Assembly (NCBI GenBank): GCA_947062675.1
Contig: CAMSQM010000009.1
Coordinates: forward strand, 1 to 64,000
DNA from: an uncultured Roseburia sp.
GTDB taxonomy: Bacteria > Bacillota > Clostridia > Lachnospirales > Lachnospiraceae
Direction: 5' to 3'
DNA: 64,000 nt
A model generated the notes under the pieces. The model was not told the DNA's origin, did no database searches, and worked only from the letters and a program-made list of their open reading frames with translations. Every line of letters starts with the position of its first letter. The first letter of the stretch is position 1. The position numbers and the translations under genes are program-made. Below are positions 1-64,000 of the stretch, one piece after another.

Positions 1-1
1 G

Positions 2-97
2 GAGGTTTTACCGAACCTGAGAGAGATAGAAAGTTTTAAAAAGGAACTGTTGGAGATTGTTGTAGATGTAAAAGAATTTCTTCCGGATGCAGGGTGA
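2..97 (+). CDS. 3' end of an unidentified gene
   Basis: Only the last 31 codons of a reading frame that enters from the left edge are present, ending in TGA at 95-97. The tail is charged and probably helical (about seven Glu/Asp and six Lys/Arg), ending in the residues FLPDAG. No family can be named from so short a piece. It is on the same strand as uvrB, but an SOS-like operator and a leader of about 200 bases separate them, so the two are probably transcribed separately. The frame could be chance, although codon use looks ordinary. Confidence 0.45.
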   Translation, partial: EVLPNLREIESFKKELLEIVVDVKEFLPDAG

Positions 98-111
98 CAG
101 AAAGGATAAAA

Positions 112-125
112 AGAACAAAAGTTCG
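112..125. promoter_or_regulatory. SOS (LexA/DinR) box upstream of uvrB-uvrA
   Basis: The sequence AGAACAAAAGTTCG matches the Gram-positive LexA operator CGAAC-N4-GTTCG at every fixed position but the first. In Bacillus uvrB-uvrA is a classic LexA target, so the site fits the genes downstream. A weak extended -10 promoter (TATACA at 136-141, TGG-TAAGAT at 156-164) lies just after it. That promoter is a guess, so the exact geometry of repression is uncertain. Confidence 0.65.
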
Positions 126-245
126 ATTTTGCATCTATACAAATTTAACGATTTGTGGTAAGATAAAAAGGCTCTTTGGTGCTGCCACGTCCGTATGGAA
201 TTACAGAGGTGCGCCAAGTTGCAAAAACAGCAAATTGTGAACGGG

Positions 246-342
246 ATTCGTCGTGGGCCTGTTTTTCTCCAATTTGAGTAAATGCCACGACGAAAATAAA
301 ATGTTCCACGACGAATTTTTGCCTGACAGGCGTCTTTTTTTA
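246..342 (+). repeat. uvrB leader with one inverted and two direct copies of CCACGACGAA
   Basis: The leader holds TTCGTCGTGG at 247-256 and its exact complement CCACGACGAA twice, at 285-294 and 306-315. The first arm can pair with either later copy (10 bp), and the second pairing is followed directly by five T. A compact GCCTGACAGGC hairpin (321-331) followed by a T run comes next. The uvrB ribosome binding site is at about 353-359. The arrangement resembles two mutually exclusive hairpins. Confidence 0.5.
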
Positions 343-366
343 CTATGAAATCAGAGGTGAGCATTT

Positions 367-2367
367 GTGCAAAATGAACAAAAAATCTTCGAACTTCACA
401 GCGAATACAATCCCACCGGCGACCAGCCCCAGGCCATAGAAGCCTTGGTCAATGGGTTCCGGGAAGGCAATCAATTCCAGACTTTACTGGGTGTTACGGG
501 CTCCGGCAAGACCTTTACCATGGCCAACGTGATCGCACAGCTTAACAAGCCGACTTTGGTAATAGCGCACAATAAGACATTAGCGGCACAGCTCTATGGT
601 GAGTTCAAAGAGTATTTTCCAAGTAATGCGGTAGAATACTTTGTCTCCTACTACGATTATTACCAGCCTGAAGCGTATGTCCCCCAGTCTGACACCTACA
701 TTGCGAAGGATTCCGCCGTCAATGAGGAGATTGACAAGCTCCGCCTCTCCGCCACGGCGGCGCTGGTGGAGCGCAGGGACGTGATAGTGATCGCTTCTGT
801 CTCCTGTATTTACGGTCTGGGAAGTCCGGACGATTATCTGAACATGATGGTTTCCCTCCGGCCGGGAATGGAGAAGGAACGCGACGAGGTGATCCGGGCG
901 CTGATTGATGTCCAGTATACGCGCAATGAGATGGATTTTCACCGCGGTACTTTCCGCGTGCGCGGGGATGTGCTGGAGATTTTTCCGGCGAACTTTGGGG
1001 ATACGGCGGTGCGGGTGGAATTTTTTGGAGATGAGATTGACCGGATTACCGAGATCGATGTGCTGACGGGAGAAATAAAGTGCAGGCTGGAGCATTTTGC
1101 CGTGTTTCCGGCGTCCCACTATGTTGTGCCGCAGGAGAAGATTTTGAAAGCCTGTACGAACATCGAGGCGGAGCTGGAGGAGCGGGTCCGTTTTTTCAAA
1201 GGGGAGGACAAGCTTCTGGAGGCGCAGCGGATTGCGGAGCGCACGAATTTTGACATTGAAATGCTCAGGGAAACAGGGTTCTGCAGCGGTATTGAGAATT
1301 ATTCCAGGCATCTGGCGGGCCTGCCGGCCGGCGCGACGCCGCACACGCTGATGGATTATTTCAGGGATGATTATCTGATCATCGTGGATGAGTCCCATAT
1401 TACAATCCCGCAGGTGCGGGGAATGTACGCGGGAGACCAGTCAAGGAAAACAACACTTGTGGATTACGGGTTCCGTCTTCCGTCCGCGAAGGACAACCGT
1501 CCCCTGAATTTCGGGGAGTTCGAGAGTAAGATAGATCAGATGCTGTTTGTCTCTGCGACGCCGAATGTTTATGAGAAAGAGCATGAGCTGCTGCGCACGG
1601 AGCAGATTATCCGGCCGACCGGTCTGCTTGACCCCGAAGTCCTGGTGCGGCCGGTGGAGGGGCAGGTCGATGATCTGATCAGTGAGGTCAACCGCGAGAC
1701 GGCAAAGCATAATAAGGTGCTGATCACGACACTGACAAAAAAAATGGCGGAAGATCTGACAGATTACATGCGGGAAGTCGGGATCCGTGTTAAATATCTG
1801 CACTCGGATATTGATACGCTGGAGCGGGCGGAGATTATAAGAGATCTGCGGCTGGATGTGTTTGACGTTCTTGTGGGCATCAATCTTCTGCGCGAGGGGC
1901 TGGATATTCCGGAGATCACGCTTGTGGCGATTCTCGACGCGGATAAGGAAGGGTTTCTGCGATCCGCGACATCGCTGATCCAGACAATCGGCCGTGCGGC
2001 CCGCAACAGTGACGGACATGTGATCATGTACGCGGACAATATCACCGACTCCATGCGCATCGCGCTCGACGAGACGAAGCGGCGCCGTGCGATCCAGCAG
2101 GAGTATAACAGGGTTCACGGCATCACGCCGAAGACGATCGAAAAGTCCGTCCGGGAGCTGATCAGTGTCTCGAAGAAGGTCGCGAAAGAGGAGATGAATT
2201 TCCGCAGGGATCCGGAATCCATGAACAAAGACGAGCTGACAAAGCTGATTGCGGATATCAGGAAGCAGATGCAGAAGGCGGCGGCGGATCTGAATTTTGA
2301 GGTGGCGGCGGAATATCGCGATAAAATGACTGAACTGAAAAATATGCTGCGTGATCTCGACGCATAA
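367..2367 (+). CDS. uvrB: UvrABC system protein B (UvrB)
   Basis: Damage-verifying helicase-like subunit of nucleotide excision repair. It is loaded by UvrA, opens DNA at the lesion and recruits UvrC. The 666 residues are the normal length. Visible motifs are Walker A GVTGSGKT (42-49), the tyrosine-rich beta-hairpin [10 protein letters not shown] near residue 95-105, DESH in motif II, SATP in motif III, and a C-terminal UVR helical hairpin (about 625-660) that contacts UvrC. Start is GTG at 367 with an AGAGGTGA site seven bases upstream. uvrA follows after 12 bases, so the two form an operon, probably SOS-induced through the box at 112-125. Confidence 0.98.
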
Positions 2368-2379
2368 TGGAGGAGTGTT

Positions 2380-5223
2380 ATGGCAAAATCAACCGAGCGA
2401 AAATACATTAAAATCAGGGGCGCCAGTGAACACAATTTAAAAAATATTGATGTGGACATTCCCAGAGATGAGTTTGTGGTTCTGACAGGGCTTTCCGGTT
2501 CCGGTAAATCTTCCCTTGCATTTGACACAATCTACGCGGAAGGGCAGCGGCGGTATATGGAATCGCTGTCATCTTATGCGCGACAGTTTCTGGGGCAGAT
2601 GGAGAAGCCGAATGTGGAGAAAATCGAGGGACTGTCCCCGGCAATTTCCATCGATCAGAAATCGACGAACCGGAACCCGCGCTCAACGGTTGGAACCGTC
2701 ACGGAGATTTACGACTACTTTCGCCTTCTGTATGCGAGAATCGGGATTCCGCACTGCCCGAAATGCGGCAGAGAGATTAAGAAGCAGTCGGTGGACCAGA
2801 TGGTAGATCAGATTCTGGAGCTGCCGGAGCGCACCCGCATCCAGCTGCTGGCGCCGGTGGTGAGAGGGCGCAAGGGAGAGCACCAGAAGCTGTTCGAGCA
2901 GGCGAAGCGGAGCGGCTATGTGCGCGTGATAGTGGACGGTAATATGTACGAGTTGTCGGAGGAGATAAAGCCAGATAAGAACAAAAAGCATAATATCGAG
3001 ATTGTCGTGGACCGCCTGATGGTGAAAGAGGGAATTGAAAAGCGCCTGACAGATTCGATTGAGAGTGTGCTGGAGCTGGCGGGCGGAATGATGACGGTGG
3101 ATGTGGTGGACGGGGAGCCGATTCAGTTCTCGGAGAGTTTTTCCTGTCCTGACTGCGGAATCAGCGTCGATGAGATTGAGCCGAGGAGTTTTTCGTTTAA
3201 CAATCCCTTCGGGGCCTGCCCGACCTGCTTCGGACTGGGATATAAGATGGAGTTTGATGAGGAGCTGATGATTCCGGATAAGAGCCTGTCGATTGCGGAG
3301 GGGGCGATACAGGTGATGGGCTGGCAGTCCTGCACCGAGCCGTCGAGTTTTGCCCATGCCATTCTGAAGGCCCTGACGGAGGAATATCACTTTTCGCTGG
3401 AGACGCCCTACGGGGAATACCCGGAAGAAATCCGCCGTGTTCTTATTTACGGCACGGACGGAAAAGAGCTGAAAGTGCATTATAAGGGTATGCGCGGCGA
3501 GGGTGTGTACGATGTGGCGTTTGAAGGACTTCTCAGAAATGTACAGCGCAAGTACCGGGAGACGTCCTCTGAGGTGATGAAACAGGAATATGAACAGTTT
3601 ATGCGCATTACGCCCTGTGACACATGCAAAGGGCAGCGGCTGAAAAAGGAGTCGCTGGCGGTGACGGTCAGTGACAAAAACATTTATGAGATGACGTCCA
3701 TGTCCGTGAGGAACCTGAAGAACTTTGTGGACAATGATATGGGACTGACCCGCCAGCAGCACCTGATCGGAGATCAGATTATAAGGGAAATCCGGGCGCG
3801 CGTGGGATTTCTGAATGAGGTCGGGCTGGATTATCTCTCCCTCTCCAGGGCGACCGGGTCGCTTTCCGGCGGAGAAGCACAGCGCATCCGGCTGGCGACG
3901 CAGATCGGTTCCGGGCTGGTGGGGGTGGCCTATATCCTGGACGAGCCGTCGATCGGGCTGCACCAGCGGGATAATGATAAGCTGCTGAACGCGCTGAAAA
4001 ACCTCAAAGATCTGGGGAACACGCTGATCGTAGTGGAACACGACGAAGATACGATGTTTGCGGCGGATTATATAGTAGATATCGGCCCGGGAGCAGGTTC
4101 CCACGGGGGTCTGGTCGTCGCCTGCGGGAGTGCCCGGGATATCATGGAAAATGAGAATTCCGTCACGGGCGCTTATCTGAGCGGAAGAATCCGGATTCCC
4201 GTGCCGGAGGAGCGAAGGAAGCCGTCCGGGTATCTGACTATCCGGGGGGCCAGGGAAAATAATCTGAAGAACATCAGCGTAAAAATTCCACTGGGCATTA
4301 TGACCTGCATTACAGGTGTTTCCGGTTCGGGAAAGAGTTCGCTTACCAATGAGATTCTCTACAAACGCCTGGCCAGGGATCTGAACCGCGCCCGCTGCAT
4401 TCCCGGAGCGCACGCGGATATTCTCGGGATTGATCAGCTGGACAAGGTAATTGATATTGATCAGTCGCCAATCGGCCGGACGCCGCGCTCGAATCCGGCG
4501 ACCTACACCGGCGTGTTCGATATGATCCGTGACCTTTTTGCCGCCACGCCGGATGCCAAGGCGAAAGGATATAAAAAAGGGCGCTTCAGCTTCAATGTAA
4601 AAGGAGGCCGCTGTGAGGCCTGTTCCGGGGACGGGATTATCAAGATTGAGATGCACTTTCTGCCGGACGTCTACGTTCCCTGTGAGGTCTGTGAGGGAAA
4701 GCGCTACAACCGGGAGACGCTCGAGGTGAGATATAAGGGAAAGAGCATCTATGACGTGCTGGACATGACGGTGGAGGAAGCGCTGGAATTTTTCGAAAAT
4801 GTGCCGACAATACATCGCAGGATTCAGACGCTTTATGATGTCGGATTATCATATGTGAAGCTGGGGCAGCCGTCGACCGAACTTTCCGGCGGAGAGGCGC
4901 AGCGGATCAAGCTTGCGACCGAGCTCTCGAAGCGCAGTACCGGAAAGACAATCTATATTCTGGACGAGCCGACAACCGGGCTGCACTTTGCAGATGTTCA
5001 TAAGCTGATTGAGATCCTGCGCCGGCTGTCCGAGGGCGGCAACACGGTAGTGGTGATCGAACACAATCTGGACGTGATCAAAACGGCGGATTACATTATT
5101 GATATGGGGCCTGAGGGCGGAGACGGAGGCGGAACAGTGATCGCACAGGGGACACCGGAACAGGTGGCGGAGATACCGGGATCGTACACGGGGCTCTATA
5201 TAAAAAAATGTCTGAAAAAATAG
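2380..5223 (+). CDS. uvrA: UvrABC system protein A (UvrA)
   Basis: ATPase that scans DNA for bulky lesions as a dimer and delivers UvrB. Its 947 residues hold two ABC cassettes. The first has Walker [10 protein letters not shown] (37-45) and signature [12 protein letters not shown]. The second has GVSGSGKSS near residue 650, signature [12 protein letters not shown] and Walker [11 protein letters not shown]. Zinc-binding cysteine modules are seen at CPKCG (about 127) and at CEAC...CEVC (about 745-770), the second being the zinc finger needed for damage recognition. The ATG at 2380 has a GGAGG site. It is translated just after uvrB. Confidence 0.98.
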
Positions 5224-5300
5224 CCGGGACGGAAAAAGACGATCTCCGCCGGAAAAAGAAGCGGAGAGACTTTGCATGCAGGGGCAGCCGGAATAAAAAA

Positions 5301-5381
5301 CGGCAGGCCGCAGTGTGACTGCAGTCTGCCGGATGGGATCCTGGGGAGTGCTTTCCGGAATCACGCAGGTCCCGGAAAGCA
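5301..5381. terminator. Tandem stem-loops after uvrA
   Basis: Two hairpins lie about 80 and 130 bases after the uvrA stop (5301-5331 and 5349-5381). Neither has a good T run on the plus strand. They may stabilise the 3' end or terminate transcription inefficiently. The first has a T6 run only in the minus direction, where no gene is present to use it. Confidence 0.35.
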
Positions 5382-5558
5382 TGAGTTATGAAAAATATAC
5401 TGCCAGCCGGTTATTCCGTCTGGTTTTGTGGTACATCTGAAATATAGCGCGCGAATGTGACGGCCATGTGTCTAATATATGAAAAATATCTGACTTTCAT
5501 TTAAAAATGAAGAAATTCTTATTTTTTGTAAAAATACTCTGCGGGCAAAAAAAATCCT

Positions 5559-5586
5559 TTGAAAAATCCCAGTTTTTGTATATAAT
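5559..5586 (+). promoter_or_regulatory. Sigma-A promoter of mbl-flagellar operon
   Basis: TTGAAA (5559-5564), 16-base spacer, TATAAT (5581-5586). Transcription would start near 5593, about 150 bases before the mbl start. Confidence 0.7.
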
Positions 5587-5739
5587 GGGACTGTATATGT
5601 AAAAATATGTTTAAATGCGTTTCTATGCCCGTATGGTCATGGAAACTTTTTCCGGTGGAGCGCCGGGCCGGCGGGATCCGGCGGTGCTCCCGTATAGATG
5701 GATGATTTCGCAGAGAGAATGAAAGGGGCAGATGAGAAG

Positions 5740-6735
<996 letters not shown>

Positions 6736-6875
6736 GCATTCCGGCATTTTTGCCGATATAGATTTTGGAATCTATTTGTATTTTGGAACAGACTGGATAA
6801 ATGCCGCCCGGACCGCGCTGTGCGGTATTTCCGTCAGGACGGGCGGATTCCCGGACAGGGAAAAGGAGCAGATTT

Positions 6876-7670
6876 ATGGTAAAAGGTTTGTATACAGCGT
6901 ATACAGGAATGATTAACGAGCAGAGAAGGCTGGATATTCTTTCCAATAATCTGGCGAACGCCGATACGAACGGCTATAAGAAGGAAGGCACGACCTCCCG
7001 CACCTTTGCGGATGAGATTGCGATCAGGATCAAAGATTCTTCCGTGCATAAAATACCCCAGGCGCTCGGCGGCATGAGCATGGGTGTTCACATCGGTCAG
7101 ACATACACTGATTACGATCAGGGAAGCTTTAAGGTGACGGATAATCAGACGGATTTCGCCATTGCCGGAGAGGGCTTTTTTGCCATTGCCTATACGGACA
7201 AGGCGGGAAACACGTCTGTCAAATATACCAGGGACGGGGCTTTTATTATCAATACACAGGGTTATCTGGTGACAAAGGACGGTGATTTTGTGCTGAACCG
7301 TGACGGCGCCATGAACGGGAATCCGGGCGCGCGGATCCAGGTAGACCCGACGCAGAAGATTATCGTTGATGAGACGGGCGCGATCTATCAGAACGACCAG
7401 CTGGTCGGACAGATCGGCACGGTGGATTTTGAGAATTACGACTACCTGGCGAAGTTCGGGGAGAACCTATATGATATGGTGGACGGCGGCGTGCGGATTG
7501 CTTCCGATGCGAAGGTGGAGCAGGGGCTGCTCGAGGCTTCCAACGTCAATGTCGTCTCCGAGATGGTTAATATGATTACCATTTCAAGAGCATATCAGGC
7601 GGGGCAGAAGGTCATCAATGCGATCGATGAGACGCTCGATAAGGCAGTGAATCAGGTGGGCAAAGTATAA
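6876..7670 (+). CDS. flhO: Flagellar basal-body rod protein, FlhO/FlgF-like
   Basis: Axial protein of the flagellar rod or proximal hook, exported by the flagellar type III apparatus. The N-terminus (MVKGLYTAYTGM...LDILSNNLANADTNGYK) and the C-terminus (EMVNMITISRAYQAGQKVI) are the paired coiled-coil ends of the FlgE/F/G family, with the variable domain between. 264 residues from ATG 6876, which has an AAAAGGAG site; longer in-frame extensions upstream lack such a site. The next gene is a paralogue, and the rod-binding gene follows. Confidence 0.88.
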   Translation: MVKGLYTAYTGMINEQRRLDILSNNLANADTNGYKKEGTTSRTFADEIAIRIKDSSVHKIPQALGGMSMGVHIGQTYTDYDQGSFKVTDNQTDFAIAGEGFFAIAYTDKAGNTSVKYTRDGAFIINTQGYLVTKDGDFVLNRDGAMNGNPGARIQVDPTQKIIVDETGAIYQNDQLVGQIGTVDFENYDYLAKFGENLYDMVDGGVRIASDAKVEQGLLEASNVNVVSEMVNMITISRAYQAGQKVINAIDETLDKAVNQVGKV

Positions 7671-7751
7671 AAGTATAAATAAAAGAGATCCGCGGCCGCG
7701 GTTTTAAGCGCGGACGGCGGAACGGCAGACAGCACAGACGGAGGTTTCTAT

Positions 7752-8570
7752 ATGGTAAGATCACTGTACACTGCGGCAACCGGAATGATTGCGCAGCAGC
7801 AGAATGTAGACAATATTTCAAATAATCTGGCAAATGTCAATACGATCGGATACAAGCAGCAGAAGACGGAGTTTAAGTCGCTGCTTTACCAGACAATTCA
7901 GACAAGGACGACAACGGCGAACGGCGAGGATAAGCCGATTTCGGCGCAGGTGGGACTTGGCACGAGAGTGGCTTCCAATACATCGGTTTATACCCAGGGG
8001 CCGATGCTGGCCAGCGAGAGCATCTCGGATTTTGCCATTGTCGGTTCCGGTTTTTTTGCGGTGCGCGGCGCGGACGGCGAGACCTATTATACCAGGGCGG
8101 GCAGTTTTGTCTGGGCAGTCGGTGCGAACGGGGCCCTGACGCTCGCGACATCAGACGGTTATCCGGTGCTTGGCACGAACGGCAATCCGATCACGCTTCC
8201 GGCGAATGTGACGCCCGATTCCGTGGTAGTCGGTTCGGACGGCAGTCTCGGTTATGTGACGGCTGAGGGAACCTATACGGATATGAACCAGAGCTTTGCG
8301 CTCTATCAGTTTAACAATCCCGGCGGTCTCGAAAAAGTGGGGGATAATCTTCTGGCGGAGTCGGCAGCGTCCGGCGTGGCGATGAATGAGGCTACCACTC
8401 AGGGGCTGATCCCGAGCCAGATCCGTCAGAAATATCTGGAGGGTTCCAACGTACAGGTTGCAGATGAGATGGTAAACATGATTATTGCCCAGCGCGCCTA
8501 TCAGCTGAATTCCAAGGCGATCACGACATCTGATGAGATGCTTGAGCAGGCCAATAATCTGAAACGGTAA
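7752..8570 (+). CDS. flhP: Flagellar distal-rod protein, FlhP/FlgG-like
   Basis: 272-residue paralogue of the previous gene. The N-terminus (MVRSLYTAATGM...NVDNISNNLANVNTIGYK) and C-terminus (LEGSNVQVADEMVNMIIAQRAYQLNSK, given here as landmarks from separate helices) follow the FlgG pattern closely, including the GSNV motif before the last helix. A GGAGG site precedes ATG 7752. It assembles with the FlhO-like subunit into the drive shaft between the basal body and the hook. The 81-base gap before it holds a CCGCGG-rich palindrome of unknown meaning. Confidence 0.88.
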   Translation: MVRSLYTAATGMIAQQQNVDNISNNLANVNTIGYKQQKTEFKSLLYQTIQTRTTTANGEDKPISAQVGLGTRVASNTSVYTQGPMLASESISDFAIVGSGFFAVRGADGETYYTRAGSFVWAVGANGALTLATSDGYPVLGTNGNPITLPANVTPDSVVVGSDGSLGYVTAEGTYTDMNQSFALYQFNNPGGLEKVGDNLLAESAASGVAMNEATTQGLIPSQIRQKYLEGSNVQVADEMVNMIIAQRAYQLNSKAITTSDEMLEQANNLKR

Positions 8571-8620
8571 TCGTTGAAAATAGTGCAGGATAAGGAATCA
8601 CAGAAGGGAAGGCAGATACT

Positions 8621-8977
8621 ATGAGCATGTCAGTGGATTATATGTCGTCACTCACAGATGTGATGCGAAACAATGCATCTGCGAACACATCGGAGCTGAA
8701 AAGCTCGCTGAGCGGGATTTCTTCTGAATCGACAGACGAAGAGCTTCTGCAGGTCTGTAAGGATTTTGAGTCCTATTTTGTCGAGGAGATCTTAAAAGAA
8801 GTAAAAGAAAATATGGTTCCCAAAGAAGAAGATGAGGATTCTTCGCTGTCCACACTGCGGGATTTTCATATGGACAGTGTGATGGAAATGGTCGCGGATG
8901 AAATGGTGGATGAGGTCGCGACAGGCTTTACCCAGCAGCTGTTTGAGCAGATGAAGCGGAATTATAATATTTCATAA
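8621..8977 (+). CDS. Rod-binding protein (FlgJ N-terminal domain)
   Basis: 118-residue protein matching the rod-scaffold half of FlgJ: a low-complexity Ser/Asn N-terminus, then helices with the pattern CKDFESYFVEEILK...and FTQQLFEQMKRNY. It lacks the muramidase domain found in proteobacterial FlgJ, as is usual in Gram-positive bacteria. It probably caps and guides rod assembly of the two upstream gene products. It is the last gene of the operon, with a strong terminator 45 bases downstream. Confidence 0.75.
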   Translation: MSMSVDYMSSLTDVMRNNASANTSELKSSLSGISSESTDEELLQVCKDFESYFVEEILKEVKENMVPKEEDEDSSLSTLRDFHMDSVMEMVADEMVDEVATGFTQQLFEQMKRNYNIS

Positions 8978-9020
8978 AAGATTGCGGTACATATGATCAG
9001 ATAAAAGAGAAACGGGACAA

Positions 9021-9054
9021 AGAAGGGCTGTCGGGATAAACAGCCCTTCTTTTG
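9021..9054 (+). terminator. Terminator of the flagellar operon
   Basis: Perfect 11-bp stem AGAAGGGCTGT/ACAGCCCTTCT with an 8-base loop and TTTT. Confidence 0.85.
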
Positions 9055-9141
9055 CGCGGTGACGCGGGAGCGGGCTGCAGACGCATCTGTGTGCAGCGTC
9101 TGTGCAGGCGTATACAGTGCGGAATGTCAGGGGGACATATT

Positions 9142-11349
9142 TTGGAAAAGCTGTCAGGTTATGTGGAGCATATTATATACAGAAATGCGGATAACGGTTA
9201 TACGGTACTCAGTCTGGTGAGCGGGGAAGAGGAAGTTGTATGTGTAGGGGTGTTTTCCGCGATTGCGGAGGGAGAAACGATTGAGGCTTCCGGTGAGTAT
9301 ACGGAGCACCCCTCTTATGGCAGGCAGTTTAAGGTGGATCATTTTGAGGAGCGGATGCCGGAGGATACGGAGGCTATTGAGCGTTATCTGGGTTCCGGCG
9401 CAATAAAGGGAATCGGGCTGGCGCTTGCCGCCAGAATTGTGCGGCGCTTTCAGGCGGACACGTTTCGCATTATTGAAGAGGAGCCGGAACGTCTGGCTGA
9501 GATTAAGGGGATCAGCGAGCGGAAAGCCATGGAGATCGCGCATCAGGTCAATGAAAAAAGGGATCTGCGCCAGGCGATGATTTTTCTGCAGCAGTATGGT
9601 ATTACAATGAATCTGGCGGTCAGGGTCTATAAGGAATACGGGCAGGAGGTATACTCGATTGTGCGTGAAAATCCATACCGTCTCGCGGATGATATCGAGG
9701 GGGTGGGATTCCGCACGGCGGATGAGATTGCTGACAGGGTCGGGATTCGGCCGGATTCTGATTTCCGGGTCCGAAGCGGAATACTCTATGTACTGCAGCA
9801 GGCGGCGGGGGAAGGACACACATTTCTGCCGCAGGAGGATCTGACGGCGCGCAGCGGGCAGCTTCTGGGCGTGAATGCAGAGCAGATAGAAAAACAGTAT
9901 ATGGATCTCGCGATTGAGAGGAAGGTGATGCTCAAAAAGTCACCGGAAGGGAAGACACAGGTATACAGCGCGTCCTTTTACTATATGGAGGCGAATACGG
10001 CCGCGATGCTCAGGCAGCTGAATGTGGATTATGCCGTGTCTGAGAGCGAGATCAGCGGGCGCATCCGCGGTATTGAAAAACAGACGGGAATGGAGCTGGA
10101 TGACCTTCAGCGGACGGCTGTAAAAGAGGCGGTGCGCAAGGGGCTTCTGGTGATTACCGGAGGGCCGGGGACGGGAAAGACGACGACGATCAATACGATT
10201 ATCCGGTATTTTGAGCAGGAGGGGCTGGACATTTTTCTGGCTGCGCCGACAGGGCGGGCGGCAAAACGGATGAGCGAGACGACGGGGTTTCCGGCGCGGA
10301 CCATACACCGTATGCTGGAACCGGGCGGCATCACGGCAGACAGCGCGGGATTTGAGAAGAATGAGAAAAACCCGCTTGAAACGGACGTTCTGATTGTGGA
10401 TGAGATGTCCATGGTGGATATTTCCCTGATGCACTCCCTGCTGCGGGCGGTCGCGGTCGGGACAAGGCTGATACTGGTGGGGGACGAGAATCAGCTCCCC
10501 AGTGTGGGGCCGGGAAGCGTGCTCCGCGATATCATCCGTTCTCATGTCTGCAATACCGTGATGCTGACGAAGATTTTCCGCCAGGCGTCCACCAGCGATA
10601 TTATCGTAAATGCTCATAAAATTAATCGCGGCGAGCCAGTGAAGCCTGACAATAAAAGTATGGATTTTTTCTTCTTAAAACGCTATGACGCGGATGTGAT
10701 CATCAGCGTCGTCCTGCAGCTGATCAGCCGCAAACTGCCGAAATACGTGGAGGCGACGCCGTTTGATATTCAGGTCCTCACACCGATGAGAAAGGGACTG
10801 CTCGGAGTGGAGCGTTTAAACGGAATTCTGCAGCAATATTTAAACCCCCCGTCGAAGGATAAGGCGGAGCGGGAGCACGGCGGGACGGTGTTCCGCGAGG
10901 GGGATAAGGTGATGCAGATCCGGAACAATTACCAGCTGACCTGGGAGATCCGGACAAAACTCGGGATGTCCGTGGAAAAAGGAGCCGGGATTTTTAACGG
11001 GGATATGGGAATCATACGGGAGATCAGCGACTTTGCGGAACAGATGGTGGTGGAATTTGACGAGGGGCGCACGGTGGAATACCCGTATAAGCTTCTCGAT
11101 GAGCTGGAGCTGGCCTACGCCATCACAATCCATAAATCGCAGGGCAGCGAATATCCGGCGGTTGTGATCCCGCTTCTGAGCGGGCCGTCGATGCTGATGA
11201 ACCGCAATCTTTTGTATACGGCGGTGACGCGGGCCCGCAGATGTGTGACGCTGGTGGGAAATGAAGGGACATTTGACCAGATGATACAGAATACCTCACA
11301 GCAGAAGCGGTACAGCGGACTGTGTGAGAGGCTGAAGGAAAATATCTGA
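9142..11349 (+). CDS. recD2: RecD2-type 5'-3' DNA helicase (RecD/TraA family)
   Basis: Superfamily 1B helicase that acts without RecBC in Firmicutes and helps replication forks and repair. The N-terminal domain begins LSGYVEHIIYRNADNGYTV and is followed by tandem helix-hairpin-helix repeats (about 95-200). Walker A GGPGTGKTTT is near residue 339, Walker B LIVDEMSMVD near 415, and the C-terminal motifs ITIHKSQGSEYP and LLYTAVTRARR are intact. I chose TTG at 9142 (735 residues) because CAGGGGGA lies seven bases upstream and family members begin at this point; ATG 9124 and longer forms lack a site. Convergent with the ABC operon, sharing a terminator. Confidence 0.92.
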   Translation: MEKLSGYVEHIIYRNADNGYTVLSLVSGEEEVVCVGVFSAIAEGETIEASGEYTEHPSYGRQFKVDHFEERMPEDTEAIERYLGSGAIKGIGLALAARIVRRFQADTFRIIEEEPERLAEIKGISERKAMEIAHQVNEKRDLRQAMIFLQQYGITMNLAVRVYKEYGQEVYSIVRENPYRLADDIEGVGFRTADEIADRVGIRPDSDFRVRSGILYVLQQAAGEGHTFLPQEDLTARSGQLLGVNAEQIEKQYMDLAIERKVMLKKSPEGKTQVYSASFYYMEANTAAMLRQLNVDYAVSESEISGRIRGIEKQTGMELDDLQRTAVKEAVRKGLLVITGGPGTGKTTTINTIIRYFEQEGLDIFLAAPTGRAAKRMSETTGFPARTIHRMLEPGGITADSAGFEKNEKNPLETDVLIVDEMSMVDISLMHSLLRAVAVGTRLILVGDENQLPSVGPGSVLRDIIRSHVCNTVMLTKIFRQASTSDIIVNAHKINRGEPVKPDNKSMDFFFLKRYDADVIISVVLQLISRKLPKYVEATPFDIQVLTPMRKGLLGVERLNGILQQYLNPPSKDKAEREHGGTVFREGDKVMQIRNNYQLTWEIRTKLGMSVEKGAGIFNGDMGIIREISDFAEQMVVEFDEGRTVEYPYKLLDELELAYAITIHKSQGSEYPAVVIPLLSGPSMLMNRNLLYTAVTRARRCVTLVGNEGTFDQMIQNTSQQKRYSGLCERLKENI

Positions 11350-11354
11350 AAAAC

Positions 11355-11385
11355 AAAAGCGCCGGATTGCTGGTCCGGCGCTTTT
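11355..11385. terminator. Bidirectional terminator, recD2 and ABC operon
   Basis: Perfect 12-bp stem AAAAGCGCCGGA/TCCGGCGCTTTT with a 7-base loop. It carries A and T runs on both sides, so it serves both convergent units. Confidence 0.88.
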
Positions 11386-11397
11386 GATATAGATAAA

Positions 11398-12201
11398 TTA
11401 TGAGAGAAGCGCTTTGTCATTTGCAAATTCTTCCCCGCTCACTTTTTCAAACTGGTGCAGCAGGTCTTCCACAGTCAGTTTTTTCTTTTCTTCTCCGCGA
11501 ATGTCGAGAATGACTTTCCCCTCGTGCATCATGATCAGACGATTGCCGTGTGCGATTGCGTCTTTCATATTGTGCGTGACCATCATGGCCGTCAGGTGAT
11601 TTTCAGCGATAATCCGGTCGGAAATTTCGAGAACTTTTGCCGCGGTTTTCGGGTCGAGAGCCGCCGTGTGCTCGTCCAGGAGGAGCAGCCTTGGTTTTTT
11701 GATGGCGGCCATTAAGAGGGTGATAGCCTGCCGCTGTCCGCCGGAGAGCAGCCCCACTTTGCTGGCAAGGCGGTCCTCAAGGCCAAGATCAAGCGTGGCG
11801 AGCATTCTGCGGTATTCTCCGCGCTCCTTTTTTGTGATTCCCCAGGAGAGTCCCCGGGACTCTCCGCGCCGTGCGGCGATTGCCATATTTTCCTCGATGG
11901 ACATGGTGGTGGCGGTGCCTGTCATCGGATCCTGGAAAACACGGCCCAGATATCTGGCGCGCTTGTGCTCCGAGAGGCGTGTGACATCGTCGCCGCCGAT
12001 AAAGATTTTACCGGAATCAATTGGCCAGAGGCCCGCGACGGCGTTTAAGGTGGTAGACTTTCCTGCCCCGTTGCCGCCGATCACAGTGACAAAATCCCCC
12101 TCATCCAGTGAAAGACAGACGCCGTTTAAGGCGTGTTTTTCATTGATTGTGCCGGGATGAAAAGTTTTATGAATATTATCAATTTTTAACATTTCAGCCA
12201 T
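11398..12201 (-). CDS. ABC transporter ATP-binding protein (TrpXYZ-type importer)
   Basis: 267-residue ATPase powering the permease encoded upstream. Walker A GGNGAGKST (about 41-49), signature LSGGQRQA and Walker B LLLLDEHTAALDP are clear; the Asp-Glu-His-Thr form is typical of the branched-chain/tryptophan importer group. The start overlaps the permease end by eight bases, which indicates translational coupling. Third gene of an SBP-permease-ATPase operon read from the promoter at 14304-14332. Confidence 0.92.
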   Translation of the reverse strand: MAEMLKIDNIHKTFHPGTINEKHALNGVCLSLDEGDFVTVIGGNGAGKSTTLNAVAGLWPIDSGKIFIGGDDVTRLSEHKRARYLGRVFQDPMTGTATTMSIEENMAIAARRGESRGLSWGITKKERGEYRRMLATLDLGLEDRLASKVGLLSGGQRQAITLLMAAIKKPRLLLLDEHTAALDPKTAAKVLEISDRIIAENHLTAMMVTHNMKDAIAHGNRLIMMHEGKVILDIRGEEKKKLTVEDLLHQFEKVSGEEFANDKALLS

Positions 12202-13138
12202 GTGCCCGCTCCTTTCCCTTATATCTGGTTTTCAGATAAGGAATCGCGAGGAAAACTGCCACAATGATTGCGGAGAAAAGCTTCAGATCGTCGGATGGAA
12301 GTTTTAACCACAGTACAATATTCATTACAATATAGTAGATAATGGCTCCCGCGATCACGGATAGCAGAGTGTAGGCAAATGCAAAATGCTTTCCGGCACA
12401 GAGCTTTCCAAAAACAACCTCACCGATGATGACGGCGGCCAGGCCGATGACGATTGCCCCGCGTCCCATGTTGACGTCAGCCGCGCCCTGAAACTGTGCG
12501 TAGAGACCGCCGGAAAGTCCGACGAGACCGTTTGAGAGCATCAGGGCAAGAACAGTGTGAAAATTTGTGCTGATGCCCTGGGCGCGCGCCATCTGCTGAT
12601 TGCAGCCTGTCGCGCGGATCGCGTGTCCCTGCTCTGTTCCGAAATACCAGTACAGAATCGCGACGGTGACAACACAGAACAGGATGCTGGTGGTAAACAC
12701 CTGAATCCGTGTGCCGGTGGAATCCGAGATATAGCGGAGCGAGATGACCAGCGGATACTTGTCCACACTGACGGCCTGGTTTGAGCGGCCCATGATGTTG
12801 AGATTGACCGAGTACAGGGAAATCTGTGTGAGAATGCCCGCAAGAATTCCTGGAATTCCGAGCGCAGTATGGAGCATTCCGGTGACAAAACCGGCTGCCA
12901 TCCCGGCGATAAAAGCAAAAATGAGCGCAGACCACGGATTCATGCCTCCACGGATCAGCATGACTGCGACTGCACCTCCGGTTGCAAGGGAACCGTCCAC
13001 GGTCAGATCGGCAAAATCAAGCAGACGGAACGTAATATAAACACCCAGGGCCATAAGTCCCCACACAAGGCCCTGCGCGAAAGCGCCGGGCATTGAGCGG
13101 AGCAGGGCCATGGGATCCAGTGACATCAGAATCGCCAT
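12194..13138 (-). CDS. ABC transporter permease (TrpXYZ-type)
   Basis: 314-residue integral membrane protein with about eight to nine hydrophobic segments and conserved short motifs of the branched-chain amino-acid permease superfamily, such as FADLTVDGS (about 44) and GLSGGLYAQFQG. It forms the membrane channel for the substrate handed over by the lipoprotein. Lies 16 bases after the lipoprotein gene and overlaps the ATPase gene. The substrate cannot be read from the sequence; tryptophan, tyrosine or other small ligands are possible. Confidence 0.9.
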   Translation of the reverse strand: MAILMSLDPMALLRSMPGAFAQGLVWGLMALGVYITFRLLDFADLTVDGSLATGGAVAVMLIRGGMNPWSALIFAFIAGMAAGFVTGMLHTALGIPGILAGILTQISLYSVNLNIMGRSNQAVSVDKYPLVISLRYISDSTGTRIQVFTTSILFCVVTVAILYWYFGTEQGHAIRATGCNQQMARAQGISTNFHTVLALMLSNGLVGLSGGLYAQFQGAADVNMGRGAIVIGLAAVIIGEVVFGKLCAGKHFAFAYTLLSVIAGAIIYYIVMNIVLWLKLPSDDLKLFSAIIVAVFLAIPYLKTRYKGKERAHG

Positions 13139-13154
13139 AAGAACCCCCAGTCAG

Positions 13155-14249
13155 TTATTCTGCACCGATGGCAGTATAATCGTCGGGAACTGTGAGATTT
13201 AACTTTTCACAGATTTCCGCATTGTATTTTTTTGTGACAGTCGGAGCATATCTGATCTCCATCGTGGAGATATCCGCGCCGTTTTCGAGGATGTCGTAGG
13301 CCATCTCGCCTGCGGTGTAGCCGATATCATAGTAGCTGATGGAAAGCGTTGCGGCGCCGCAGCCTCCGCAGATTCCCTCTTCACCTGCGATGATGGGAAT
13401 ACCTGCCGGGAGAGCGACATTGTTGATGGTCTCGGCATTTGCGGCCATCGTATTGTCGGTCGGTATGTACATGACATCCACGGCGGTTACCATATTCTGG
13501 ACGACAGAAGCGATATCGTTGGAATCGGCCGCGGTGAAGACCTCATAGGCAATATTGTCTTCCTCAAGGCATTTGATGAACTCGTTCGCCTGGTATTCGG
13601 AATTCGGTTCTGCGGAACAGTAGAGAATACCGACTTTCTTTACATCAGGAAACAGCTCCACAAGCATGTCCTCCTGCTCGCTGATCGGAGCAAGATCGGA
13701 AGTTCCCGAAATGTTTCTTCCCGTTGCGCCGGACCAGTCATCCATCTCGAGTGCAGTCGCATAGTCTGTGACGGACGTTCCCAGAACCGGAATTGTGCTG
13801 GTTGCCGCCGCAGCGCTCTGAAGGGAACTGGTAGCGTTTGCCAGAATCAGGCTGTAATTGCTGGAAACGAAATTATTACAGATGGTGGCGCAGTTGGCCG
13901 GTTCGCCCTGGGCATTCTGCAGGTCAAATTTCACGTTCTCCCCGAGCAGTTCGGTCAGGGCAGCCTGAAAACCTTCGGTAGCCTCGTCGAGGGCGGGATG
14001 TTCCAGCTGCTGGCAGATTCCGATGGTGTAGGATGCACCGTCGTTTCCGTCCGCGGCAGATCCGTCTCCAGGGTCACTGTCGTCTGCCGGTGTCTGTCCG
14101 TCTGCGTCCGCAGTGGAATCTGTGTTGCCGGCGGAACTGTTTCCGGAATCTTTGGAGGTACCGGAGTTGTCCGGCCCCCCGCAGGCGGACATGGAGACTG
14201 TCATTGCTGCTGCCATAAGAATCGAAACGATTCTGGTTCTCTTTTTCAT
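13155..14249 (-). CDS. ABC transporter substrate-binding lipoprotein (ABC_sub_bind family)
   Basis: Extracytoplasmic receptor, 364 residues from ATG 14249, which has an AAAGGAGGAG site. A signal peptide ends in SMSAC with Cys23 as the lipidated residue, followed by a Ser/Asp/Gly-rich linker (about 25-75) and a periplasmic-binding fold starting at YTIGICQQLEHPALDE. That opening and the later VKKVGILYCSAEPNSE and AGEEGICGGCGAATLS segments are characteristic of the TrpX/YtrX-like family. The longer frame from 14273 adds eight residues that overlap the ribosome site. First gene of the operon; a small hairpin touches its Shine-Dalgarno region. Confidence 0.92.
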   Translation of the reverse strand: MKKRTRIVSILMAAAMTVSMSACGGPDNSGTSKDSGNSSAGNTDSTADADGQTPADDSDPGDGSAADGNDGASYTIGICQQLEHPALDEATEGFQAALTELLGENVKFDLQNAQGEPANCATICNNFVSSNYSLILANATSSLQSAAAATSTIPVLGTSVTDYATALEMDDWSGATGRNISGTSDLAPISEQEDMLVELFPDVKKVGILYCSAEPNSEYQANEFIKCLEEDNIAYEVFTAADSNDIASVVQNMVTAVDVMYIPTDNTMAANAETINNVALPAGIPIIAGEEGICGGCGAATLSISYYDIGYTAGEMAYDILENGADISTMEIRYAPTVTKKYNAEICEKLNLTVPDDYTAIGAE

Positions 14250-14264
14250 AATCAGATACTCCTC

Positions 14265-14280
14265 CTTTAGCACACTAAAG
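14265..14280 (-). promoter_or_regulatory. Hairpin overlapping the importer's ribosome binding site
   Basis: On the minus strand the leader reads CTTTAG-TGTG-CTAAAG, running directly into GAGGAG. The 3' arm shares the AAG of the Shine-Dalgarno sequence. It could be a short translational switch or a repressor palindrome just after the transcription start. Confidence 0.4.
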
Positions 14281-14303
14281 CTTTAATGTTATCAACAGAA
14301 AAG

Positions 14304-14332
14304 ATTATAATAAGAAAAGGAAGATTCGTCAA
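14304..14332 (-). promoter_or_regulatory. Sigma-A promoter of the ABC importer operon
   Basis: Minus strand TTGACG, 17-base spacer, TATAAT. Leader length is only about 45 bases, too short for a T-box or trp attenuator. Confidence 0.8.
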
Positions 14333-14383
14333 GCTGTTCCTGCGGGAGGGCAGAGAGAAAATAGAAAAAAACTAAAAAAAGAC

Positions 14384-14412
14384 TTCAAAAAAGATTTCGG
14401 ATGTGTTATAAT
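14384..14412 (+). promoter_or_regulatory. Promoter of tRNA-Pro
   Basis: TTCAAA (14384-14389), 17 bases, TATAAT (14407-14412), 15 bases before the tRNA 5' end. Confidence 0.6.
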
Positions 14413-14427
14413 AAAAAAACAGTACAT

Positions 14428-14501
14428 CGGAGCATGGCGTAGTTTGGTAGCGCGCACGGCTGGGGGCCGTGAGGTCGCAGGTTCAAATCCTGTTGCTCCG
14501 A
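14428..14501 (+). tRNA. tRNA-Pro (anticodon GGG)
   Basis: 74 bases fold into a full cloverleaf: acceptor CGGAGCA/TGCTCCG, D arm GCGTAGTTTGGTAGCGC, anticodon stem CACGG/CCGTG with loop CTGGGGG (anticodon GGG, reads CCC/CCU), T arm GCAGG-TTCAAAT-CCTGT, discriminator A. The CCA end is not encoded. It stands alone between a promoter and a strong terminator. Confidence 0.95.
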
Positions 14502-14520
14502 TTTTCATGTTACAGACGGA

Positions 14521-14557
14521 GAGGGCGTCCATGCCATAGCGTGGACGCCCTCTTTTT
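14521..14557 (+). terminator. Terminator of tRNA-Pro
   Basis: Perfect 11-bp stem GAGGGCGTCCA/TGGACGCCCTC, 10-base loop, TTTTT. Confidence 0.9.
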
Positions 14558-14598
14558 CGTGATTCCTGACCCTGCGCTTTCTGTGCCTGCGCTTTCTT

Positions 14599-15234
14599 TC
14601 ATTCCTGTGTGGCTGCCGGCGTATGGGACATCAGAAAATTCAGTGAGCCCACCGGATTACCGGTTCCTTTTTCCAGCAGCGAGATCAGCCCCAGCAGCGT
14701 GTCCTCGGTATCCTCAATGGATGACGGGACAAGGGAATTGTCCAGTTTTACCGTAAGTACAATCAGAACGATTTCGGCCAGTGCCGCCGGATAATCAAAA
14801 TGAATTTCACCGTCCGCGATACCCTGACAGATGATCTCTGTCAGCGTCGGTTTCAGTTCAGCGATCAGATGGTTCATGTATTTCTGATGCAGTAAAGCCC
14901 GCTCCTGAACATTTGACTGCGCCGGTTCCGGCTGCTGGTTTAGGAACAGGGAAGAAGAACTCCTGCACGCCTGGAATATCATAGCCATGCGCGTGAACGG
15001 GGAGATACCGGTCTGTGCGGCCAGTTCCTTGGCGGTTTCAAGAGGTTTTTCGTAGCTGCGCTCTACCAGGGCTTCAAAGATCGCTTCTTTCGAGGGAAAA
15101 TAGTAATAGATACTTCCCTTTCCGATCCCGGCGGTCTGGGCGATTTCGCTGACAGAAATCGTCTGCAGATTTCTGCCCCCGAGCAGCGTTTCAAGTGCAT
15201 TCAGAATTTTGTCATATTTTACGTTATTCGGCAT
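14599..15234 (-). CDS. TetR/AcrR family regulator of the adjacent acyl-ligase operon
   Basis: 211-residue regulator with the TetR DNA-binding helix-turn-helix at 20-55 (ISVSEIAQTAGIGKGSIYYYF). The C-terminal ligand domain is variable, as expected. It is divergent from the hydrolase/condensation/carrier/ligase operon, and two identical 11-bp palindromes sit over that operon's promoter. It most likely represses them and responds to a product or substrate of the pathway. Fatty acyl-CoA or a lipid is a reasonable guess for the effector because the operon activates acyl groups. The ribosome site is weak. Confidence 0.92.
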   Translation of the reverse strand: MPNNVKYDKILNALETLLGGRNLQTISVSEIAQTAGIGKGSIYYYFPSKEAIFEALVERSYEKPLETAKELAAQTGISPFTRMAMIFQACRSSSSLFLNQQPEPAQSNVQERALLHQKYMNHLIAELKPTLTEIICQGIADGEIHFDYPAALAEIVLIVLTVKLDNSLVPSSIEDTEDTLLGLISLLEKGTGNPVGSLNFLMSHTPAATQE

Positions 15235-15282
15235 TTCTGCAGGTCAACCCCTTAAGTAAATTTCATCCGTAAAGACCTTTTT

Positions 15283-15312
15283 ATTATAGCATGCATAATG
15301 TATGAGCGGCAA
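15283..15312 (-). promoter_or_regulatory. Promoter of the tetR gene
   Basis: Minus strand TTGCCG, 18 bases, TATAAT. The start point is about 60 bases from the first operator, so autoregulation would need looping or weak occlusion. Confidence 0.5.
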
Positions 15313-15370
15313 TTGGTAAAAACGGACAGAAAATACTTCCGCAAAGCCGCAAATTTTGACCTTCAGAGTG

Positions 15371-15399
15371 TTGACCAATGGTCGATTAAGTGTTAATGT
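15371..15399 (+). promoter_or_regulatory. Promoter of the hydrolase/condensation/ACP/ligase operon
   Basis: TTGACC (15371-15376), 17 bases, TAATGT (15394-15399). The -35 element lies inside the first TetR-type palindrome and the second palindrome covers about +11 to +21, the classic layout for repression. Confidence 0.65.
15373..15383. promoter_or_regulatory. TetR operator 1
   Basis: GACCAATGGTC, a perfect 5+1+5 palindrome embedded in TTGACCAATGGTCGA. An identical core recurs 44 bases downstream, about four helical turns away. Confidence 0.75.
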
Positions 15400-15416
15400 A
15401 TAAGAAAACAAGCACT

Positions 15417-15427
15417 GACCAATGGTC
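15417..15427. promoter_or_regulatory. TetR operator 2
   Basis: Second exact GACCAATGGTC, flanked CT...GAA, just before the hydrolase ribosome site (GGAGG at 15444-15448). Confidence 0.75.
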
Positions 15428-15452
15428 GAAATTAGTTGTAAATGGAGGTTTT

Positions 15453-16394
15453 ATGAAAGGGTTTGTAAAAGCGATGCTGGCCGTGGGAGCAGTTGTGGCC
15501 GCGGGGGCCGGGGAGACAATTTATTTCTACCGGCGCACGATGAAACGGAATGAGGCGAAAACGGAGCGCACCATGAAGATGGCGGGAACGGACTGGTCGC
15601 AGTATGCCGGTTTTATCGGAGAGAGGAAGAACCGGATGCTTGCGCACCCGCACAGCGACGTCTGGATACAGTCGGAGGACGGGCTGAAGCTGCATGCAAC
15701 CTGGTTTCCGTGCGGGGATGAGAAAAAGGCAGTCGTGTGCTTCCACGGATATACGAGCCAGGGGATGAGCGATTACATCGCCCTTTCGGATTATTATCTG
15801 AAAAACGGCTTTTCCATGCTTCTGGTGGATGAGCGTGCGCACGGGCAGAGTGAGGGGGAGTATATCGGTTTCGGGTGTCTGGACCGGAGAGACGCGCTCT
15901 GCTGGCTGAAATGGGTGACCGGGCGCTGCGGGGAAGAGGTGCAGGTTCTGCTCCACGGAACATCGATGGGAGGGGCTGCCGTGCTGATGGCGAGCGGGCT
16001 TTCGCTCCCGCCGCAGGTAAAAGGGATTATTTCGGACTGCGGATTTACATCTCCGAAGGAGGTGTTTACCCATGTGCTGCATTCAATGTACCATCTTCCG
16101 GCGTTTCCGGTTATTCCGGCTGCAGATTTTATCAACCGGAAAGCTGCCGGATACGGCATGGACGAATGCAATGCGGCGCGGGAGGTGAGAAAGGCGAAGG
16201 TGCCGATCCTGATGATTCACGGGGACGCGGATACATTTGTGCCGTCTGAAATGTGTGAGCGGATTTATGCGAACATTGCCTCGCCGAAACAGAAACTGAT
16301 CGTAAAGGGAGCTGCGCACGCGGAGAGTTATTATAAAGATACTGAAGCGTATGAGCGCGCAATGGATGAATTAATCGGAGGTGTTGTGAAATGA
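15453..16394 (+). CDS. Membrane-anchored alpha/beta hydrolase
   Basis: 313 residues. An N-terminal hydrophobic segment (about 5-22, GFVKAMLAVGAVVAAGAG) should tether it to the membrane, with the hydrolase domain after it. The nucleophile elbow GTSMGG is near residue 168-173, an oxyanion-type HGYT lies near 97, the acid Asp is in MIHGDADTFVP and the catalytic His in GAAHAESYY. Family members are esterases, lipases or thioesterases; with a carrier protein and an acyl ligase downstream, release or trimming of an acyl product is plausible. ATG 15453 has GGAGG; the longer frame starts inside the operator region. Its stop overlaps the next start (ATGA). Confidence 0.88.
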   Translation: MKGFVKAMLAVGAVVAAGAGETIYFYRRTMKRNEAKTERTMKMAGTDWSQYAGFIGERKNRMLAHPHSDVWIQSEDGLKLHATWFPCGDEKKAVVCFHGYTSQGMSDYIALSDYYLKNGFSMLLVDERAHGQSEGEYIGFGCLDRRDALCWLKWVTGRCGEEVQVLLHGTSMGGAAVLMASGLSLPPQVKGIISDCGFTSPKEVFTHVLHSMYHLPAFPVIPAADFINRKAAGYGMDECNAAREVRKAKVPILMIHGDADTFVPSEMCERIYANIASPKQKLIVKGAAHAESYYKDTEAYERAMDELIGGVVK

Positions 16395-17794
16395 TGAAGA
16401 CGAGAAAAGGATATAAGGTATACCCGCTGACCGTGGCTCAGAAATTCCATTTTTTCTATCTGGATTTCTGCCCGAAAAAACAGGTGCTCAATATCGGCAA
16501 CAGCCTGGTGATCGAGGTGGAGCTGGATTTTGAGCAGCTGAAAAAGGCCATTTACAAGGCGTACGAGCGGTGCGAGTCCATGAGGCTGCGCTTTACACAG
16601 GACAAGGAAGGCAACTGGTATCAGTATGTGGTGGACAGGGAAGAGCGTGATATTGAATTTGTGGATTTCACGGGACAGACGGTGGAGCAGGCAGATGCCG
16701 TGATGCAGGGCTGGACGGAAGTTCCGTTTGAGCATCACGATGCGCCGCAGAACCGGATTGTCATGATAAAGCTGCCGGACGGCTACAGCGGAGTCTATAT
16801 GCTGGTGGATCATCTCACGATGGATGCGCAGTCGATCATCTGTTTTCTGAAAGATGTGATTGAGATCTACTGTAACGCGATGTATGAGGATGTGCCATAC
16901 CCGAAGGAGATGGCGTCCTATATCACGCAGCTGAAAAAGGATCTGGCATATGAGGCCGGATGCCGCGCGAAGGAGCGCGACGAAGAATTTTTCCGCAAAC
17001 TGATTGAATCCTCGGAGCCTGTATATAATGGTGTTGACGGCACGAGGCGGCTTGACGAGGCGCGGGAGCGCACCGGAAATCCGGATGTGCGCGCGGCGCT
17101 TAACGTGTCGGACTCGGTGGAATCCGCCCTGGATATTTTCCATCTCGAGGCGGAGCCGACGAAACGGCTGATGGATTTCTGCGAAAAATATCACGTATCG
17201 CTGGTCTGTCTGCTGATGATGGGACTGCGCACCTATTTCCAGAAAATGAACGGGCATGACGATGTGTCGATCAATACGGCGATTGCGCGAAGGGCGACGC
17301 TACAGGAGAAAAAATCGGGCGGTACCCGCATTCACTCCTTCCCGTTCCGCACCATTCTGTCCACGGACAGGACTTTCCTTGAAGGGATATATGAGATGCG
17401 CGACAGGCAGAATGAGCTGTTCCGCCATGCAAATTATGATCCGGTGGCCTATTTTGCACACCGCGGCAGGACATATCCGGCAGAGCCGGGAGCTACCTAC
17501 GAGCCGATGTCGCTGACGTATCAGCCGCTGACCTTAAAGGAGAAAGGGCTTGACAAGCTCGGGGACATCCGCTACCGTACAAAATGGTACCCGAACGGGG
17601 CGACAACCCAGGCGATGTACCTGACTGTGATGCACCGCTCAGACGATAACGGTCTTGATTTTAACTTTGAACATCAGATAAAAGCAGTTTCGCGTGACCA
17701 GCTGGAATACTTTTACTATTATCTCTGCAAAATTATGTTCAAAGGGATTGAAGATCCGGAACAGACCATCGGCGCCATTATAAATGCGGTATAG
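16391..17794 (+). CDS. Stand-alone condensation-domain-like acyltransferase
   Basis: 467 residues resembling NRPS condensation domains and related CoA/carrier-dependent acyltransferases. The opening YPLTVAQKFHFF and the motif DHLTMDA at 140-146 match the HHxxxDG active site; the first His is Asp, but the catalytic second His (141) and the structural Asp (145) are kept. It would join an acyl or aminoacyl group on the carrier protein to an amine or alcohol. It overlaps the hydrolase gene by four bases and precedes the carrier gene by 21. A lone C protein beside a lone T and a lone A protein suggests a dissociated one-module system. Confidence 0.82.
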   Translation: MMKTRKGYKVYPLTVAQKFHFFYLDFCPKKQVLNIGNSLVIEVELDFEQLKKAIYKAYERCESMRLRFTQDKEGNWYQYVVDREERDIEFVDFTGQTVEQADAVMQGWTEVPFEHHDAPQNRIVMIKLPDGYSGVYMLVDHLTMDAQSIICFLKDVIEIYCNAMYEDVPYPKEMASYITQLKKDLAYEAGCRAKERDEEFFRKLIESSEPVYNGVDGTRRLDEARERTGNPDVRAALNVSDSVESALDIFHLEAEPTKRLMDFCEKYHVSLVCLLMMGLRTYFQKMNGHDDVSINTAIARRATLQEKKSGGTRIHSFPFRTILSTDRTFLEGIYEMRDRQNELFRHANYDPVAYFAHRGRTYPAEPGATYEPMSLTYQPLTLKEKGLDKLGDIRYRTKWYPNGATTQAMYLTVMHRSDDNGLDFNFEHQIKAVSRDQLEYFYYYLCKIMFKGIEDPEQTIGAIINAV

Positions 17795-17815
17795 ACAGAA
17801 AGGAGAATGCAGGAT

Positions 17816-18049
17816 ATGTTTGAAAAACTGGCAGATATTATAGTGAATTATGTGGAAGTGGACAGGGCGGCGATCCGGCCGGAATCCCGTTTTATGGAGG
17901 ATCTCGGGTTTACCTCATTTGATTTTATGAGTATGCTCGGCGAGCTCGAGGATGAATTTGAGACTGAAATTGATCAGCAGGAGGCTGCGGGCATCCGCAC
18001 CGTGCAGGAAGCGGCAGATTACCTGGAGAAGCTGACGAAAGAAGCATAG
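17816..18049 (+). CDS. Acyl/peptidyl carrier protein
   Basis: 77-residue acidic four-helix carrier. The phosphopantetheine site is Ser34 in EDLGFTSFDF, a variant of the usual LGxDSL. ATG 17816 is preferred because AAAGGAG lies ten bases upstream; the in-frame ATG 17807 is only two bases from it. Between condensation and ligase genes, it is the tethering partner of both. No phosphopantetheinyl transferase is encoded nearby, so a housekeeping Sfp/AcpS enzyme must modify it. Confidence 0.9.
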   Translation: MFEKLADIIVNYVEVDRAAIRPESRFMEDLGFTSFDFMSMLGELEDEFETEIDQQEAAGIRTVQEAADYLEKLTKEA

Positions 18050-18086
18050 GGAAAAGATTATCACAGGGAAAGGTACGGTGTCTTAA

Positions 18087-19595
18087 ATGGTCTGTGGGAC
18101 AATTCGTGAGATCCTGACGGGGGCGGAGCAGCGCTTCGGCGCGGAGGACGCCATCCGCTATAAAAAGAAGAAAGATGAGACAGAGGCGAAGACATACACG
18201 CAGTTAAAGGAAGACAGCGAACATTTTTCAGCGGCGCTGGCGGCGCTCGGGGAGCAGGGGAGTCATATCGCCATAACCGGGGCAACTTCCTATCCGTGGC
18301 TGGTATCCTATTTTGGCACGGTAAACAGCGGCAGCGTTGCCGTGCCGCTGGATGTCTCCCTTCCAGCGGAAGAAATGTGCGAGCTGATTGACCGGGCGGA
18401 TGTGACGACGTTTGTTTTTGACGGCCTGCGCGCGGATGTCGCCGCGATCGCGGGGGAACGATGCCCGAAGTTAAAGTACCTTATCTCCATGCAGCAGGAA
18501 GAGAGTGATAAAGATACTTTATCTTTTGAGGCGCTGCTGCGGGAACACAGAGAGGGGTTTGACTATGCACCGCAGCCTGAGCAGCTGTGCACGATCATGT
18601 TCACCTCCGGCACAACGGGAAAGAGCAAGGGCGTGATGCTGACGCACCGCAACCTGGCTGAAAACGCCACCTGCCTGGATATGAAAATTCCGGAGCGGAC
18701 GGTGATACTTACGGTACTTCCGATTCACCACGCCTACTGTCTTTCAATGGATATTCTCAAGGGCATTTCGCTGGGCAGCGTTATCTGCATCAACGACTCC
18801 CTGATCCGGGTGGCGAAGAATATTAAACTGTTTGAGCCGGAGATGATTCTGATGGTGCCGCTGATGATTGAGACGCTCGCAAAGAAGCTGGAAGAGACGT
18901 CCTGGCTTCCGCCCGCCATTGTGAAGGGCAAAGTATTCGGAAAGCAGTTTCACACGATCTGCAGCGGCGGCGCATATTTAAACCCAGCGTATCTGGAGTT
19001 GTTTGAGAAATACGGAATCACGATTCTTCAGGGTTACGGGATGACGGAGTGCGCCCCGGTGATCAGCAACAATGTGAGCTGGAATATCCGGAAAGACTCG
19101 GTGGGGCAGCTTCTGCCAAACTGCGAGGCGAAAACCGTGGACGGAGAACTCTGGGTCCGCGGCAGCAGCGTGATGCAGGGGTATTACAAAATGCCGGAAG
19201 AGACGGCGGATGCCTTAAAGGACGGATGGCTTGTCACCGGGGATCTCGGCTATGTGGATGAGGAGCGGTTTGTTTATCTGACCGGCAGGAAGAAGAACCT
19301 TATCATCACGAAAAACGGCGAAAATGTTTCACCGGAAGAAGTGGAGAACAGGATCGGCCTGCAGCGTCTTGTGCAGGAAATTCTTGTGCGTGAGAGCGAG
19401 GGCGTGATCGAAGCTGAGATTTTTCCCGATTACGAGTACGCAAAGAAAAAGAGGATTAAGGATATCGGGCGGGAGCTGCAGCAGATTATTGATGATTACA
19501 ATCTCAGCGTGCCCGCGCACCGGAAAGTATACCGCCTGAAAGTGCGGGAGACGGAATTTGAAAAAACGCCGTCTAAGAAAATTAAACGGTATTAG
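18087..19595 (+). CDS. AMP-forming acyl/amino-acid ligase (ANL superfamily)
   Basis: 502 residues, single adenylation enzyme. Motifs: FTSGTTGKSKG (A3, about 172-182), GYGMTE (A5, about 316), TGDLGY (A7, about 384), GRKKNLIITKNGENVSPEEVE (A8 hinge, split at the Asn) and the A10 lysine in PSKKIKRY at the very C-terminus. It activates a carboxylate with ATP and loads it on the upstream carrier protein. It resembles long-chain fatty acid ligases more than amino-acid A domains, but specificity cannot be read reliably. Last gene of the operon, with a terminator 30 bases on. Confidence 0.9.
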   Translation: MVCGTIREILTGAEQRFGAEDAIRYKKKKDETEAKTYTQLKEDSEHFSAALAALGEQGSHIAITGATSYPWLVSYFGTVNSGSVAVPLDVSLPAEEMCELIDRADVTTFVFDGLRADVAAIAGERCPKLKYLISMQQEESDKDTLSFEALLREHREGFDYAPQPEQLCTIMFTSGTTGKSKGVMLTHRNLAENATCLDMKIPERTVILTVLPIHHAYCLSMDILKGISLGSVICINDSLIRVAKNIKLFEPEMILMVPLMIETLAKKLEETSWLPPAIVKGKVFGKQFHTICSGGAYLNPAYLELFEKYGITILQGYGMTECAPVISNNVSWNIRKDSVGQLLPNCEAKTVDGELWVRGSSVMQGYYKMPEETADALKDGWLVTGDLGYVDEERFVYLTGRKKNLIITKNGENVSPEEVENRIGLQRLVQEILVRESEGVIEAEIFPDYEYAKKKRIKDIGRELQQIIDDYNLSVPAHRKVYRLKVRETEFEKTPSKKIKRY

Positions 19596-19625
19596 CCGGC
19601 GCCGCCGGAAAGCCGGTTATCCCGG

Positions 19626-19673
19626 ACAGGGGAGGCAGTCGCTCACAGGAGCTGCTGCCTCCCCTGTATTTTT
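19626..19673 (+). terminator. Terminator of the acyl-ligase operon
   Basis: ACAGGGGAGGCAG pairs with CTGCCTCCCCTGT (13 bp), then ATTTTTAT. Confidence 0.85.
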
Positions 19674-19881
19674 ATGCGCACGGGCACCCGGAGGAAGAAT
19701 GTCAGCAAAAGCTGACGGGTGCCCGGCGCGCGGGTAGTGGAGAAGGTCATTCCCATGCCCGATTGCCCGCGGGGCGGCTTTTGGGACCGCACATTACAGA
19801 GACAGAATGGATACACCGTGAACTTCTTAAGAAACATGACGTTTTTCAAAATCCGTAAAACAGACAATCGAAAAGGAAATT

Positions 19882-19946
19882 TGGCGAAAAGTTTTTCAAA
19901 ACACGCCGCTGCTTTGACAAACATTTCCGTGACCGGTATATATAAT
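19882..19946 (+). promoter_or_regulatory. spoIIE control region: 0A box and long-spacer sigma-A promoter
   Basis: A perfect Spo0A box TGGCGAA (consensus TGNCGAA) is at 19882-19888. TTGACA at 19914-19919 is followed by TATAAT at 19941-19946 with a 21-base gap, the abnormal spacing described for the Spo0A-activated spoIIE and spoIIG promoters of B. subtilis. An alternative -10 TATATA at 19937-19942 would give the usual 17. Confidence 0.7.
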
Positions 19947-20083
19947 CAGGTGCACCTGCCTGTTGCCGGAGATGGCCGGAAAAGCCGGAGAGAAATGCGG
20001 TGTTTCGCCCGCGTTATGTGCGGCCGCAGACTGCCGGAGATATCCGGGCGGGCAGAAACCGGGAAGAAAAGAGGAGACAGACT

Positions 20084-21931
20084 ATGAGTATGAGAAAAAC
20101 GGGAGTGAGACAAATGATACTGGGAGCATTGGGCGGCGTGATGTGCAGTGTGAATATAATGGGCTGTTATCCGCTGGTGCCGGCATATTTTGCCGCGCTT
20201 TATCTGGAAAACGTCAGCGGATTTCTGCTGATGGGCTGCATGTACATAGGAATGCTGTTCGGGATGCCGCTTACTGCGGGAATCAAATACGCGGTTGTTC
20301 TGCCTGTCATCATTGCGGCTGTCAGGGTCACGGTATGGGCCAACGACGGGTGTCCCGCGTTTCTGGCGGGCATTATGGCCGCAGTTTCCACGGTAATCCT
20401 GTCTTTCGGAGGAAGTCTTCTGGAATGGAGGGACCAGCCGGGGATGGCGGCAGTTTTTCTGGAGGGAGCGTTTGTGTTCGGAGCGGTTGTTCTGTTAAAC
20501 CGTCTGCTGCACACAGCTCTGGAGTGGAAACCGCAGCCGCCGGAGGAGGTGACGCATGTGGAGCACGGAAACGGGGAAAAGCTGAAGAATTATGCGGAAT
20601 CATTTCAGGGGCTTTCCAGGATTTTTCAGTCCATGAGTACCGGCCAGGGACGGTATGCTGCGGACGAGCTCGGGCAGGTGCAGAATGAACTGACGGGAAA
20701 GCTGTGCACTTCCTGCGATTCGTGCGCGGTCTGCTGGGAGCGGGATAACGCGCCGCTGTACGGCGTACTCTCCCAGATGCTTACCTCGATCTGGCATGCA
20801 GGGATTCCCGGGCGGGACGCGGAGGAAAAGCTGGAAAAATACTGTAAGAGAAGCCGCGATATGGTGGAGGAGGCTGTCCATGTATTTGAGCGCGTCAGCT
20901 TAAACCGTGCCTGGTATAACCGTCTGCTGGAGAACCGGCAGGTGATCGCGGAACAACTCGACGCGATGGCATATATTATGCAGGACTGTGCCAGGGAGGA
21001 GCGTGTTCTTGACGGGGAGCGGCGCCATGTGCTCTCAGAGATACGCTACCGCGCAAAGGAGAGCGGTATCGCGGTCGGGGACATGCATCTGGTGGAAACG
21101 GTGGATGGATATCTGAAACTGGAGGCGACCCTGCGCAGCAGGGCGGGGGGATGTGTGTCGGCAAAATCATTTCTGGCCGCGGTCTCTCATGCCCTTGGGA
21201 AGAAAATGCGGATGGCGCCGGACGCCCGCACGTTTATCTCAAAAGAACCCTGTGCGTTTCTGCTGTATGAGGATACCGGATACCGCAATGTGCAGGGAAT
21301 TGCGCGGATGAAAAAAGACGGAGCCCAGATCTCTGGGGACAATTTTTCATTCCTGGAACTGGAGCGCGGAGAGCTTCTGATGGGGCTTTCGGACGGGATG
21401 GGGTCGGGGAGCACGGCGTGCCGGGAGAGCGAGATGGTGCTGGATCTCGTTGAGCGTTTTCTGGAGGCCGGATTTTCCGTGGAGACGGCGGTGCGCATGA
21501 TGAATTCCGCGATGGTGATGAAAGGAGAGGATGATCTCTATTCCACCGTGGATCTGTGCAGGATCAATCTCTACAGTGGGAAGGCCAGGCTGTATAAAAT
21601 CGGGGCCGCCGCGACGTTTATTAAGCGCGCGGATTCCGTGGAGTGTATCGCCTCCGGCAGTCTTCCGGTCGGAGCCAATGCCAGGGTGGAGATAGAAATG
21701 CAGGATGTGCAGCTTGCAGAGGGAGATTTTGTTGTCATGGTGACGGACGGTGTGTTAGAATATCTGCATGTTCCGAAGCCGGAGGAGACAATGCAGGAAG
21801 TAATAGAGAGCATTCGCACAAACAATCCGGGCATTCTCGCCAAGCGGATTATGGAACGTGTGATGCTGTTTACCGGGGGAAGGGTGCAGGATGACATGAC
21901 GGTTCTGGCAGCCTGTATCTGGGAGAAGTAG
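20084..21931 (+). CDS. spoIIE: Stage II sporulation protein E, PP2C phosphatase
   Basis: Dephosphorylates SpoIIAA at the polar septum and so frees sigma-F in the forespore. 615 residues from ATG 20084 (GAGGAGA site), shorter than the roughly 830 of Bacillus. The N-terminus has about five hydrophobic segments within 150 residues instead of ten. A regulatory region follows, then the PP2C domain from about residue 410 with GLSDGMGSG (about 436) and VMVTDGVLE metal-binding aspartates. A Cys-rich patch (CTSCDSCAVCWE, about 207) is a frequent feature of clostridial homologues. Followed by tilS-hpt-ftsH as in Bacillus. Confidence 0.93.
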   Translation: MSMRKTGVRQMILGALGGVMCSVNIMGCYPLVPAYFAALYLENVSGFLLMGCMYIGMLFGMPLTAGIKYAVVLPVIIAAVRVTVWANDGCPAFLAGIMAAVSTVILSFGGSLLEWRDQPGMAAVFLEGAFVFGAVVLLNRLLHTALEWKPQPPEEVTHVEHGNGEKLKNYAESFQGLSRIFQSMSTGQGRYAADELGQVQNELTGKLCTSCDSCAVCWERDNAPLYGVLSQMLTSIWHAGIPGRDAEEKLEKYCKRSRDMVEEAVHVFERVSLNRAWYNRLLENRQVIAEQLDAMAYIMQDCAREERVLDGERRHVLSEIRYRAKESGIAVGDMHLVETVDGYLKLEATLRSRAGGCVSAKSFLAAVSHALGKKMRMAPDARTFISKEPCAFLLYEDTGYRNVQGIARMKKDGAQISGDNFSFLELERGELLMGLSDGMGSGSTACRESEMVLDLVERFLEAGFSVETAVRMMNSAMVMKGEDDLYSTVDLCRINLYSGKARLYKIGAAATFIKRADSVECIASGSLPVGANARVEIEMQDVQLAEGDFVVMVTDGVLEYLHVPKPEETMQEVIESIRTNNPGILAKRIMERVMLFTGGRVQDDMTVLAACIWEK

Positions 21932-22080
21932 GAATTCCGGAACCGGAGGGAGGGCGCGCCGGCGGAGAGAGATATCCGGGAGCCGGCAGCCCGGACGGTC
22001 AGGGCGTAAGGGGAAAGACATCCGGGGACCGGAATGGCGGACGAGGGGAGAAAGACTTCTGCGGAAGGATGTGAGATTTT

Positions 22081-23604
22081 ATGGAGGAAGAGGTATTCCG
22101 GAAGATACGGCAGGAAGGGCTGATAGAAGAAGGAGACCTTGTGATTGCGGGACTTTCCGGCGGCGCGGATTCGGTGTGTATGCTGCTTCTGCTCGCCGGA
22201 TACCGGGAAAAAATCGGATTTTCACTTTGCGCGGTACATGTCGAGCATGGGATCAGAGGAGAGGAGAGCAGGAGGGATGCCGGTTTTGCGGAAGCGCTAT
22301 GCAAAAAACACGGGATTTCCTGCCGTACGTTTTATGCTGATGTGCCAGGGTATGCCAGACGGTGCGGGGTGGGGCTGGAGGAGGCTGCGCGCGCGCTGCG
22401 GCACGACTGCTTTGCACAGGAAGCCGTCCGGCAGAGAGCAGGGAAGACGGAGGGCGGGATCCGGATCGCGCTGGCGCACCATGCCGGTGATCTGGCTGAA
22501 ACGGTACTGTTTCAGCTGGTGCGCGGAAGCGGTTTTGCGGGGCTTGACGGGATGCGGTCAGAGAGGACTTATCCGGGCGGTGCCGTGCTGATACGTCCGC
22601 TGCTTATGTGTACGCGCGGCGAAATTGAGGCATATCTTAAGGCATGCGGGCAGGAATACTGTGAGGACAGCACGAACATGGACGTGGCGTACAGCCGCAA
22701 CCGTCTGCGGCACAGGGTTCTTCCGGAGCTTACGCTTGTTAACAGCCGGGCGGTGGAGCACATTGCCCGGACAGCCGGGCTGATGGGGGAGCTGGCGGAT
22801 TATTTTGACTGGCAGGCCGCTAAGCTGCTGCCGCTTGTGTGCAGCGGAGAGGCGGAGGACTGTATGATTTACAGGAAAGTTTTTTTGGAATATCCGCCCG
22901 TCCTCCAGAGGGAGCTTCTGCTGCGGATCCTTGCGCGCGCGGCGGGCAGCCGCAGAGATCTGGGCACAGTACATGTCGAGGCGGTCAGGGAGCTGTTCGC
23001 AAGCCAGAACGGGCGGTATCTCACGCTGCCATACCGCCTGCGGGCAGAGCGCGTGTACGACGGCGTGCGTATCCGGAGAGACGAGGGGGAGCGGCGCGTG
23101 CTTTTGGGAGTAAAGGAGGCGGATAAAGCGGGAAAGCGGCAGGTACCCGGCAAAGCCGGGGAGGCAGTGGAATTTGAGGTGACGCAGGAGACACTTTCCC
23201 GCATGGAGCAGGGACAGGAATTCGTGGTAGCGCTGCCGGACGGGAAGATGTATATGAAGATCTTTCCGTTTTGTGGAAAAATGGACGAAATTCCGAAAAA
23301 AAAGTATACGAAATGGCTGAATTATGATAAAATTAAAGGCAGATTGCAGATTCGCGGCAGACGGCCGGGCGATTTTCTGGTGACCGACGACCAGGGGCAT
23401 ACCAGAAAGCTCAGGGAATATTTTATCGGGGAAAAGATTCCGCAAAGCATCCGGGACGGCATCTGGCTTCTTGCGGAAGCGTCACATATTCTCTGGGTAA
23501 CGGGCGGACGCATCAGCGCTGGCTGTAAGATAGAAGAACACACAGGAAAAATTCTCGAAGTACGGATCACTGGAGGAAGCTATTATGAGGATCAAAAAGA
23601 TTAA
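22081..23604 (+). CDS. tilS: tRNA(Ile)-lysidine synthetase
   Basis: Modifies C34 of tRNA-Ile(CAU) with lysine so that it reads AUA; essential. The N-type PP-loop SGGADS is near residue 26-31, and the middle and C-terminal TilS domains follow (RGRRPGDFL and KLREYFIGEKIP near 430-460 contact the tRNA acceptor end). 507 residues. The last 20 bases overlap hpt in another frame, which couples the two. Confidence 0.95.
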   Translation: MEEEVFRKIRQEGLIEEGDLVIAGLSGGADSVCMLLLLAGYREKIGFSLCAVHVEHGIRGEESRRDAGFAEALCKKHGISCRTFYADVPGYARRCGVGLEEAARALRHDCFAQEAVRQRAGKTEGGIRIALAHHAGDLAETVLFQLVRGSGFAGLDGMRSERTYPGGAVLIRPLLMCTRGEIEAYLKACGQEYCEDSTNMDVAYSRNRLRHRVLPELTLVNSRAVEHIARTAGLMGELADYFDWQAAKLLPLVCSGEAEDCMIYRKVFLEYPPVLQRELLLRILARAAGSRRDLGTVHVEAVRELFASQNGRYLTLPYRLRAERVYDGVRIRRDEGERRVLLGVKEADKAGKRQVPGKAGEAVEFEVTQETLSRMEQGQEFVVALPDGKMYMKIFPFCGKMDEIPKKKYTKWLNYDKIKGRLQIRGRRPGDFLVTDDQGHTRKLREYFIGEKIPQSIRDGIWLLAEASHILWVTGGRISAGCKIEEHTGKILEVRITGGSYYEDQKD

Positions 23605-24115
23605 TGTTCATCTCACGGAGGAAGAGGTAGATGCAAGGATCAGGGAACTTGGCGCGCAGATCAGCGCTGATTACGATGGGGAACCGGTCTGTCTGATCTG
23701 TATCTTAAAAGGTTCCGCGTTTTTTACCTGCGAGCTGGCAAAGCGGATATCGGTTCCGGTGGAACTGGAGTTTATGTCAGTTTCCAGCTATGGGGCGGGA
23801 ACGGCCTCCAGCGGTGTGGTGCGGATTGTGAATGATCTGGGCACCAGTATTGAAGGGAAAAATGTGATTCTGGTCGAGGATATTATTGATTCCGGAAGGA
23901 CGCTTAAGTATCTGCTGGAGAATCTTAAGACGAGAAATCCTGCGAGTCTTAAACTGTGCACGCTTCTGGATAAGCCGGACCGCAGAGTCGTCGATGTCGC
24001 GGTGGATTATGTGGGATTTACCATTCCCGATCAGTTTGTGGTGGGTTACGGGCTGGATTATGCCCAGCAATACCGGAATCTGCCCTATATCGGGTTTGTG
24101 GAGACAGAGGAATAA
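23585..24115 (+). CDS. hpt: Hypoxanthine phosphoribosyltransferase
   Basis: Purine salvage enzyme converting hypoxanthine/guanine and PRPP to IMP/GMP. 176 residues with the PRPP-binding motif VILVEDIIDSGRTL (about 98-111) and flexible-loop SYG motif (about 67). ATG 23585 has a GGAGG site within the end of tilS. In Bacillus the same order tilS-hprT-ftsH is kept and the two upstream proteins regulate ftsH. Confidence 0.97.
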   Translation: MRIKKINVHLTEEEVDARIRELGAQISADYDGEPVCLICILKGSAFFTCELAKRISVPVELEFMSVSSYGAGTASSGVVRIVNDLGTSIEGKNVILVEDIIDSGRTLKYLLENLKTRNPASLKLCTLLDKPDRRVVDVAVDYVGFTIPDQFVVGYGLDYAQQYRNLPYIGFVETEE

Positions 24116-24127
24116 AGGAGAAGCAGG

Positions 24128-25969
24128 TTGAATAAGAGAAACAGTTACAGAGGATTTGGAATATATCTGATACTCATACTGGTTGTGGTCGCGGTCTGGT
24201 ACTGGATGGACGGGAATACGGCGTCCAATACTTATTCCCGGGCGCTTTTTGAGTCTGCGCTTGCGGAGGAAAAGGTGGCGCAGGTGCGGATTGTTCCCAA
24301 CCGCGAGACACCGACCGGTAATATCTACATTGTATTCCGTGAGGGTGAAAATCAGACACTCACGGTCAGCGATGTGAATGAAATCGAACAGTATATGCGG
24401 GAGAAGGGCTTTCTGAATTACACGGTGGAGAATCCGCCGACGGAGAGCTGGCTTCTGACACTGCTACCGTATCTGATTATCTTCGGCGCCATGTTTATAT
24501 TTTTTATGATTATGACGAATCAGGCGACGGCCAGTTCCGGCGGCGGAAGCCGTATGATGAATTTTGGCAAGAGCCGCGCGCGCCTGATGACGGAGGATAT
24601 GACGCGCCATGTGACTTTTGCCAGTGTTGCGGGGCTTAAGGAGGAGAAAGAGGAGCTCGGGGAGATTGTGGATTTTCTCAGGGCGCCGAAAAAGTATACG
24701 AAGCTCGGTGCCAGAATCCCAAAGGGCGTGCTTCTGGTGGGGCCTCCGGGAACCGGAAAAACACTTCTCGCAAAGGCGATCGCCGGGGAGGCGGGTGTGC
24801 CGTTTTTCAGCATTTCGGGTTCGGACTTTGTGGAAATGTTTGTCGGTGTCGGTGCCTCGCGCGTCCGTGATCTGTTTGAGGACGCCAAAAAAAATGCGCC
24901 GTGCATTGTTTTTATTGATGAGATTGACGCTGTGGCCAGGCGCCGGGGAACCGGGATGGGCGGCGGTCACGACGAGCGCGAGCAGACGCTCAACCAGATG
25001 CTTGTGGAGATGGACGGCTTCGGGGTGAATGAGGGGATTATCGTGATGGCGGCGACAAACCGTGTGGATATCCTCGACCCTGCGATCATGCGTCCGGGAC
25101 GTTTTGACCGCAAAGTGCACGTTGGCAGACCGGATGTGGGCGGCCGGGAGGAGATTCTTACGGTTCATGCGCGAAATAAGCCGCTTGGCGACGATGTGGA
25201 TTTAAAACAGATCGCGCAGACGACCGCGGGATTTACCGGGGCGGATCTCGAGAATCTGCTGAATGAGGCTGCGATTGTGGCCGCAAGGGAAGACCGCGCA
25301 TTTGTCGTGCAGGAGGATATCCGCAGATCCTTCGTCAAAGTCGGCATCGGAGCGGAGAAAAAGAGCCGGATTATCACCGATAAGGAAAAGAAGATTACGG
25401 CGTTTCATGAGTCGGGTCATGCGATTCTCTTTCATCTGCTGCCGGATGTGGGGCCGGTCTACTCAGTGTCCATTATCCCGACCGGATCGGGAGCGGCCGG
25501 CTATACAATGCCGCTGCCGGAAAAGGACGAGATGTTTAACACAAAGGGAAAGATGCTGCAGGACATCGTGGTGTCCCTGGGCGGCCGCGTTGCGGAGGAG
25601 CTCGTGTTTGACGATATCACGACGGGAGCCTCGCAGGATATCCGCCAGGCGACGCGGATGGCAAAGGACATGGTTACCCGTTACGGGATGTCTGAGAATA
25701 TTGGTCTGATCTGTTACGACGACGATGACAATGAAGTGTTTATCGGGCGCGACCTTGCCCACACAAGAGGTTACGGGGAAGGAGTTGCCACGACGATCGA
25801 CCAGGAGATTAAGCGTATTATCGATGAGTGTTACGCGCGGGCGAGAGCGATTATTACGGAGAACCGCGATGTGCTCGATGCCTGTGCCAGCCTTCTGCTT
25901 GAGAAGGAAAAAATCGGGCAGAAAGAGTTTGAAAAGCTGTTTGAGAGCAGGGCTGTGCTTCCATACTGA
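24128..25969 (+). CDS. ftsH: ATP-dependent zinc metalloprotease FtsH
   Basis: Hexameric membrane protease that degrades misfolded membrane proteins and regulators. 613 residues from TTG 24128, which has AAAGGAGAAGCAGG upstream. Two membrane segments (about 10-27 and 115-135) flank a small external domain. AAA motifs: GPPGTGKT (about 204), Walker [12 protein letters not shown], and the second region of homology around [17 protein letters not shown]. The zinc site HESGH is near residue 426. The C-terminal tail is short. It is the last gene of the tilS unit. Confidence 0.97.
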
Positions 25970-26216
25970 CGCCGCGCAGGAATCAGAAACCGTGCCGGAA
26001 GCCGGCTGTGGGGGAGGGGCGCATTCGTTGTGCAGTTTTGTGTGCCTCTGGGGACAGGCGCAGGATGTGCGCGTCAAATTGTATAAATTCAGGACCTGAT
26101 TTTCTGGAAGTTTGTGCACACTTATCCGGTGGAACATGGTACTATAATACCTGTAAAACCCCCCAATACATTTTATATAGTTTTTGCTATACCCCATAGT
26201 AAAAATACCTTCTCCT

Positions 26217-26249
26217 AAAAAAGACAGCAGTTTTATCGCTGTCTTTTTT
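26217..26249 (+). terminator. Terminator after ftsH
   Basis: AAAAAAGACAGC/GCTGTCTTTTTT, 12-bp stem with a 9-base loop and T6; symmetric enough to act both ways. Confidence 0.85.
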
Positions 26250-26362
26250 ACTGTCCGCATACCGCTGTCTGTGACTGTGACAGAGTGGGAAACAATTTAA
26301 GCTGAATGCTGCATAAATTTGTAAGGTTCGGACTGAACTATGGCGGAATAAAGTATAAAATG

Positions 26363-26402
26363 AATCGCCAGAACCGGCATTTGCCGGTTCTGGCGATTTT
26401 CT
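26363..26402. terminator. Bidirectional terminator before the Nudix-GNAT gene end
   Basis: 16-bp perfect stem (AATCGCCAGAACCGGC and its complement) with loop ATTT and flanking T/A runs. It terminates the minus-strand Nudix-GNAT gene. Confidence 0.88.
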
Positions 26403-26430
26403 GTTCGGCGATTTATATTACAGCCTCTTT

Positions 26431-27441
26431 TTAAACTGTGGGGGGTGCCGTGCTGTTTCGCACGAATTCCTGTTTCCGGCAGCAGCCGTCGTGGGGAGCG
26501 GACTTTGCCGGAATAAAGCCGAGCGACTGGTAAAAGGCCCGCGATGCAATCTCTCTCTCGTCCCCCTCAGGGCAGTATGTTTTTACCGTGATTTCCGGGG
26601 ACGGGGCGAGCGACCGGAACATCTGGTTTACCATCCGCGTGGCAATGTGCCGCCGTCGGAACTCAGGATGAACTGCCAGGTGGCAGAGTCTGTTATGCCT
26701 CGGGGAAAACAGCAGAATTCCCACAACCATGTTTTTATACAGGGCGCAGATGGCGCTGCCGCGGCTGATGTGCCGGATAACCGTATTCCGGTAGGCCTGC
26801 AGCTTTTCCGGCGTCTCAAAGCCGGGAAAGTCCCGTTTCACAATTTCAATCATACTCATCCAGGAGGCGAGATTTTTCCGGGAGGCGCACGCGATGGTGA
26901 TACCGGCGTTATTCCTGCCATGCGCGTCGTAAGCTCCCCGGATTTCAAAGAGCCTGTCCAGAAACCAGTAGGGGACCATGGTTCCTTCCTCCTGCATCCG
27001 TAAGACGTCTTCTTTTCCCGCCCATCGCACCTGCCTTACTTCCTCCTGCTGCAGGATTAAGGTCGAGAGATCAATCTCCTGTTCCACAATAAAATAGTCA
27101 TCAAATCCTTCTGCGAAATTGATGGTAAAATGCGGGCGCATCTCCGAGAAATCGATGTGGATGCCGAGCTCCTCCGCAGTCTCTCTTGCGGCGGCCTCGC
27201 TGCTGCTCTCACCTGCCAGTGCGGAACCGCCGACAGACAGATCCCACATATTCGGCCAGCCCTTTTTAAACGGCTGTCTCTGCTGGATCAGCAGCTGGTT
27301 TTTGTGGTTAAAAATGCATATATGGACTACAATGTGATATTCCCCGGCCTTCATCCGGTTCCTGCGCTGATGCATCTCTCCGGTCGCAGCCCGGTCTTTG
27401 GTGTAAATATCCCACAGTTCGTCTGAGTGATTCTGTATCAT
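26431..27441 (-). CDS. Nudix hydrolase fused to a GNAT acetyltransferase
   Basis: 336 residues, two domains. The Nudix domain (about 1-175) resembles the IPP-isomerase-like subgroup (ELWDIYTKDRAATGE, then HIVVHICIFN) and has an intact Nudix box, Gly72 to Ile94 with REtAEELGI. The GNAT domain (about 185-320) has the acetyl-CoA motif LAVHPEFRRRHIATRM and the late motif ASRAFYQSLGF. The first probably hydrolyses a nucleoside-diphosphate-type substrate and the second acetylates an amine; how they cooperate is unknown. ATG 27441 has GGAG ten bases upstream. Monocistronic. Confidence 0.9.
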   Translation of the reverse strand: MIQNHSDELWDIYTKDRAATGEMHQRRNRMKAGEYHIVVHICIFNHKNQLLIQQRQPFKKGWPNMWDLSVGGSALAGESSSEAAARETAEELGIHIDFSEMRPHFTINFAEGFDDYFIVEQEIDLSTLILQQEEVRQVRWAGKEDVLRMQEEGTMVPYWFLDRLFEIRGAYDAHGRNNAGITIACASRKNLASWMSMIEIVKRDFPGFETPEKLQAYRNTVIRHISRGSAICALYKNMVVGILLFSPRHNRLCHLAVHPEFRRRHIATRMVNQMFRSLAPSPEITVKTYCPEGDEREIASRAFYQSLGFIPAKSAPHDGCCRKQEFVRNSTAPPTV

Positions 27442-27529
27442 ATGAATGTCGCTCCGTTTCGTGCGTGTCTGTGTCTGTTTTTATAGTATCAGATTTCCGG
27501 GAAAATTTGAAGGAAAATTTTTCGATGGC

Positions 27530-27557
27530 ACCCGCTGTTTTCAGGTGGCATATTATA
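27530..27557 (+). promoter_or_regulatory. Sigma-K-like promoter of the LysM repeat protein
   Basis: AC (27530-27531, within TGGCACC), 17 bases, CATATTATA (27549-27557). This fits the mother-cell sigma-K pattern AC-N17-CATANNNTA, and the same TGGCACC and spacing recur before spoVFA at 32962-32989. No -35 for sigma-A is present, although the -10 also contains TATAAT. Confidence 0.6.
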
Positions 27558-27589
27558 ATAAAGAAAACATGAAATGACAGGACAACGAT

Positions 27590-28819
27590 ATGAACTGTAA
27601 GAACAGAATTGTCTATACTGTGCAGGCGGGAGACTCCCTGTACAAATTATCCAGACAATATAAAACGACTGTGACAGAGCTGATTCTTGGAAATCCGGGA
27701 GTGAATCCCTATAATCTGCAGGTGGGAATGAAGCTTACAATCTGTCCGGGGGGAGAATATGAGACAATGCAGCCCGGAGCCGGTCCGGGATCCTCCATAC
27801 CGGAGAGGGCTGGAACCGGGGGATCAGGGGGAGGGAATCCCAGAGGGCAGATGCCGGGAGGAGGAATGCCCGGAAACGCGGGAATGCCGGGAATGTCTGG
27901 TCCGCAGATGCCGGATGCGGGTATGCCGCTGCCTGAGGTGCCTGGGGGAGGAAATCCGGGAAATGCGGGAATGCCCGGTCCGCAGATACCGGATGCGGGT
28001 ACGCCGCTGCCTGGGATGCCTGAGGAGGGAATATCCAGGGGACAGATGCCGGGAGGAAGAATGCCCGGAAACGTGGGAATGCCGGGAGTATCCGGTCCGC
28101 AGATACTGGGAGGAGGAATGCCCGGAAACGCGGGAATGCCGGGAATGTCCGGTCCGCAGATACCGGATGCGGGGATGCCGCTGCCTGAGGTGCCGGGAGC
28201 CGGAATGCCGATACCGGAAAGGAACGGGGCGTGGATGCCGGGAGGAGGAATGTCCGGAATTCCGGGAGCAAACGGGAATGAGAGCGGGAATGAGGCGGAG
28301 AATGCGCTGGAGGGCCTGGTTGAGGGGATGCGTCTGGCGTGGCTTGCACATGTGTACTGGAACCGGATGTACCTGATGAGTGTCACGGCGGATGCGCCGG
28401 ATCAGCAGGCTGTGGAGGAGCGTGCCCTGCAGACAGCAGATGAGATTACAGATGTGTTTGCGGAATACTTTCCGATCAGCGTGGTGCGTCAGCTGCGCAA
28501 TCTGCTGATCACACATGTGGAACTGACGGGGGAACTGATCCGTTCTTTAAAATCAGGGGATACGGAGAACCGTGACAACCTGATACGGGAGTGGTATGGA
28601 AATGCAAATCAGATTGCAGCGCTTCTGGGAGGGCAGAATCCGTTTTTCGGAAGCCGTGAGACGAGAAATCTGCTGCTAAACCATCTGGATCTGGTGCGGG
28701 AGGAAATAGAACAGCAGGTGGACGGAGAATACGGGGAAAGCATTGAGACTTTCCGCGATGTTGTTAATCAGGCGCTCGATATGGCGGACTATTTCGCCAG
28801 AGGGCTTCTGGCACGGTAG
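27590..28819 (+). CDS. LysM protein with Gly-Met-Pro repeats and a helical domain; probable spore-coat protein
   Basis: 409 residues, no signal peptide. A LysM domain (about 8-53, YTVQAGDSLYKLSRQY) should bind peptidoglycan. A repeat tract (about 84-228) is built of MPGNAGMPG, SGPQIPDAG and MPLPEVPG blocks, rich in Gly, Pro and Met and reminiscent of collagen-like exosporium proteins, though the strict GXY triplet is not kept. The C-terminal 165 residues form a duplicated helical domain (WLAHVYWNRMYLMSV...ITHVELTGELI; then NHLDLVREEIE...ALDMADYFARGLL) that recalls a conserved Firmicutes domain of unknown function, with paired His and Glu that could bind metal. The sigma-K-like promoter fits a mother-cell role. 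Confidence 0.85.
   Translation: MNCKNRIVYTVQAGDSLYKLSRQYKTTVTELILGNPGVNPYNLQVGMKLTICPGGEYETMQPGAGPGSSIPERAGTGGSGGGNPRGQMPGGGMPGNAGMPGMSGPQMPDAGMPLPEVPGGGNPGNAGMPGPQIPDAGTPLPGMPEEGISRGQMPGGRMPGNVGMPGVSGPQILGGGMPGNAGMPGMSGPQIPDAGMPLPEVPGAGMPIPERNGAWMPGGGMSGIPGANGNESGNEAENALEGLVEGMRLAWLAHVYWNRMYLMSVTADAPDQQAVEERALQTADEITDVFAEYFPISVVRQLRNLLITHVELTGELIRSLKSGDTENRDNLIREWYGNANQIAALLGGQNPFFGSRETRNLLLNHLDLVREEIEQQVDGEYGESIETFRDVVNQALDMADYFARGLLAR
27839..28273 (+). repeat. Coding repeats in the LysM gene
   Basis: Imperfect direct DNA repeats with words such as ATGCCCGGAAACGCGGGAA and GGTCCGCAGATACCGGATG, each appearing two to four times in frame. Near-identical segments hundreds of bases apart suggest recent slippage or recombination, so length polymorphism between strains is expected. 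Confidence 0.8.
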
Positions 28820-28896
28820 AAAAAGGGGACACAGCGCAGAAACAGGATTCCGGCATATCTTAATAGGGAAATACTGTGAGAAAGGAATTCTGTTTT

Positions 28897-29826
28897 ATGG
28901 ATGTAAAAATCATTTTCTATATAATCCTGGCGCTCGTTCTGCTGCTGGCTGTGACGTTTGCTGTGATATGGATAATCCGGAAACGGAATAGCCGCAGGAA
29001 GGTCTGTGAAATGCAGATGTCTCAGAAGATCCGGCTTCTGAACGGGCTGACGGAGCCTTCCGGGTTTATCTATGACACGCACTGGGACGTCTTTACATCG
29101 CGTACGGACGCATGGCAGAGAAAGTTCGGATATGAAATGCTGTTTGACCGGATCGCGGCAGGGGTAAATATGGTGCTCGATACCTGGCCGGTCTATTTTG
29201 ACTATGAGGGAAGGACCTGGCTGATTGAATTCTGGAAGGGCCAGTATGGGATCAATACCGGCGCGGAGACCGGAATTTACCATGCGGACGGAATCGTGCC
29301 GCCGCATCTGTATAAGTATGCACATTTTGATGCGGTGGCGGATGAGGAAATGCCATGGATCCGGTGTCGTCTCACCAGAAACGGCAGGGAAGTATTCGCA
29401 CTTGAAAAATACCACTGGTGGCTGACTGGTTTTCGCATGGGCACATTTTCAGACCCGGAAGAACTGGAGCTTGCGGTGGCAGTCCGGTTCCGGGAGCCTG
29501 AGATGGCATCTGCCTTTCTGGAAGGGCTGGGCAGGAGCGGGCGCCCAGAGGACTGTTACCACATTTCACGGAATGAAGTACACATCCGGATGAACTTTTC
29601 AGAAAAAGTGGCGCTTCTTCCGCGCATTCACCGCAGACTTGTACAGATCATGAATCGTTTTTACTGCAGGCTCTACATCCGCGCCACACGCCCGTTTACA
29701 AAGACGGTGGACCGGATGGTGTTTCTGTATTATCTGTTTCCGCCGGTGTTCCGCCGTGTTCTGGGCCTGAAGAAACACCGCTATCCGCGCGCGGTCAGAA
29801 GGAGGAGAATGGAAAAGAAAAAATAA
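28897..29826 (+). CDS. Membrane-anchored DUF4474-like protein
   Basis: 309 residues from ATG 28897 (AAAGGA about 12 bases upstream); GTG 28876 is an alternative adding seven residues. A single hydrophobic segment (about 4-26) is followed by RKR and a long, basic domain with the block TWLIEFWKGQYGIN and YDTHWDVFTSRTDAWQRKFG, which I associate with DUF4474. Function unknown. The C-terminus is very basic (RRRRMEKKK), suggesting contact with nucleic acid or membrane phospholipids. It lies 77 bases after the LysM gene and 28 before the phosphoesterase, so the three may be co-transcribed. Confidence 0.75.
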   Translation: MDVKIIFYIILALVLLLAVTFAVIWIIRKRNSRRKVCEMQMSQKIRLLNGLTEPSGFIYDTHWDVFTSRTDAWQRKFGYEMLFDRIAAGVNMVLDTWPVYFDYEGRTWLIEFWKGQYGINTGAETGIYHADGIVPPHLYKYAHFDAVADEEMPWIRCRLTRNGREVFALEKYHWWLTGFRMGTFSDPEELELAVAVRFREPEMASAFLEGLGRSGRPEDCYHISRNEVHIRMNFSEKVALLPRIHRRLVQIMNRFYCRLYIRATRPFTKTVDRMVFLYYLFPPVFRRVLGLKKHRYPRAVRRRRMEKKK

Positions 29827-29854
29827 TAAATAAAGTGCGGAAATGAGGAATGGT

Positions 29855-30652
29855 ATGGGATGTCATAAACGGATTGATAAAGCTTTTGTGCGCGCGGTCC
29901 GGCTTCCTCTGGCGGGTTACAGCCGGTATGTTATTATCAGCGACTGCCATCGCGGGGAGGGCGGCGCAAACGATAATTTTCTGCGGAACCAGCATCTCTA
30001 TTACGCTGCTCTGGAGCATTATTTCAGGCGGGGGTTTTTCTATCTGGAGCTGGGAGACGGGGAAGAACTGTGGGAAAACCGCTCACAGGAACGCATTGAA
30101 ACCTGTCATGAGGATGTGTACTGTATGTTCAGACAGTTTGAGAGGAACCATCGAATTCTGCGCCTATACGGAAATCATAACATGGAGCTGAAGTCAACGC
30201 TGGCGGAAGCCGCGATTCTGGAAAACAGGGAGGGTGGAAAGGACATATATATGCTGCACGGGCATCAGGCGGATTTTTTTAACTCGGTCTGCTGGAAATT
30301 GTCGCGTTTCCTGGTGCGCTATCTCTGGAAGCCTCTGGAGCGTTTCGGGGTCAATGATCCGACCAGCGCTGCGAGGAACTACAAAAAACTGGAAAAGTAC
30401 GAGCGCTGTCTGGAAAGCTGGACGCAGGAGAATCAGGTCTATCTGGCTGCCGGACATTCACACCGGCCGAGACTTCCTGAGGGCGGCGGAAGGTATCTGA
30501 ACGCGGGGAGCTGTGTGCACCCCCGCAGTATCACGGCAATCGAAATCGAAAGCATGAGGATGACGCTTGTAAAATGGGTGATGGCAACGCATCATGATAT
30601 GACTCTGTATGTGGCCAGGGAAGTGATATCAGGACCCGTTCCGGTTACCTGA
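29855..30652 (+). CDS. Calcineurin-like metallophosphoesterase
   Basis: 265 residues with the full di-metal signature: SDCHRG (DxH), LGDGEELWE (GDxxE in place of GDxxD), YGNHNME (GNHxE), HGHQAD and the final GHSHRPR. The spacing recalls LpxH and related UDP-sugar or phospholipid hydrolases, but the exact substrate is unknown. I prefer ATG 29855, which has GAGGA five bases upstream, over ATG 29843, which has no site. A helical insertion before the last motif (WKPLERFGVNDPTSAARNYK) probably covers the active site. Confidence 0.88.
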   Translation: MGCHKRIDKAFVRAVRLPLAGYSRYVIISDCHRGEGGANDNFLRNQHLYYAALEHYFRRGFFYLELGDGEELWENRSQERIETCHEDVYCMFRQFERNHRILRLYGNHNMELKSTLAEAAILENREGGKDIYMLHGHQADFFNSVCWKLSRFLVRYLWKPLERFGVNDPTSAARNYKKLEKYERCLESWTQENQVYLAAGHSHRPRLPEGGGRYLNAGSCVHPRSITAIEIESMRMTLVKWVMATHHDMTLYVAREVISGPVPVT

Positions 30653-30730
30653 CGTGAGAGGGTGATTCGTCCCATTGCCTGGAAAGTGGCGGAGAAATAG
30701 CGAAAATATAAGATTTTCTTAAAAAATCAT

Positions 30731-30758
30731 TTGACGGGGCCGTCATTTATGATAATAT
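30731..30758 (+). promoter_or_regulatory. Promoter of lysC
   Basis: TTGACG (30731-30736), 16 bases, TAATAT (30753-30758). The leader is about 35 bases, with no lysine riboswitch. Confidence 0.6.
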
Positions 30759-30800
30759 ATATATCGTTAGCTAAGATGGCAGTTAAAGGAGCAGAAGAAA

Positions 30801-32120
30801 ATGATTAAGATTGTGAAGTTCGGTGGCAGTTCTCTTGCCAGTGCGGAGCAGTTCGCCAAGGCGGGGAAGATCATTCATGCCGACAAAGAGAGAAGATATG
30901 TGGTCCCGAGTGCGCCGGGCAAACGAAATGCCCGGGATACAAAGGTGACAGACATGTTGTATGCGTGCTATGAACTCGTCGAGGCAGATGAGGATTTCAG
31001 AATTCCTCTGATGAAGATCAAGGACCGCTATGACACAATTATTAATGGTTTAAATCTGAGATTATCACTGGAAGAAGAATTTAAGAAGATCAGCAGGAAC
31101 TTTAAGCAGAAGGCGGGCGCCGGGTACGCGGCGTCCCGTGGGGAATATCTCAACGGCATCGTGATGGCGAACTATCTCAATTATGAGTTTATCGATGCCG
31201 CGGAGGTGGTCTTCTTTGATGAAAACGGAGTGTTTGACGAGGAGCAGACGAATAAAGTGCTTGCAGAGCGGCTGGGAAAGGTCGAGCGGGCGGTGATTCC
31301 GGGCTTTTACGGTGCCGGACCGGACGGAACAATCCATACATTTTCGCGGGGAGGCTCCGACATTACAGGCTCTATCGTGGCGCGGGCCGTGCGCGCATCC
31401 TGCTATGAGAACTGGACGGACGTCTCCGGAGTTCTGATTGCCGACCCGAAGATTATCAGTGATCCCCAGCCGATCAAGACCATCACCTACCGCGAGCTCC
31501 GCGAGCTGTCCTATATGGGAGCGAGCGTGCTGCACGAGGATGCAATTTTTCCGGTGCGCAAGGCTGGCATTCCGATCAATATACGCAATACCAATGCACC
31601 GGAGGATGAGGGGACATGGATTGTGGAGAGCACCTGCCATTCCTCGAAATATACAATTACCGGAATCGCGGGAAAGAAAGGATTTGTCTCGGTAAATATT
31701 GACAAAGATATGATGAATACGGAGGTTGGCTTTGGGCGGAAAGTATTAAGCGCGTTCGAGGAGAACGGCATATCGTTTGAGCATATACCTTCCGGTATTG
31801 ACACAATGACGGTATTTGTACACCAGCCGGAGTTTGAGGGGAAGGAGCAGGCTGTGATATCAGCGATTCACCGCCTGGCAGAGCCCGACAGCATTGAGCT
31901 GGAGGGGGATCTGGCCCTGGTCGCAGTGGTGGGACGGGGAATGAAGTCCACCAGGGGGACGGCAGGGAGAATTTTTTCCGCGCTCGCACATGCCAATATT
32001 AATGTAAAAATGATTGATCAGGGTTCGTCAGAGCTCAATGTTATTATCGGCGTCAGCAACGCCGATTTTGAGAATGCCATCCGGGCTATCTACGACATTT
32101 TTGTCGAGACACAGCTGTGA
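30801..32120 (+). CDS. lysC: Aspartate kinase
   Basis: Phosphorylates aspartate, the first step towards lysine, methionine, threonine and dipicolinate. 439 residues with KFGGSSLA at the N-terminus, SRGGSDITGS (about 185) for substrate binding, YMGASVLHEDA (about 235), and two ACT domains at the C-terminus (about 290-439) that normally mediate feedback control. The N-terminal insertion RRYVVPSAPGKRNARDTKVTD-type loop and the length match the clostridial monofunctional form. Dipicolinate synthase genes lie 900 bases downstream, as asd-dapG-dapA lie next to spoVF in Bacillus. Confidence 0.95.
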   Translation: MIKIVKFGGSSLASAEQFAKAGKIIHADKERRYVVPSAPGKRNARDTKVTDMLYACYELVEADEDFRIPLMKIKDRYDTIINGLNLRLSLEEEFKKISRNFKQKAGAGYAASRGEYLNGIVMANYLNYEFIDAAEVVFFDENGVFDEEQTNKVLAERLGKVERAVIPGFYGAGPDGTIHTFSRGGSDITGSIVARAVRASCYENWTDVSGVLIADPKIISDPQPIKTITYRELRELSYMGASVLHEDAIFPVRKAGIPINIRNTNAPEDEGTWIVESTCHSSKYTITGIAGKKGFVSVNIDKDMMNTEVGFGRKVLSAFEENGISFEHIPSGIDTMTVFVHQPEFEGKEQAVISAIHRLAEPDSIELEGDLALVAVVGRGMKSTRGTAGRIFSALAHANINVKMIDQGSSELNVIIGVSNADFENAIRAIYDIFVETQL

Positions 32121-32146
32121 GATCAGGAAGAGAGTATGGAATATAA

Positions 32147-32187
32147 AAAAGGCGACATCAAATCTGCTCATTTGATGCCGCCTTTTA
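32147..32187. terminator. Bidirectional terminator after lysC
   Basis: 17-base arms AAAAGGCGACATCAAAT and ATTTGATGCCGCCTTTT with one mismatch and a 6-base loop. It serves lysC on the plus strand and, with an even better T run, the minus-strand unit that begins near 32830. Confidence 0.88.
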
Positions 32188-32835
32188 AATTATCTCATCC
32201 ATTGGACGTTACCTCTTTCTCTGAATGATGATCCTCTTCGGATCTGCTGGATTTTCGGGATGCTGTCTCCGGATTCCCATCTCTGCCAGTCAGCCAGTTT
32301 CATGGATCGGAATCTGTTCTCTTCTCCTGAGCTCTGTCTGCCGGGGTTCCGTGCCCCTTGGACGATCCGTCCTCATGGACTTTGCTTCTGACTGTGATGC
32401 ATTCTGGAAAATCAGTTTCCCTCTTCCGGACTTCTTCGTCTTTTCAATCATCCTTTGTCATCATTATCTTATGACGATGGAAACCGCATCATATCTGAAA
32501 AATTTTCGTCTGGTACTGGTTTCGGGTTCCTCTGTCAGGAGTGTCACGTTTTCTGCGCTGGTCTGATGGAAAAAGCGAATGCGGTTAAGTGTTCTTTGGA
32601 CCATACCTCTCTTTCTTCTGATATCGTCTGGGGTAAATCGTTATGTTCCCGTTGGACTGTACCTCTCTTTCCTCTGATATTGTCTGGGGTGAATCGTTAT
32701 GTTCCCGTTGGACTGTACCTCCATTTCTTTTTAATTCCGGAAGTTCTGCTTCTGAACTGCGACTGGTATGCTGCCCTGGCGCTGCTTCCGGTTCTTTTGT
32801 TATTGCTTTTGTGTGTCTCTTGTTTTGTTGTACTT
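32188..32835 (-). ncRNA. Minus-strand transcription unit without a clear gene
   Basis: A good sigma-A promoter (32836-32864) and a strong terminator (32147-32187) bracket about 650 bases on the minus strand. All frames are broken into peptides of fewer than 60 residues, mostly basic. Three of them start MVQRTLNRIRFF, MIEKTKKSGRGK and MKLADWQRWESG; the last recalls the recognition-helix end of an XRE regulator (WESGDSIP), so a decayed regulator gene is one reading. The unit contains the 56-bp repeats. The 153-residue plus-strand frame (32455-32916) has no ribosome site and runs through the repeats in different frames. Regulatory RNA, small-peptide RNA or remnant are all open. Confidence 0.35.
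32596..32724 (-). repeat. 56-bp tandem repeat, 2.3 copies
   Basis: Units begin at 32596, 32652 and 32708 (last one partial). Each starts TTGGAC on the plus strand and contains TCGTTATGTTCCCG. On the minus strand every unit carries an AAAGAGAGGTA or GGAGGTA purine tract like a ribosome site, followed by CAGTCCAACGGGAACATAA. Related degenerate copies can be seen near 32200 and 32355. The period is not a multiple of three. Confidence 0.85.
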
Positions 32836-32864
32836 ATCATATCTGATAAACGAGGAAAAGTCAA
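32836..32864 (-). promoter_or_regulatory. Sigma-A promoter on the minus strand
   Basis: TTGACT, 17 bases, TATGAT (plus-strand 32859-32864 and 32836-32841). It points away from spoVFA into the repeat unit. Confidence 0.65.
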
Positions 32865-32961
32865 GTATTATTTTGAAAAAAATATAAAAAATATTTTTAG
32901 AACTGTTAATAGATAAAAAATATATAAATATTCTGATAAATAAAGGCCGGGTCGCTGTGGC

Positions 32962-32989
32962 ACCGCGGAATACCTGCCGTCATATAATA
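32962..32989 (+). promoter_or_regulatory. Sigma-K-like promoter of spoVFA-spoVFB
   Basis: AC (32962-32963, within TGGCACC), 17 bases, CATATAATA (32981-32989), matching AC-N17-CATANNNTA. Dipicolinate synthase is a known sigma-K target in Bacillus, which supports the reading. Confidence 0.75.
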
Positions 32990-33012
32990 AATGGAAGGGA
33001 GCGTAATTTTTT

Positions 33013-33861
33013 ATGAACAGACAGACGATTCTTCTTATAAGTGATATGCGTCAGGTATATCTGGCCGAGATACTGACGAAAAAAGGACGAAACGTGCGCT
33101 GCCTGGATATCAGAAACAGCGGAACGGCGTCAGAGCAGCTTGAGAAACTGAAAGGTTTTCTGGCGGAGGCGGATATGCTGATTCTTCCCATACCGGTGTC
33201 AAAGGTTCCGGAACAGAAGACCTTAAATGATATATTGAACAAAAATCTGATCAACGGCACGCTGGTGCTGGGCGGATGTTTTTCCGGGGAACAGGTGAAG
33301 ATTTTAAAGAGAAGGGACATTCATTTTCTTGATTTTATGGAGGATGCGGTTGTCACGGAGGAGAACGCAGTCGCGACGGCGGAGGGAGCCATCGCGGAGC
33401 TTGTGAATAACAGCCCGTACAATATTGATGAGGCAAAAATTATTGTGACGGGTTACGGCTGCTGCGGCAGGGCGATCGCGGCGCGGCTGCGGGCCCTGGG
33501 CGCCAGGGTGACAGTCCTGGCCAGAAGGCGGGAGGTGCGCAGGGAGGCGAAAAAAGACGGATTTTATGCGGCGGATTTTGCATTCGGGCCGGAGGAGGCG
33601 ATGGGGGCTGCAATGCTCGTCAACACGGTTCCCGCACCGGTCGTGACGCGCACGATGATCCGTGAACTGCCGCGCGACGCCTATATCCTTGATATCGCCT
33701 CAAAGCCGGGAGGATGTGATTTTGCATGTGCGAAGGAATATGGAATCAGAGCAGACCTGGTGCTCGGTATTCCGGGAAAATATGCGCCCAAAGAGAGTGC
33801 ATATATTCTGGACCGGGCTATTGAAAGATTTGCGCTCCGCGAAAAGGAAGGGAATGCGTGA
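33013..33861 (+). CDS. spoVFA: Dipicolinate synthase subunit A
   Basis: Makes pyridine-2,6-dicarboxylate from dihydroxy-tetrahydrodipicolinate in the mother cell; the product fills the spore core with calcium. 282 residues: an N-terminal domain (ISDMRQVYLAEIL), then an NAD(P)-binding Rossmann domain with VTGYGCCGRAIAARLRALG (about 147-165), and the typical LDIASKPGGCDF and GIPGKYAPKESA blocks near the end. Ribosome site GGAAGGGAG. The stop overlaps the subunit B start by one base. Confidence 0.96.
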   Translation: MNRQTILLISDMRQVYLAEILTKKGRNVRCLDIRNSGTASEQLEKLKGFLAEADMLILPIPVSKVPEQKTLNDILNKNLINGTLVLGGCFSGEQVKILKRRDIHFLDFMEDAVVTEENAVATAEGAIAELVNNSPYNIDEAKIIVTGYGCCGRAIAARLRALGARVTVLARRREVRREAKKDGFYAADFAFGPEEAMGAAMLVNTVPAPVVTRTMIRELPRDAYILDIASKPGGCDFACAKEYGIRADLVLGIPGKYAPKESAYILDRAIERFALREKEGNA

Positions 33862-34448
33862 TGGATTTTTCAAAATATAATATCGGACTCGGGATAACGG
33901 GGTCTTTCTGTACGTTTGCGAAGACAAGAAAGGAAATACAGCGGCTGTGCGATATGGGGGCGAATGTCATCCCGGTTTTTTCTTTTAACGCGCAGACCTG
34001 CGACACGCGGTTCGGCAGCGCAAAGGAATATGTGGACGGCATCTGCGAGATCACCGGAAACGAGGGAATCCGCACGATCTGTGCGGCAGAGCCGATCGGA
34101 CCCAATAATTTTCTGGACATTATGGTGATCGCCCCCTGTACCGGCAATACGGCGGCAAAACTCTGTAACGGCATCACGGATACGCCGGTGCTTATGGCGA
34201 CAAAGGCGCATATGAGGAACGGAAAACCGCTTGTGATCGCGATCTCAACAAATGATGCGCTGGGAGCGGGTTTTAAAAATATCGGGATGCTGATGAATAT
34301 GAAAAACATTTATTTTGTGCCGTTCGGCCAGGATAATTATAAGAGTAAGCCCAATTCCATGATTGCAAAACTGGAGCTGCTGCCGGAGACGATTGAGGCG
34401 GCGCTTAACGGAAAACAGATACAGCCGATTCTGCAGACGCCCACATAG
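33861..34448 (+). CDS. spoVFB: Dipicolinate synthase subunit B (flavoprotein)
   Basis: 195-residue flavoprotein of the Dfp/UbiX fold and partner of SpoVFA. Motifs: GLGITGSFCTF at the N-terminus, the APCTGNTAAKLCNGITDTPVL region (phosphate and flavin contacts; about 91-112) and ISTNDALG (about 127). ATG 33861 is used; GTG 33858 is possible. The two subunits are coupled by TGATG. No terminator follows directly; a 44-bp repeat array does. Confidence 0.95.
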   Translation: MDFSKYNIGLGITGSFCTFAKTRKEIQRLCDMGANVIPVFSFNAQTCDTRFGSAKEYVDGICEITGNEGIRTICAAEPIGPNNFLDIMVIAPCTGNTAAKLCNGITDTPVLMATKAHMRNGKPLVIAISTNDALGAGFKNIGMLMNMKNIYFVPFGQDNYKSKPNSMIAKLELLPETIEAALNGKQIQPILQTPT

Positions 34449-34460
34449 GGCAGCGGATAA

Positions 34461-34606
34461 GGCGGATGCCATGCGCAGGGTCCTGCGGCAGGAGGTTCCG
34501 GTCAGGCGGATGCCATGCGCGGGGTCCCGCAGCAGGAGGTTCCGGTCAGGCGGATGCCATGCGCAGGGTCCTGCGGCAGGCGGTTTCAGTCAGCCGGATA
34601 CCATGC
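34461..34606 (+). repeat. 44-bp tandem repeat, 3.3 copies
   Basis: Units start at 34461, 34505, 34549 and 34593 (partial), each GGCGGATGCCATGCGC-like and containing the palindrome GCAGGGTCCTGC or its variant. The region 34449-34736 has no gene; its open frames arise only from the repeat. Confidence 0.88.
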
Positions 34607-34736
34607 CGCCTGCCTGGGAGAAGCGGTTTCTGCGTCTTCTGTTATGCACGCTTTGAAAGAAATACCTTGCGTCCGGGCAGATCCTTGTTTATACTAAAAG
34701 AAATATTATTATATTCTGAACTCAGGAGGGGCTGAT

Positions 34737-34997
34737 ATGAACTATACGTATAAGACAAAGGGAACCTGTTCTACGAGGATTGAGCTGGAGCTTGACGGAA
34801 ATATCGTGCACAATGTAAAATTTACCGGTGGCTGCAACGGGAATCTGCAGGCGATACCGAAGCTCGTCGAAGGGCTGACGGTAGAGCAGGTGGAGGAAAA
34901 GATCGGCGGTATCTCCTGCAACGGGCGCCCGACGTCCTGCGGAGACCAGCTGGCGAGAGCCTGCCGCGAGGCATATGAAGCTTCCCTGAATGCATAA
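34737..34997 (+). CDS. TSCPD-domain protein, TIGR03905-like
   Basis: 86 residues, a single TSCPD domain as found at the C-terminus of some B12-dependent ribonucleotide reductases and as a stand-alone clostridial protein. Conserved cysteines occur at TGGCNGN (about 31), GGISCNGRPTSC (about 60-69) and ACREA (about 78), and may bind metal. AGGAGGGG precedes ATG 34737. Function unknown; the stand-alone form may carry or sense zinc or iron. Confidence 0.88.
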   Translation: MNYTYKTKGTCSTRIELELDGNIVHNVKFTGGCNGNLQAIPKLVEGLTVEQVEEKIGGISCNGRPTSCGDQLARACREAYEASLNA

Positions 34998-35036
34998 AAA
35001 ACCGCCTGTGCGCGCCGGCTGCACGGGCGGTTTTTT
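34995..35036 (+). terminator. Terminator of the TSCPD gene
   Basis: AAAAAACCGCC...GGGCGGTTTTTT with an inner TGTGC/GCAC extension. Confidence 0.85.
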
Positions 35037-35083
35037 GATGAAAGCGCGGAGGGCGCAGAATGTGCCGGCAGGCAGAGACACAA

Positions 35084-35130
35084 ATAACACCGCTGCAGGG
35101 CTGTATATGCCCGCACAGCGGTGTTATATT
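35084..35130. terminator. Terminator of the DUF6232-like gene
   Basis: ATAACACCGCTG/CAGCGGTGTTAT, 12-bp stem with a 20-base loop; both sides A/T-rich. Confidence 0.75.
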
Positions 35131-35145
35131 TTGTCTGTCCTGGTT

Positions 35146-35961
35146 TTAAGATCCGGATTTTAAAATAATGGTGAGCAGAGCCATAATGGTCCGGTCTGCC
35201 GTCTGTCCAAGGATGCTCTTTATGGCGGGAGCCCCCAGCTCCTTCATATATGCCTTCAGCCTGCGGCTGTCCCTGTTGCCGGCATATTCTTCCATCCGGA
35301 TGCAGGACGGATACCTGGAGTCGCCGGCGTCCAGCTGCCGCTTTCTGTTCTGGAAGAACCACTCCAGCTGCCGCCATTCCTCGTCGGTTAGGCTGCGGGG
35401 CTGAGTCCTGTCTGCGGTACTGTGCGTGGGCGGCTCCAGACTGCGCTCTGGCGCATTGTCCGTGTGACGGCTGGTTATCGCGGTGTCACCGTACAGGCTT
35501 TCCGCATCGGGCAATGTGACATTGTGACGGATTGTCTGTTCTCCGATATCGACAGAAACAGTTATTTCCGCATCGCTGATACAGTTGCCGATCTGTACTG
35601 CAAGCTCCCTGAGAAAGGAGAGATTGCGGCTTGAAAAGATGACAGATCTGCCGGAATGCAGCTGTATTTTCAGCTGGGAAGTCCGGTTGATGGCTGCGAG
35701 AATTCCGATCAGCAGAAAGATTACGCTGGAAAGCAGAATCAGGATGCCGACGGTCTTTACAAAATCGGACTGATCATTGAATGAAAAAAACAAACCGAAA
35801 CCGATAAAGACCAGACTGGAGAGCAGCGGAATTCCGGGCGGCTCAATGACACTGACGGAGGAGACGGCACTTAAGGGGATGCACAGATCCCGCATGACCA
35901 CGATTCCCTTTCCGATATAAAATTGATCCTGTTTTGATTTTATTTCCGTGAACAGCTTCAT
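35146..35961 (-). CDS. DUF6232-like membrane protein
   Basis: 271 residues from ATG 35961 (GAGGA site). The N-terminal 130 residues match the DUF6232 layout: a beta-rich start (FYIGKGIVVMRDLCIPLSAVSSVSV), two hydrophobic segments (about 45-62 and 68-90), and then a strand-rich stretch (LKIQLHSGRSVIFSSRN). The C-terminal half is hydrophilic: a Thr/Pro linker, then a helical EEWRQLEWFFQNRKRQL segment. Function unknown. The frame can be extended to 36027 but without a ribosome site. Confidence 0.7.
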   Translation of the reverse strand: MKLFTEIKSKQDQFYIGKGIVVMRDLCIPLSAVSSVSVIEPPGIPLLSSLVFIGFGLFFSFNDQSDFVKTVGILILLSSVIFLLIGILAAINRTSQLKIQLHSGRSVIFSSRNLSFLRELAVQIGNCISDAEITVSVDIGEQTIRHNVTLPDAESLYGDTAITSRHTDNAPERSLEPPTHSTADRTQPRSLTDEEWRQLEWFFQNRKRQLDAGDSRYPSCIRMEEYAGNRDSRRLKAYMKELGAPAIKSILGQTADRTIMALLTIILKSGS

Positions 35962-35998
35962 GAGATATCCTCGTTGTGATTTCCTGTGAATACCGTAT

Positions 35999-36027
35999 AT
36001 TATAATGCATTGTCTTCCGGTTTGCAA
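35999..36027 (-). promoter_or_regulatory. Promoter of the DUF6232-like gene
   Basis: Minus strand TTGCAA, 17 bases, TATAAT. Confidence 0.65.
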
Positions 36028-36036
36028 GGTCCTGTT

Positions 36037-36711
36037 TCAGCCGGTCAGTCCGGCGCGCTCCAGGACGGCGGGGTAGAGACCGTCCAGCCGGTAAAAGTAA
36101 TAGATACCGGTCTGCTCTTCGCCGGTGCCGATGCCGCCCCCGGCGCTGACGCCCATCTGTGAAAAGCTGTCCCCGGGCTCCTTATATGCGCTGGCACAGA
36201 AGAATTCGAGCGCTTTCAGCTGATCCGGCGTGAGCTCTTCGCGCGGAATTGAAAATGACAGCGGGCCCGCGTCGACGGCATCCCTGAGTGTGTAAAGTGT
36301 TTCGATGGAATCCTCGCACAGACCTGCGTAGAAACGGGTCAGTCCGACCTCTGTCTGCGGCTCCCCTTCCTGTGTCCGGAAGGAGAGGACAACCTTCAGG
36401 CGGACGCCGTTATATACAAATCTGTCGCAGGATATTTCGGTCAGCAGGAAGGCATTTGTATTTTCGACGGCGGGAATCCTTTCTTCCCTGGTGGTGAAGT
36501 CTGCGTCTTCAAGCCCCAGGGCTTCCAGCGCTTCATCCATGGACATCCCCCATCTGAGCGCATCCGGGATAAACTCGACAGATGTCATTGCCCTCGCGGG
36601 AAATTCAACGGGCCCTGACGGATTCTCCCGGCTGCCGCAGGCGGTAACGGTACCGGCTGTGACGAGAAGCAGCGTGGCGGTGCAGACTGCGGTAAAGATT
36701 CGTTTCCTCAT
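36037..36711 (-). CDS. Hypothetical lipoprotein
   Basis: 224 residues. Signal peptide with lipobox GTVTAC (Cys25), then a soluble domain. Segments such as WGMSMDEALEALGLEDADF near residue 55 resemble the SmpA/BamE-like helical start often seen in clostridial lipoproteins. The rest has alternating strands, with no known motif. Has its own sigma-A promoter; a small palindrome (AGCGGAT/ATCCGCT, 36761-36779) lies in its leader. Confidence 0.8.
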   Translation of the reverse strand: MRKRIFTAVCTATLLLVTAGTVTACGSRENPSGPVEFPARAMTSVEFIPDALRWGMSMDEALEALGLEDADFTTREERIPAVENTNAFLLTEISCDRFVYNGVRLKVVLSFRTQEGEPQTEVGLTRFYAGLCEDSIETLYTLRDAVDAGPLSFSIPREELTPDQLKALEFFCASAYKEPGDSFSQMGVSAGGGIGTGEEQTGIYYFYRLDGLYPAVLERAGLTG

Positions 36712-36798
36712 GGTGCCTCCTTTCTGTCCGGTCAGCGCCAGACAAAGCTGTGCGGGTTTGAGCGGATTCCGGATCCGCTTTCGCTATCTGTGTCTTAA

Positions 36799-36828
36799 AT
36801 TATAGCAGAAAGCGGCATGGAAATTCAA
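36799..36828 (-). promoter_or_regulatory. Promoter of the lipoprotein gene
   Basis: Minus strand TTGAAT, 18 bases, TATAAT. Confidence 0.6.
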
Positions 36829-36893
36829 GGAGGATGAGACATTCGCCTGATGTTTCAGGGAAGTTTTCTCTGTTATATGGATGGAAGCCGGAT

Positions 36894-37727
36894 TTAGAAA
36901 GGCAGGCTGCCGTGTTCCGCGGCGGTTTTTAAGCGCACCGCGACGGAACTGACAGAGCCGGCGAGGTAATCCGCCAGATCCGCCCCGTTCCCGTAATAGC
37001 TCCTCAGGAAAGTATCCGCCGCCGTTTCCAGGCCGGTTTTTATTTCTTCAGGGCTGGTCCGGGAAAAATATTCCCGTATCCGCGCTGCGCCGGCATTGTT
37101 TATATCCGCCTCACGGAAGGGAACCTGTGCGCAGATGTGTACCGCTGCGGCGGCAATGACAATTTCGCACAGATTATCTGCCAGCTCTTCGTACAGGTGA
37201 CTGTATTTTTCCAGAATACAGCGCACCAGTGATTCCGGGAACTTTTCCAGAAAAGACTGTTCCAGGCCGACGCAGCAGAGCCACTCATGGATACGGTCAA
37301 TCCCGGTACTGCCGGAAAGGTCTTTTAAAACAGGATAATCCAGGGTTAAAATCGTATTCTGAGGCTCAAAGACGGGATCGTACCATTTAAAAAATTCAGG
37401 AAGTCCGCGGAGAAAGGTATCTTCCAGACAGTGGTTTCCGTAGGAGACAAAGTTCCGCAGTATGCTGTTATAGCGGTCGAGTGCGAGCCGGGTTTTCTGT
37501 TTCACGCGGGCGAGACCTGCCTCGTATGCCTGCTGTGCGGACAGGCGGCTGGGAGAGAGTGCGGACTCCCCGCCGGATGGTTCTGCTTCCCGGATACAGT
37601 AGAGAACAGCTTCCATTAATTGTGCGGCTTTTTCATAGGGAAGTGAAGTGCTCTCAAAAGCCGTATATTTTTCCGCCAGTCTGCCGACGATGGGCACGAG
37701 TTCTTCCATTTCATATTCAGGGCGCAT
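36894..37727 (-). CDS. DUF6179-like protein
   Basis: 277 residues, mostly helical and soluble, without a signal peptide. The pattern RYNSILRNFVSYGNHCLEDTFLRGLPEFFKWYD (landmarks from two helices) and LTLDYPVL fit what I know as DUF6179, which is found next to DUF6323 in Lachnospiraceae. The function is not known. Six bases separate it from the upstream DUF6323 gene, so the two are one unit. The C-terminal 80 residues are helical repeats with an acidic surface. Confidence 0.75.
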   Translation of the reverse strand: MRPEYEMEELVPIVGRLAEKYTAFESTSLPYEKAAQLMEAVLYCIREAEPSGGESALSPSRLSAQQAYEAGLARVKQKTRLALDRYNSILRNFVSYGNHCLEDTFLRGLPEFFKWYDPVFEPQNTILTLDYPVLKDLSGSTGIDRIHEWLCCVGLEQSFLEKFPESLVRCILEKYSHLYEELADNLCEIVIAAAAVHICAQVPFREADINNAGAARIREYFSRTSPEEIKTGLETAADTFLRSYYGNGADLADYLAGSVSSVAVRLKTAAEHGSLPF

Positions 37728-37733
37728 CGGTTC

Positions 37734-38264
37734 TCACCTCCAGAGAAGATCTTTTAAAGTTTCCAGGTACAGATCATAGTCCCAGCGGGGAACCTCGTCA
37801 AGTTTTTCAAATTCCCCATATCCCTGTGTGTGCCGGTATCCCCGGTAACCTGCCCGGATGGCCTGTGCGAACAGGTTCAGGCAGGTACCCTCCAGATAAT
37901 CGGGATCTCCGAAACAGACAGACTCAAACTGCTCTTTCATGAAATGGAGCAGTTCGTCGTCCGAGATCTCATCGTTCATTTCATTTTTATACAGGAAAAA
38001 TATTTCCTGAAGCCGGATTATGGTGTCGGAATAATTGTTCTGGTCAATAAAACCGGAGTCACAGAAAGTAAAAATGATCTTTTCCGTGATTCCGGAACCA
38101 AATTCCACGCGCTGCTGCTGTTTCAGGGCATGGTTCTTCTCTTCCAGGATCAGGGCGGCGTCCTCCCTGCTCAGCGTGAGGCCGTACTGCTCTGTGGTAT
38201 GGTTGGTTTTCAGCACCTGTGTCAGCTGATTCTGCTGTAACAAAATCATCCAGTTTTTGTCCAT
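37734..38264 (-). CDS. DUF6323-like protein
   Basis: 176 residues from ATG 38264, which has AGGAGG; the longer frame to 38378 has none. Conserved blocks for this family: NHTTEQYGLTLSREDA (about 20), RVEFGSGITEKIIFTFCDSGFI (two adjoining blocks, 52-73), and DDELLHFMKEQFE (about 100). Soluble, helical. Always paired with a DUF6179 gene in the genomes I recall, which suggests the two proteins act together. No function can be given. Confidence 0.78.
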   Translation of the reverse strand: MDKNWMILLQQNQLTQVLKTNHTTEQYGLTLSREDAALILEEKNHALKQQQRVEFGSGITEKIIFTFCDSGFIDQNNYSDTIIRLQEIFFLYKNEMNDEISDDELLHFMKEQFESVCFGDPDYLEGTCLNLFAQAIRAGYRGYRHTQGYGEFEKLDEVPRWDYDLYLETLKDLLWR

Positions 38265-38341
38265 GAAAAATCCTCCTGATAACTGTACTGTGAAAGGGAA
38301 CTGAATGTTACAATAGCACGGGCGGTGCGGGGATACCAGTC

Positions 38342-38370
38342 TTGTTCTGCGGGGAAATCTGTGGTATAAT
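38342..38370 (+). promoter_or_regulatory. Promoter-like sequence before the long hairpin
   Basis: TTGTTC (38342-38347), 17 bases, TATAAT (38365-38370). It points at the hairpin 38373-38439, so a transcript would begin within its left arm. Confidence 0.4.
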
Positions 38371-38372
38371 AC

Positions 38373-38439
38373 GGACAAAGGGAAGCCCCGGGAGAGAACG
38401 GTACTGACAGCCGTTTTCTCCCGGGGCTTCCCTTTGTCC
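38373..38439. repeat. Inverted repeat with 29-base arms
   Basis: Arms 38373-38401 and 38411-38439 pair over 29 positions with a single G-T, around the 9-base loop TACTGACAG. No T run on either side, so it is not an ordinary terminator, although it may end the minus-strand SPFH-RHH transcript. Confidence 0.85.
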
Positions 38440-38465
38440 GGAGCGGCGTAAACGCCGCCGTCCGG

Positions 38466-38669
38466 TTATTCGATATCAATTTCCAGCGGTTTGTCCAGTT
38501 CATCGGACACATATTTCCCGCTCTTTTTTCTCTGCCGTACACATTCGGTGAGAAGATATTCGATCTGTCCGTTTACGGAGCGGAAATCATCTTCTGCCCA
38601 GGCGGCAATTGCACTGTACAGCTTTGCAGAGAGGCGGAGGGGAATCTGCTTTTTCGGAGCATCTGCCAT
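38466..38669 (-). CDS. Ribbon-helix-helix (Arc-like) protein
   Basis: 67 residues. A short basic N-terminus, then the RHH pattern: strand [19 protein letters not shown], helix and turn [18 protein letters not shown]. An acidic tail follows. Such small proteins bind DNA as dimers. It is translated two bases after the SPFH stop, and short AT-rich repeats lie at the operon promoter, so autoregulation is likely. It may also contact the SPFH protein. Not accompanied by a recognisable toxin. Confidence 0.85.
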
Positions 38670-38670
38670 A

Positions 38671-39690
38671 TCAGTACAGGCTGCCGGAATTCACAACCGG
38701 CTGCGCGTCGCGGTTTGCGCAGAGAACAACGAGAAGATTGGATACCATTGCCGCCTTCCGTTCCTCGTCCAACAGTACCGTGTTCTTTTCGGCCAGACGT
38801 TCCAGGGCCATTTCCACCATTCCGACGGCGCTGTCCACGATGACTTTGCGCGCGTCCACGACCGCCGTCGCCTGCTGTCTCTGGAGCATAACCGCCGCAA
38901 TCTCCGGTGCGTATGCGAGATAAGTGATCCGCGCTTCGAGAATCTCAAGGCCGGCTTCCGATACTTTCTGCTGAATCTCATCCCGGATACGGGAAGCTAC
39001 GATTTCGCTGGAGCCACGCAGGCTTCCGTCGTCAGCCATGCCGTCCCCGGTAGTATCGATATTCGGGGCCGTGTCGTAGGGATAGAGCCGCACGATATTT
39101 CTCAGGGCGCTGTCGCACTGCAGGGAAAGATATTCCTTATAATTATCTACCTGAAATGCAGCTTTTGCCGTGTCCACGACCCGCCACATGACAGCAATGC
39201 CGATTTCGACCGGATTGCCCAGACAATCGTTGATTTTCTGGCGGGTGTTATTGAGCGTCATGATTTTTAATGAGATTTTTTTGCTGGCGCCTCCTGTCAT
39301 GTCGGCGATCACGTCGCGGGCAGCGGACGCGGGATTTCCGCTCACATCACCGCTCTGGTTTAATCTCGTGCCCGCAGCCGGATTGATGGCTGAACAGAAC
39401 GGGTTGACGAAGTAAAAACCTTCTCCTTTGAGCGTTCCGATGTAGCGTCCGAACAGTGTCAGGACAAGTGCTTCCTGTGGCTTTAAGACTTTCAGACCCA
39501 TGAACGGGATCCAGCCTGTCAGCACCCAGATGATGCAGACTACAGTCAGGATCACCATGGGGACGGGGGGACTCTCCGATAAAAGAGGGAGTCCGTATCC
39601 GGCGCCGCCGATCGCGGCGACGAAAAGCACAAGAAAGAGCAGAAGCATTGCCATTCCGTTTTTACTGTGGTTTAATTCTTTTTCTTTCAT
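38671..39690 (-). CDS. SPFH/Band 7 membrane protein
   Basis: 339 residues with two hydrophobic segments near the N-terminus (about 13-34 and 42-64), followed by a prohibitin-type SPFH domain: [20 protein letters not shown] starts it and a helical coiled region follows ([20 protein letters not shown]). Such proteins form large membrane-bound assemblies that organise lipid microdomains or restrain proteases. A good ribosome site (AAAGGAG) precedes ATG 39690. Operon with the RHH gene. Confidence 0.88.
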
Positions 39691-39719
39691 AACACTGATC
39701 TCCTTTCATAAATATTTTA

Positions 39720-39731
39720 TTTGATATCAAA
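39720..39731. promoter_or_regulatory. Palindrome at the SPFH-RHH promoter
   Basis: TTTGATATCAAA, a perfect 12-bp palindrome next to the -10 element, within a run of ATATCA/TGATAT words (39724-39764) typical of sites read by ribbon-helix-helix dimers. Confidence 0.5.
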
Positions 39732-39760
39732 ATAATATCATATAGATATTCAAATGTCAA
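39732..39760 (-). promoter_or_regulatory. Sigma-A promoter of the SPFH-RHH operon
   Basis: Minus strand TTGACA, 17 bases, TATTAT. Confidence 0.8.
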
Positions 39761-39839
39761 TATCAGCTTTTAAATTACGTATACCTTTTGCGGTCTGCAT
39801 GCTATAATAAACCATGGAACCGGAAGAGAAGATCATTTT

Positions 39840-39928
39840 AATTATGATTACGACAATGCATCTGTGGGTACAGAGATGAAATTAATTGTGATTACGACAC
39901 TGTATTTGTGAATACAGAGACGAAATTA
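39840..39928 (+). repeat. 44-bp direct repeat, two copies
   Basis: Copies start at 39840 and 39884 and share AATT-TGATTACGACA, TGTG, TACAGAGA and GAAATTA. In the second copy TGTATT and AATACA pair perfectly around TGTG, and the first copy has several compensating changes. Apart from this, 39765-40109 shows no gene. Confidence 0.8.
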
Positions 39929-40109
39929 TATATAGAATCATGGAATTAAGAGAAGAAAAAGAGCATATTCAGGATGTGCCTGCCACCGGAATCCGTTTCC
40001 GGCACGATACCAGAACTTTCCCCGCCTGCTTCAAACTGACATTATAATTTGCGGGAATCCAAGAGATAATAACCCGTGAAAAGAAAAAAGAAGGAAAGAA
40101 GGTAAGATT

Positions 40110-40325
40110 ATGGACGCTGTCACCCGGAAAGTATATTCTTATATGAAGTCACTATCGGACCAGAACGGATTTCCGCCGACTGTCAGGCAGACAGCGGAGC
40201 AGCTGGATCTTGAGGTGCGCCAGGTGGAAGAGGCGCTTCATCAGATGGAGCAGCTGGGGAAGATTGTGATTACTGATATTCCGGCAAAAAGTATTATTGA
40301 ATTTGTGGGAGAGGAGCCGGAATGA
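40110..40325 (+). CDS. Stand-alone LexA-like winged-helix protein
   Basis: 71 residues corresponding to the LexA DNA-binding domain only: YSYMKSLSDQNGFPPTVRQTAEQLDL then VEEALHQMEQLGKI (two parts of one winged helix). LexA itself would continue for another 130 residues with a protease domain, which is missing here. It could be a small transcription factor competing for SOS-type sites. Ribosome site GAAGGAAAGAAGG. Terminator follows after 12 bases. Confidence 0.82.
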   Translation: MDAVTRKVYSYMKSLSDQNGFPPTVRQTAEQLDLEVRQVEEALHQMEQLGKIVITDIPAKSIIEFVGEEPE

Positions 40326-40336
40326 TCTCATATGAA

Positions 40337-40373
40337 GAAAAGCGCTGGTCCGCCCGGTCCGGCGCTTTTCTTT
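40337..40373 (+). terminator. Terminator of the LexA-like gene
   Basis: GAAAAGCGC/GCGCTTTTC, 9-bp stem plus inner GG/CC pairs, followed by TTTG. Confidence 0.75.
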
Positions 40374-40395
40374 GCATCATAAGAATGCCGTTTAT

Positions 40396-40578
40396 TCAGC
40401 CATTGTCCAGCTCGTCGATTTTTTTTCGAATCCGGGCCATGTCCTCCTCGGTGAATTCTTCAAATTCCATAATCACAAACGGACAGCTGCTTAAATCATA
40501 ACGGCCATCCGCCGTCTTCCGGGTCCAGGAAGGATTTTTGCAGAATGTTTCTTTGAACCATGCGGACACTGACATCAT
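40396..40578 (-). CDS. Small hypothetical protein
   Basis: 60 residues from ATG 40578 (GAGGA five bases upstream; ATG 40575 is as good). The longer frame to 40656 lacks a site. The sequence is soluble: an aromatic and basic middle (FCKNPSWTRKTADGRYDL), then an acidic helix (FTEEDMARIRKKIDELD). The C-terminal helix pattern is common in small clostridial proteins without known role. A TATAAT on the minus strand at 40655-40660 could drive it. Confidence 0.6.
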   Translation of the reverse strand: MMSVSAWFKETFCKNPSWTRKTADGRYDLSSCPFVIMEFEEFTEEDMARIRKKIDELDNG

Positions 40579-40785
40579 ATTTTCCTCCACGCGCACACGC
40601 TGTTTGTGCATTCCGGGTCTGTGCGTGTGCACACAAATCCCCTGTACAGATATCATTATAAGACGTTTGTGTTATTGTATCATCCTTTTGTAGTATACGC
40701 AACAGGAAAATTCTGGAAATGTGTATTACAATTTACCATGCCAGAAACATTATTTAGTACATTGTCTGCGAAGGAAGGTGCACAA

Positions 40786-41079
40786 ATGATAAATATGGGG
40801 CAGAAGCTGAAATTTCTCAGGAAGGAAAACGGACTGACACAGAAACAGATTGCGGAAAGGATAGGACTTGCCGTCAGTGCGGTATCCTCTTATGAATCAG
40901 GAGCGCGATATCCGTCCTATGAGGTGCTTGTGAAACTGGCGAGAATCTATCATGTATCCACGGATTATCTTATGGGTCTGACAGATGCAAGAAATCTGGA
41001 TGTGTCAGGACTCGCTGAGGAAGAAATTGCACTGGTTTCGAGGCTGGTGGAAAAACTGCGTGAAAAACAGAGAATATAG
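40786..41079 (+). CDS. XRE-family transcriptional regulator
   Basis: 97 residues from ATG 40786 (AAGGAAGG site). The helix-turn-helix occupies 6-60: LKFLRKENGLTQKQIAERIG, SAVSSYESGARYPSYEVL, ARIYHVSTDYLMGL. The short tail is helical (EEEIALVSRLVEKLREK) and probably dimerises the protein. It precedes the ABC exporter operon, but a terminator and a promoter lie between, so regulation of it is only a possibility. Confidence 0.92.
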   Translation: MINMGQKLKFLRKENGLTQKQIAERIGLAVSAVSSYESGARYPSYEVLVKLARIYHVSTDYLMGLTDARNLDVSGLAEEEIALVSRLVEKLREKQRI

Positions 41080-41147
41080 GGTGACGCACAGATGAGTATG
41101 TTCCGGTGGCCGTTACCGTCTGCAGAGATATGAGACAAAGTACTATG

Positions 41148-41190
41148 AGCACATGGCAATCGAAATAATCTGATTGCCATGTGCTTATTT
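41148..41190 (+). terminator. Terminator of the XRE gene
   Basis: AGCACATGGCAATC/GATTGCCATGTGCT, perfect 14-bp stem with a 10-base loop, then TATTTATT. Confidence 0.85.
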
Positions 41191-41262
41191 ATTGTGCCCG
41201 GATAAAACAGGAGAAATCTTTCCGTGACAGAAATCTTACCGGATTGTAAGAAATCAGAGGGA

Positions 41263-41290
41263 AATGTAAGCTGAATCGATAGCTTACATT
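41263..41290. promoter_or_regulatory. Inverted-repeat operator before the ABC/FtsX operon
   Basis: AATGTAAGCT-N8-AGCTTACATT is a perfect 10-bp inverted repeat. A weaker related one, TCTTAC-N6-GTAAGA, is at 41234-41251. TATACT at 41303-41308 would be the -10, so the repeat covers the -35 region (41280-41285). Confidence 0.65.
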
Positions 41291-41397
41291 CTTTTCTTTT
41301 GTTATACTGATCACAGTTCAGAAAACACAGTGCGGCGGAGAAGCCATTGCGGAACACTGTTTCGCCGCGCGGAATAAAAGATACAGGAGGGTATGAT

Positions 41398-42120
41398 ATG
41401 TCGATTCTGGAAGTACACAATCTGAGAAAAATATACACAACACGTTTTGGAGGCAATCAGGTGCAGGCGCTGTCCAATCTCAATTTTTCGGTGGAAAAGG
41501 GTGAATACGTCGCGATCATGGGGGAGTCCGGTTCGGGTAAGACAACGCTGCTCAACATTCTTGCGGCGCTGGATAAGCCGACGAATGGCGAGGTGCTCTT
41601 AAACGGCCGGAATATTGTGACAATCCGGGAAAAAGAGATCTCGGAATTCCGGCGGGATAACCTGGGGTTTGTATTTCAGGATTTTAACCTGCTTGATAAT
41701 TTTTCCATAAAAGACAATATTCTGCTGCCGCTGGTGCTGGGCGGCGTGGCGCCCAGGGAGATGGAGCCGCGTGTGATGCCGATCGCGAAAAAGCTGGGAA
41801 TTCTTCCGCTTCTGGAAAAATATCCCTATGAGGTGTCCGGCGGGCAGAAACAGCGGGCGGCGGTGGCCCGCGCACTGATCACACATCCTCAGCTGATTCT
41901 GGCGGATGAGCCGACGGGGGCGCTCGATTATAATACGGGAAAGCAGATTCTGCAGCTTCTGCAGGACACCTGCCGCAGGGAGAAAATCACGGTACTTCTG
42001 ATCACGCATAATTCGGCGCTGGCGCCGATGGCGGACCGGCTGATCCGCTTTAAAAGCGGTAAGGTGACTGAGATCACCTGCAGCGACCGGCCGGTTCCGA
42101 TCGCGGAGATCGAGTGGTAG
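41398..42120 (+). CDS. ABC transporter ATP-binding protein (MacB/BceA type)
   Basis: 240 residues. Walker A GESGSGKTT (about 41-49), Q-loop VFQDFNLLDNF, signature VSGGQKQRAAVARAL and Walker B LILADEPTGALD place it among ATPases that pair with FtsX-type permeases in mechanotransmission or peptide-resistance exporters. AGGAGG lies seven bases before ATG 41398. The permease gene follows after 23 bases. No two-component genes adjoin, unlike Bce systems. Confidence 0.93.
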   Translation: MSILEVHNLRKIYTTRFGGNQVQALSNLNFSVEKGEYVAIMGESGSGKTTLLNILAALDKPTNGEVLLNGRNIVTIREKEISEFRRDNLGFVFQDFNLLDNFSIKDNILLPLVLGGVAPREMEPRVMPIAKKLGILPLLEKYPYEVSGGQKQRAAVARALITHPQLILADEPTGALDYNTGKQILQLLQDTCRREKITVLLITHNSALAPMADRLIRFKSGKVTEITCSDRPVPIAEIEW

Positions 42121-42143
42121 CAGGATAGCCGGAGGGGAGATCC

Positions 42144-45100
42144 ATGAAGAAAGCATACAAAGCATACAATAAGGATATCCTGCGCTCCATCCGGAATGGA
42201 AAAAGGCGCTTTTTTTCCATTGCGCTGATCACGGCACTCGGTGTCACGATGCTGACAGGGCTTCGGGCGGCCTGTGTGGATCTGCGCAGCGCGGCGGATG
42301 CATTTTTTGATGAATACAGGCTCTTTGATCTCTGCATTGTCTCTACGCTGGGGCTGACTGAGGAGGATGTGGAAGCGCTCGGGGCACTTGAGGAAGTGGC
42401 GTATGCGCAGGGGGGCTACAGCAGTACCGTGCGGACAGGGGTCGGGGAGAAGAATGCGACGGCGGAAGTCAGAATGCTCGACGGTGCGGAAATGAATGTC
42501 CCGTATGTGGAGGGCGGGGTGCTGCCGGAGCGGGCGGATGAAATCGCGGTGACAGAGAAATATATTCTGGATACGGGAAAACGCATCGGGGATACGGTGG
42601 AGATTGCGGAGAACCGGAGCGGGGAGGAGGAAGAGGAGGAGGATGGCCGGAATTTCCGGAATGCGGTGTATACAATAACCGGCATCGTGGTTGATGTGGC
42701 GGACATTAATAATCCGAACGGTTCAGTATCCTTCCGCTCGGCGGCCTCGGCGGATTATACCTTTTTTGTGCCCCGGGAGGCTGTGGACAGTGGGATATAT
42801 ACGGCGGTTTACCTGCGCCTGGAGGGCAGCGGGGAGCTGTTCTGTTACTCGGAGGGCTATGAGAAACTCGTCGGGGAGGCTGCCGCACGGATTGAGGGGC
42901 AGGTGAAACAACAGCGTGAACAGGCGCGGTACGACCAGATTACCGGAGAGGCGGAGGCAGAGATCGCGGAAGAGGAGGCGAAGGCCGGCGACCGCTTTGC
43001 GGAGGCGGAGGCAGAAATTGCGGAGGCAGAAGAGGGAATCGCAGACGCGGAAAAGAAGCTTGCGGACGGGGAGCGGGAGCTCGCGGAGCATGAGAGGACG
43101 GCGGAGCGCGAACTGCAGAGAGCGCGCGCAGAGCTTGCGGACGGGGAGCGGGAACTCGCGGAGGCAGAAAAGCAGCTTGCGGAGGCGGAAAAGCAGTTTT
43201 CGGACGGGGAGGCGCTGCTGGTACAGGGAAAGGGTGAACTTGCGGCCGGGCAGCAGCAGGCGGAGGCAGCGCTTGCCGCCGCGCACGGACAGGTAAGCGG
43301 GGGCCGGATGCAGGCGGAGTCCACGAGGGATCAGCTTCTGCTGCAGTTGTCACAGATTGCGGGAATGTTTGATGAACAGTGGAAGCAGGGCGCCTGGGAG
43401 GAGTACCGTCAGGCCGCGGCGGACGCGTACGTGCCGGTAGTCAGGGCACAGACAAAAGTCACGCAGACGCAGCAGCAGATGGAGGCGATGGAGCCGGGAA
43501 GCGCGGAGTATGAGGAGGCCGGCCGCAGGCTCGCGCAGCAGCAGGAAGCGGTGGCAGAGGCACAGAAGAGTACTTCCGCGGCGGTGGCAGAGGCGCAGCA
43601 GCGTTTTCTGGCGGCAATGGAACCTGTGTTTGCCGCAGCGGTTCAGGGAATCGATTACCAGATTATGATGCTGGATCCGCAGGCTGGGGACTACGCGGAG
43701 CAGATGGCGGCCCTGACAGCGCAGAAAGAACAGATTGCAGCGCTTCCGGCGCAGCTTTCGGAGCTTACAGCCGGCATAGGACGGCTGGACGCAGCCGTGC
43801 TCGTATCGGATGAGCAGCTCGCGGAGCTGCTGAGACAGCAGGCGCAGACGAAGGAACAGTTTGATGCCGCCTGGCGGAATCTCGCGGAGAAAGAGGGAGA
43901 GCTCTCCCGCGGAAAGGAACAGTACAGGCAGGGGCTGGCGGATCTGGAGGAGGGACGCAGAAAGCTTGCGGAGGGCAGGGCAGAACTGACAGAGCAGGAG
44001 AAAAAAATCCGTACTGAGCTTGCCAGGGGAAGAGAGGAGCTTGCGGAGGGCAGGAAAGAGCTTGCGGACGGAGAGCGGGAACTGCAGGAGAACAGGGAAA
44101 AATATGAAAAAAGTAAGCGGGAAGCGGAGGAGGCGTTTGCGGAGGCAAGGGAGAAAATCAGAGAGACTGACATGACGCAGTGGTATGTCAGGGACCGCAG
44201 TTCCCTGAGCGGGTACGCGAATTTAAAAAGCGATGCATCCTCCATCGAGGCGCTGGGAACGGTATTTCCGGTCGTATTTTTCATTGTGGCTGTTTTAATC
44301 AGCCTCACCACGGTTACCCGTATGGTGGAGGAGGACCGCGGGCTGATCGGCACCTATAAGGCGCTCGGATTTACCGACCGCGAGATCCGGAGGAAATATC
44401 TTATTTACGCCTGCAGTGCGTGTCTGATCGGCGGCGTTCTGGGAGATCTCGGCGGATTTCTTCTGCTGCCGGAAATTCTCACGGTGGTTTTTGACATGAT
44501 GTATCTGCTGCCGGAATATCAGCTGCTGTTTGAGCCCGTATACGGGATCGGGGGGATGAGCCTGTTTGTGACAGGCATTGTCGCGGCGACGGCGGCGGCC
44601 TGCTTTGCAGAATTAAAGCAGATGCCGGCTGTGCTGATGCGGCCGAAGGCGCCGCGCTCCGGTTCGCGGGTGCTCCTTGAATATGTGACACCGCTGTGGC
44701 GGCGTCTCTCCTTTTTAAATAAAGTCACCGCCCGCAATCTGTTCCGGTATAAAAAGCGCCTGTTTATGACGATTGCCGGAATCGCGGGCTGTACCGCCCT
44801 TCTGCTGTTTGGTTTCGGCGTAAGGGATTCCGTGACGGATCTGATGCCCAGGCAGTATGAACAGACCTGCCGGTATGATCTGATGGCGGCGGCCCTGGCA
44901 AAGGATCATGGCACGCTGCTGTCATATTTTGAGGATGGGGAGGAAGTTCTCAGTGTACAGCTGGAATCTGTAAAACTAAAGAATCAGGACGGAGCTGAGG
45001 AAAAGGTACAGATGATTGTCGTGCCGGACAATAAAACATTAGAGGGATACATTCACCTGGAGCTGACCACGGGGGAGCCTGCAGAGATGATGGACGACGG

Positions 45101-45821
45101 TATCCTTGTGACGCAGAATGCGGCGAATGTCCTTGGGTTCGGGAACGGCGCGAATGTCCGGCTTCAGGATGCAGCCCTCGCGCAGGAGGAGGTGAGGGTA
45201 AACGGTCTTGTAAGGAATTACCTTGGAAATTATGTATACATGACACAGAAGTATTACGAATCCCTGTTCGGAGAATCTGAGCCGAACGCCGTGCTGGTGA
45301 ATCTGCCGGAGGGAACGGATGCGGTCGTGTACGCGGATGAGCTGAGGGAACAGGACGCCGTGCTCTCCCTGGTCAGCACGCAGGAGCTGCGGGAAGATTT
45401 TTCGGCGGCTTTTGCACTGATCAGCATGGTGGTCTGCATTGTGATCATAATGGCGGCGTGTTTGGCGTTTGTAGTGTTATTTACGCTGGCTTCAACCAAT
45501 ATTTCGGAGCGCTGCAGAGAGCTCGCGACGATCAAGGTGCTGGGATTTTATGACCGTGAGGTGCACCTGTATGTCAACAAAGAGACCCTGATTTTAACCC
45601 TGATGGGCATCGGGGCCGGGATACCGCTGGGGCGCGCATTTGCCGGCACGCTGACTTATATTCTCAATATGCCGTCAATTTATCTTGAGGTATCTCTCCA
45701 TCCGGTCAGTTATGTGGCCGCGGTGTCGCTCTCGTTCGGGTTTGCGATGGCTGTTAATCTGATAACGGACCGCTCGCTGGATGGGATTGATCCGGTTGAG
45801 GCGCTTAAGAGTGTGGAGTGA
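42144..45821 (+). CDS. Large FtsX-like permease with coiled-coil extracellular domain
   Basis: 1225 residues. One N-terminal membrane helix (about 22-42), a small external domain, then a very long Ala/Glu/Gln coiled coil (about 255-670) built from repeats such as LADGERELAEAEKQLAEAE, then three helices with an FtsX domain (about 705-830), a second external domain and three last helices (about 1085-1210). This two-FtsX layout is typical of Firmicutes exporters of lipids, lantibiotics or mechanical signals across the wall. The low-complexity tract contains direct DNA repeats (for example GCGGACGGGGAGCGGGA) and may vary in length. Confidence 0.92.
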   Translation: MKKAYKAYNKDILRSIRNGKRRFFSIALITALGVTMLTGLRAACVDLRSAADAFFDEYRLFDLCIVSTLGLTEEDVEALGALEEVAYAQGGYSSTVRTGVGEKNATAEVRMLDGAEMNVPYVEGGVLPERADEIAVTEKYILDTGKRIGDTVEIAENRSGEEEEEEDGRNFRNAVYTITGIVVDVADINNPNGSVSFRSAASADYTFFVPREAVDSGIYTAVYLRLEGSGELFCYSEGYEKLVGEAAARIEGQVKQQREQARYDQITGEAEAEIAEEEAKAGDRFAEAEAEIAEAEEGIADAEKKLADGERELAEHERTAERELQRARAELADGERELAEAEKQLAEAEKQFSDGEALLVQGKGELAAGQQQAEAALAAAHGQVSGGRMQAESTRDQLLLQLSQIAGMFDEQWKQGAWEEYRQAAADAYVPVVRAQTKVTQTQQQMEAMEPGSAEYEEAGRRLAQQQEAVAEAQKSTSAAVAEAQQRFLAAMEPVFAAAVQGIDYQIMMLDPQAGDYAEQMAALTAQKEQIAALPAQLSELTAGIGRLDAAVLVSDEQLAELLRQQAQTKEQFDAAWRNLAEKEGELSRGKEQYRQGLADLEEGRRKLAEGRAELTEQEKKIRTELARGREELAEGRKELADGERELQENREKYEKSKREAEEAFAEAREKIRETDMTQWYVRDRSSLSGYANLKSDASSIEALGTVFPVVFFIVAVLISLTTVTRMVEEDRGLIGTYKALGFTDREIRRKYLIYACSACLIGGVLGDLGGFLLLPEILTVVFDMMYLLPEYQLLFEPVYGIGGMSLFVTGIVAATAAACFAELKQMPAVLMRPKAPRSGSRVLLEYVTPLWRRLSFLNKVTARNLFRYKKRLFMTIAGIAGCTALLLFGFGVRDSVTDLMPRQYEQTCRYDLMAAALAKDHGTLLSYFEDGEEVLSVQLESVKLKNQDGAEEKVQMIVVPDNKTLEGYIHLELTTGEPAEMMDDGILVTQNAANVLGFGNGANVRLQDAALAQEEVRVNGLVRNYLGNYVYMTQKYYESLFGESEPNAVLVNLPEGTDAVVYADELREQDAVLSLVSTQELREDFSAAFALISMVVCIVIIMAACLAFVVLFTLASTNISERCRELATIKVLGFYDREVHLYVNKETLILTLMGIGAGIPLGRAFAGTLTYILNMPSIYLEVSLHPVSYVAAVSLSFGFAMAVNLITDRSLDGIDPVEALKSVE

Positions 45822-45842
45822 ATGCCGGAAAACGCAAAAAAC

Positions 45843-45871
45843 TTGTCTTTATTCTCATGGTTGGTTATAAT
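45843..45871 (+). promoter_or_regulatory. Promoter of tex
   Basis: TTGTCT, 17 bases, TATAAT. Confidence 0.75.
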
Positions 45872-45911
45872 CCAATAGATATAGAAACGGAAAGAGGATG
45901 GAGATAGAAAC

Positions 45912-48059
45912 ATGGACATTATCGCGAAAATTTCAGAAGAGCTTCAGATCCGGCCGCGTCAGACACAGGCTGCCGTGGAGCTGATCGACGAGGGCTGTAC
46001 AATCCCGTTTATCGCCCGTTACCGCAAGGAGGCCACCGGAGCCCTGAACGACGAGGTGCTCCGCGCGCTCTCGGAACGGCTGGGGTATCTGCGAAATCTC
46101 GAAGAGCGCAAAGAGACCGTGCTCGCGGGAATTGAGGAACAGGGAAAGCTTACGGAAGAACTCAGGGCGCAGATTCTCGCGGCGGAAACCATGGTGGCCG
46201 TCGAGGATCTGTACCGCCCGTACAGGCCGAAACGCAGGACGCGCGCAACGATTGCGAAAGAGAGGGGGCTGGAGCCGCTTGCCGCTGTGATCTCACTGCA
46301 GATGATCCGCACACCGCTGGCTGAGGAGGCAGAAAAATATGTGAATGCGGAATGCGGCGTCGGGAGCGCACAGGATGCGGTCAGCGGAGCGAAGGATATT
46401 CTCGCTGAGGCTGTATCCGATGAGGCCGCATACCGCACAAAAATCCGCGACATGACCGTAAAAGAAGGACGCCTGCTCGTCACGGCGAAGGACCCGGAGG
46501 CGGAATCTGTCTATGAAATGTATTATGCGTTTGACGAGCCCGTCGCGAAGCTGGCGGGGCACCGCATCCTTGCGATCAACCGGGGGGAAAATGAAAAATT
46601 CCTGTCGGTTAAGATCGAGGCCCCGGTGGAAGAGATTCTGCGCTATCTTGAAAAAAGAGTGATTGTGAAAGACAATCCGGAGACGGCTCCGGTGTTAAAG
46701 GAGGTTGTGGCGGACGCCTATGACCGGCTGATCGCGCCCGCGATCGAGCGTGAAATCCGCAGTGATCTGACTGCGCGTGCGGAGGACGGCGCGATTAAGG
46801 TGTTCGGAAAGAATCTAAATCAGCTTCTGATGCAGCCCCCGATTGCCGGCGCGGTCGTTCTCGGATGGGATCCGGCGTTCCGCACCGGCTGCAAGCTTGC
46901 CGTGGTGGACCCGACCGGAAAGGTGCTGGATACAACTGTCATTTATCCGACCCCGCCTCAGAATAAGGTGCGGGAGGCGAAGGAGGTCTTAAAAAAACTG
47001 ATCGCAAAGTATGATGTCAGTCTGATTTCACTTGGAAACGGTACTGCTTCACGGGAATCCGAACAGGTGATTGTGGAACTTCTTAAGGAAATTCCGCAGA
47101 AGGTGCAGTATATTATTGTGAACGAGGCGGGAGCTTCCGTTTACTCCGCCAGCAAGCTCGCAACGGAGGAGTTTCCGCAGTTTGACGTGGGGCAGAGGAG
47201 CGCTGCCTCCATGGCGCGCCGTCTGCAGGACCCGCTGGCGGAGCTGGTGAAGATTGATCCGAAATCCATCGGTGTCGGTCAGTACCAGCACGATATGAAC
47301 CAGAAAAAGCTGAGTGAAGCGTTAAGCGGCGTCGTTGAGGACTGCGTAAACAGGGTCGGCGTGGATTTAAATACGGCTTCTGCCTCGCTGCTCGAATACA
47401 TATCGGGTATCAGCAGGACCGTTGCCAGAAATATTGTGGCATACCGGGAAGAAAACGGGAGATTTGCGTCGCGTCAGGGACTGCTGAAAGTTCCCAAGCT
47501 CGGCCCCAAAGCGTTTGAACAGTGCGCCGGATTCCTGCGCATAAACGACGGGAAAAATCCGCTGGATGCGACCGGCGTGCATCCGGAAAGTTACGGCGCT
47601 GCAAAACAGCTGCTCGAAAAGCTCGGCTATACTCTTTCAGATGTGGCAGAGCGCAGGGTGGAGGGTATCTCAAAAAAAATCGCGGACAGGGAGCGCCTTG
47701 CGGAGGAGCTGGGTATCGGCAGTCTGACGCTTGAGGATATCACAAAAGAGCTGGAAAAGCCGGCCAGGGATCCCAGGGAGGATATGCCGGGACCGGTCCT
47801 GCGGAGCGATGTGCTGGAAATGAAAGATTTAAAAGAGGGTATGATTTTAAAGGGAACGGTCCGCAATGTCATAGACTTCGGGGCTTTTGTTGATATCGGA
47901 GTGCATCAGGACGGGCTGGTTCACATCTCCCAGATGTGCGACCGTTTTATAAAACATCCCCTGGAGGTCGTCAGTGTCGGCGATATTGTGGAGGTGAAAG
48001 TGATGAGCGTGGACCTGAAAAAGCAGCGCATACAGCTGACGATGAAAAATCTGCGTTAA
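45912..48059 (+). CDS. tex: RNA-binding transcription accessory protein Tex
   Basis: 715-residue nucleic-acid-binding protein linked to transcription and stress. Order: N-terminal Tex helices (RPRQTQAAVELIDEG), a YqgF/RNase H-like fold (about 325-425, GWDPAFRTGCKLAVVDPTG), helix-hairpin-helix motifs (about 490-560, YISGISRTVARNIVAYREENG) and a C-terminal S1 domain (about 645-712, GTVRNVIDFGAFVDIGVHQDG). All parts are complete. Single gene with its own promoter. Confidence 0.96.
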   Translation: MDIIAKISEELQIRPRQTQAAVELIDEGCTIPFIARYRKEATGALNDEVLRALSERLGYLRNLEERKETVLAGIEEQGKLTEELRAQILAAETMVAVEDLYRPYRPKRRTRATIAKERGLEPLAAVISLQMIRTPLAEEAEKYVNAECGVGSAQDAVSGAKDILAEAVSDEAAYRTKIRDMTVKEGRLLVTAKDPEAESVYEMYYAFDEPVAKLAGHRILAINRGENEKFLSVKIEAPVEEILRYLEKRVIVKDNPETAPVLKEVVADAYDRLIAPAIEREIRSDLTARAEDGAIKVFGKNLNQLLMQPPIAGAVVLGWDPAFRTGCKLAVVDPTGKVLDTTVIYPTPPQNKVREAKEVLKKLIAKYDVSLISLGNGTASRESEQVIVELLKEIPQKVQYIIVNEAGASVYSASKLATEEFPQFDVGQRSAASMARRLQDPLAELVKIDPKSIGVGQYQHDMNQKKLSEALSGVVEDCVNRVGVDLNTASASLLEYISGISRTVARNIVAYREENGRFASRQGLLKVPKLGPKAFEQCAGFLRINDGKNPLDATGVHPESYGAAKQLLEKLGYTLSDVAERRVEGISKKIADRERLAEELGIGSLTLEDITKELEKPARDPREDMPGPVLRSDVLEMKDLKEGMILKGTVRNVIDFGAFVDIGVHQDGLVHISQMCDRFIKHPLEVVSVGDIVEVKVMSVDLKKQRIQLTMKNLR

Positions 48060-48093
48060 TAAAAAATTTACAAATTATTTACCCTGCTTTTTG

Positions 48094-48122
48094 TTGTGGT
48101 GTGGCGGCAAAAGTGGTAAAAT
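48094..48122 (+). promoter_or_regulatory. Promoter of secA
   Basis: TTGTGG (48094-48099), 17 bases, TAAAAT (48117-48122). Confidence 0.5.
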
Positions 48123-48217
48123 AAGAATATTGTGCGGGGAAAGGCGGGATCTGGGACGTCATTCGCAGCAGAGGACCGCATAAATTCTACAGGACACAGT
48201 CAGGAACAGGAGTTTAT

Positions 48218-50788
48218 ATGGGTGCATTGACAAAAATCTTCGGAACCCACAGTGAGCGGGAGATTAAGCGGATCAATCCGATCGTGGAAAAGGTAGAGGC
48301 GCTCCGCGATACCATGATGGCGCTTTCCGATGAGGAACTGAAAAACAGGACAAAGGAATATAGAGAGCGGTTTGCCGGAGGCGCCACGCTGGACGAGCTG
48401 CTGCCGGAGGCCTATGCGACGGTGCGCGAGGCGGCCAGGCGTGTTCTTGGCATGGAGCATTACCGCGTGCAGATTATCGGCGGTATTATTCTGCATCAGG
48501 GGCGCATCGCGGAGATGAAGACAGGTGAGGGAAAGACGCTTGTCTCGACTCTTCCCGCTTATCTGAACGCACTGGAGGGGAAGGGCGTCTGCATTGTGAC
48601 GGTCAACGATTATCTGGCGAAGCGTGATGCCGGGTGGATGGGGCAGGTGCATGAATTTCTCGGCTTAAAAGTCGGCGTGGTCTTAAATTCCATGAACAAC
48701 GATGAACGCCGCGATGCGTATAACTGTGATATCACCTATGTGACCAATAACGAGCTGGGCTTTGATTACCTGCGGGATAATATGGTGATTTACAAGGAGC
48801 AGCTCGTGCAGCGCGGGCTTCACTACGCGATCATCGACGAGGTGGACTCCGTGTTAATCGACGAGGCCAGGACTCCGCTGATTATTTCCGGGCAGAGCGG
48901 AAAGTCGACAAGACTCTATGAGGCCTGCGATATTCTGGCGCGGCAGATGAAGCGCGGCGAGGACATGCCCGAGTATTCGAAGATGGACGCTATTATGGGC
49001 GTCGAACAGGAGGAAACGGGCGACTTTATCGTCAACGAGAAGGATAAAGTGGTCAGCCTGACAAAAGACGGCGTCCACAAAGTGGAACAGTTTTTCAAAA
49101 TTGAGAATCTTGCAGATACGGAAAATCTTGAGATTCAGCATAATATTATTCTGGCGCTGCGGGCCCACAATCTGATGTTCCGCGATCAGGATTATGTCGT
49201 CTCGGACGATCAGGTTATGATTGTCGATGAATTTACCGGGCGTATCATGCCGGGACGCCGCTACTCTGACGGTCTTCACCAGGCGATCGAGGCAAAAGAG
49301 CATGTAAAAGTGAAGCGCGAGAGCAAGACGCTGGCGACGATCACGTTCCAGAACTTTTTTAATAAGTTTGAGAAAAAGGCGGGAATGACGGGTACGGCAC
49401 TGACTGAGGAGAAGGAGTTCCGCGATATCTACGGGATGGACGTTGTGGAGATTCCGACGAACCGTCCGGTGGTGCGCGATGATAAACAGGACGTCGTCTA
49501 TAAGACGAAGAAGGAGAAGTTCCGCGCCGTCGTCGAGGAAGTGAAAGAGGCGTACCAGAAGGGGCAGCCGGTGCTGGTCGGCACGATCACGATTGAGACT
49601 TCCGAGGTGATCAGCGGTCTGCTGAAGCGGGAAGGCATTCAGCACACGGTCCTCAACGCAAAGTTTCATGAGATGGAGGCGGAGATCGTCGCCGGCGCGG
49701 GAGCGCACGGCGCGGTCACAATCGCCACCAATATGGCGGGCCGTGGTACGGATATCAAACTTGACGAGGACGCCAAGGCGGCGGGCGGACTGAAAATCAT
49801 CGGCACGGAGCGCCATGAATCCAGGCGCATTGACAATCAGCTCCGCGGGCGTTCCGGCAGACAGGGGGACCCCGGTGAATCACAGTTTTTTATTTCTCTG
49901 GAAGATGATCTGATGCGCCTGTTCGGCTCGGAGAAGCTGATGGGGATTTTTACCGCGCTCGGTGTGCCTGAGAATGAGCAGATTCAGCATAAAATGCTGA
50001 CCTCCGCGATTGAAAAGGCGCAGACAAAGATCGAGGGCAATAACTTTGGAATCCGCAAGAACCTGCTGGAATACGACCAGGTGATGAATGACCAGAGAGA
50101 GATTATCTACGCGGAGCGTCTCCGCGTGCTCAACGGGGAGAATATGCGGGATGTGATCTTTAAGATGATCACGGACCGGGTAGAGGGCAGCGTGGACACC
50201 TGCATTTCCGGTGATATCCCGAAAGAAGAGTGGGATCTGAACGAGCTCAATCAGCTGCTGCTCTCCATCATTCCGCTGGAACCCGTGACGGCGGAGGATG
50301 TGGAAGGTGTAAAGAGCCATAAGGAATTAAAGCATCTGTTAAAAGAGCGCGCCGTCAAACTCTATGAGACGAAGGAGACGGAATTCCCGGAGCCGGAACA
50401 GTTCCGCGAGCTGGAGCGCGTCGTTCTTTTGAAGGCCATCGACCGCAAGTGGATGGATCATATCGACGATATGGATCAGCTCCGCCAGGGGATCGGTCTG
50501 CAGGCGTACGGGCAGCGTGATCCGCTTGTGGAATACAAAATGGCGGGTTTTGACATGTTTGATGACATGATTGCCAATATCCAGGAAGAGACGATGCGTC
50601 TTCTCTACAATGTCAGGATCGAACAGAAGGTGGAGCGCGAGCAGGTGGCGAAAGTGACGGGAACAAATAAGGACGAGACAGCGGCGAATACGCCCAGAAA
50701 GCGCGCTGCGGCGAAAGTTTATCCGAATGATCCCTGTCCCTGCGGCTCGGGAAAAAAATATAAACAGTGCTGTGGCAGGAAAGCGTGA
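48218..50788 (+). CDS. secA: Preprotein translocase ATPase SecA
   Basis: Motor that pushes unfolded preproteins through SecYEG. 856 residues with Walker A MKTGEGKT (about 100-107), [13 protein letters not shown] (about 208), the preprotein cross-linking domain, motif [10 protein letters not shown] (about 500), and the C-terminal zinc-binding tail [15 protein letters not shown] (about 841-855) that binds SecB or lipids. Length and tail match SecA1, not an accessory SecA2. A stem-loop terminator follows; prfB, which often comes next, is absent. Confidence 0.98.
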
Positions 50789-50833
50789 CGGCAGCCGGGA
50801 TTTTGTGCCGGAGCGTCGCAAAATCCTGCGGTC

Positions 50834-50865
50834 GCGGAGCAGAATACCGGATTCTGCTCCGCGTT
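50834..50865 (+). terminator. Terminator of secA
   Basis: GCGGAGCAGAAT/ATTCTGCTCCGC, perfect 12-bp stem with a 5-base loop, followed by GTTT. Confidence 0.7.
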
Positions 50866-50899
50866 TCCCGGTAAATAACGCTTCGGAATGGAGGAAAAC

Positions 50900-52102
50900 A
50901 TGTATAATACACAAAAGGTAACCAGCGATATCAGCTGGGTTGGAGCGAGTGACAGAACACTTGAGCTGTTTGAGAATATTTTTCCAATTCCCAGAGGAGT
51001 GTCCTACAACTCCTACATTCTTCTCGATAAAAAAGTAGTTTTATTTGACACGGTGGATTCACATGCCGGCGGGCAGTTTTTTGAGAATGTGGAACATGTG
51101 CTTGCAGGAAGAGTACCGGACTACCTTGTGGTGAATCACATGGAGCCGGACCACTGCGCGATGCTCGGCGAGGTTGTGCGCAGATATCCGGACATTCAGA
51201 TTGTCGGAAACGCGAAGACGTTTACAATGATAAAGCAGTTTTTCGGGACAGATTTCTCAGAGCGGGCCGTCACGGTGAAAGAAGGCGATACGCTTGACAC
51301 AGGCACACACACCCTGCGGTTTGTGATGGCGCCCATGGTGCACTGGCCGGAGGCCATGGTCACGTATGACGAGACCGATAAGGTGCTCTTTTCTGCGGAT
51401 GCATTCGGGACATTCGGTGCGCTCGGCGGCAATATTTTTGCGGATCAGGTGTCGTTTGACCGCGACTGGCTGGATGACGCGAGACGTTACTATGCGAACA
51501 TTGTGGGAAAATACGGACCGTCGGTTCAGGCGCTTCTGAAAAAAGCAGCCACGCTTGATATCGCGGTGATCTGCCCGCTGCACGGGCCCGTCTGGCGGCA
51601 GAATATTGATTATATTCTGGAAAAGTATGGGAAATGGAGTACCTATGAGCCGGAGGAGAAGGCCGTCGTCATCATCTACGCGTCCATGTATGGAAATACG
51701 GCGTCGGCGGCGGATGCCCTGGCGGGGGCCCTGGCAGAGCGCGGCATTCCGGATATCGCTGTGTATGATATCTCTCACACGCACGTCTCGGAGCTGATCA
51801 GCGAGATCTTCCGCGCAAGCCATCTGGTGCTTGCGGCGCCGACGTACAATGCGGGGCTTTATCCGCTGATGGAGAATCTGCTGGCCGATATGAAGGCGCT
51901 CGCAGTGCAGAAGAGGACGGTGGCCCTGATCGAGAACGGGACATGGGCGGCGACGGCGGCAAAACAGATGCGGGAGAAGCTCGGGGAGCTTAAATCCATA
52001 ACCGTGCCGGATGTTCAGGTGACGGTGAAGTCCGCGCTGGGGGCCGGTCAGGAGGCTGAGCTTATGGCGCTCGCGGAGACGCTCGCCGCGGATTTCCGGT
52101 AA
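50900..52102 (+). CDS. Flavodiiron protein (FprA, A-type flavoprotein)
   Basis: Reduces oxygen or nitric oxide to protect the anaerobe. 400 residues from ATG 50900 (GGAGG site; ATG 50888 is upstream of it). The metallo-beta-lactamase-like half binds two irons: HMEPDH (about 79-84), His near 147 (MVHWPE), Asp near 166 (FSADAFG) and HGPVW (about 226). The flavodoxin half (about 255-400) has IIYASMYGNTASAA for FMN. No fused rubredoxin domain, so an external electron donor is needed. Confidence 0.95.
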   Translation: MYNTQKVTSDISWVGASDRTLELFENIFPIPRGVSYNSYILLDKKVVLFDTVDSHAGGQFFENVEHVLAGRVPDYLVVNHMEPDHCAMLGEVVRRYPDIQIVGNAKTFTMIKQFFGTDFSERAVTVKEGDTLDTGTHTLRFVMAPMVHWPEAMVTYDETDKVLFSADAFGTFGALGGNIFADQVSFDRDWLDDARRYYANIVGKYGPSVQALLKKAATLDIAVICPLHGPVWRQNIDYILEKYGKWSTYEPEEKAVVIIYASMYGNTASAADALAGALAERGIPDIAVYDISHTHVSELISEIFRASHLVLAAPTYNAGLYPLMENLLADMKALAVQKRTVALIENGTWAATAAKQMREKLGELKSITVPDVQVTVKSALGAGQEAELMALAETLAADFR

Positions 52103-52184
52103 AATGATATCAGACCCGCGAGCCGGCGCATAAAACGCTCCGGCATAGAGGACTGATAATGATATCTTATGGAGGATTTATATG

Positions 52185-52234
52185 AAAAAAGCCCCTCCCC
52201 ATGCAGGAGATTTCTGCATGAGGAGGGGCTTTTA
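52185..52234. terminator. Bidirectional terminator, flavodiiron and glucosidase genes
   Basis: AAAAAAGCCCCTCC...GGAGGGGCTTTT with an inner ATGCAG/CTGCAT stem. The minus strand gives T6 after the stem. Confidence 0.85.
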
Positions 52235-52235
52235 G

Positions 52236-54548
52236 TTAGTTTCCGATTTTTACGTAAACGATTTCTTTATATTGCGGATAACCTTCATGAAGAAGGTTCA
52301 TATCCACTCCACCCGCCGCGTTCCGGCAAAATTCATAGAGCGTGTAAGCGCCGTCCCTGTAAGCGAAATCCTCTCCGTTATCGCGGTAGTGGACATAGCG
52401 CCCTTCGTGGCCGGGGAATACCAGGAGCTTTAAAGTCCCGCGGTCGTGCTCACCGACATACTGCTGGACGTCCCACGTCGGTATCATGCTGCCCTCTTTT
52501 GCGAACATGGGACAGACATCCAGAGGCGCTTCCACCAGATGATACTGTCCGCCCACGTAGGCGCTTCCGTCGTTGAAATCATACCAGGTGCCTTCCGGCA
52601 GGTATACCATTTTTCTGGTTGCGCCCTGCTCCAGGACAGGGGCCACAAGCAGATGCTCTCCTACGAGAAATTCCCCGTTCAGGTTCCAGGTTTCCGGGTC
52701 CTGCGCATAGTGAAGAACCAGAGGGCGCATGACAGGCAGACCGGTGTTTTCGCATTCGTAAAAGAGATCGTAGAAATAAGGCAGGAGGCGGTAGCGCAGT
52801 TCGATAAATTTGCGGTTAATGTCGAGGGTTCTGCGGTCGAACATCCAGGGTTCCTGACGGACACAGCCCTCACAGGAATGATTGCGGAAAAGCGGGGAAA
52901 AAGCTCCGACCTGCACCCAGCGGGAGAGAAGCTCCGGCGTGCAGTCAGCGCCGAAGCCGCCGACATCTGTTCCCGCAAATGCGAAGCCGGAAAGCCCCAG
53001 GTTTATCAGCTGCGGCACAGCCATCTGCAGATGCGCCCACAGACTCTGATTATCTCCGGTCCAGACCGTCGAATATTTCTGGGTTCCGGCATAGCAGGCC
53101 CGCGTGATAACAAAAGGCCTTTTTCCGGTGGCATGCCGCAGCCCCTCGTAGGTCGCTTTTGCCATCTGGTGGCCGTAAATATTGTGCATGGCGGCGTGAG
53201 GAAGCGGCTTGTCTTCATCAGAAAATACCACGTCAGGCGGCAGTTCACCGTGAAAACTGGCGGGCTCATTCATATCGTTCCACACTCCCGCGACGCCCAT
53301 ACCGGTCAGGAAAGACTGCTTCCCGGCCCACCAGCTGCGCACGGCGGACTTTCCGAAATCAGGAAACACGGCGGCGCCGGGCCAGACCCAGTTATCATAG
53401 ACATCTCCCTGAGGGGTTTTTGCAAAATAATCATTTGCGATGCCCTCATCATACATGGAATATCCCTCATCCAGCTTGACGCCGGGGTCGATGATTGTCA
53501 CGGCCTTGTAGCCCTGTCCGCCAAGCTCTGAGATCAGTTCCCCGGGAGCGCCGTAATCTTTTTCATTCCAGGTGAAAACACGGAAACCGTCCATATAATC
53601 AATATCAAAATGTATCGTATCGCAGGGAATGGAGAGTTCCCGGAATTTTCCGGCCACTTCACGGATGTCTTCCGCGCATTCGTAACCCCAGCGCGACTGG
53701 TGATAACCCAGCGTCCACAGCTGCGGCAGCGGTGTCCTCCCGGTCAGGTATGTATAATTTTTTATGACATCCGCCATGGTGGCGCCGCCGATAAAATAGT
53801 AATTCAGATATCCGCCGTCCGCCCCGTAAAAATAGTAACCGCTGTTTTCTTTTCCCAGGTTAAAGCAGGAGCGGAAAGTATTGTCAAAGAAAAGTCCGTA
53901 CACGCCGTGTTCTTTTAACGTAATCAGAAACGGAACAGACTTGTAGAGCGCTTTAAAGGCGTCTGTCTGCGCCTGTGGGTTGTCTGTGTTCCAGTTTTCG
54001 TATTCGTATCCGAGTTTGTTCAGAAAACCGGTTTTATCCCCCAGTCCGTAAAATTTCTCGTCACCGTCCAGTACTTTTACTGACTGCACCGGATAGATGT
54101 ATTCCGGGGAGGAGGCGGCGTGTCCCTCTGCCTCCAGCAGAGCACGGGCATTCCGGCTTAAAAAGGAGACGGGCTTTCGCTCACCGCGGTAATCCATGCA
54201 CAGCAATGTCCCGTCTTTTTTATAAAAGTCCATGTAGCCGCCGTCGTATACTTTTACGGTCAGGGCTGCCGTGTGAATGGCAAGTGCGGTGTCCGTCTCT
54301 TCTATTATAATATCAGCTTCCGCGCAAAATTCTGCTGCGGGATTCTGGCAGGCGTCTGTTCCGGAAGCAGCCTGCCCCGCAGCCGTTCCGTTACCTTCCA
54401 CGGCCTGTGAATTTCGTCGTGTCTCTCCGCATGGAAATACAACCTGTATAATTTCCGGATTGATGATCTGTAGTTCCGCATCCCCTTTTTCAAAAGAAAT
54501 GCAGATATGGCAGCCGGTTTTACGGCAGCCTGTCCTTTTTCCGTACAT
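52236..54548 (-). CDS. Glycoside hydrolase family 31 alpha-glucosidase
   Basis: 770 residues from ATG 54548, which has AAAGGA; ATG 54578 is an alternative. The N-terminal beta-sandwich is followed by a (beta/alpha)8 barrel. The catalytic nucleophile is in GVWNDMNEP (about 424) and the acid/base in WTGDNQSLW (about 497). HFDIDYMDG and GTDVGGF line the sugar site. A Gly/Ala/Gln-rich stretch (about 45-75) is an unusual loop. No signal peptide, so it is cytoplasmic and probably acts on imported maltose, isomaltose or xylosyl oligosaccharides. No transporter adjoins it. Confidence 0.95.
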   Translation of the reverse strand: MYGKRTGCRKTGCHICISFEKGDAELQIINPEIIQVVFPCGETRRNSQAVEGNGTAAGQAASGTDACQNPAAEFCAEADIIIEETDTALAIHTAALTVKVYDGGYMDFYKKDGTLLCMDYRGERKPVSFLSRNARALLEAEGHAASSPEYIYPVQSVKVLDGDEKFYGLGDKTGFLNKLGYEYENWNTDNPQAQTDAFKALYKSVPFLITLKEHGVYGLFFDNTFRSCFNLGKENSGYYFYGADGGYLNYYFIGGATMADVIKNYTYLTGRTPLPQLWTLGYHQSRWGYECAEDIREVAGKFRELSIPCDTIHFDIDYMDGFRVFTWNEKDYGAPGELISELGGQGYKAVTIIDPGVKLDEGYSMYDEGIANDYFAKTPQGDVYDNWVWPGAAVFPDFGKSAVRSWWAGKQSFLTGMGVAGVWNDMNEPASFHGELPPDVVFSDEDKPLPHAAMHNIYGHQMAKATYEGLRHATGKRPFVITRACYAGTQKYSTVWTGDNQSLWAHLQMAVPQLINLGLSGFAFAGTDVGGFGADCTPELLSRWVQVGAFSPLFRNHSCEGCVRQEPWMFDRRTLDINRKFIELRYRLLPYFYDLFYECENTGLPVMRPLVLHYAQDPETWNLNGEFLVGEHLLVAPVLEQGATRKMVYLPEGTWYDFNDGSAYVGGQYHLVEAPLDVCPMFAKEGSMIPTWDVQQYVGEHDRGTLKLLVFPGHEGRYVHYRDNGEDFAYRDGAYTLYEFCRNAAGGVDMNLLHEGYPQYKEIVYVKIGN

Positions 54549-54617
54549 ATGAAAAATCCTTTCTGTTCTGATGCTCATTGTGGCTGTGCGGTTCCTGGCG
54601 TGTGTGGCTCTTTCGTC

Positions 54618-54866
54618 TCAGCTTCCCCCGGCGAGTTCCTTAAGTTCCTGCAGCAGATCGAGGTCGGACTGCTTTACCATCATATTTGTCGTGAGCGCGT
54701 CTTCTCCCGGCCTTGTCACCGTGATCTCAATAATGGTTCCTTCCGTGACAGGCGTCGAAAAGACGGCCTGCAGAAAGGCGGCGAATTTCGGGTGATTTTC
54801 CTCAAATTTATTTTTTGCATTCATGAATTTCATAATGGAACCCGGATTTATCATATTTCTTTTCAC
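54618..54866 (-). CDS. Small hypothetical protein
   Basis: 82 residues from GTG 54866; ATG 54854 gives 78. AAGGAGG lies either two bases (GTG) or 14 bases (ATG) away, so the start is unclear. The sequence begins with a basic helix (MKFMNAKNKFEENHPKFAAFLQAVF) in two turns, continues with a strand pair (GTIIEITVTRPGEDALTTNMMV) and ends with LDLLQELKELAGG. Likely a small cytoplasmic alpha/beta protein of clostridia; function unknown. Confidence 0.78.
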   Translation of the reverse strand: MKRNMINPGSIMKFMNAKNKFEENHPKFAAFLQAVFSTPVTEGTIIEITVTRPGEDALTTNMMVKQSDLDLLQELKELAGGS

Positions 54867-54985
54867 TACCTCCTTATTATATATTTTCTGTGCATATTAT
54901 TATAGCATGCCAGTGCTGAAACATCCATAGCTGTTTGAATTCCGTTATTGCATTATTAAAAATGCAATTTATTTTGAATCAGACA

Positions 54986-55013
54986 TTGTTTTTCAAAAAA
55001 ACTTCGTTATAAT
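54986..55013 (+). promoter_or_regulatory. Promoter of pta
   Basis: TTGTTT (54986-54991), 16 bases, TATAAT (55008-55013). Confidence 0.7.
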
Positions 55014-55051
55014 AAAATTATGAGAAAATTGAGAAAAGGAGAGAGAATTAT

Positions 55052-56041
55052 ATGTTTGGATTTGGTCAGCTGATTGATATTCTGAAGAAAGACCCGAAAA
55101 AGATTGTATTTACAGAGGGAAGCGACCCGCGTATTCTGGAGGCGGCGTCCCGTCTTCTGGCAGGATATTTCCTGCATCCGATTCTGGTCGGAGACGAGGA
55201 GGAGATTGCACGGGCTGCGGAGGATGCGGGATTTAACATTCGCGGCGCGGAAATTATTGACCCGAAGAAATATCAGGATATGGAGCCGATGGTGGAGCGC
55301 TTCTGCGAGCTGCGCAAGAGCAAGGGTGTGACGCCGGAGCAGGCGAGAAAAGCGCTCTCCCAGGCAAATAATTTCGGGACCATGCTGGTCAAGATGGGGG
55401 TTGCCGACGCGCTGCTGGGAGGAGCGACTTATTCGACGGCGGACACGGTGCGCCCTGCCCTGCAGCTGATTAAGACGAAGCCGGGCAATACGATTGTATC
55501 TTCCTGCTTCATTCTGGTGCGTCCGTCCGCGACGGGTGAGAATTCCGTGCTGGCAATGGGCGACTGTGCGATCAATATTAACCCGACGGAGGACCAGCTT
55601 GTCGAGATCGCAGGCGAGACCGCCAAGTGTGCGAAAATCTTCGGCGTGGATCCTCAGGTTGCATTCTTAAGTTATTCGACCTGGGGCTCCGGCGAGGGTG
55701 AGGCGGTTGACAAGATGCGCAATGCGGCGGCAAAGGCGCGGGAGAAGTATCCGGATCTGCCGATTGACGGGGAACTGCAGTTTGACGCTGCCGTGGATCC
55801 GCGCGTTGCCCGCACGAAATGTCCGGAGAGCACGGTGGCGGGCCATGCGAATACCTTTATATTCCCGGATATCAGCGCGGGAAATATCGGATACAAGATC
55901 GCGCAGCGTCTCGGTCATTTCGAGGCGTACGGGCCGATCCTCCTGGGGCTGAATGCTCCGATCAATGATCTGTCCCGCGGATGTAATGCCTCCGAGGTAT
56001 ATTCCATGGCCATTATTACGGCTGCAATTTCCAATATCTGA
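55052..56041 (+). CDS. pta: Phosphate acetyltransferase
   Basis: Interconverts acetyl-CoA and acetyl phosphate in acetate fermentation and ATP production. 329 residues, the short class I form. Motifs: VFTEGSDPRILEAASRLL (about 19-36), TADTVRPALQLIKT near 130, SSCFILVRP (about 150), and the C-terminal ANTFIFPDISAGNIGYKI (about 268-285). AGGAGA precedes ATG. It is monocistronic with a terminator; acetate kinase, usually adjacent, is not in the window. Confidence 0.95.
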   Translation: MFGFGQLIDILKKDPKKIVFTEGSDPRILEAASRLLAGYFLHPILVGDEEEIARAAEDAGFNIRGAEIIDPKKYQDMEPMVERFCELRKSKGVTPEQARKALSQANNFGTMLVKMGVADALLGGATYSTADTVRPALQLIKTKPGNTIVSSCFILVRPSATGENSVLAMGDCAININPTEDQLVEIAGETAKCAKIFGVDPQVAFLSYSTWGSGEGEAVDKMRNAAAKAREKYPDLPIDGELQFDAAVDPRVARTKCPESTVAGHANTFIFPDISAGNIGYKIAQRLGHFEAYGPILLGLNAPINDLSRGCNASEVYSMAIITAAISNI

Positions 56042-56048
56042 TCACATG

Positions 56049-56086
56049 AGACAGGCCAGGGCTTTTTGTCCGGGCCTGTCTTTTTG
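56049..56086 (+). terminator. Terminator of pta
   Basis: AGACAGGCC/GGCCTGTCT, 9-bp stem, then TTTTT. Confidence 0.85.
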
Positions 56087-56293
56087 CCTGACCGGAAATA
56101 GTGCCACGTCCTGCTGAGGAAATATGTCTGCGAATGTGGATAACTCTGTGGATACTGTGTATAAATACAGTGAATATCTGGAAAATTCTGAAAATATTAC
56201 GCAATTTTTAAATAAATATGTCAGAATCCTGTCATTTACCGGTGCTCACAGATTCTTATGCGGGGGCGCCTGGCATCATGAAAGGGATTATTA

Positions 56294-56320
56294 TTAGCAC
56301 TCACCTATTGACAGTGCTAA
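56294..56320. promoter_or_regulatory. CIRCE element (HrcA operator) of hsp20
   Basis: TTAGCACTC-N9-CAGTGCTAA matches the CIRCE consensus TTAGCACTC-N9-GAGTGCTAA at 17 of 18 positions. The rest of 56087-56409 holds only this control region. Confidence 0.92.
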
Positions 56321-56336
56321 CAAAAAGTTGTATAAC
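56308..56336 (+). promoter_or_regulatory. Sigma-A promoter of hsp20 inside CIRCE
   Basis: TTGACA (56308-56313), 17 bases, TATAAC (56331-56336). The -35 spans the loop and first bases of the right CIRCE arm, so HrcA binding blocks polymerase directly. Confidence 0.85.
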
Positions 56337-56409
56337 AGAATTACCGAATAGGAACATACCGAATCGGGGAACCTGATAACAGTACAGAATAGAAAGAGGG
56401 GATTCCTAT

Positions 56410-56850
56410 ATGTTGAGACCAGGTATTTTTAACGACAACTTTACAGACAGTTTATTTGACGACTTTTTCAGCAATATGTTTGTGCCGGCCAGAGGGATGA
56501 GGGCGGCGAGCGCGATGAATACAGACATCCGTGAACTGAAGGATTCGTACCAGATCGATATGGAGCTTCCGGGCTTTACAAAAGAGGATGTTAAGGCCGA
56601 GCTTAAGAACGGCTATATGACTATTCAGGCATCTCATTCGGAGAGCAGCGGAGAGAAGGATGCGAAGGGCAGGTATGTGCGCAAGGAGCGCTATTCCGGC
56701 AGTTACAGCAGAAGCTTCTATGTCGGGGAGAACGTGACTGAGAAAGATATTCAGGCGAAGTTCACGGATGGAATTCTGACAGTGACCGTTCCGAAGAGAG
56801 AGGCGCTGCCGGAGACGGAACAGAAAAAATATATCGCGATCGAGGGCTGA
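56410..56850 (+). CDS. Small heat-shock protein, Hsp20 family
   Basis: 146-residue ATP-independent holdase chaperone. The alpha-crystallin domain spans about 38-140, with YQIDMELPGFTKEDVKAEL at its start and DGILTVTVPK as the conserved late strand. The N-terminal arm is Phe-rich (FNDNFTDSLFDDFFSNMF) and drives oligomers. The C-terminal I-X-I motif is present in YIAIEG. AGAGGGG precedes the start by about eight bases. Under direct HrcA control through the CIRCE element. Confidence 0.95.
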   Translation: MLRPGIFNDNFTDSLFDDFFSNMFVPARGMRAASAMNTDIRELKDSYQIDMELPGFTKEDVKAELKNGYMTIQASHSESSGEKDAKGRYVRKERYSGSYSRSFYVGENVTEKDIQAKFTDGILTVTVPKREALPETEQKKYIAIEG

Positions 56851-56873
56851 AATGTCATATTCGGCACAGAGGG

Positions 56874-56902
56874 AAATCCGGCAGTAATGCCGGATTTTTT
56901 TT
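56874..56902 (+). terminator. Terminator of hsp20
   Basis: AAATCCGGCA-GTAA-TGCCGGATTT with a T run. Confidence 0.85.
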
Positions 56903-56919
56903 GGGAAACGCTTCCAATC

Positions 56920-56948
56920 TTGAAAGACGCGGCCGGAAGTGGTATATT
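56920..56948 (+). promoter_or_regulatory. Promoter of the YitT-like gene
   Basis: TTGAAA (56920-56925), 17 bases, TATATT (56943-56948). Confidence 0.7.
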
Positions 56949-56990
56949 GATGGAAGGAGTCAAATCTTTGAAATACGGGGAAGCGGGAAA

Positions 56991-57857
56991 ATGTATAAGA
57001 ATATGGGAAAAGTGATAAGATTTGTGGAAGAATACTCGGTTCTGACGGTCGCGACGCTGGTTATGGTGGTGGGAACATACCTGTTTAAGTTTCCAAACAG
57101 GTTTTCCTTTGGCGGTGTGACCGGTCTCGCGGTGCTGCTCGCGGCGGTGATGCCGGTGTCGCCCGGAACGATTACATTTATTCTGAATATGGCGCTGCTT
57201 GTCGTGGGGTTTATTTTTCTCGGCAGGGGATTCGGGGTAAAGACGGTGTATGTCAGCCTGCTGACCTCGGTGGGTCTGAGCGTGGCAGAAGTGCTGTTCC
57301 CGATGGACGGGCCGATGACGAGCCAGCCGGTGCTGGAGCTTGTATACGCGGTTGTGCTTCCGGCATTTGGCTCCGCGATTCTGTTCAACGTCGGCGCGTC
57401 GAGCGGGGGGACGGATATTATCGCGATGATTCTGAAAAAATATACCACGTTAAATATCGGCGCGGCGCTGTTCTGCGTGGATCTGGGCATCGCGGTTGCC
57501 GCCTGTCTCATCTTTGATCCGCAGACCGGACTTTTTTCGCTGTGCGGCCTTCTGGCAAAATCGCTTGTGGTTGACGATGTGATAGAGCGTGTAAATCTGT
57601 GCAAGTACTTTACAATCATCTGCAATGATCCGCAGCCGATCTGCGATTTTATTATGAAAGACCTGAAGCGGAGCGCGACAGTGTACGGCGCGGAGGGCGC
57701 ATATGAGCACAACCGCAAAAGTATTATAATTACGATTATGAACCGGGGGCAGGCGGTCGAACTGCGCAACTTTATCCGGACGACCCAGCCGTCAGCCTTT
57801 ATTGCGATCACGAACAGCAGTGAGATTATCGGTAAGGGATTCCGGGGATTCAACTAA
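56991..57857 (+). CDS. YitT/DUF2179 family membrane protein
   Basis: 288 residues. About five to six membrane segments fill the first 195 residues (TVATLVMVVGTYLF, GLAVLLAAVMPV, FILNMALLVVGFIFLG and others), then the soluble DUF2179 domain (about 205-285: KYFTIICNDPQPICDFIM, IIITIMNRGQAVEL, AFIAITNSSEIIGKGF). Function of the family is unknown. ATG 56991 has only a weak GGGAA site. The overlapping frame at 56950-57015, with AAGGAG before TTG 56968, could act as a short leader. Confidence 0.88.
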   Translation: MYKNMGKVIRFVEEYSVLTVATLVMVVGTYLFKFPNRFSFGGVTGLAVLLAAVMPVSPGTITFILNMALLVVGFIFLGRGFGVKTVYVSLLTSVGLSVAEVLFPMDGPMTSQPVLELVYAVVLPAFGSAILFNVGASSGGTDIIAMILKKYTTLNIGAALFCVDLGIAVAACLIFDPQTGLFSLCGLLAKSLVVDDVIERVNLCKYFTIICNDPQPICDFIMKDLKRSATVYGAEGAYEHNRKSIIITIMNRGQAVELRNFIRTTQPSAFIAITNSSEIIGKGFRGFN

Positions 57858-57871
57858 AGGAGGGGGGAACT

Positions 57872-59479
57872 ATGCTGATCAGTATTCTGGCGACGTTACT
57901 ATTCGGCTGTATTTATTTTTACCTGAAGCTGCCGGCGGTAAACCTGCACGCGGTGGAGTTTTATACATTTATATTCCTGCTGTGCGCGGTGTACTGCGCG
58001 GTAAGTCTTCTGATGACGGGATTCAGGGCCGGAAGCCTGCGTGATTATGTAAAGCACCTGGTAAAAAAATGTACGATACCCGTCGTGGCGCTCGCTGCAT
58101 TTCTGCTGATCGCGGTCGTCGGGAGCGTGGCGGGGAGTGTGTTCTTCCGGGCAAAGGATTATGCAGGTCTTTTGAAACTGGAACAGGGCGATTTTGCGGC
58201 TGAGGTGGAGGAGGTGCGCTGGGATCAGATCCCGATGCTGGATGAAAATTCGGCCAATACCCTGGCCAATAAAAAAATGGGAGAGCTCTCGGATCTTGTG
58301 TCCCAGTTTGAGGTGGATAACAGTTCGGCGCAGATCAATTACCGGGATATTCCGGTGCGGGCGACGTATCTGAATTACGGGGATATCATAAAATGGTGGA
58401 AGAACCGGAAAGCGGGGATCCCCGCCTACCTGCTGATCGATATGGTCACGCAGGAAGTCACGGTGCAGCGCCTTGCGGAAGGGATGAAATATTCCCCTTC
58501 GGAACTCTTTAACCGAAATATTTACCGCTATCTGCGGTTTCACTATCCGACGGAGCTGTTTTATGATGTTAATTTCGAGGTAGACGACGAGGGAGTGCCT
58601 TACTGGTGCGCGACGGTGGTCAGAAAAACGATCGGTCTCTTTGGAGGGACGGATGTCAGGGGGGCGGTTCTGGTGAACGCGGTGACGGGGGAGAGCGCGT
58701 ATTATCCGATCGAAGAGGTGCCGTCCTGGGTGGACCGTGTCTGCAGCGCGCGCCTGATTATGGAACAGTATGACTATTATGGCATGTACCAGAGCGGGTT
58801 CTGGAACTCGATTCTCGGTCAGAGCGGGTGTACAAAGTCGACGAGCGGTTACAACTACATCGCCATGGATGACGATGTGTGGGTCTATACGGGAGTCACC
58901 TCGGTCGGAGGAGATGAGAGTAATCTGGGTTTTATTCTTGTCAATCAGCGCACAAAGAACGCCCGCTATTATGTGTGCGCCGGAGCAAATGAAAATGCGG
59001 GGATGAGTTCGGCACAGGGGGCAGTACAGCAATACAGCTACATGGCCACATTTCCGATACTCTTAAATATCGGCGGGGAGCCGACATATTTTATGGCTCT
59101 GAAAGATGCGTCGCAGCTTGTCAAAATGTATGCGATGGTCAATGTCAGTCAGTACCAGATCGTTGCGGTAGGCAGCACTGTGGAGGAATGTCAGGGAAAT
59201 TATGCGTCCCAGCTCGCAAAGAACGGGATTGCGCAGGTGGATACAGAAGAGACGTCTGAACGGCAGGAGGTCACCGGCAGGATTGCGGAGATCAGATCCT
59301 CCGTGATGGATGGCGATACCTGGTATTTTATCCGGTTAAAGGATGGAAATGCGTATTATCTGATTAACGGGCGGGAATATCCGGTCGCCACGATCTTAAA
59401 TGTGGAGGATCTGGTGACAATCACATATCAGGCAGGAGAGGATGAAATCATTCAGGGAAGTTCCATAGAAAGGAAATAA
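57872..59479 (+). CDS. Large membrane protein with extracytoplasmic domain, unknown function
   Basis: 535 residues. Three hydrophobic segments (about 2-20, 29-48 and 68-92) are followed by a long soluble part that carries Tyr-rich beta strands (IAMDDDVWVYTGVTSVGGDESNLGF is two adjoining strands) and a C-terminal beta domain (VTGRIAEIRSSVMDGDTWYFIRL). I recall relatives in Lachnospiraceae without assigned function. AAAGGAGGGG precedes ATG 57872. It lies 14 bases after the YitT-like gene and 46 before the pyrophosphorylase, so it is mid-operon. Confidence 0.82.
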   Translation: MLISILATLLFGCIYFYLKLPAVNLHAVEFYTFIFLLCAVYCAVSLLMTGFRAGSLRDYVKHLVKKCTIPVVALAAFLLIAVVGSVAGSVFFRAKDYAGLLKLEQGDFAAEVEEVRWDQIPMLDENSANTLANKKMGELSDLVSQFEVDNSSAQINYRDIPVRATYLNYGDIIKWWKNRKAGIPAYLLIDMVTQEVTVQRLAEGMKYSPSELFNRNIYRYLRFHYPTELFYDVNFEVDDEGVPYWCATVVRKTIGLFGGTDVRGAVLVNAVTGESAYYPIEEVPSWVDRVCSARLIMEQYDYYGMYQSGFWNSILGQSGCTKSTSGYNYIAMDDDVWVYTGVTSVGGDESNLGFILVNQRTKNARYYVCAGANENAGMSSAQGAVQQYSYMATFPILLNIGGEPTYFMALKDASQLVKMYAMVNVSQYQIVAVGSTVEECQGNYASQLAKNGIAQVDTEETSERQEVTGRIAEIRSSVMDGDTWYFIRLKDGNAYYLINGREYPVATILNVEDLVTITYQAGEDEIIQGSSIERK

Positions 59480-59525
59480 TTCCGGGCGCACAAAGTAATG
59501 CAGAACAGAAGGAGGTATCTGCTAT

Positions 59526-60734
59526 ATGAAAATATGGGAAGATGAAAAACAGTGCTATATCAGGGCGGCGATGGAGCGGAATACGCCGGAGGAGAATGAG
59601 ATTCTGAAGAAGAATCTGGAGGAGACGGACTGGTCCGTGCTGGAGAATATCGGGCGGAAAGATGCAGTCAGTGACAGGGGCGTATTTGCCCCTCTCGAGG
59701 CGGTGGAGCTGGCCGAGATACGTGCGCGCAGCGCGGAGTTTAAAGAACTGGGCTTAAAAGCGATCAGGGAAGGACGTGTGGGGGCTGTGCTTCTGGCCGG
59801 CGGCCAGGGCACCAGACTGGGGCTGGACAGACCCAAGGGCACCTTAAACATCGGGGTTGAAAAGGAACTGTTTCTGTTTGAGCAGCTTGTGCGTAATCTG
59901 ATGGATGTGACAGGGGAGGCCGGAGCATATATTCCCCTCTTTGTGATGACGAGCAGGATCAACCATCAGGACACGGTGGATTTTTTTGCGGAGCATTCCT
60001 GGTTCGGGTATCCGCAGGATCACATCCGGTTTTTTACTCAGGAGATGGCGCCGGCCTGTGATTATGAGGGGCGGGTCTATATGGCATCCCCGACGGAAGC
60101 GGCGATGTCTCCAAACGGCAACGGCGGGTGGTTTGGTTCGATGATAAGAGCGGGACTGCTGGAAGATCTTCACGCGAGAGGGACGGAGTGGCTTAACGTG
60201 TTTGCGGTAGACAACTGTCTGCAGCGGATTGCGGATCCTGTGTTTATCGGCGCGACGATCGCTTATGGCCGTGAGAGCGGGGCAAAGGTGGTGCGCAAGG
60301 CTGCGCCCGATGAGAAAATCGGTGTGCTCTGCACGGAGGACGGAAGGCCTTCCATTGTGGAGTACTATGAGATGACGGAAGAAATGGTGACGGCCAGAAA
60401 AGAGGACGGCTCATTAAAATACGGGTTTGGTGTTATTTTAAACTACCTTTTTTCAGAGAAAAAACTGGAAGAGATAGCGGACCGGCAGCTGCCGGTTCAT
60501 GTGGTGGAGAAGAAGATACCCTATCTGGACACGGACGGAACCATGGTAAAACCGGATGCGCCCAACGGCTGCAAATTTGAGGCGCTCGTACTCGACATGG
60601 TTCATATGATGGATGGCTGCGTCCCTTATGAGGTGGAGCGTGAACGTGAGTTTGCACCGATAAAGAATCTGCATGGTATTGATTCACTGGACAGCGCGCG
60701 GGAGCTGATGCGCGGGTGCGGGATTGAATTTTAG
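59526..60734 (+). CDS. UDP-sugar pyrophosphorylase (UDPGP type 1, UAP-like)
   Basis: 402 residues. Forms UDP-sugars from UTP and a sugar 1-phosphate. The nucleotide-binding motif LAGGQGTRLGLDRPKGT is at about 85-101. Further conserved residues are in TEAAMSPNGNGGW (about 200), VDNCLQRIADP (about 230) and NGCKFEALVLD near 350. The pattern is that of the UDP-N-acetylglucosamine/galactosamine pyrophosphorylases (UAP/AGX) more than GalU. The product probably supplies envelope polysaccharides. GGAGG precedes ATG 59526. Confidence 0.92.
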   Translation: MKIWEDEKQCYIRAAMERNTPEENEILKKNLEETDWSVLENIGRKDAVSDRGVFAPLEAVELAEIRARSAEFKELGLKAIREGRVGAVLLAGGQGTRLGLDRPKGTLNIGVEKELFLFEQLVRNLMDVTGEAGAYIPLFVMTSRINHQDTVDFFAEHSWFGYPQDHIRFFTQEMAPACDYEGRVYMASPTEAAMSPNGNGGWFGSMIRAGLLEDLHARGTEWLNVFAVDNCLQRIADPVFIGATIAYGRESGAKVVRKAAPDEKIGVLCTEDGRPSIVEYYEMTEEMVTARKEDGSLKYGFGVILNYLFSEKKLEEIADRQLPVHVVEKKIPYLDTDGTMVKPDAPNGCKFEALVLDMVHMMDGCVPYEVEREREFAPIKNLHGIDSLDSARELMRGCGIEF

Positions 60735-60904
60735 AGAGAAAGCTGCTGAAGAACGAACGGGGAAGAAAGTGATGTAATTGTGCCGTTGCATCTTAAGAAT
60801 TGCGTTCCGCATGACGAAATACACGGAAAGGCCGGGAAATCAGCGGGGAAAGGACGGGCGGCGCCTGTGACTGGAAGGCATACCGGCGGGAACGGAGGTA
60901 TTTT

Positions 60905-61513
60905 ATGAATATTTCGCAGATGGCGGGGAGCGGCAGCCCGAAGAGCGTCTATGCCGGTAATCTTCTGATGGGAAGATCCGGGCTGAAGAGCACGCAGGAA
61001 AAACTGGAGCGTCAGCAGAAGGCCGGAAATGAGATTGCGTTCTGGGAAAAGCAGAAAGAAGGACTCAGGGACATGAAGTGCGATACTCTGGAAGAGATCG
61101 CCAGAAAGCTGGAGATGTTCCACAGTTATGAGGATGAGATTGCTGCCGTCAAAGCGGCCTATAACCGCGAACAGATGAGTCATATTATGGACGAGGCTGA
61201 GGAGATGGGAGAGAAGATCGCGGAAGCGGCGGAGAAACTGGAGCCGAAGACACCTGAAGAGAGAAGAGAGGAAATGGCTGAGGAAGCTCTGGGGACGGAT
61301 GATGACGGCGGGATTGCTGACGAACTGCTGGAAGAGCTGCCGGAGCCGGAAGACGAACTCACGGAAGAGACTCTGGAGGAAGCCGTGGAAGAGATGGAGG
61401 ACAGGATACAGGAGAAAGCTGATGAAGAGGCCCTTCGCATGGCACAGAAAAAGCTCCTCATCAGGGAAGAGGAGCTGGGAAACATTTACAGGCCATTCGA
61501 CGCAAGAATCTGA
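60905..61513 (+). CDS. Acidic coiled-coil protein of unknown function
   Basis: 202 residues, strongly acidic, with nearly every second residue Glu in 95-195. It is predicted to be helical throughout: a Ser/Gly-rich start (MNISQMAGSGSPKSVYAG), a helix at about 28-85 and a long Glu/Leu region (EELPEPEDELTEETLEEAVE). The end RPFDARI is hydrophobic and defined. The ACGGAGG ribosome site is eight bases before ATG 60905. The 170-base gap from the pyrophosphorylase shows nothing else. No family recognised. Confidence 0.8.
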   Translation: MNISQMAGSGSPKSVYAGNLLMGRSGLKSTQEKLERQQKAGNEIAFWEKQKEGLRDMKCDTLEEIARKLEMFHSYEDEIAAVKAAYNREQMSHIMDEAEEMGEKIAEAAEKLEPKTPEERREEMAEEALGTDDDGGIADELLEELPEPEDELTEETLEEAVEEMEDRIQEKADEEALRMAQKKLLIREEELGNIYRPFDARI

Positions 61514-61527
61514 AAAAGCGGCGGCGA

Positions 61528-61557
61528 CAGAACCTGCAGGACATCCTGCAGGTTCTG
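61528..61557. terminator. Stem-loop between convergent genes
   Basis: CAGAACCTGCAGG/CCTGCAGGTTCTG, perfect 13-bp stem with loop ACAT. Weak T run; it may still end both units. Confidence 0.6.
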
Positions 61558-61968
61558 CTATTTCATAAACAGGCCGTCGACTTCCATATCTGTGTTGAAC
61601 GTGATGGTGTAAGTGACATTGCGCTTTTCAAAAGCAGCCACGATCACGGCTGTCGCGAGATCACGCCCGTCTTTATCTTTCTGTCCAACGACCGCGGTGC
61701 TTTTATATTCCACGAAGGAACCGGTCTGTTCGTTCATGGTGTCCATATTTTCTGCAAGTATTTCCGCTGACAGTGCATTTTTCATCACGTCACTCATCAT
61801 CGCAATATTCTCATCGTACTCTCCTGCAATCAGATGATCCGCGGCTTCTCTGGCCATGGTTTCCACTGTTTCCGCGTCAAAGGCATCCGCCAGCTTTGTG
61901 GAGCTGCAGCCTGTCAGAAACAGCAGTGTGACTGTGAACAGGATTGCTGTAAAAAAATTTCTTTTCAT
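61558..61968 (-). CDS. DUF3887 lipoprotein
   Basis: 136 residues, last gene of the operon. Signal peptide with lipobox LFLTGC (Cys21), then a single DUF3887-like domain: MMSDVMKNALSAEILAENM, GSFVEYKSTAVVGQKDKDG, VTYTITFNTDMEVDGLF. Related domains act as extracytoplasmic binding modules or accompany hydrolases. It overlaps the YhfC-type gene by four bases (ATGA), so it is translationally coupled. Confidence 0.85.
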   Translation of the reverse strand: MKRNFFTAILFTVTLLFLTGCSSTKLADAFDAETVETMAREAADHLIAGEYDENIAMMSDVMKNALSAEILAENMDTMNEQTGSFVEYKSTAVVGQKDKDGRDLATAVIVAAFEKRNVTYTITFNTDMEVDGLFMK

Positions 61969-62678
61969 GGTGTGCCTCCTTTTTTGTGGCAGAATAAGAG
62001 TCCGGCGGCGAGGGTGAGAGCACCGGCTGCCGCCGCGTAAAGTTCAAGCCCCAGGGTTCCGGTCCCGAATACAGCCGGAAGGATTACGATGGCGGCATCC
62101 AGCAGTGTGTGCAGCAGGATGGCTGCCGCCAGGAAGCGCACAATTTTTTTCTCCCGGACGCCGTGCATGACCAGGAGGGATGCTCCAAGGTGAAAAGCCA
62201 GGGCAGAGAGGCGCTCGGCGCCTGAGGTCAGAATTGCGGCGGGCGTGGCGGGAAACAGTGCTTCCCGGCCGGTCAGGGTCAGGGCGAGCCCGGAAAAAAA
62301 GACGGGGCCGACGAGCAGCATCGCCTCAATTCCTCCGTGGCCAAGACCGAACGCGAGGCCGTATTCCTTTCCGGTCTGCTCCTTCAGGAAAAGGCGGATT
62401 GCGGCGAGACGGGCCGTTTCCTCCGCCAGACCGGCCGTCAGGCCGAGAAAGAGTCCGTAGAGCCAGGGATACAGCTGAAGAGCGCCGTACCAGGCATAGC
62501 GGGGCACAAGCAGCTGCAGGATGGGAATCCGGATCAGAAGCTGACTGACGATAAAGGCCAGAGCGCCCGAAAAGAACGCTTTCCAGATCCCCTTTTTCCG
62601 GTGTGCCAGAAAGAATGTCCCCGCAGTGGGGACGCCGTAACAGATCAGAATACCGGCGCATAATGTGATTATCAGCAT
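61965..62678 (-). CDS. YhfC-type intramembrane metalloprotease homologue
   Basis: 237 residues, about seven to eight membrane segments. Candidate catalytic residues match the CPBP/YhfC pattern: GLAEETARLAA (Glu-Glu, about 83-93), GLGHGGIEA (about 111) and two late histidines (LLVMHGV, LLHTLLDAA). The related CPBP family cleaves or processes membrane substrates. Placed between a GHKL kinase and a lipoprotein, it may take part in signal processing like AgrB- or CAAX-type proteins, but no signal peptide gene is seen. Overlaps the kinase gene by seven bases. Confidence 0.85.
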   Translation of the reverse strand: MLIITLCAGILICYGVPTAGTFFLAHRKKGIWKAFFSGALAFIVSQLLIRIPILQLLVPRYAWYGALQLYPWLYGLFLGLTAGLAEETARLAAIRLFLKEQTGKEYGLAFGLGHGGIEAMLLVGPVFFSGLALTLTGREALFPATPAAILTSGAERLSALAFHLGASLLVMHGVREKKIVRFLAAAILLHTLLDAAIVILPAVFGTGTLGLELYAAAAGALTLAAGLLFCHKKGGTP

Positions 62679-63991
62679 GTGTTATCTCCTTTCTCATATT
62701 TTACGGGCAGCATGATTGTGGTGGTAAAGATCTGGTCGCGCCAATGCGACTGCACATCGCCGCCGTATGCCGTTACAGTCTGCCGGATGATTTTCATGCC
62801 GAGCCCTGAGTGTCCGGGTTTTCCGGAGTGAAACAATCCTCCGCTGCCGGGCGGTTCGCGGTCGCAGCTGTTTTCCATGGTGATGGAGAGAAAATGGCGC
62901 ACAAGTCCGATGCGCAGCCGCACATACTTCCCGCGGCTGTCCGCCGCTGCGGCCGCTGCGTTGTCGAGAAGGTTGGCAAACAGTGCGGTTATGTCAGTAT
63001 CGCGCATAAAACCGGGCGTCAGTTCGCCGACCTTAAAATCTGTGAGCACGCCCGCATGTTCCATCGACTGTGCTTTGTCGTTGAGGATGATATTTAACAG
63101 CTTATCCGTGGTATAGTATTTCTGCTGAAATCCGTTCAGCATCCGCAGAAGATCACCGGCGTATTCCGCGGCATCAGGGGATCCCTTTGCGCGGTAGAGC
63201 TCCTCCATCGCCTGAATGTGGTTGCGGATGTCGTGCAGCAGTTTTCGGGATTCTTCATATTTTTCCTCCTCCCGCAGGTAATACCGGTGCTGCATTGCGG
63301 CCTGCCGGCGGTAGAGACGGCGCTCATTTTCAAGTCTGCGGTTGCGGCTCATGACATCGGTCAGCACACAGAAATATATGTTTAAACCCGCCAGCAGAAC
63401 GAGATTGACAATGAAAAGAACGAGGGATTCCATCGTAAAATATATCTGTGACAGATAAGCTGTGTAGTACAGGTTAAAAATGGAAAATACCGGCAGTATC
63501 ACGGACAGCGCAATCTGTCTGGCGGTGACGTGCTCTCCCGTGCACTTCCCGGCGAGGAAGGTAATCAGCAGAATCACCATAAATTCTGTCATCCGGGTGG
63601 CGGCGACCAGAAACAGATAAGCCAGTTCCGGGGAATTCAGGTAAAGGATGCCCGCAAACCAGAGCGTCTGACAGAGTGTGACGACAGCGGCGTCTGTCAG
63701 GAAAACAGCCACGGACAGAATAAAAAAGGGGAGCAGGCACTCCCGGCGCGCGCGGAAAATCAGGGATGCGGCAGGCGCAAACAGCAGCATAAAACACAGA
63801 TTCACCAGTGTGTTTCCCAGGAGTGAACATGCAGTTGCCATGAAGATGAACAGGGCCAGGAAACCTGCGGAAGCGGCGGAGAGGCCGGGCCGTCCGGCAA
63901 TGCGGTGAGCTCCGTAAAACATGACACCCAGCAGCAATATGCTGCCCAGGAGAGGCAGGAACAGATAAATTATGATTTCCAGGCCGCACAC
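62672..63991 (-). CDS. Membrane sensor histidine kinase of the GHKL (AgrC-like) type
   Basis: 439 residues from GTG 63991, or longer, since the frame stays open to the window edge. Six to seven membrane helices make up the first 220 residues; a linker helix leads to the phosphoacceptor block LLHDIRNHI (His near 251) and a GHKL ATPase domain with LLDNAAAAAADSRGKY (N box, about 325) and GLGMKIIRQTVTAYGG (G box, about 398). This is the architecture of peptide-sensing kinases (AgrC, CitA-like). The response regulator is not in the window and is probably encoded just beyond the right edge. Its tail overlaps the YhfC-type gene. Confidence 0.9.
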   Translation of the reverse strand: MCGLEIIIYLFLPLLGSILLLGVMFYGAHRIAGRPGLSAASAGFLALFIFMATACSLLGNTLVNLCFMLLFAPAASLIFRARRECLLPFFILSVAVFLTDAAVVTLCQTLWFAGILYLNSPELAYLFLVAATRMTEFMVILLITFLAGKCTGEHVTARQIALSVILPVFSIFNLYYTAYLSQIYFTMESLVLFIVNLVLLAGLNIYFCVLTDVMSRNRRLENERRLYRRQAAMQHRYYLREEEKYEESRKLLHDIRNHIQAMEELYRAKGSPDAAEYAGDLLRMLNGFQQKYYTTDKLLNIILNDKAQSMEHAGVLTDFKVGELTPGFMRDTDITALFANLLDNAAAAAADSRGKYVRLRIGLVRHFLSITMENSCDREPPGSGGLFHSGKPGHSGLGMKIIRQTVTAYGGDVQSHWRDQIFTTTIMLPVKYEKGDNTC

Positions 63992-64000
63992 CCCCTTATT

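Follow-up and report, generated by a model that had tools for sequence, protein, structure and literature searches.

What is made by a gene block in which a divergent TetR gene faces genes for a hydrolase, a lone condensation protein (C), a lone acyl carrier protein (ACP) and a lone AMP-forming ligase (A), and does this set belong to a described pathway? The block lies within the 64,000-nucleotide stretch of DNA analysed here (the window), and its coordinates and Pfam matches agree with an earlier note, which had described a TetR gene diverging from hydrolase, C (DHLTMDA), ACP and A genes:

14599–15234, minus strand: tetR, TetR-family regulator (Pfam TetR_N 1.5e-14, TetR_C_39 2.8e-8), divergent from the operon
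15373–15383, no strand: proposed operator 1, GACCAATGGTC, read directly; the pair is conserved in relatives
15417–15427, no strand: proposed operator 2, GACCAATGGTC, 44 bases from operator 1
15453–16394, plus strand: alpha/beta hydrolase, S33-like (Pfam Hydrolase_4 3.8e-16)
16391–17794, plus strand: condensation protein C, free-standing, FAA-type, motif DHLTMDA (Pfam Condensation 4.6e-32; match to 12KH; tree)
17816–18049, plus strand: ACP (Pfam PP-binding 5.8e-10), with an in-frame upstream ATG at 17807
18087–19595, plus strand: AMP-forming ligase A, proposed fatty acyl-ACP ligase and OaaA counterpart (Pfam AMP-binding 2.9e-63)

The hydrolase and C genes overlap by 4 bases, the C–ACP gap is 21 bases with the ACP start at 17816 (12 bases with the ATG at 17807), and the ACP–A gap is 37 bases, much as the earlier note had it (overlaps or short gaps of 21–37 bases). 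All five frames (tetR, hydrolase, C, ACP and A) are stop-free, and dN/dS relative to the nearest relatives (L002 and L003) is 0.05–0.09 in the nine of ten gene comparisons that gave a value (ACP against L002 gave none), values that are rough given that dS is near saturation. Because dN/dS is low and the block recurs across Lachnospiraceae, which other neighbouring families do not, the five-gene block is not a chance arrangement. A tRNA-Pro gene (anticodon ggg; 14427–14502), the sole tRNA detected in the window, adjoins the end of tetR, and beyond it lies an ABC importer set (ATPase, permease and ABC_sub_bind protein by Pfam; 11398–14273), which is not conserved next to the cassette among the relatives examined, where the ATPase alone had matches, all of them distant. 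Downstream of the operon, Pfam identifies a SpoIIE-like phosphatase (20084–21931) followed by TilS (22081–23604).

The condensation protein gives the clearest pointer to function. It is a single-domain protein of 467 aa, homologous to the free-standing OaaC; among solved structures its best match is PDB 12KH (E = 1.7e-113, residues 9–466, ~40% identity), followed by the next solved C domain at 1.6e-6, and 12KH was confirmed to be the OaaC structure of PMC13142362. The Oaa pathway (OaaA, OaaACP and OaaC) is that of Coprococcus eutactus: OaaA loads a fatty acid onto OaaACP, and OaaC transfers the acyl chain to aminovaleric acid or GABA in free form; oleoyl aminovaleric acid is the product of the pathway (PMC13142362). 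The window motif DHLTMDA fits the published fatty acid amide (FAA) pattern (D/H)HxxxD(S/A/G), the last position of which is reported as Ser in 42% and Ala in 36% (PMC13142362); in our data, the motif distribution was taken over the 124 rows described below. Separate ACP and AMP-ligase genes adjoin C, as in FAA clusters. The dissociated one-module A-T-C unit with an N-acyl product, proposed in the earlier note, is therefore supported by the OaaC homology together with the separate A and ACP genes. The same note knew of no described pathway with this set, a view that does not hold for the A/ACP/C core, which corresponds to the FAA pathway of PMC13142362; an ester product, also suggested there, is disfavoured, since the nearest characterised enzyme makes amides.

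Placement of the window protein among its relatives was based on a search that gave 148 confirmed relatives, of which 80 were kept (68–84% identity), with 43 further loci added from genomes of the family and class; with the window, these form a comparison set of 124 rows. Nine further window-type loci and the relatives G532, G568 and G402 stood outside this set, and the partial matches L124–L129 were uncounted. The rows are not independent, as they come from related species, yet no pair of C proteins is identical. Each row was assigned to the type, window or OaaC, whose reference gave its C protein the higher score; of the 124, counting the window itself, 108 are window-type and 16 OaaC-type loci. 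The tree was built from 76 of the 124 prepared rows, 25 of them a random draw from the complete cassettes; after removal of three NRPS stretches that contained stops, the outgroup was a single, very long-branched NRPS C domain. In it, the window branch (97/83) stands apart from the OaaC branch (100/100); both join L142 and a third group, with seven members, at an unresolved fork, with a warning from the program that long branches meet. Eight window-type loci (L142, L158–L162, L164 and L167; 33–51% identity) lie outside the window's branch; the branch is defined here as the remaining 100 loci (at least 55% identity), some of which the tree held.

The two types also differ in active-site residues. 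The window protein falls outside the OaaC sequence group, whose members mostly have DHRxxDS and score higher to OaaC, and it was not assigned to the Oaa subtype (aminovaleric acid acceptor). Between 98 window-like and 14 OaaC-like C proteins, 25 positions differ, each conserved within its set: the residue after the catalytic Asp is Ala in 98/98 window-like proteins and Ser in 13/14 OaaC-like proteins, and Arg follows the catalytic His in 14/14 OaaC-like versus 17/98 window-like proteins.

NCBIfam ACP models score just under or just over their cut-offs for the window ACP, which has its phosphopantetheine Ser in DLGFTSFD; among the 25 commonest patterns printed, the Ser-motif pattern matched 79 window-type ACPs, and the non-matching printed ones show the Ser by eye. 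For the ligase, the best NCBIfam model is long-chain-fatty-acid--CoA ligase PRK06187 (238.6 bits, below the cut-off of 476). The TSGTTG loop is present in 98/98 window-type A proteins of at least 450 aa; a simple motif for the catalytic lysine in the C-terminal region matched 47/98 window-type and 0/14 OaaC-type A proteins, and is uninformative either way. The gene order C-ACP-A is seen in all 14 OaaC-type loci (of 16) that have both partner genes, and in the window-type loci having both, except L142.

Comparison of gene order, a check proposed in the earlier note, showed that the four operon genes travel together. Across the 100-locus branch, the hydrolase is present in 99 loci and absent from none (undecidable at a contig end in one), and sits just upstream of C in 99/99 testable cases; A is present in 98 and absent from none (two undecidable, thus 98/98 decidable), and ACP is present in 99 and absent from one. 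TetR is present in 81, absent from 10 and undecidable in nine (81/91 decidable), and a gene for an SCP2-like protein is present in 86, absent from nine and undecidable in five. In the eight outlying loci TetR and SCP2 are absent where decidable, and the hydrolase occurs in five. The 16 OaaC-type loci have ACP and A in 14 each (both absent from two); the homologous hydrolase is present in four, absent from 11 and undecidable in one, the window kind of TetR is absent from 14 (two undecidable), and SCP2 is absent from 15 (one undecidable). A different regulator gene lies near the block in nine of these 16 loci, and the two that were scanned are TetR-family proteins with TetR_C_8, versus TetR_C_39 in the window; therefore both kinds can be TetR-controlled, by different regulators. 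When open reading frames of at least 80 codons near the block were clustered, the largest other family, one of carrier proteins, spanned 11 loci. Two OaaC-type C proteins (L140 and L141) are without ACP or ligase homologues in their 6 kb flanks. In L156 (G237) the C match is limited to residues 1–250 and merges into a partial ligase match; no ACP was found, and this cassette looks broken. At the level of genomes, a profile of 35 window-type proteins matches 42 of 299 family genomes at 1e-20 (29 with window-type scores), and the same window-type C profile matches 21 of 291 class genomes, six only as parts of longer frames.

The window TetR has a weak likeness to the fatty-acid regulator model FadR (6.8e-10; 39 bits versus a cut-off of 200). 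The two exact sites, at 15373 and 15417, are the only exact copies in the genome; the degenerate form GACYRNYRGTC has 28 sites in the genome versus 91 for its reversed control, and therefore a single site means little. GACYRNYRGTC was found in all 65 tetR–hydrolase intergenic regions (tetR and hydrolase matches 50–1200 bases apart in divergent order; the window, source of the pattern, and 64 relatives), and as a pair 43–45 bases apart in 56 of them; 50 dinucleotide shuffles gave on average 0.22 loci with a site and 0.0 with a pair. Loci with TetR (n = 81) have a pair in 65 cases, a single site in 13 and none in three (a site in 78/81), compared with a pair in three (L007, L009 and L050) and none in 14 of the window-type loci without TetR (n = 17); no OaaC-type locus has the pattern (0/16). 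L007 and L009, with the pair upstream and no TetR homologue found, count against the TetR–operator link; L050 has a TetR homologue at another place and orientation. Because the sites are conserved beside tetR and track its presence, they look like operators, and we regard the pair as candidate binding sites of the window TetR. No promoter for the operon passed a sigma-70 scan, which returned TTGCCG-18-TATAAT on the minus strand (15312–15283), a predicted site that could serve tetR.

In most relatives the operators and the hydrolase are separated by a gene of ~110 codons (25 of the 65 regions printed; by count, the 86 branch loci above), two examples of which match Pfam SCP2 at 5.2e-13 and 1.2e-13. 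The operon SCP2 gene is missing from the window and from L002 and L003, its nearest relatives; together with four further relatives these three form a supported group of seven (99/98), and three of those four also lack it, the fourth (L048) being cut by a contig end. As most early members of the surrounding branch have SCP2, one loss suffices for this group, and the absence of SCP2 from L028, L042 and L155 elsewhere in the tree implies further losses. Among the 299 family genomes, an SCP2 homologue occurs in 29/29 window-type genomes (26 in the cassette) versus 38/270 others. Weighing against a tight link between SCP2 and synthesis, a tetR homologue, operator site(s) and an SCP2-like gene occur without amide-synthesis genes in L183 (6084–7331) and L187 (5181–6375), and likewise alone in L184 (1762–2971), although that contig is only 3.5 kb; these sets may be remnants or a separate use of the module. 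A candidate for an SCP2 gene that had moved within the window's genome (G000:C19, 60% identity) was rejected: it has a long acidic tail, there is no operator pattern in the surrounding 12.5 kb, and by eye it resembles the SCP2 proteins of cassette-free genomes (L188, L189 and L191). Its best match is a copy in G022 (67%), a genome whose cassette is also without an adjoining SCP2; it is probably a paralogue. An SCP2-like protein of the window's genome (L176:5443–6222) has a long, acidic and repetitive tail.

The hydrolase has a Ser171/Asp260/His289 triad that is invariant in 22 aligned homologues (22 of the 32 first listed; L010 was dropped for a stop in the matched stretch and nine others were left out). 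Its nearest solved relative is an esterase (1.8e-16), and at E up to 1e-5 a single further relative was found in the genome, at another location and with 35% identity. A hydrophobic stretch, recognised by eye, is followed at the N-terminus by RRTMKR; positive charges flanking a membrane segment tend to remain inside (the positive-inside rule), and by this rule the catalytic domain would lie on the inner face. The earlier note cast this protein as the release enzyme, but a leading role as release thioesterase was rejected: in the OaaC scheme condensation with the free amine itself sets the product free and no release enzyme is required, and most testable OaaC-type loci (11/15) have no homologous hydrolase. 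Its role could be either fatty-acid supply or product turnover.

Taken together, the operon very probably encodes Oaa-like FAA synthesis, in which a fatty acid and a small amine are joined into a hormone-like lipid amide, a level of confidence that we attach to the core reaction and not to the roles of the added genes. In the proposed scheme, A would activate a free fatty acid with ATP and load holo-ACP; C would dock the acyl-ACP and acylate a small amine that diffuses freely, a transfer that also releases the product. TetR, on two operators 44 bases apart, would repress the operon, and binding of a lipid (fatty acid or product) would lift the repression. The hydrolase, predicted to be membrane-tethered, would act on membrane lipid, freeing fatty acids for A or recycling product, and in most relatives the SCP2-like protein would carry lipid. 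Judging from the tree and gene content, the window cassette belongs to a branch apart from OaaC, probably under its own TetR control, and we regard it as a separately regulated variant of the known pathway.

PMC13142362 calls certain residues FAA-specific without naming them in the text covered here, and the amine could not be read from sequence. The identity to OaaC is low enough to leave room for another amine, and the Arg after the catalytic His could hold the aminovalerate carboxylate in OaaC-like proteins, in which case the window branch would use a different kind of amine; the 17 window-like proteins with Arg in this position argue against a simple Arg rule. With low confidence, we lean toward a carboxylate-free amine, either ethanolamine or an arylethylamine. 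No conserved amine-making gene was found in the cassette flanks across relatives. The window's genome (94.86% complete) has no match to group II decarboxylase (PF00282), present in 8/14 control genomes, and therefore tryptamine, tyramine or GABA by that route must come from outside; it has one match over cut-off to Orn/Lys/Arg decarboxylase. Two window-type loci (L068 and L071) are titled Agathobacter sp., which we take to be the genus of Eubacterium rectale. According to a review, an E. rectale cluster yields oleoylethanolamide (PMC11979265), although we found no tie between that cluster and the window's branch; other papers citing Chang et al. (2021) mention conjugates of dopamine, tyramine and tryptamine (PMC8833664) and N-acyl tryptamines (PMC11500036). 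As a tentative and rather doubtful extension, the branch may constitute a second class of gut FAA system, regulated separately, that uses an amine of its own and includes lipid-handling parts (TetR lipid sensor with double operator, membrane hydrolase and SCP2); it would sense host or dietary lipid, free fatty acid and convert it to a carboxylate-free amide (N-acylethanolamine or N-acyl arylethylamine), as an inducible lipid-to-signal converter.

The neighbourhood genes named in the preprint methods (PMC13142362) are A and carrier only, which counts against the FAA reading, and two other readings merit consideration. C might instead join the acyl chain to an amino acid, free or on another carrier, in the manner of starter C domains, for synthesis of an N-acyl amino acid or a lipopeptide-like product; FAA C domains do adjoin starter C domains in the preprint tree (PMC13142362), and A also matches an amino acid adenylation model (1.3e-37, below cut-off), but its best match is the fatty-acid ligase model, the block has one carrier, and no second module is conserved nearby, such that we consider this unlikely. 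The hydrophobic N-terminal segment of the hydrolase, the SCP2-like lipid carrier and the weakly FadR-like TetR would also suit membrane-lipid remodelling or fatty-acid salvage, with A, ACP and hydrolase recycling host or own fatty acids and C esterifying or amidating a membrane lipid headgroup. Such a function is also unlikely: the closest characterised C enzyme produces free amides (PMC13142362), and the cassette is patchy (window-type in 29/299 family genomes), unlike a core lipid function. FAA synthesis is by far the preferred reading.

The A-ACP-C core pathway was known; what is added here, beyond a single-window view, is a separate branch with its own TetR, paired operator, hydrolase and usual sixth gene, SCP2. 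The main text of the FAA enzyme paper (PMC13142362) contains no mention of hydrolase, TetR, SCP2, sterol carrier or operator. Among the literature matches listed, no title or abstract opening places a hydrolase, TetR, SCP2 or operator with FAA synthesis, although Chang et al. (2021) may cover the branch. Gut-bacterial FAAs act on host G protein-coupled receptors (PMC13142362). If the branch is lipid-inducible, TetR and its operator would offer a direct handle on the timing of signal making by gut Lachnospiraceae, and the hydrolase and SCP2 would tie fatty-acid supply or turnover to synthesis. The motif, operator and gene order also provide a marker set for producers in metagenomes.

With the FAA gene clusters of gut Clostridia reportedly described by Chang et al. 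(2021, Nat Microbiol 6:792), which we know through citing papers, the window shares a stand-alone, NRPS-like cluster; the FAA A/ACP/C pathway is credited to that study by PMC13142362. With the Oaa pathway it shares free-standing A, ACP and C, a C protein alignable nearly end to end, and the gene order C-ACP-A of OaaC-type loci having both partners. It differs in that the window side has Ala rather than the Ser of OaaC after the catalytic Asp, mostly without Arg after the His, and adds the hydrolase, the divergent TetR and its operator pair and, in most cases, SCP2; opening of a homodimer by holo-ACP has been shown for OaaC only. The starter condensation domains of lipopeptide synthetases likewise belong to the Condensation family (Pfam) and use an acyl donor; however, their acceptor is carrier-borne (PMC13142362), whereas the window C is a separate protein in a block without a second carrier.
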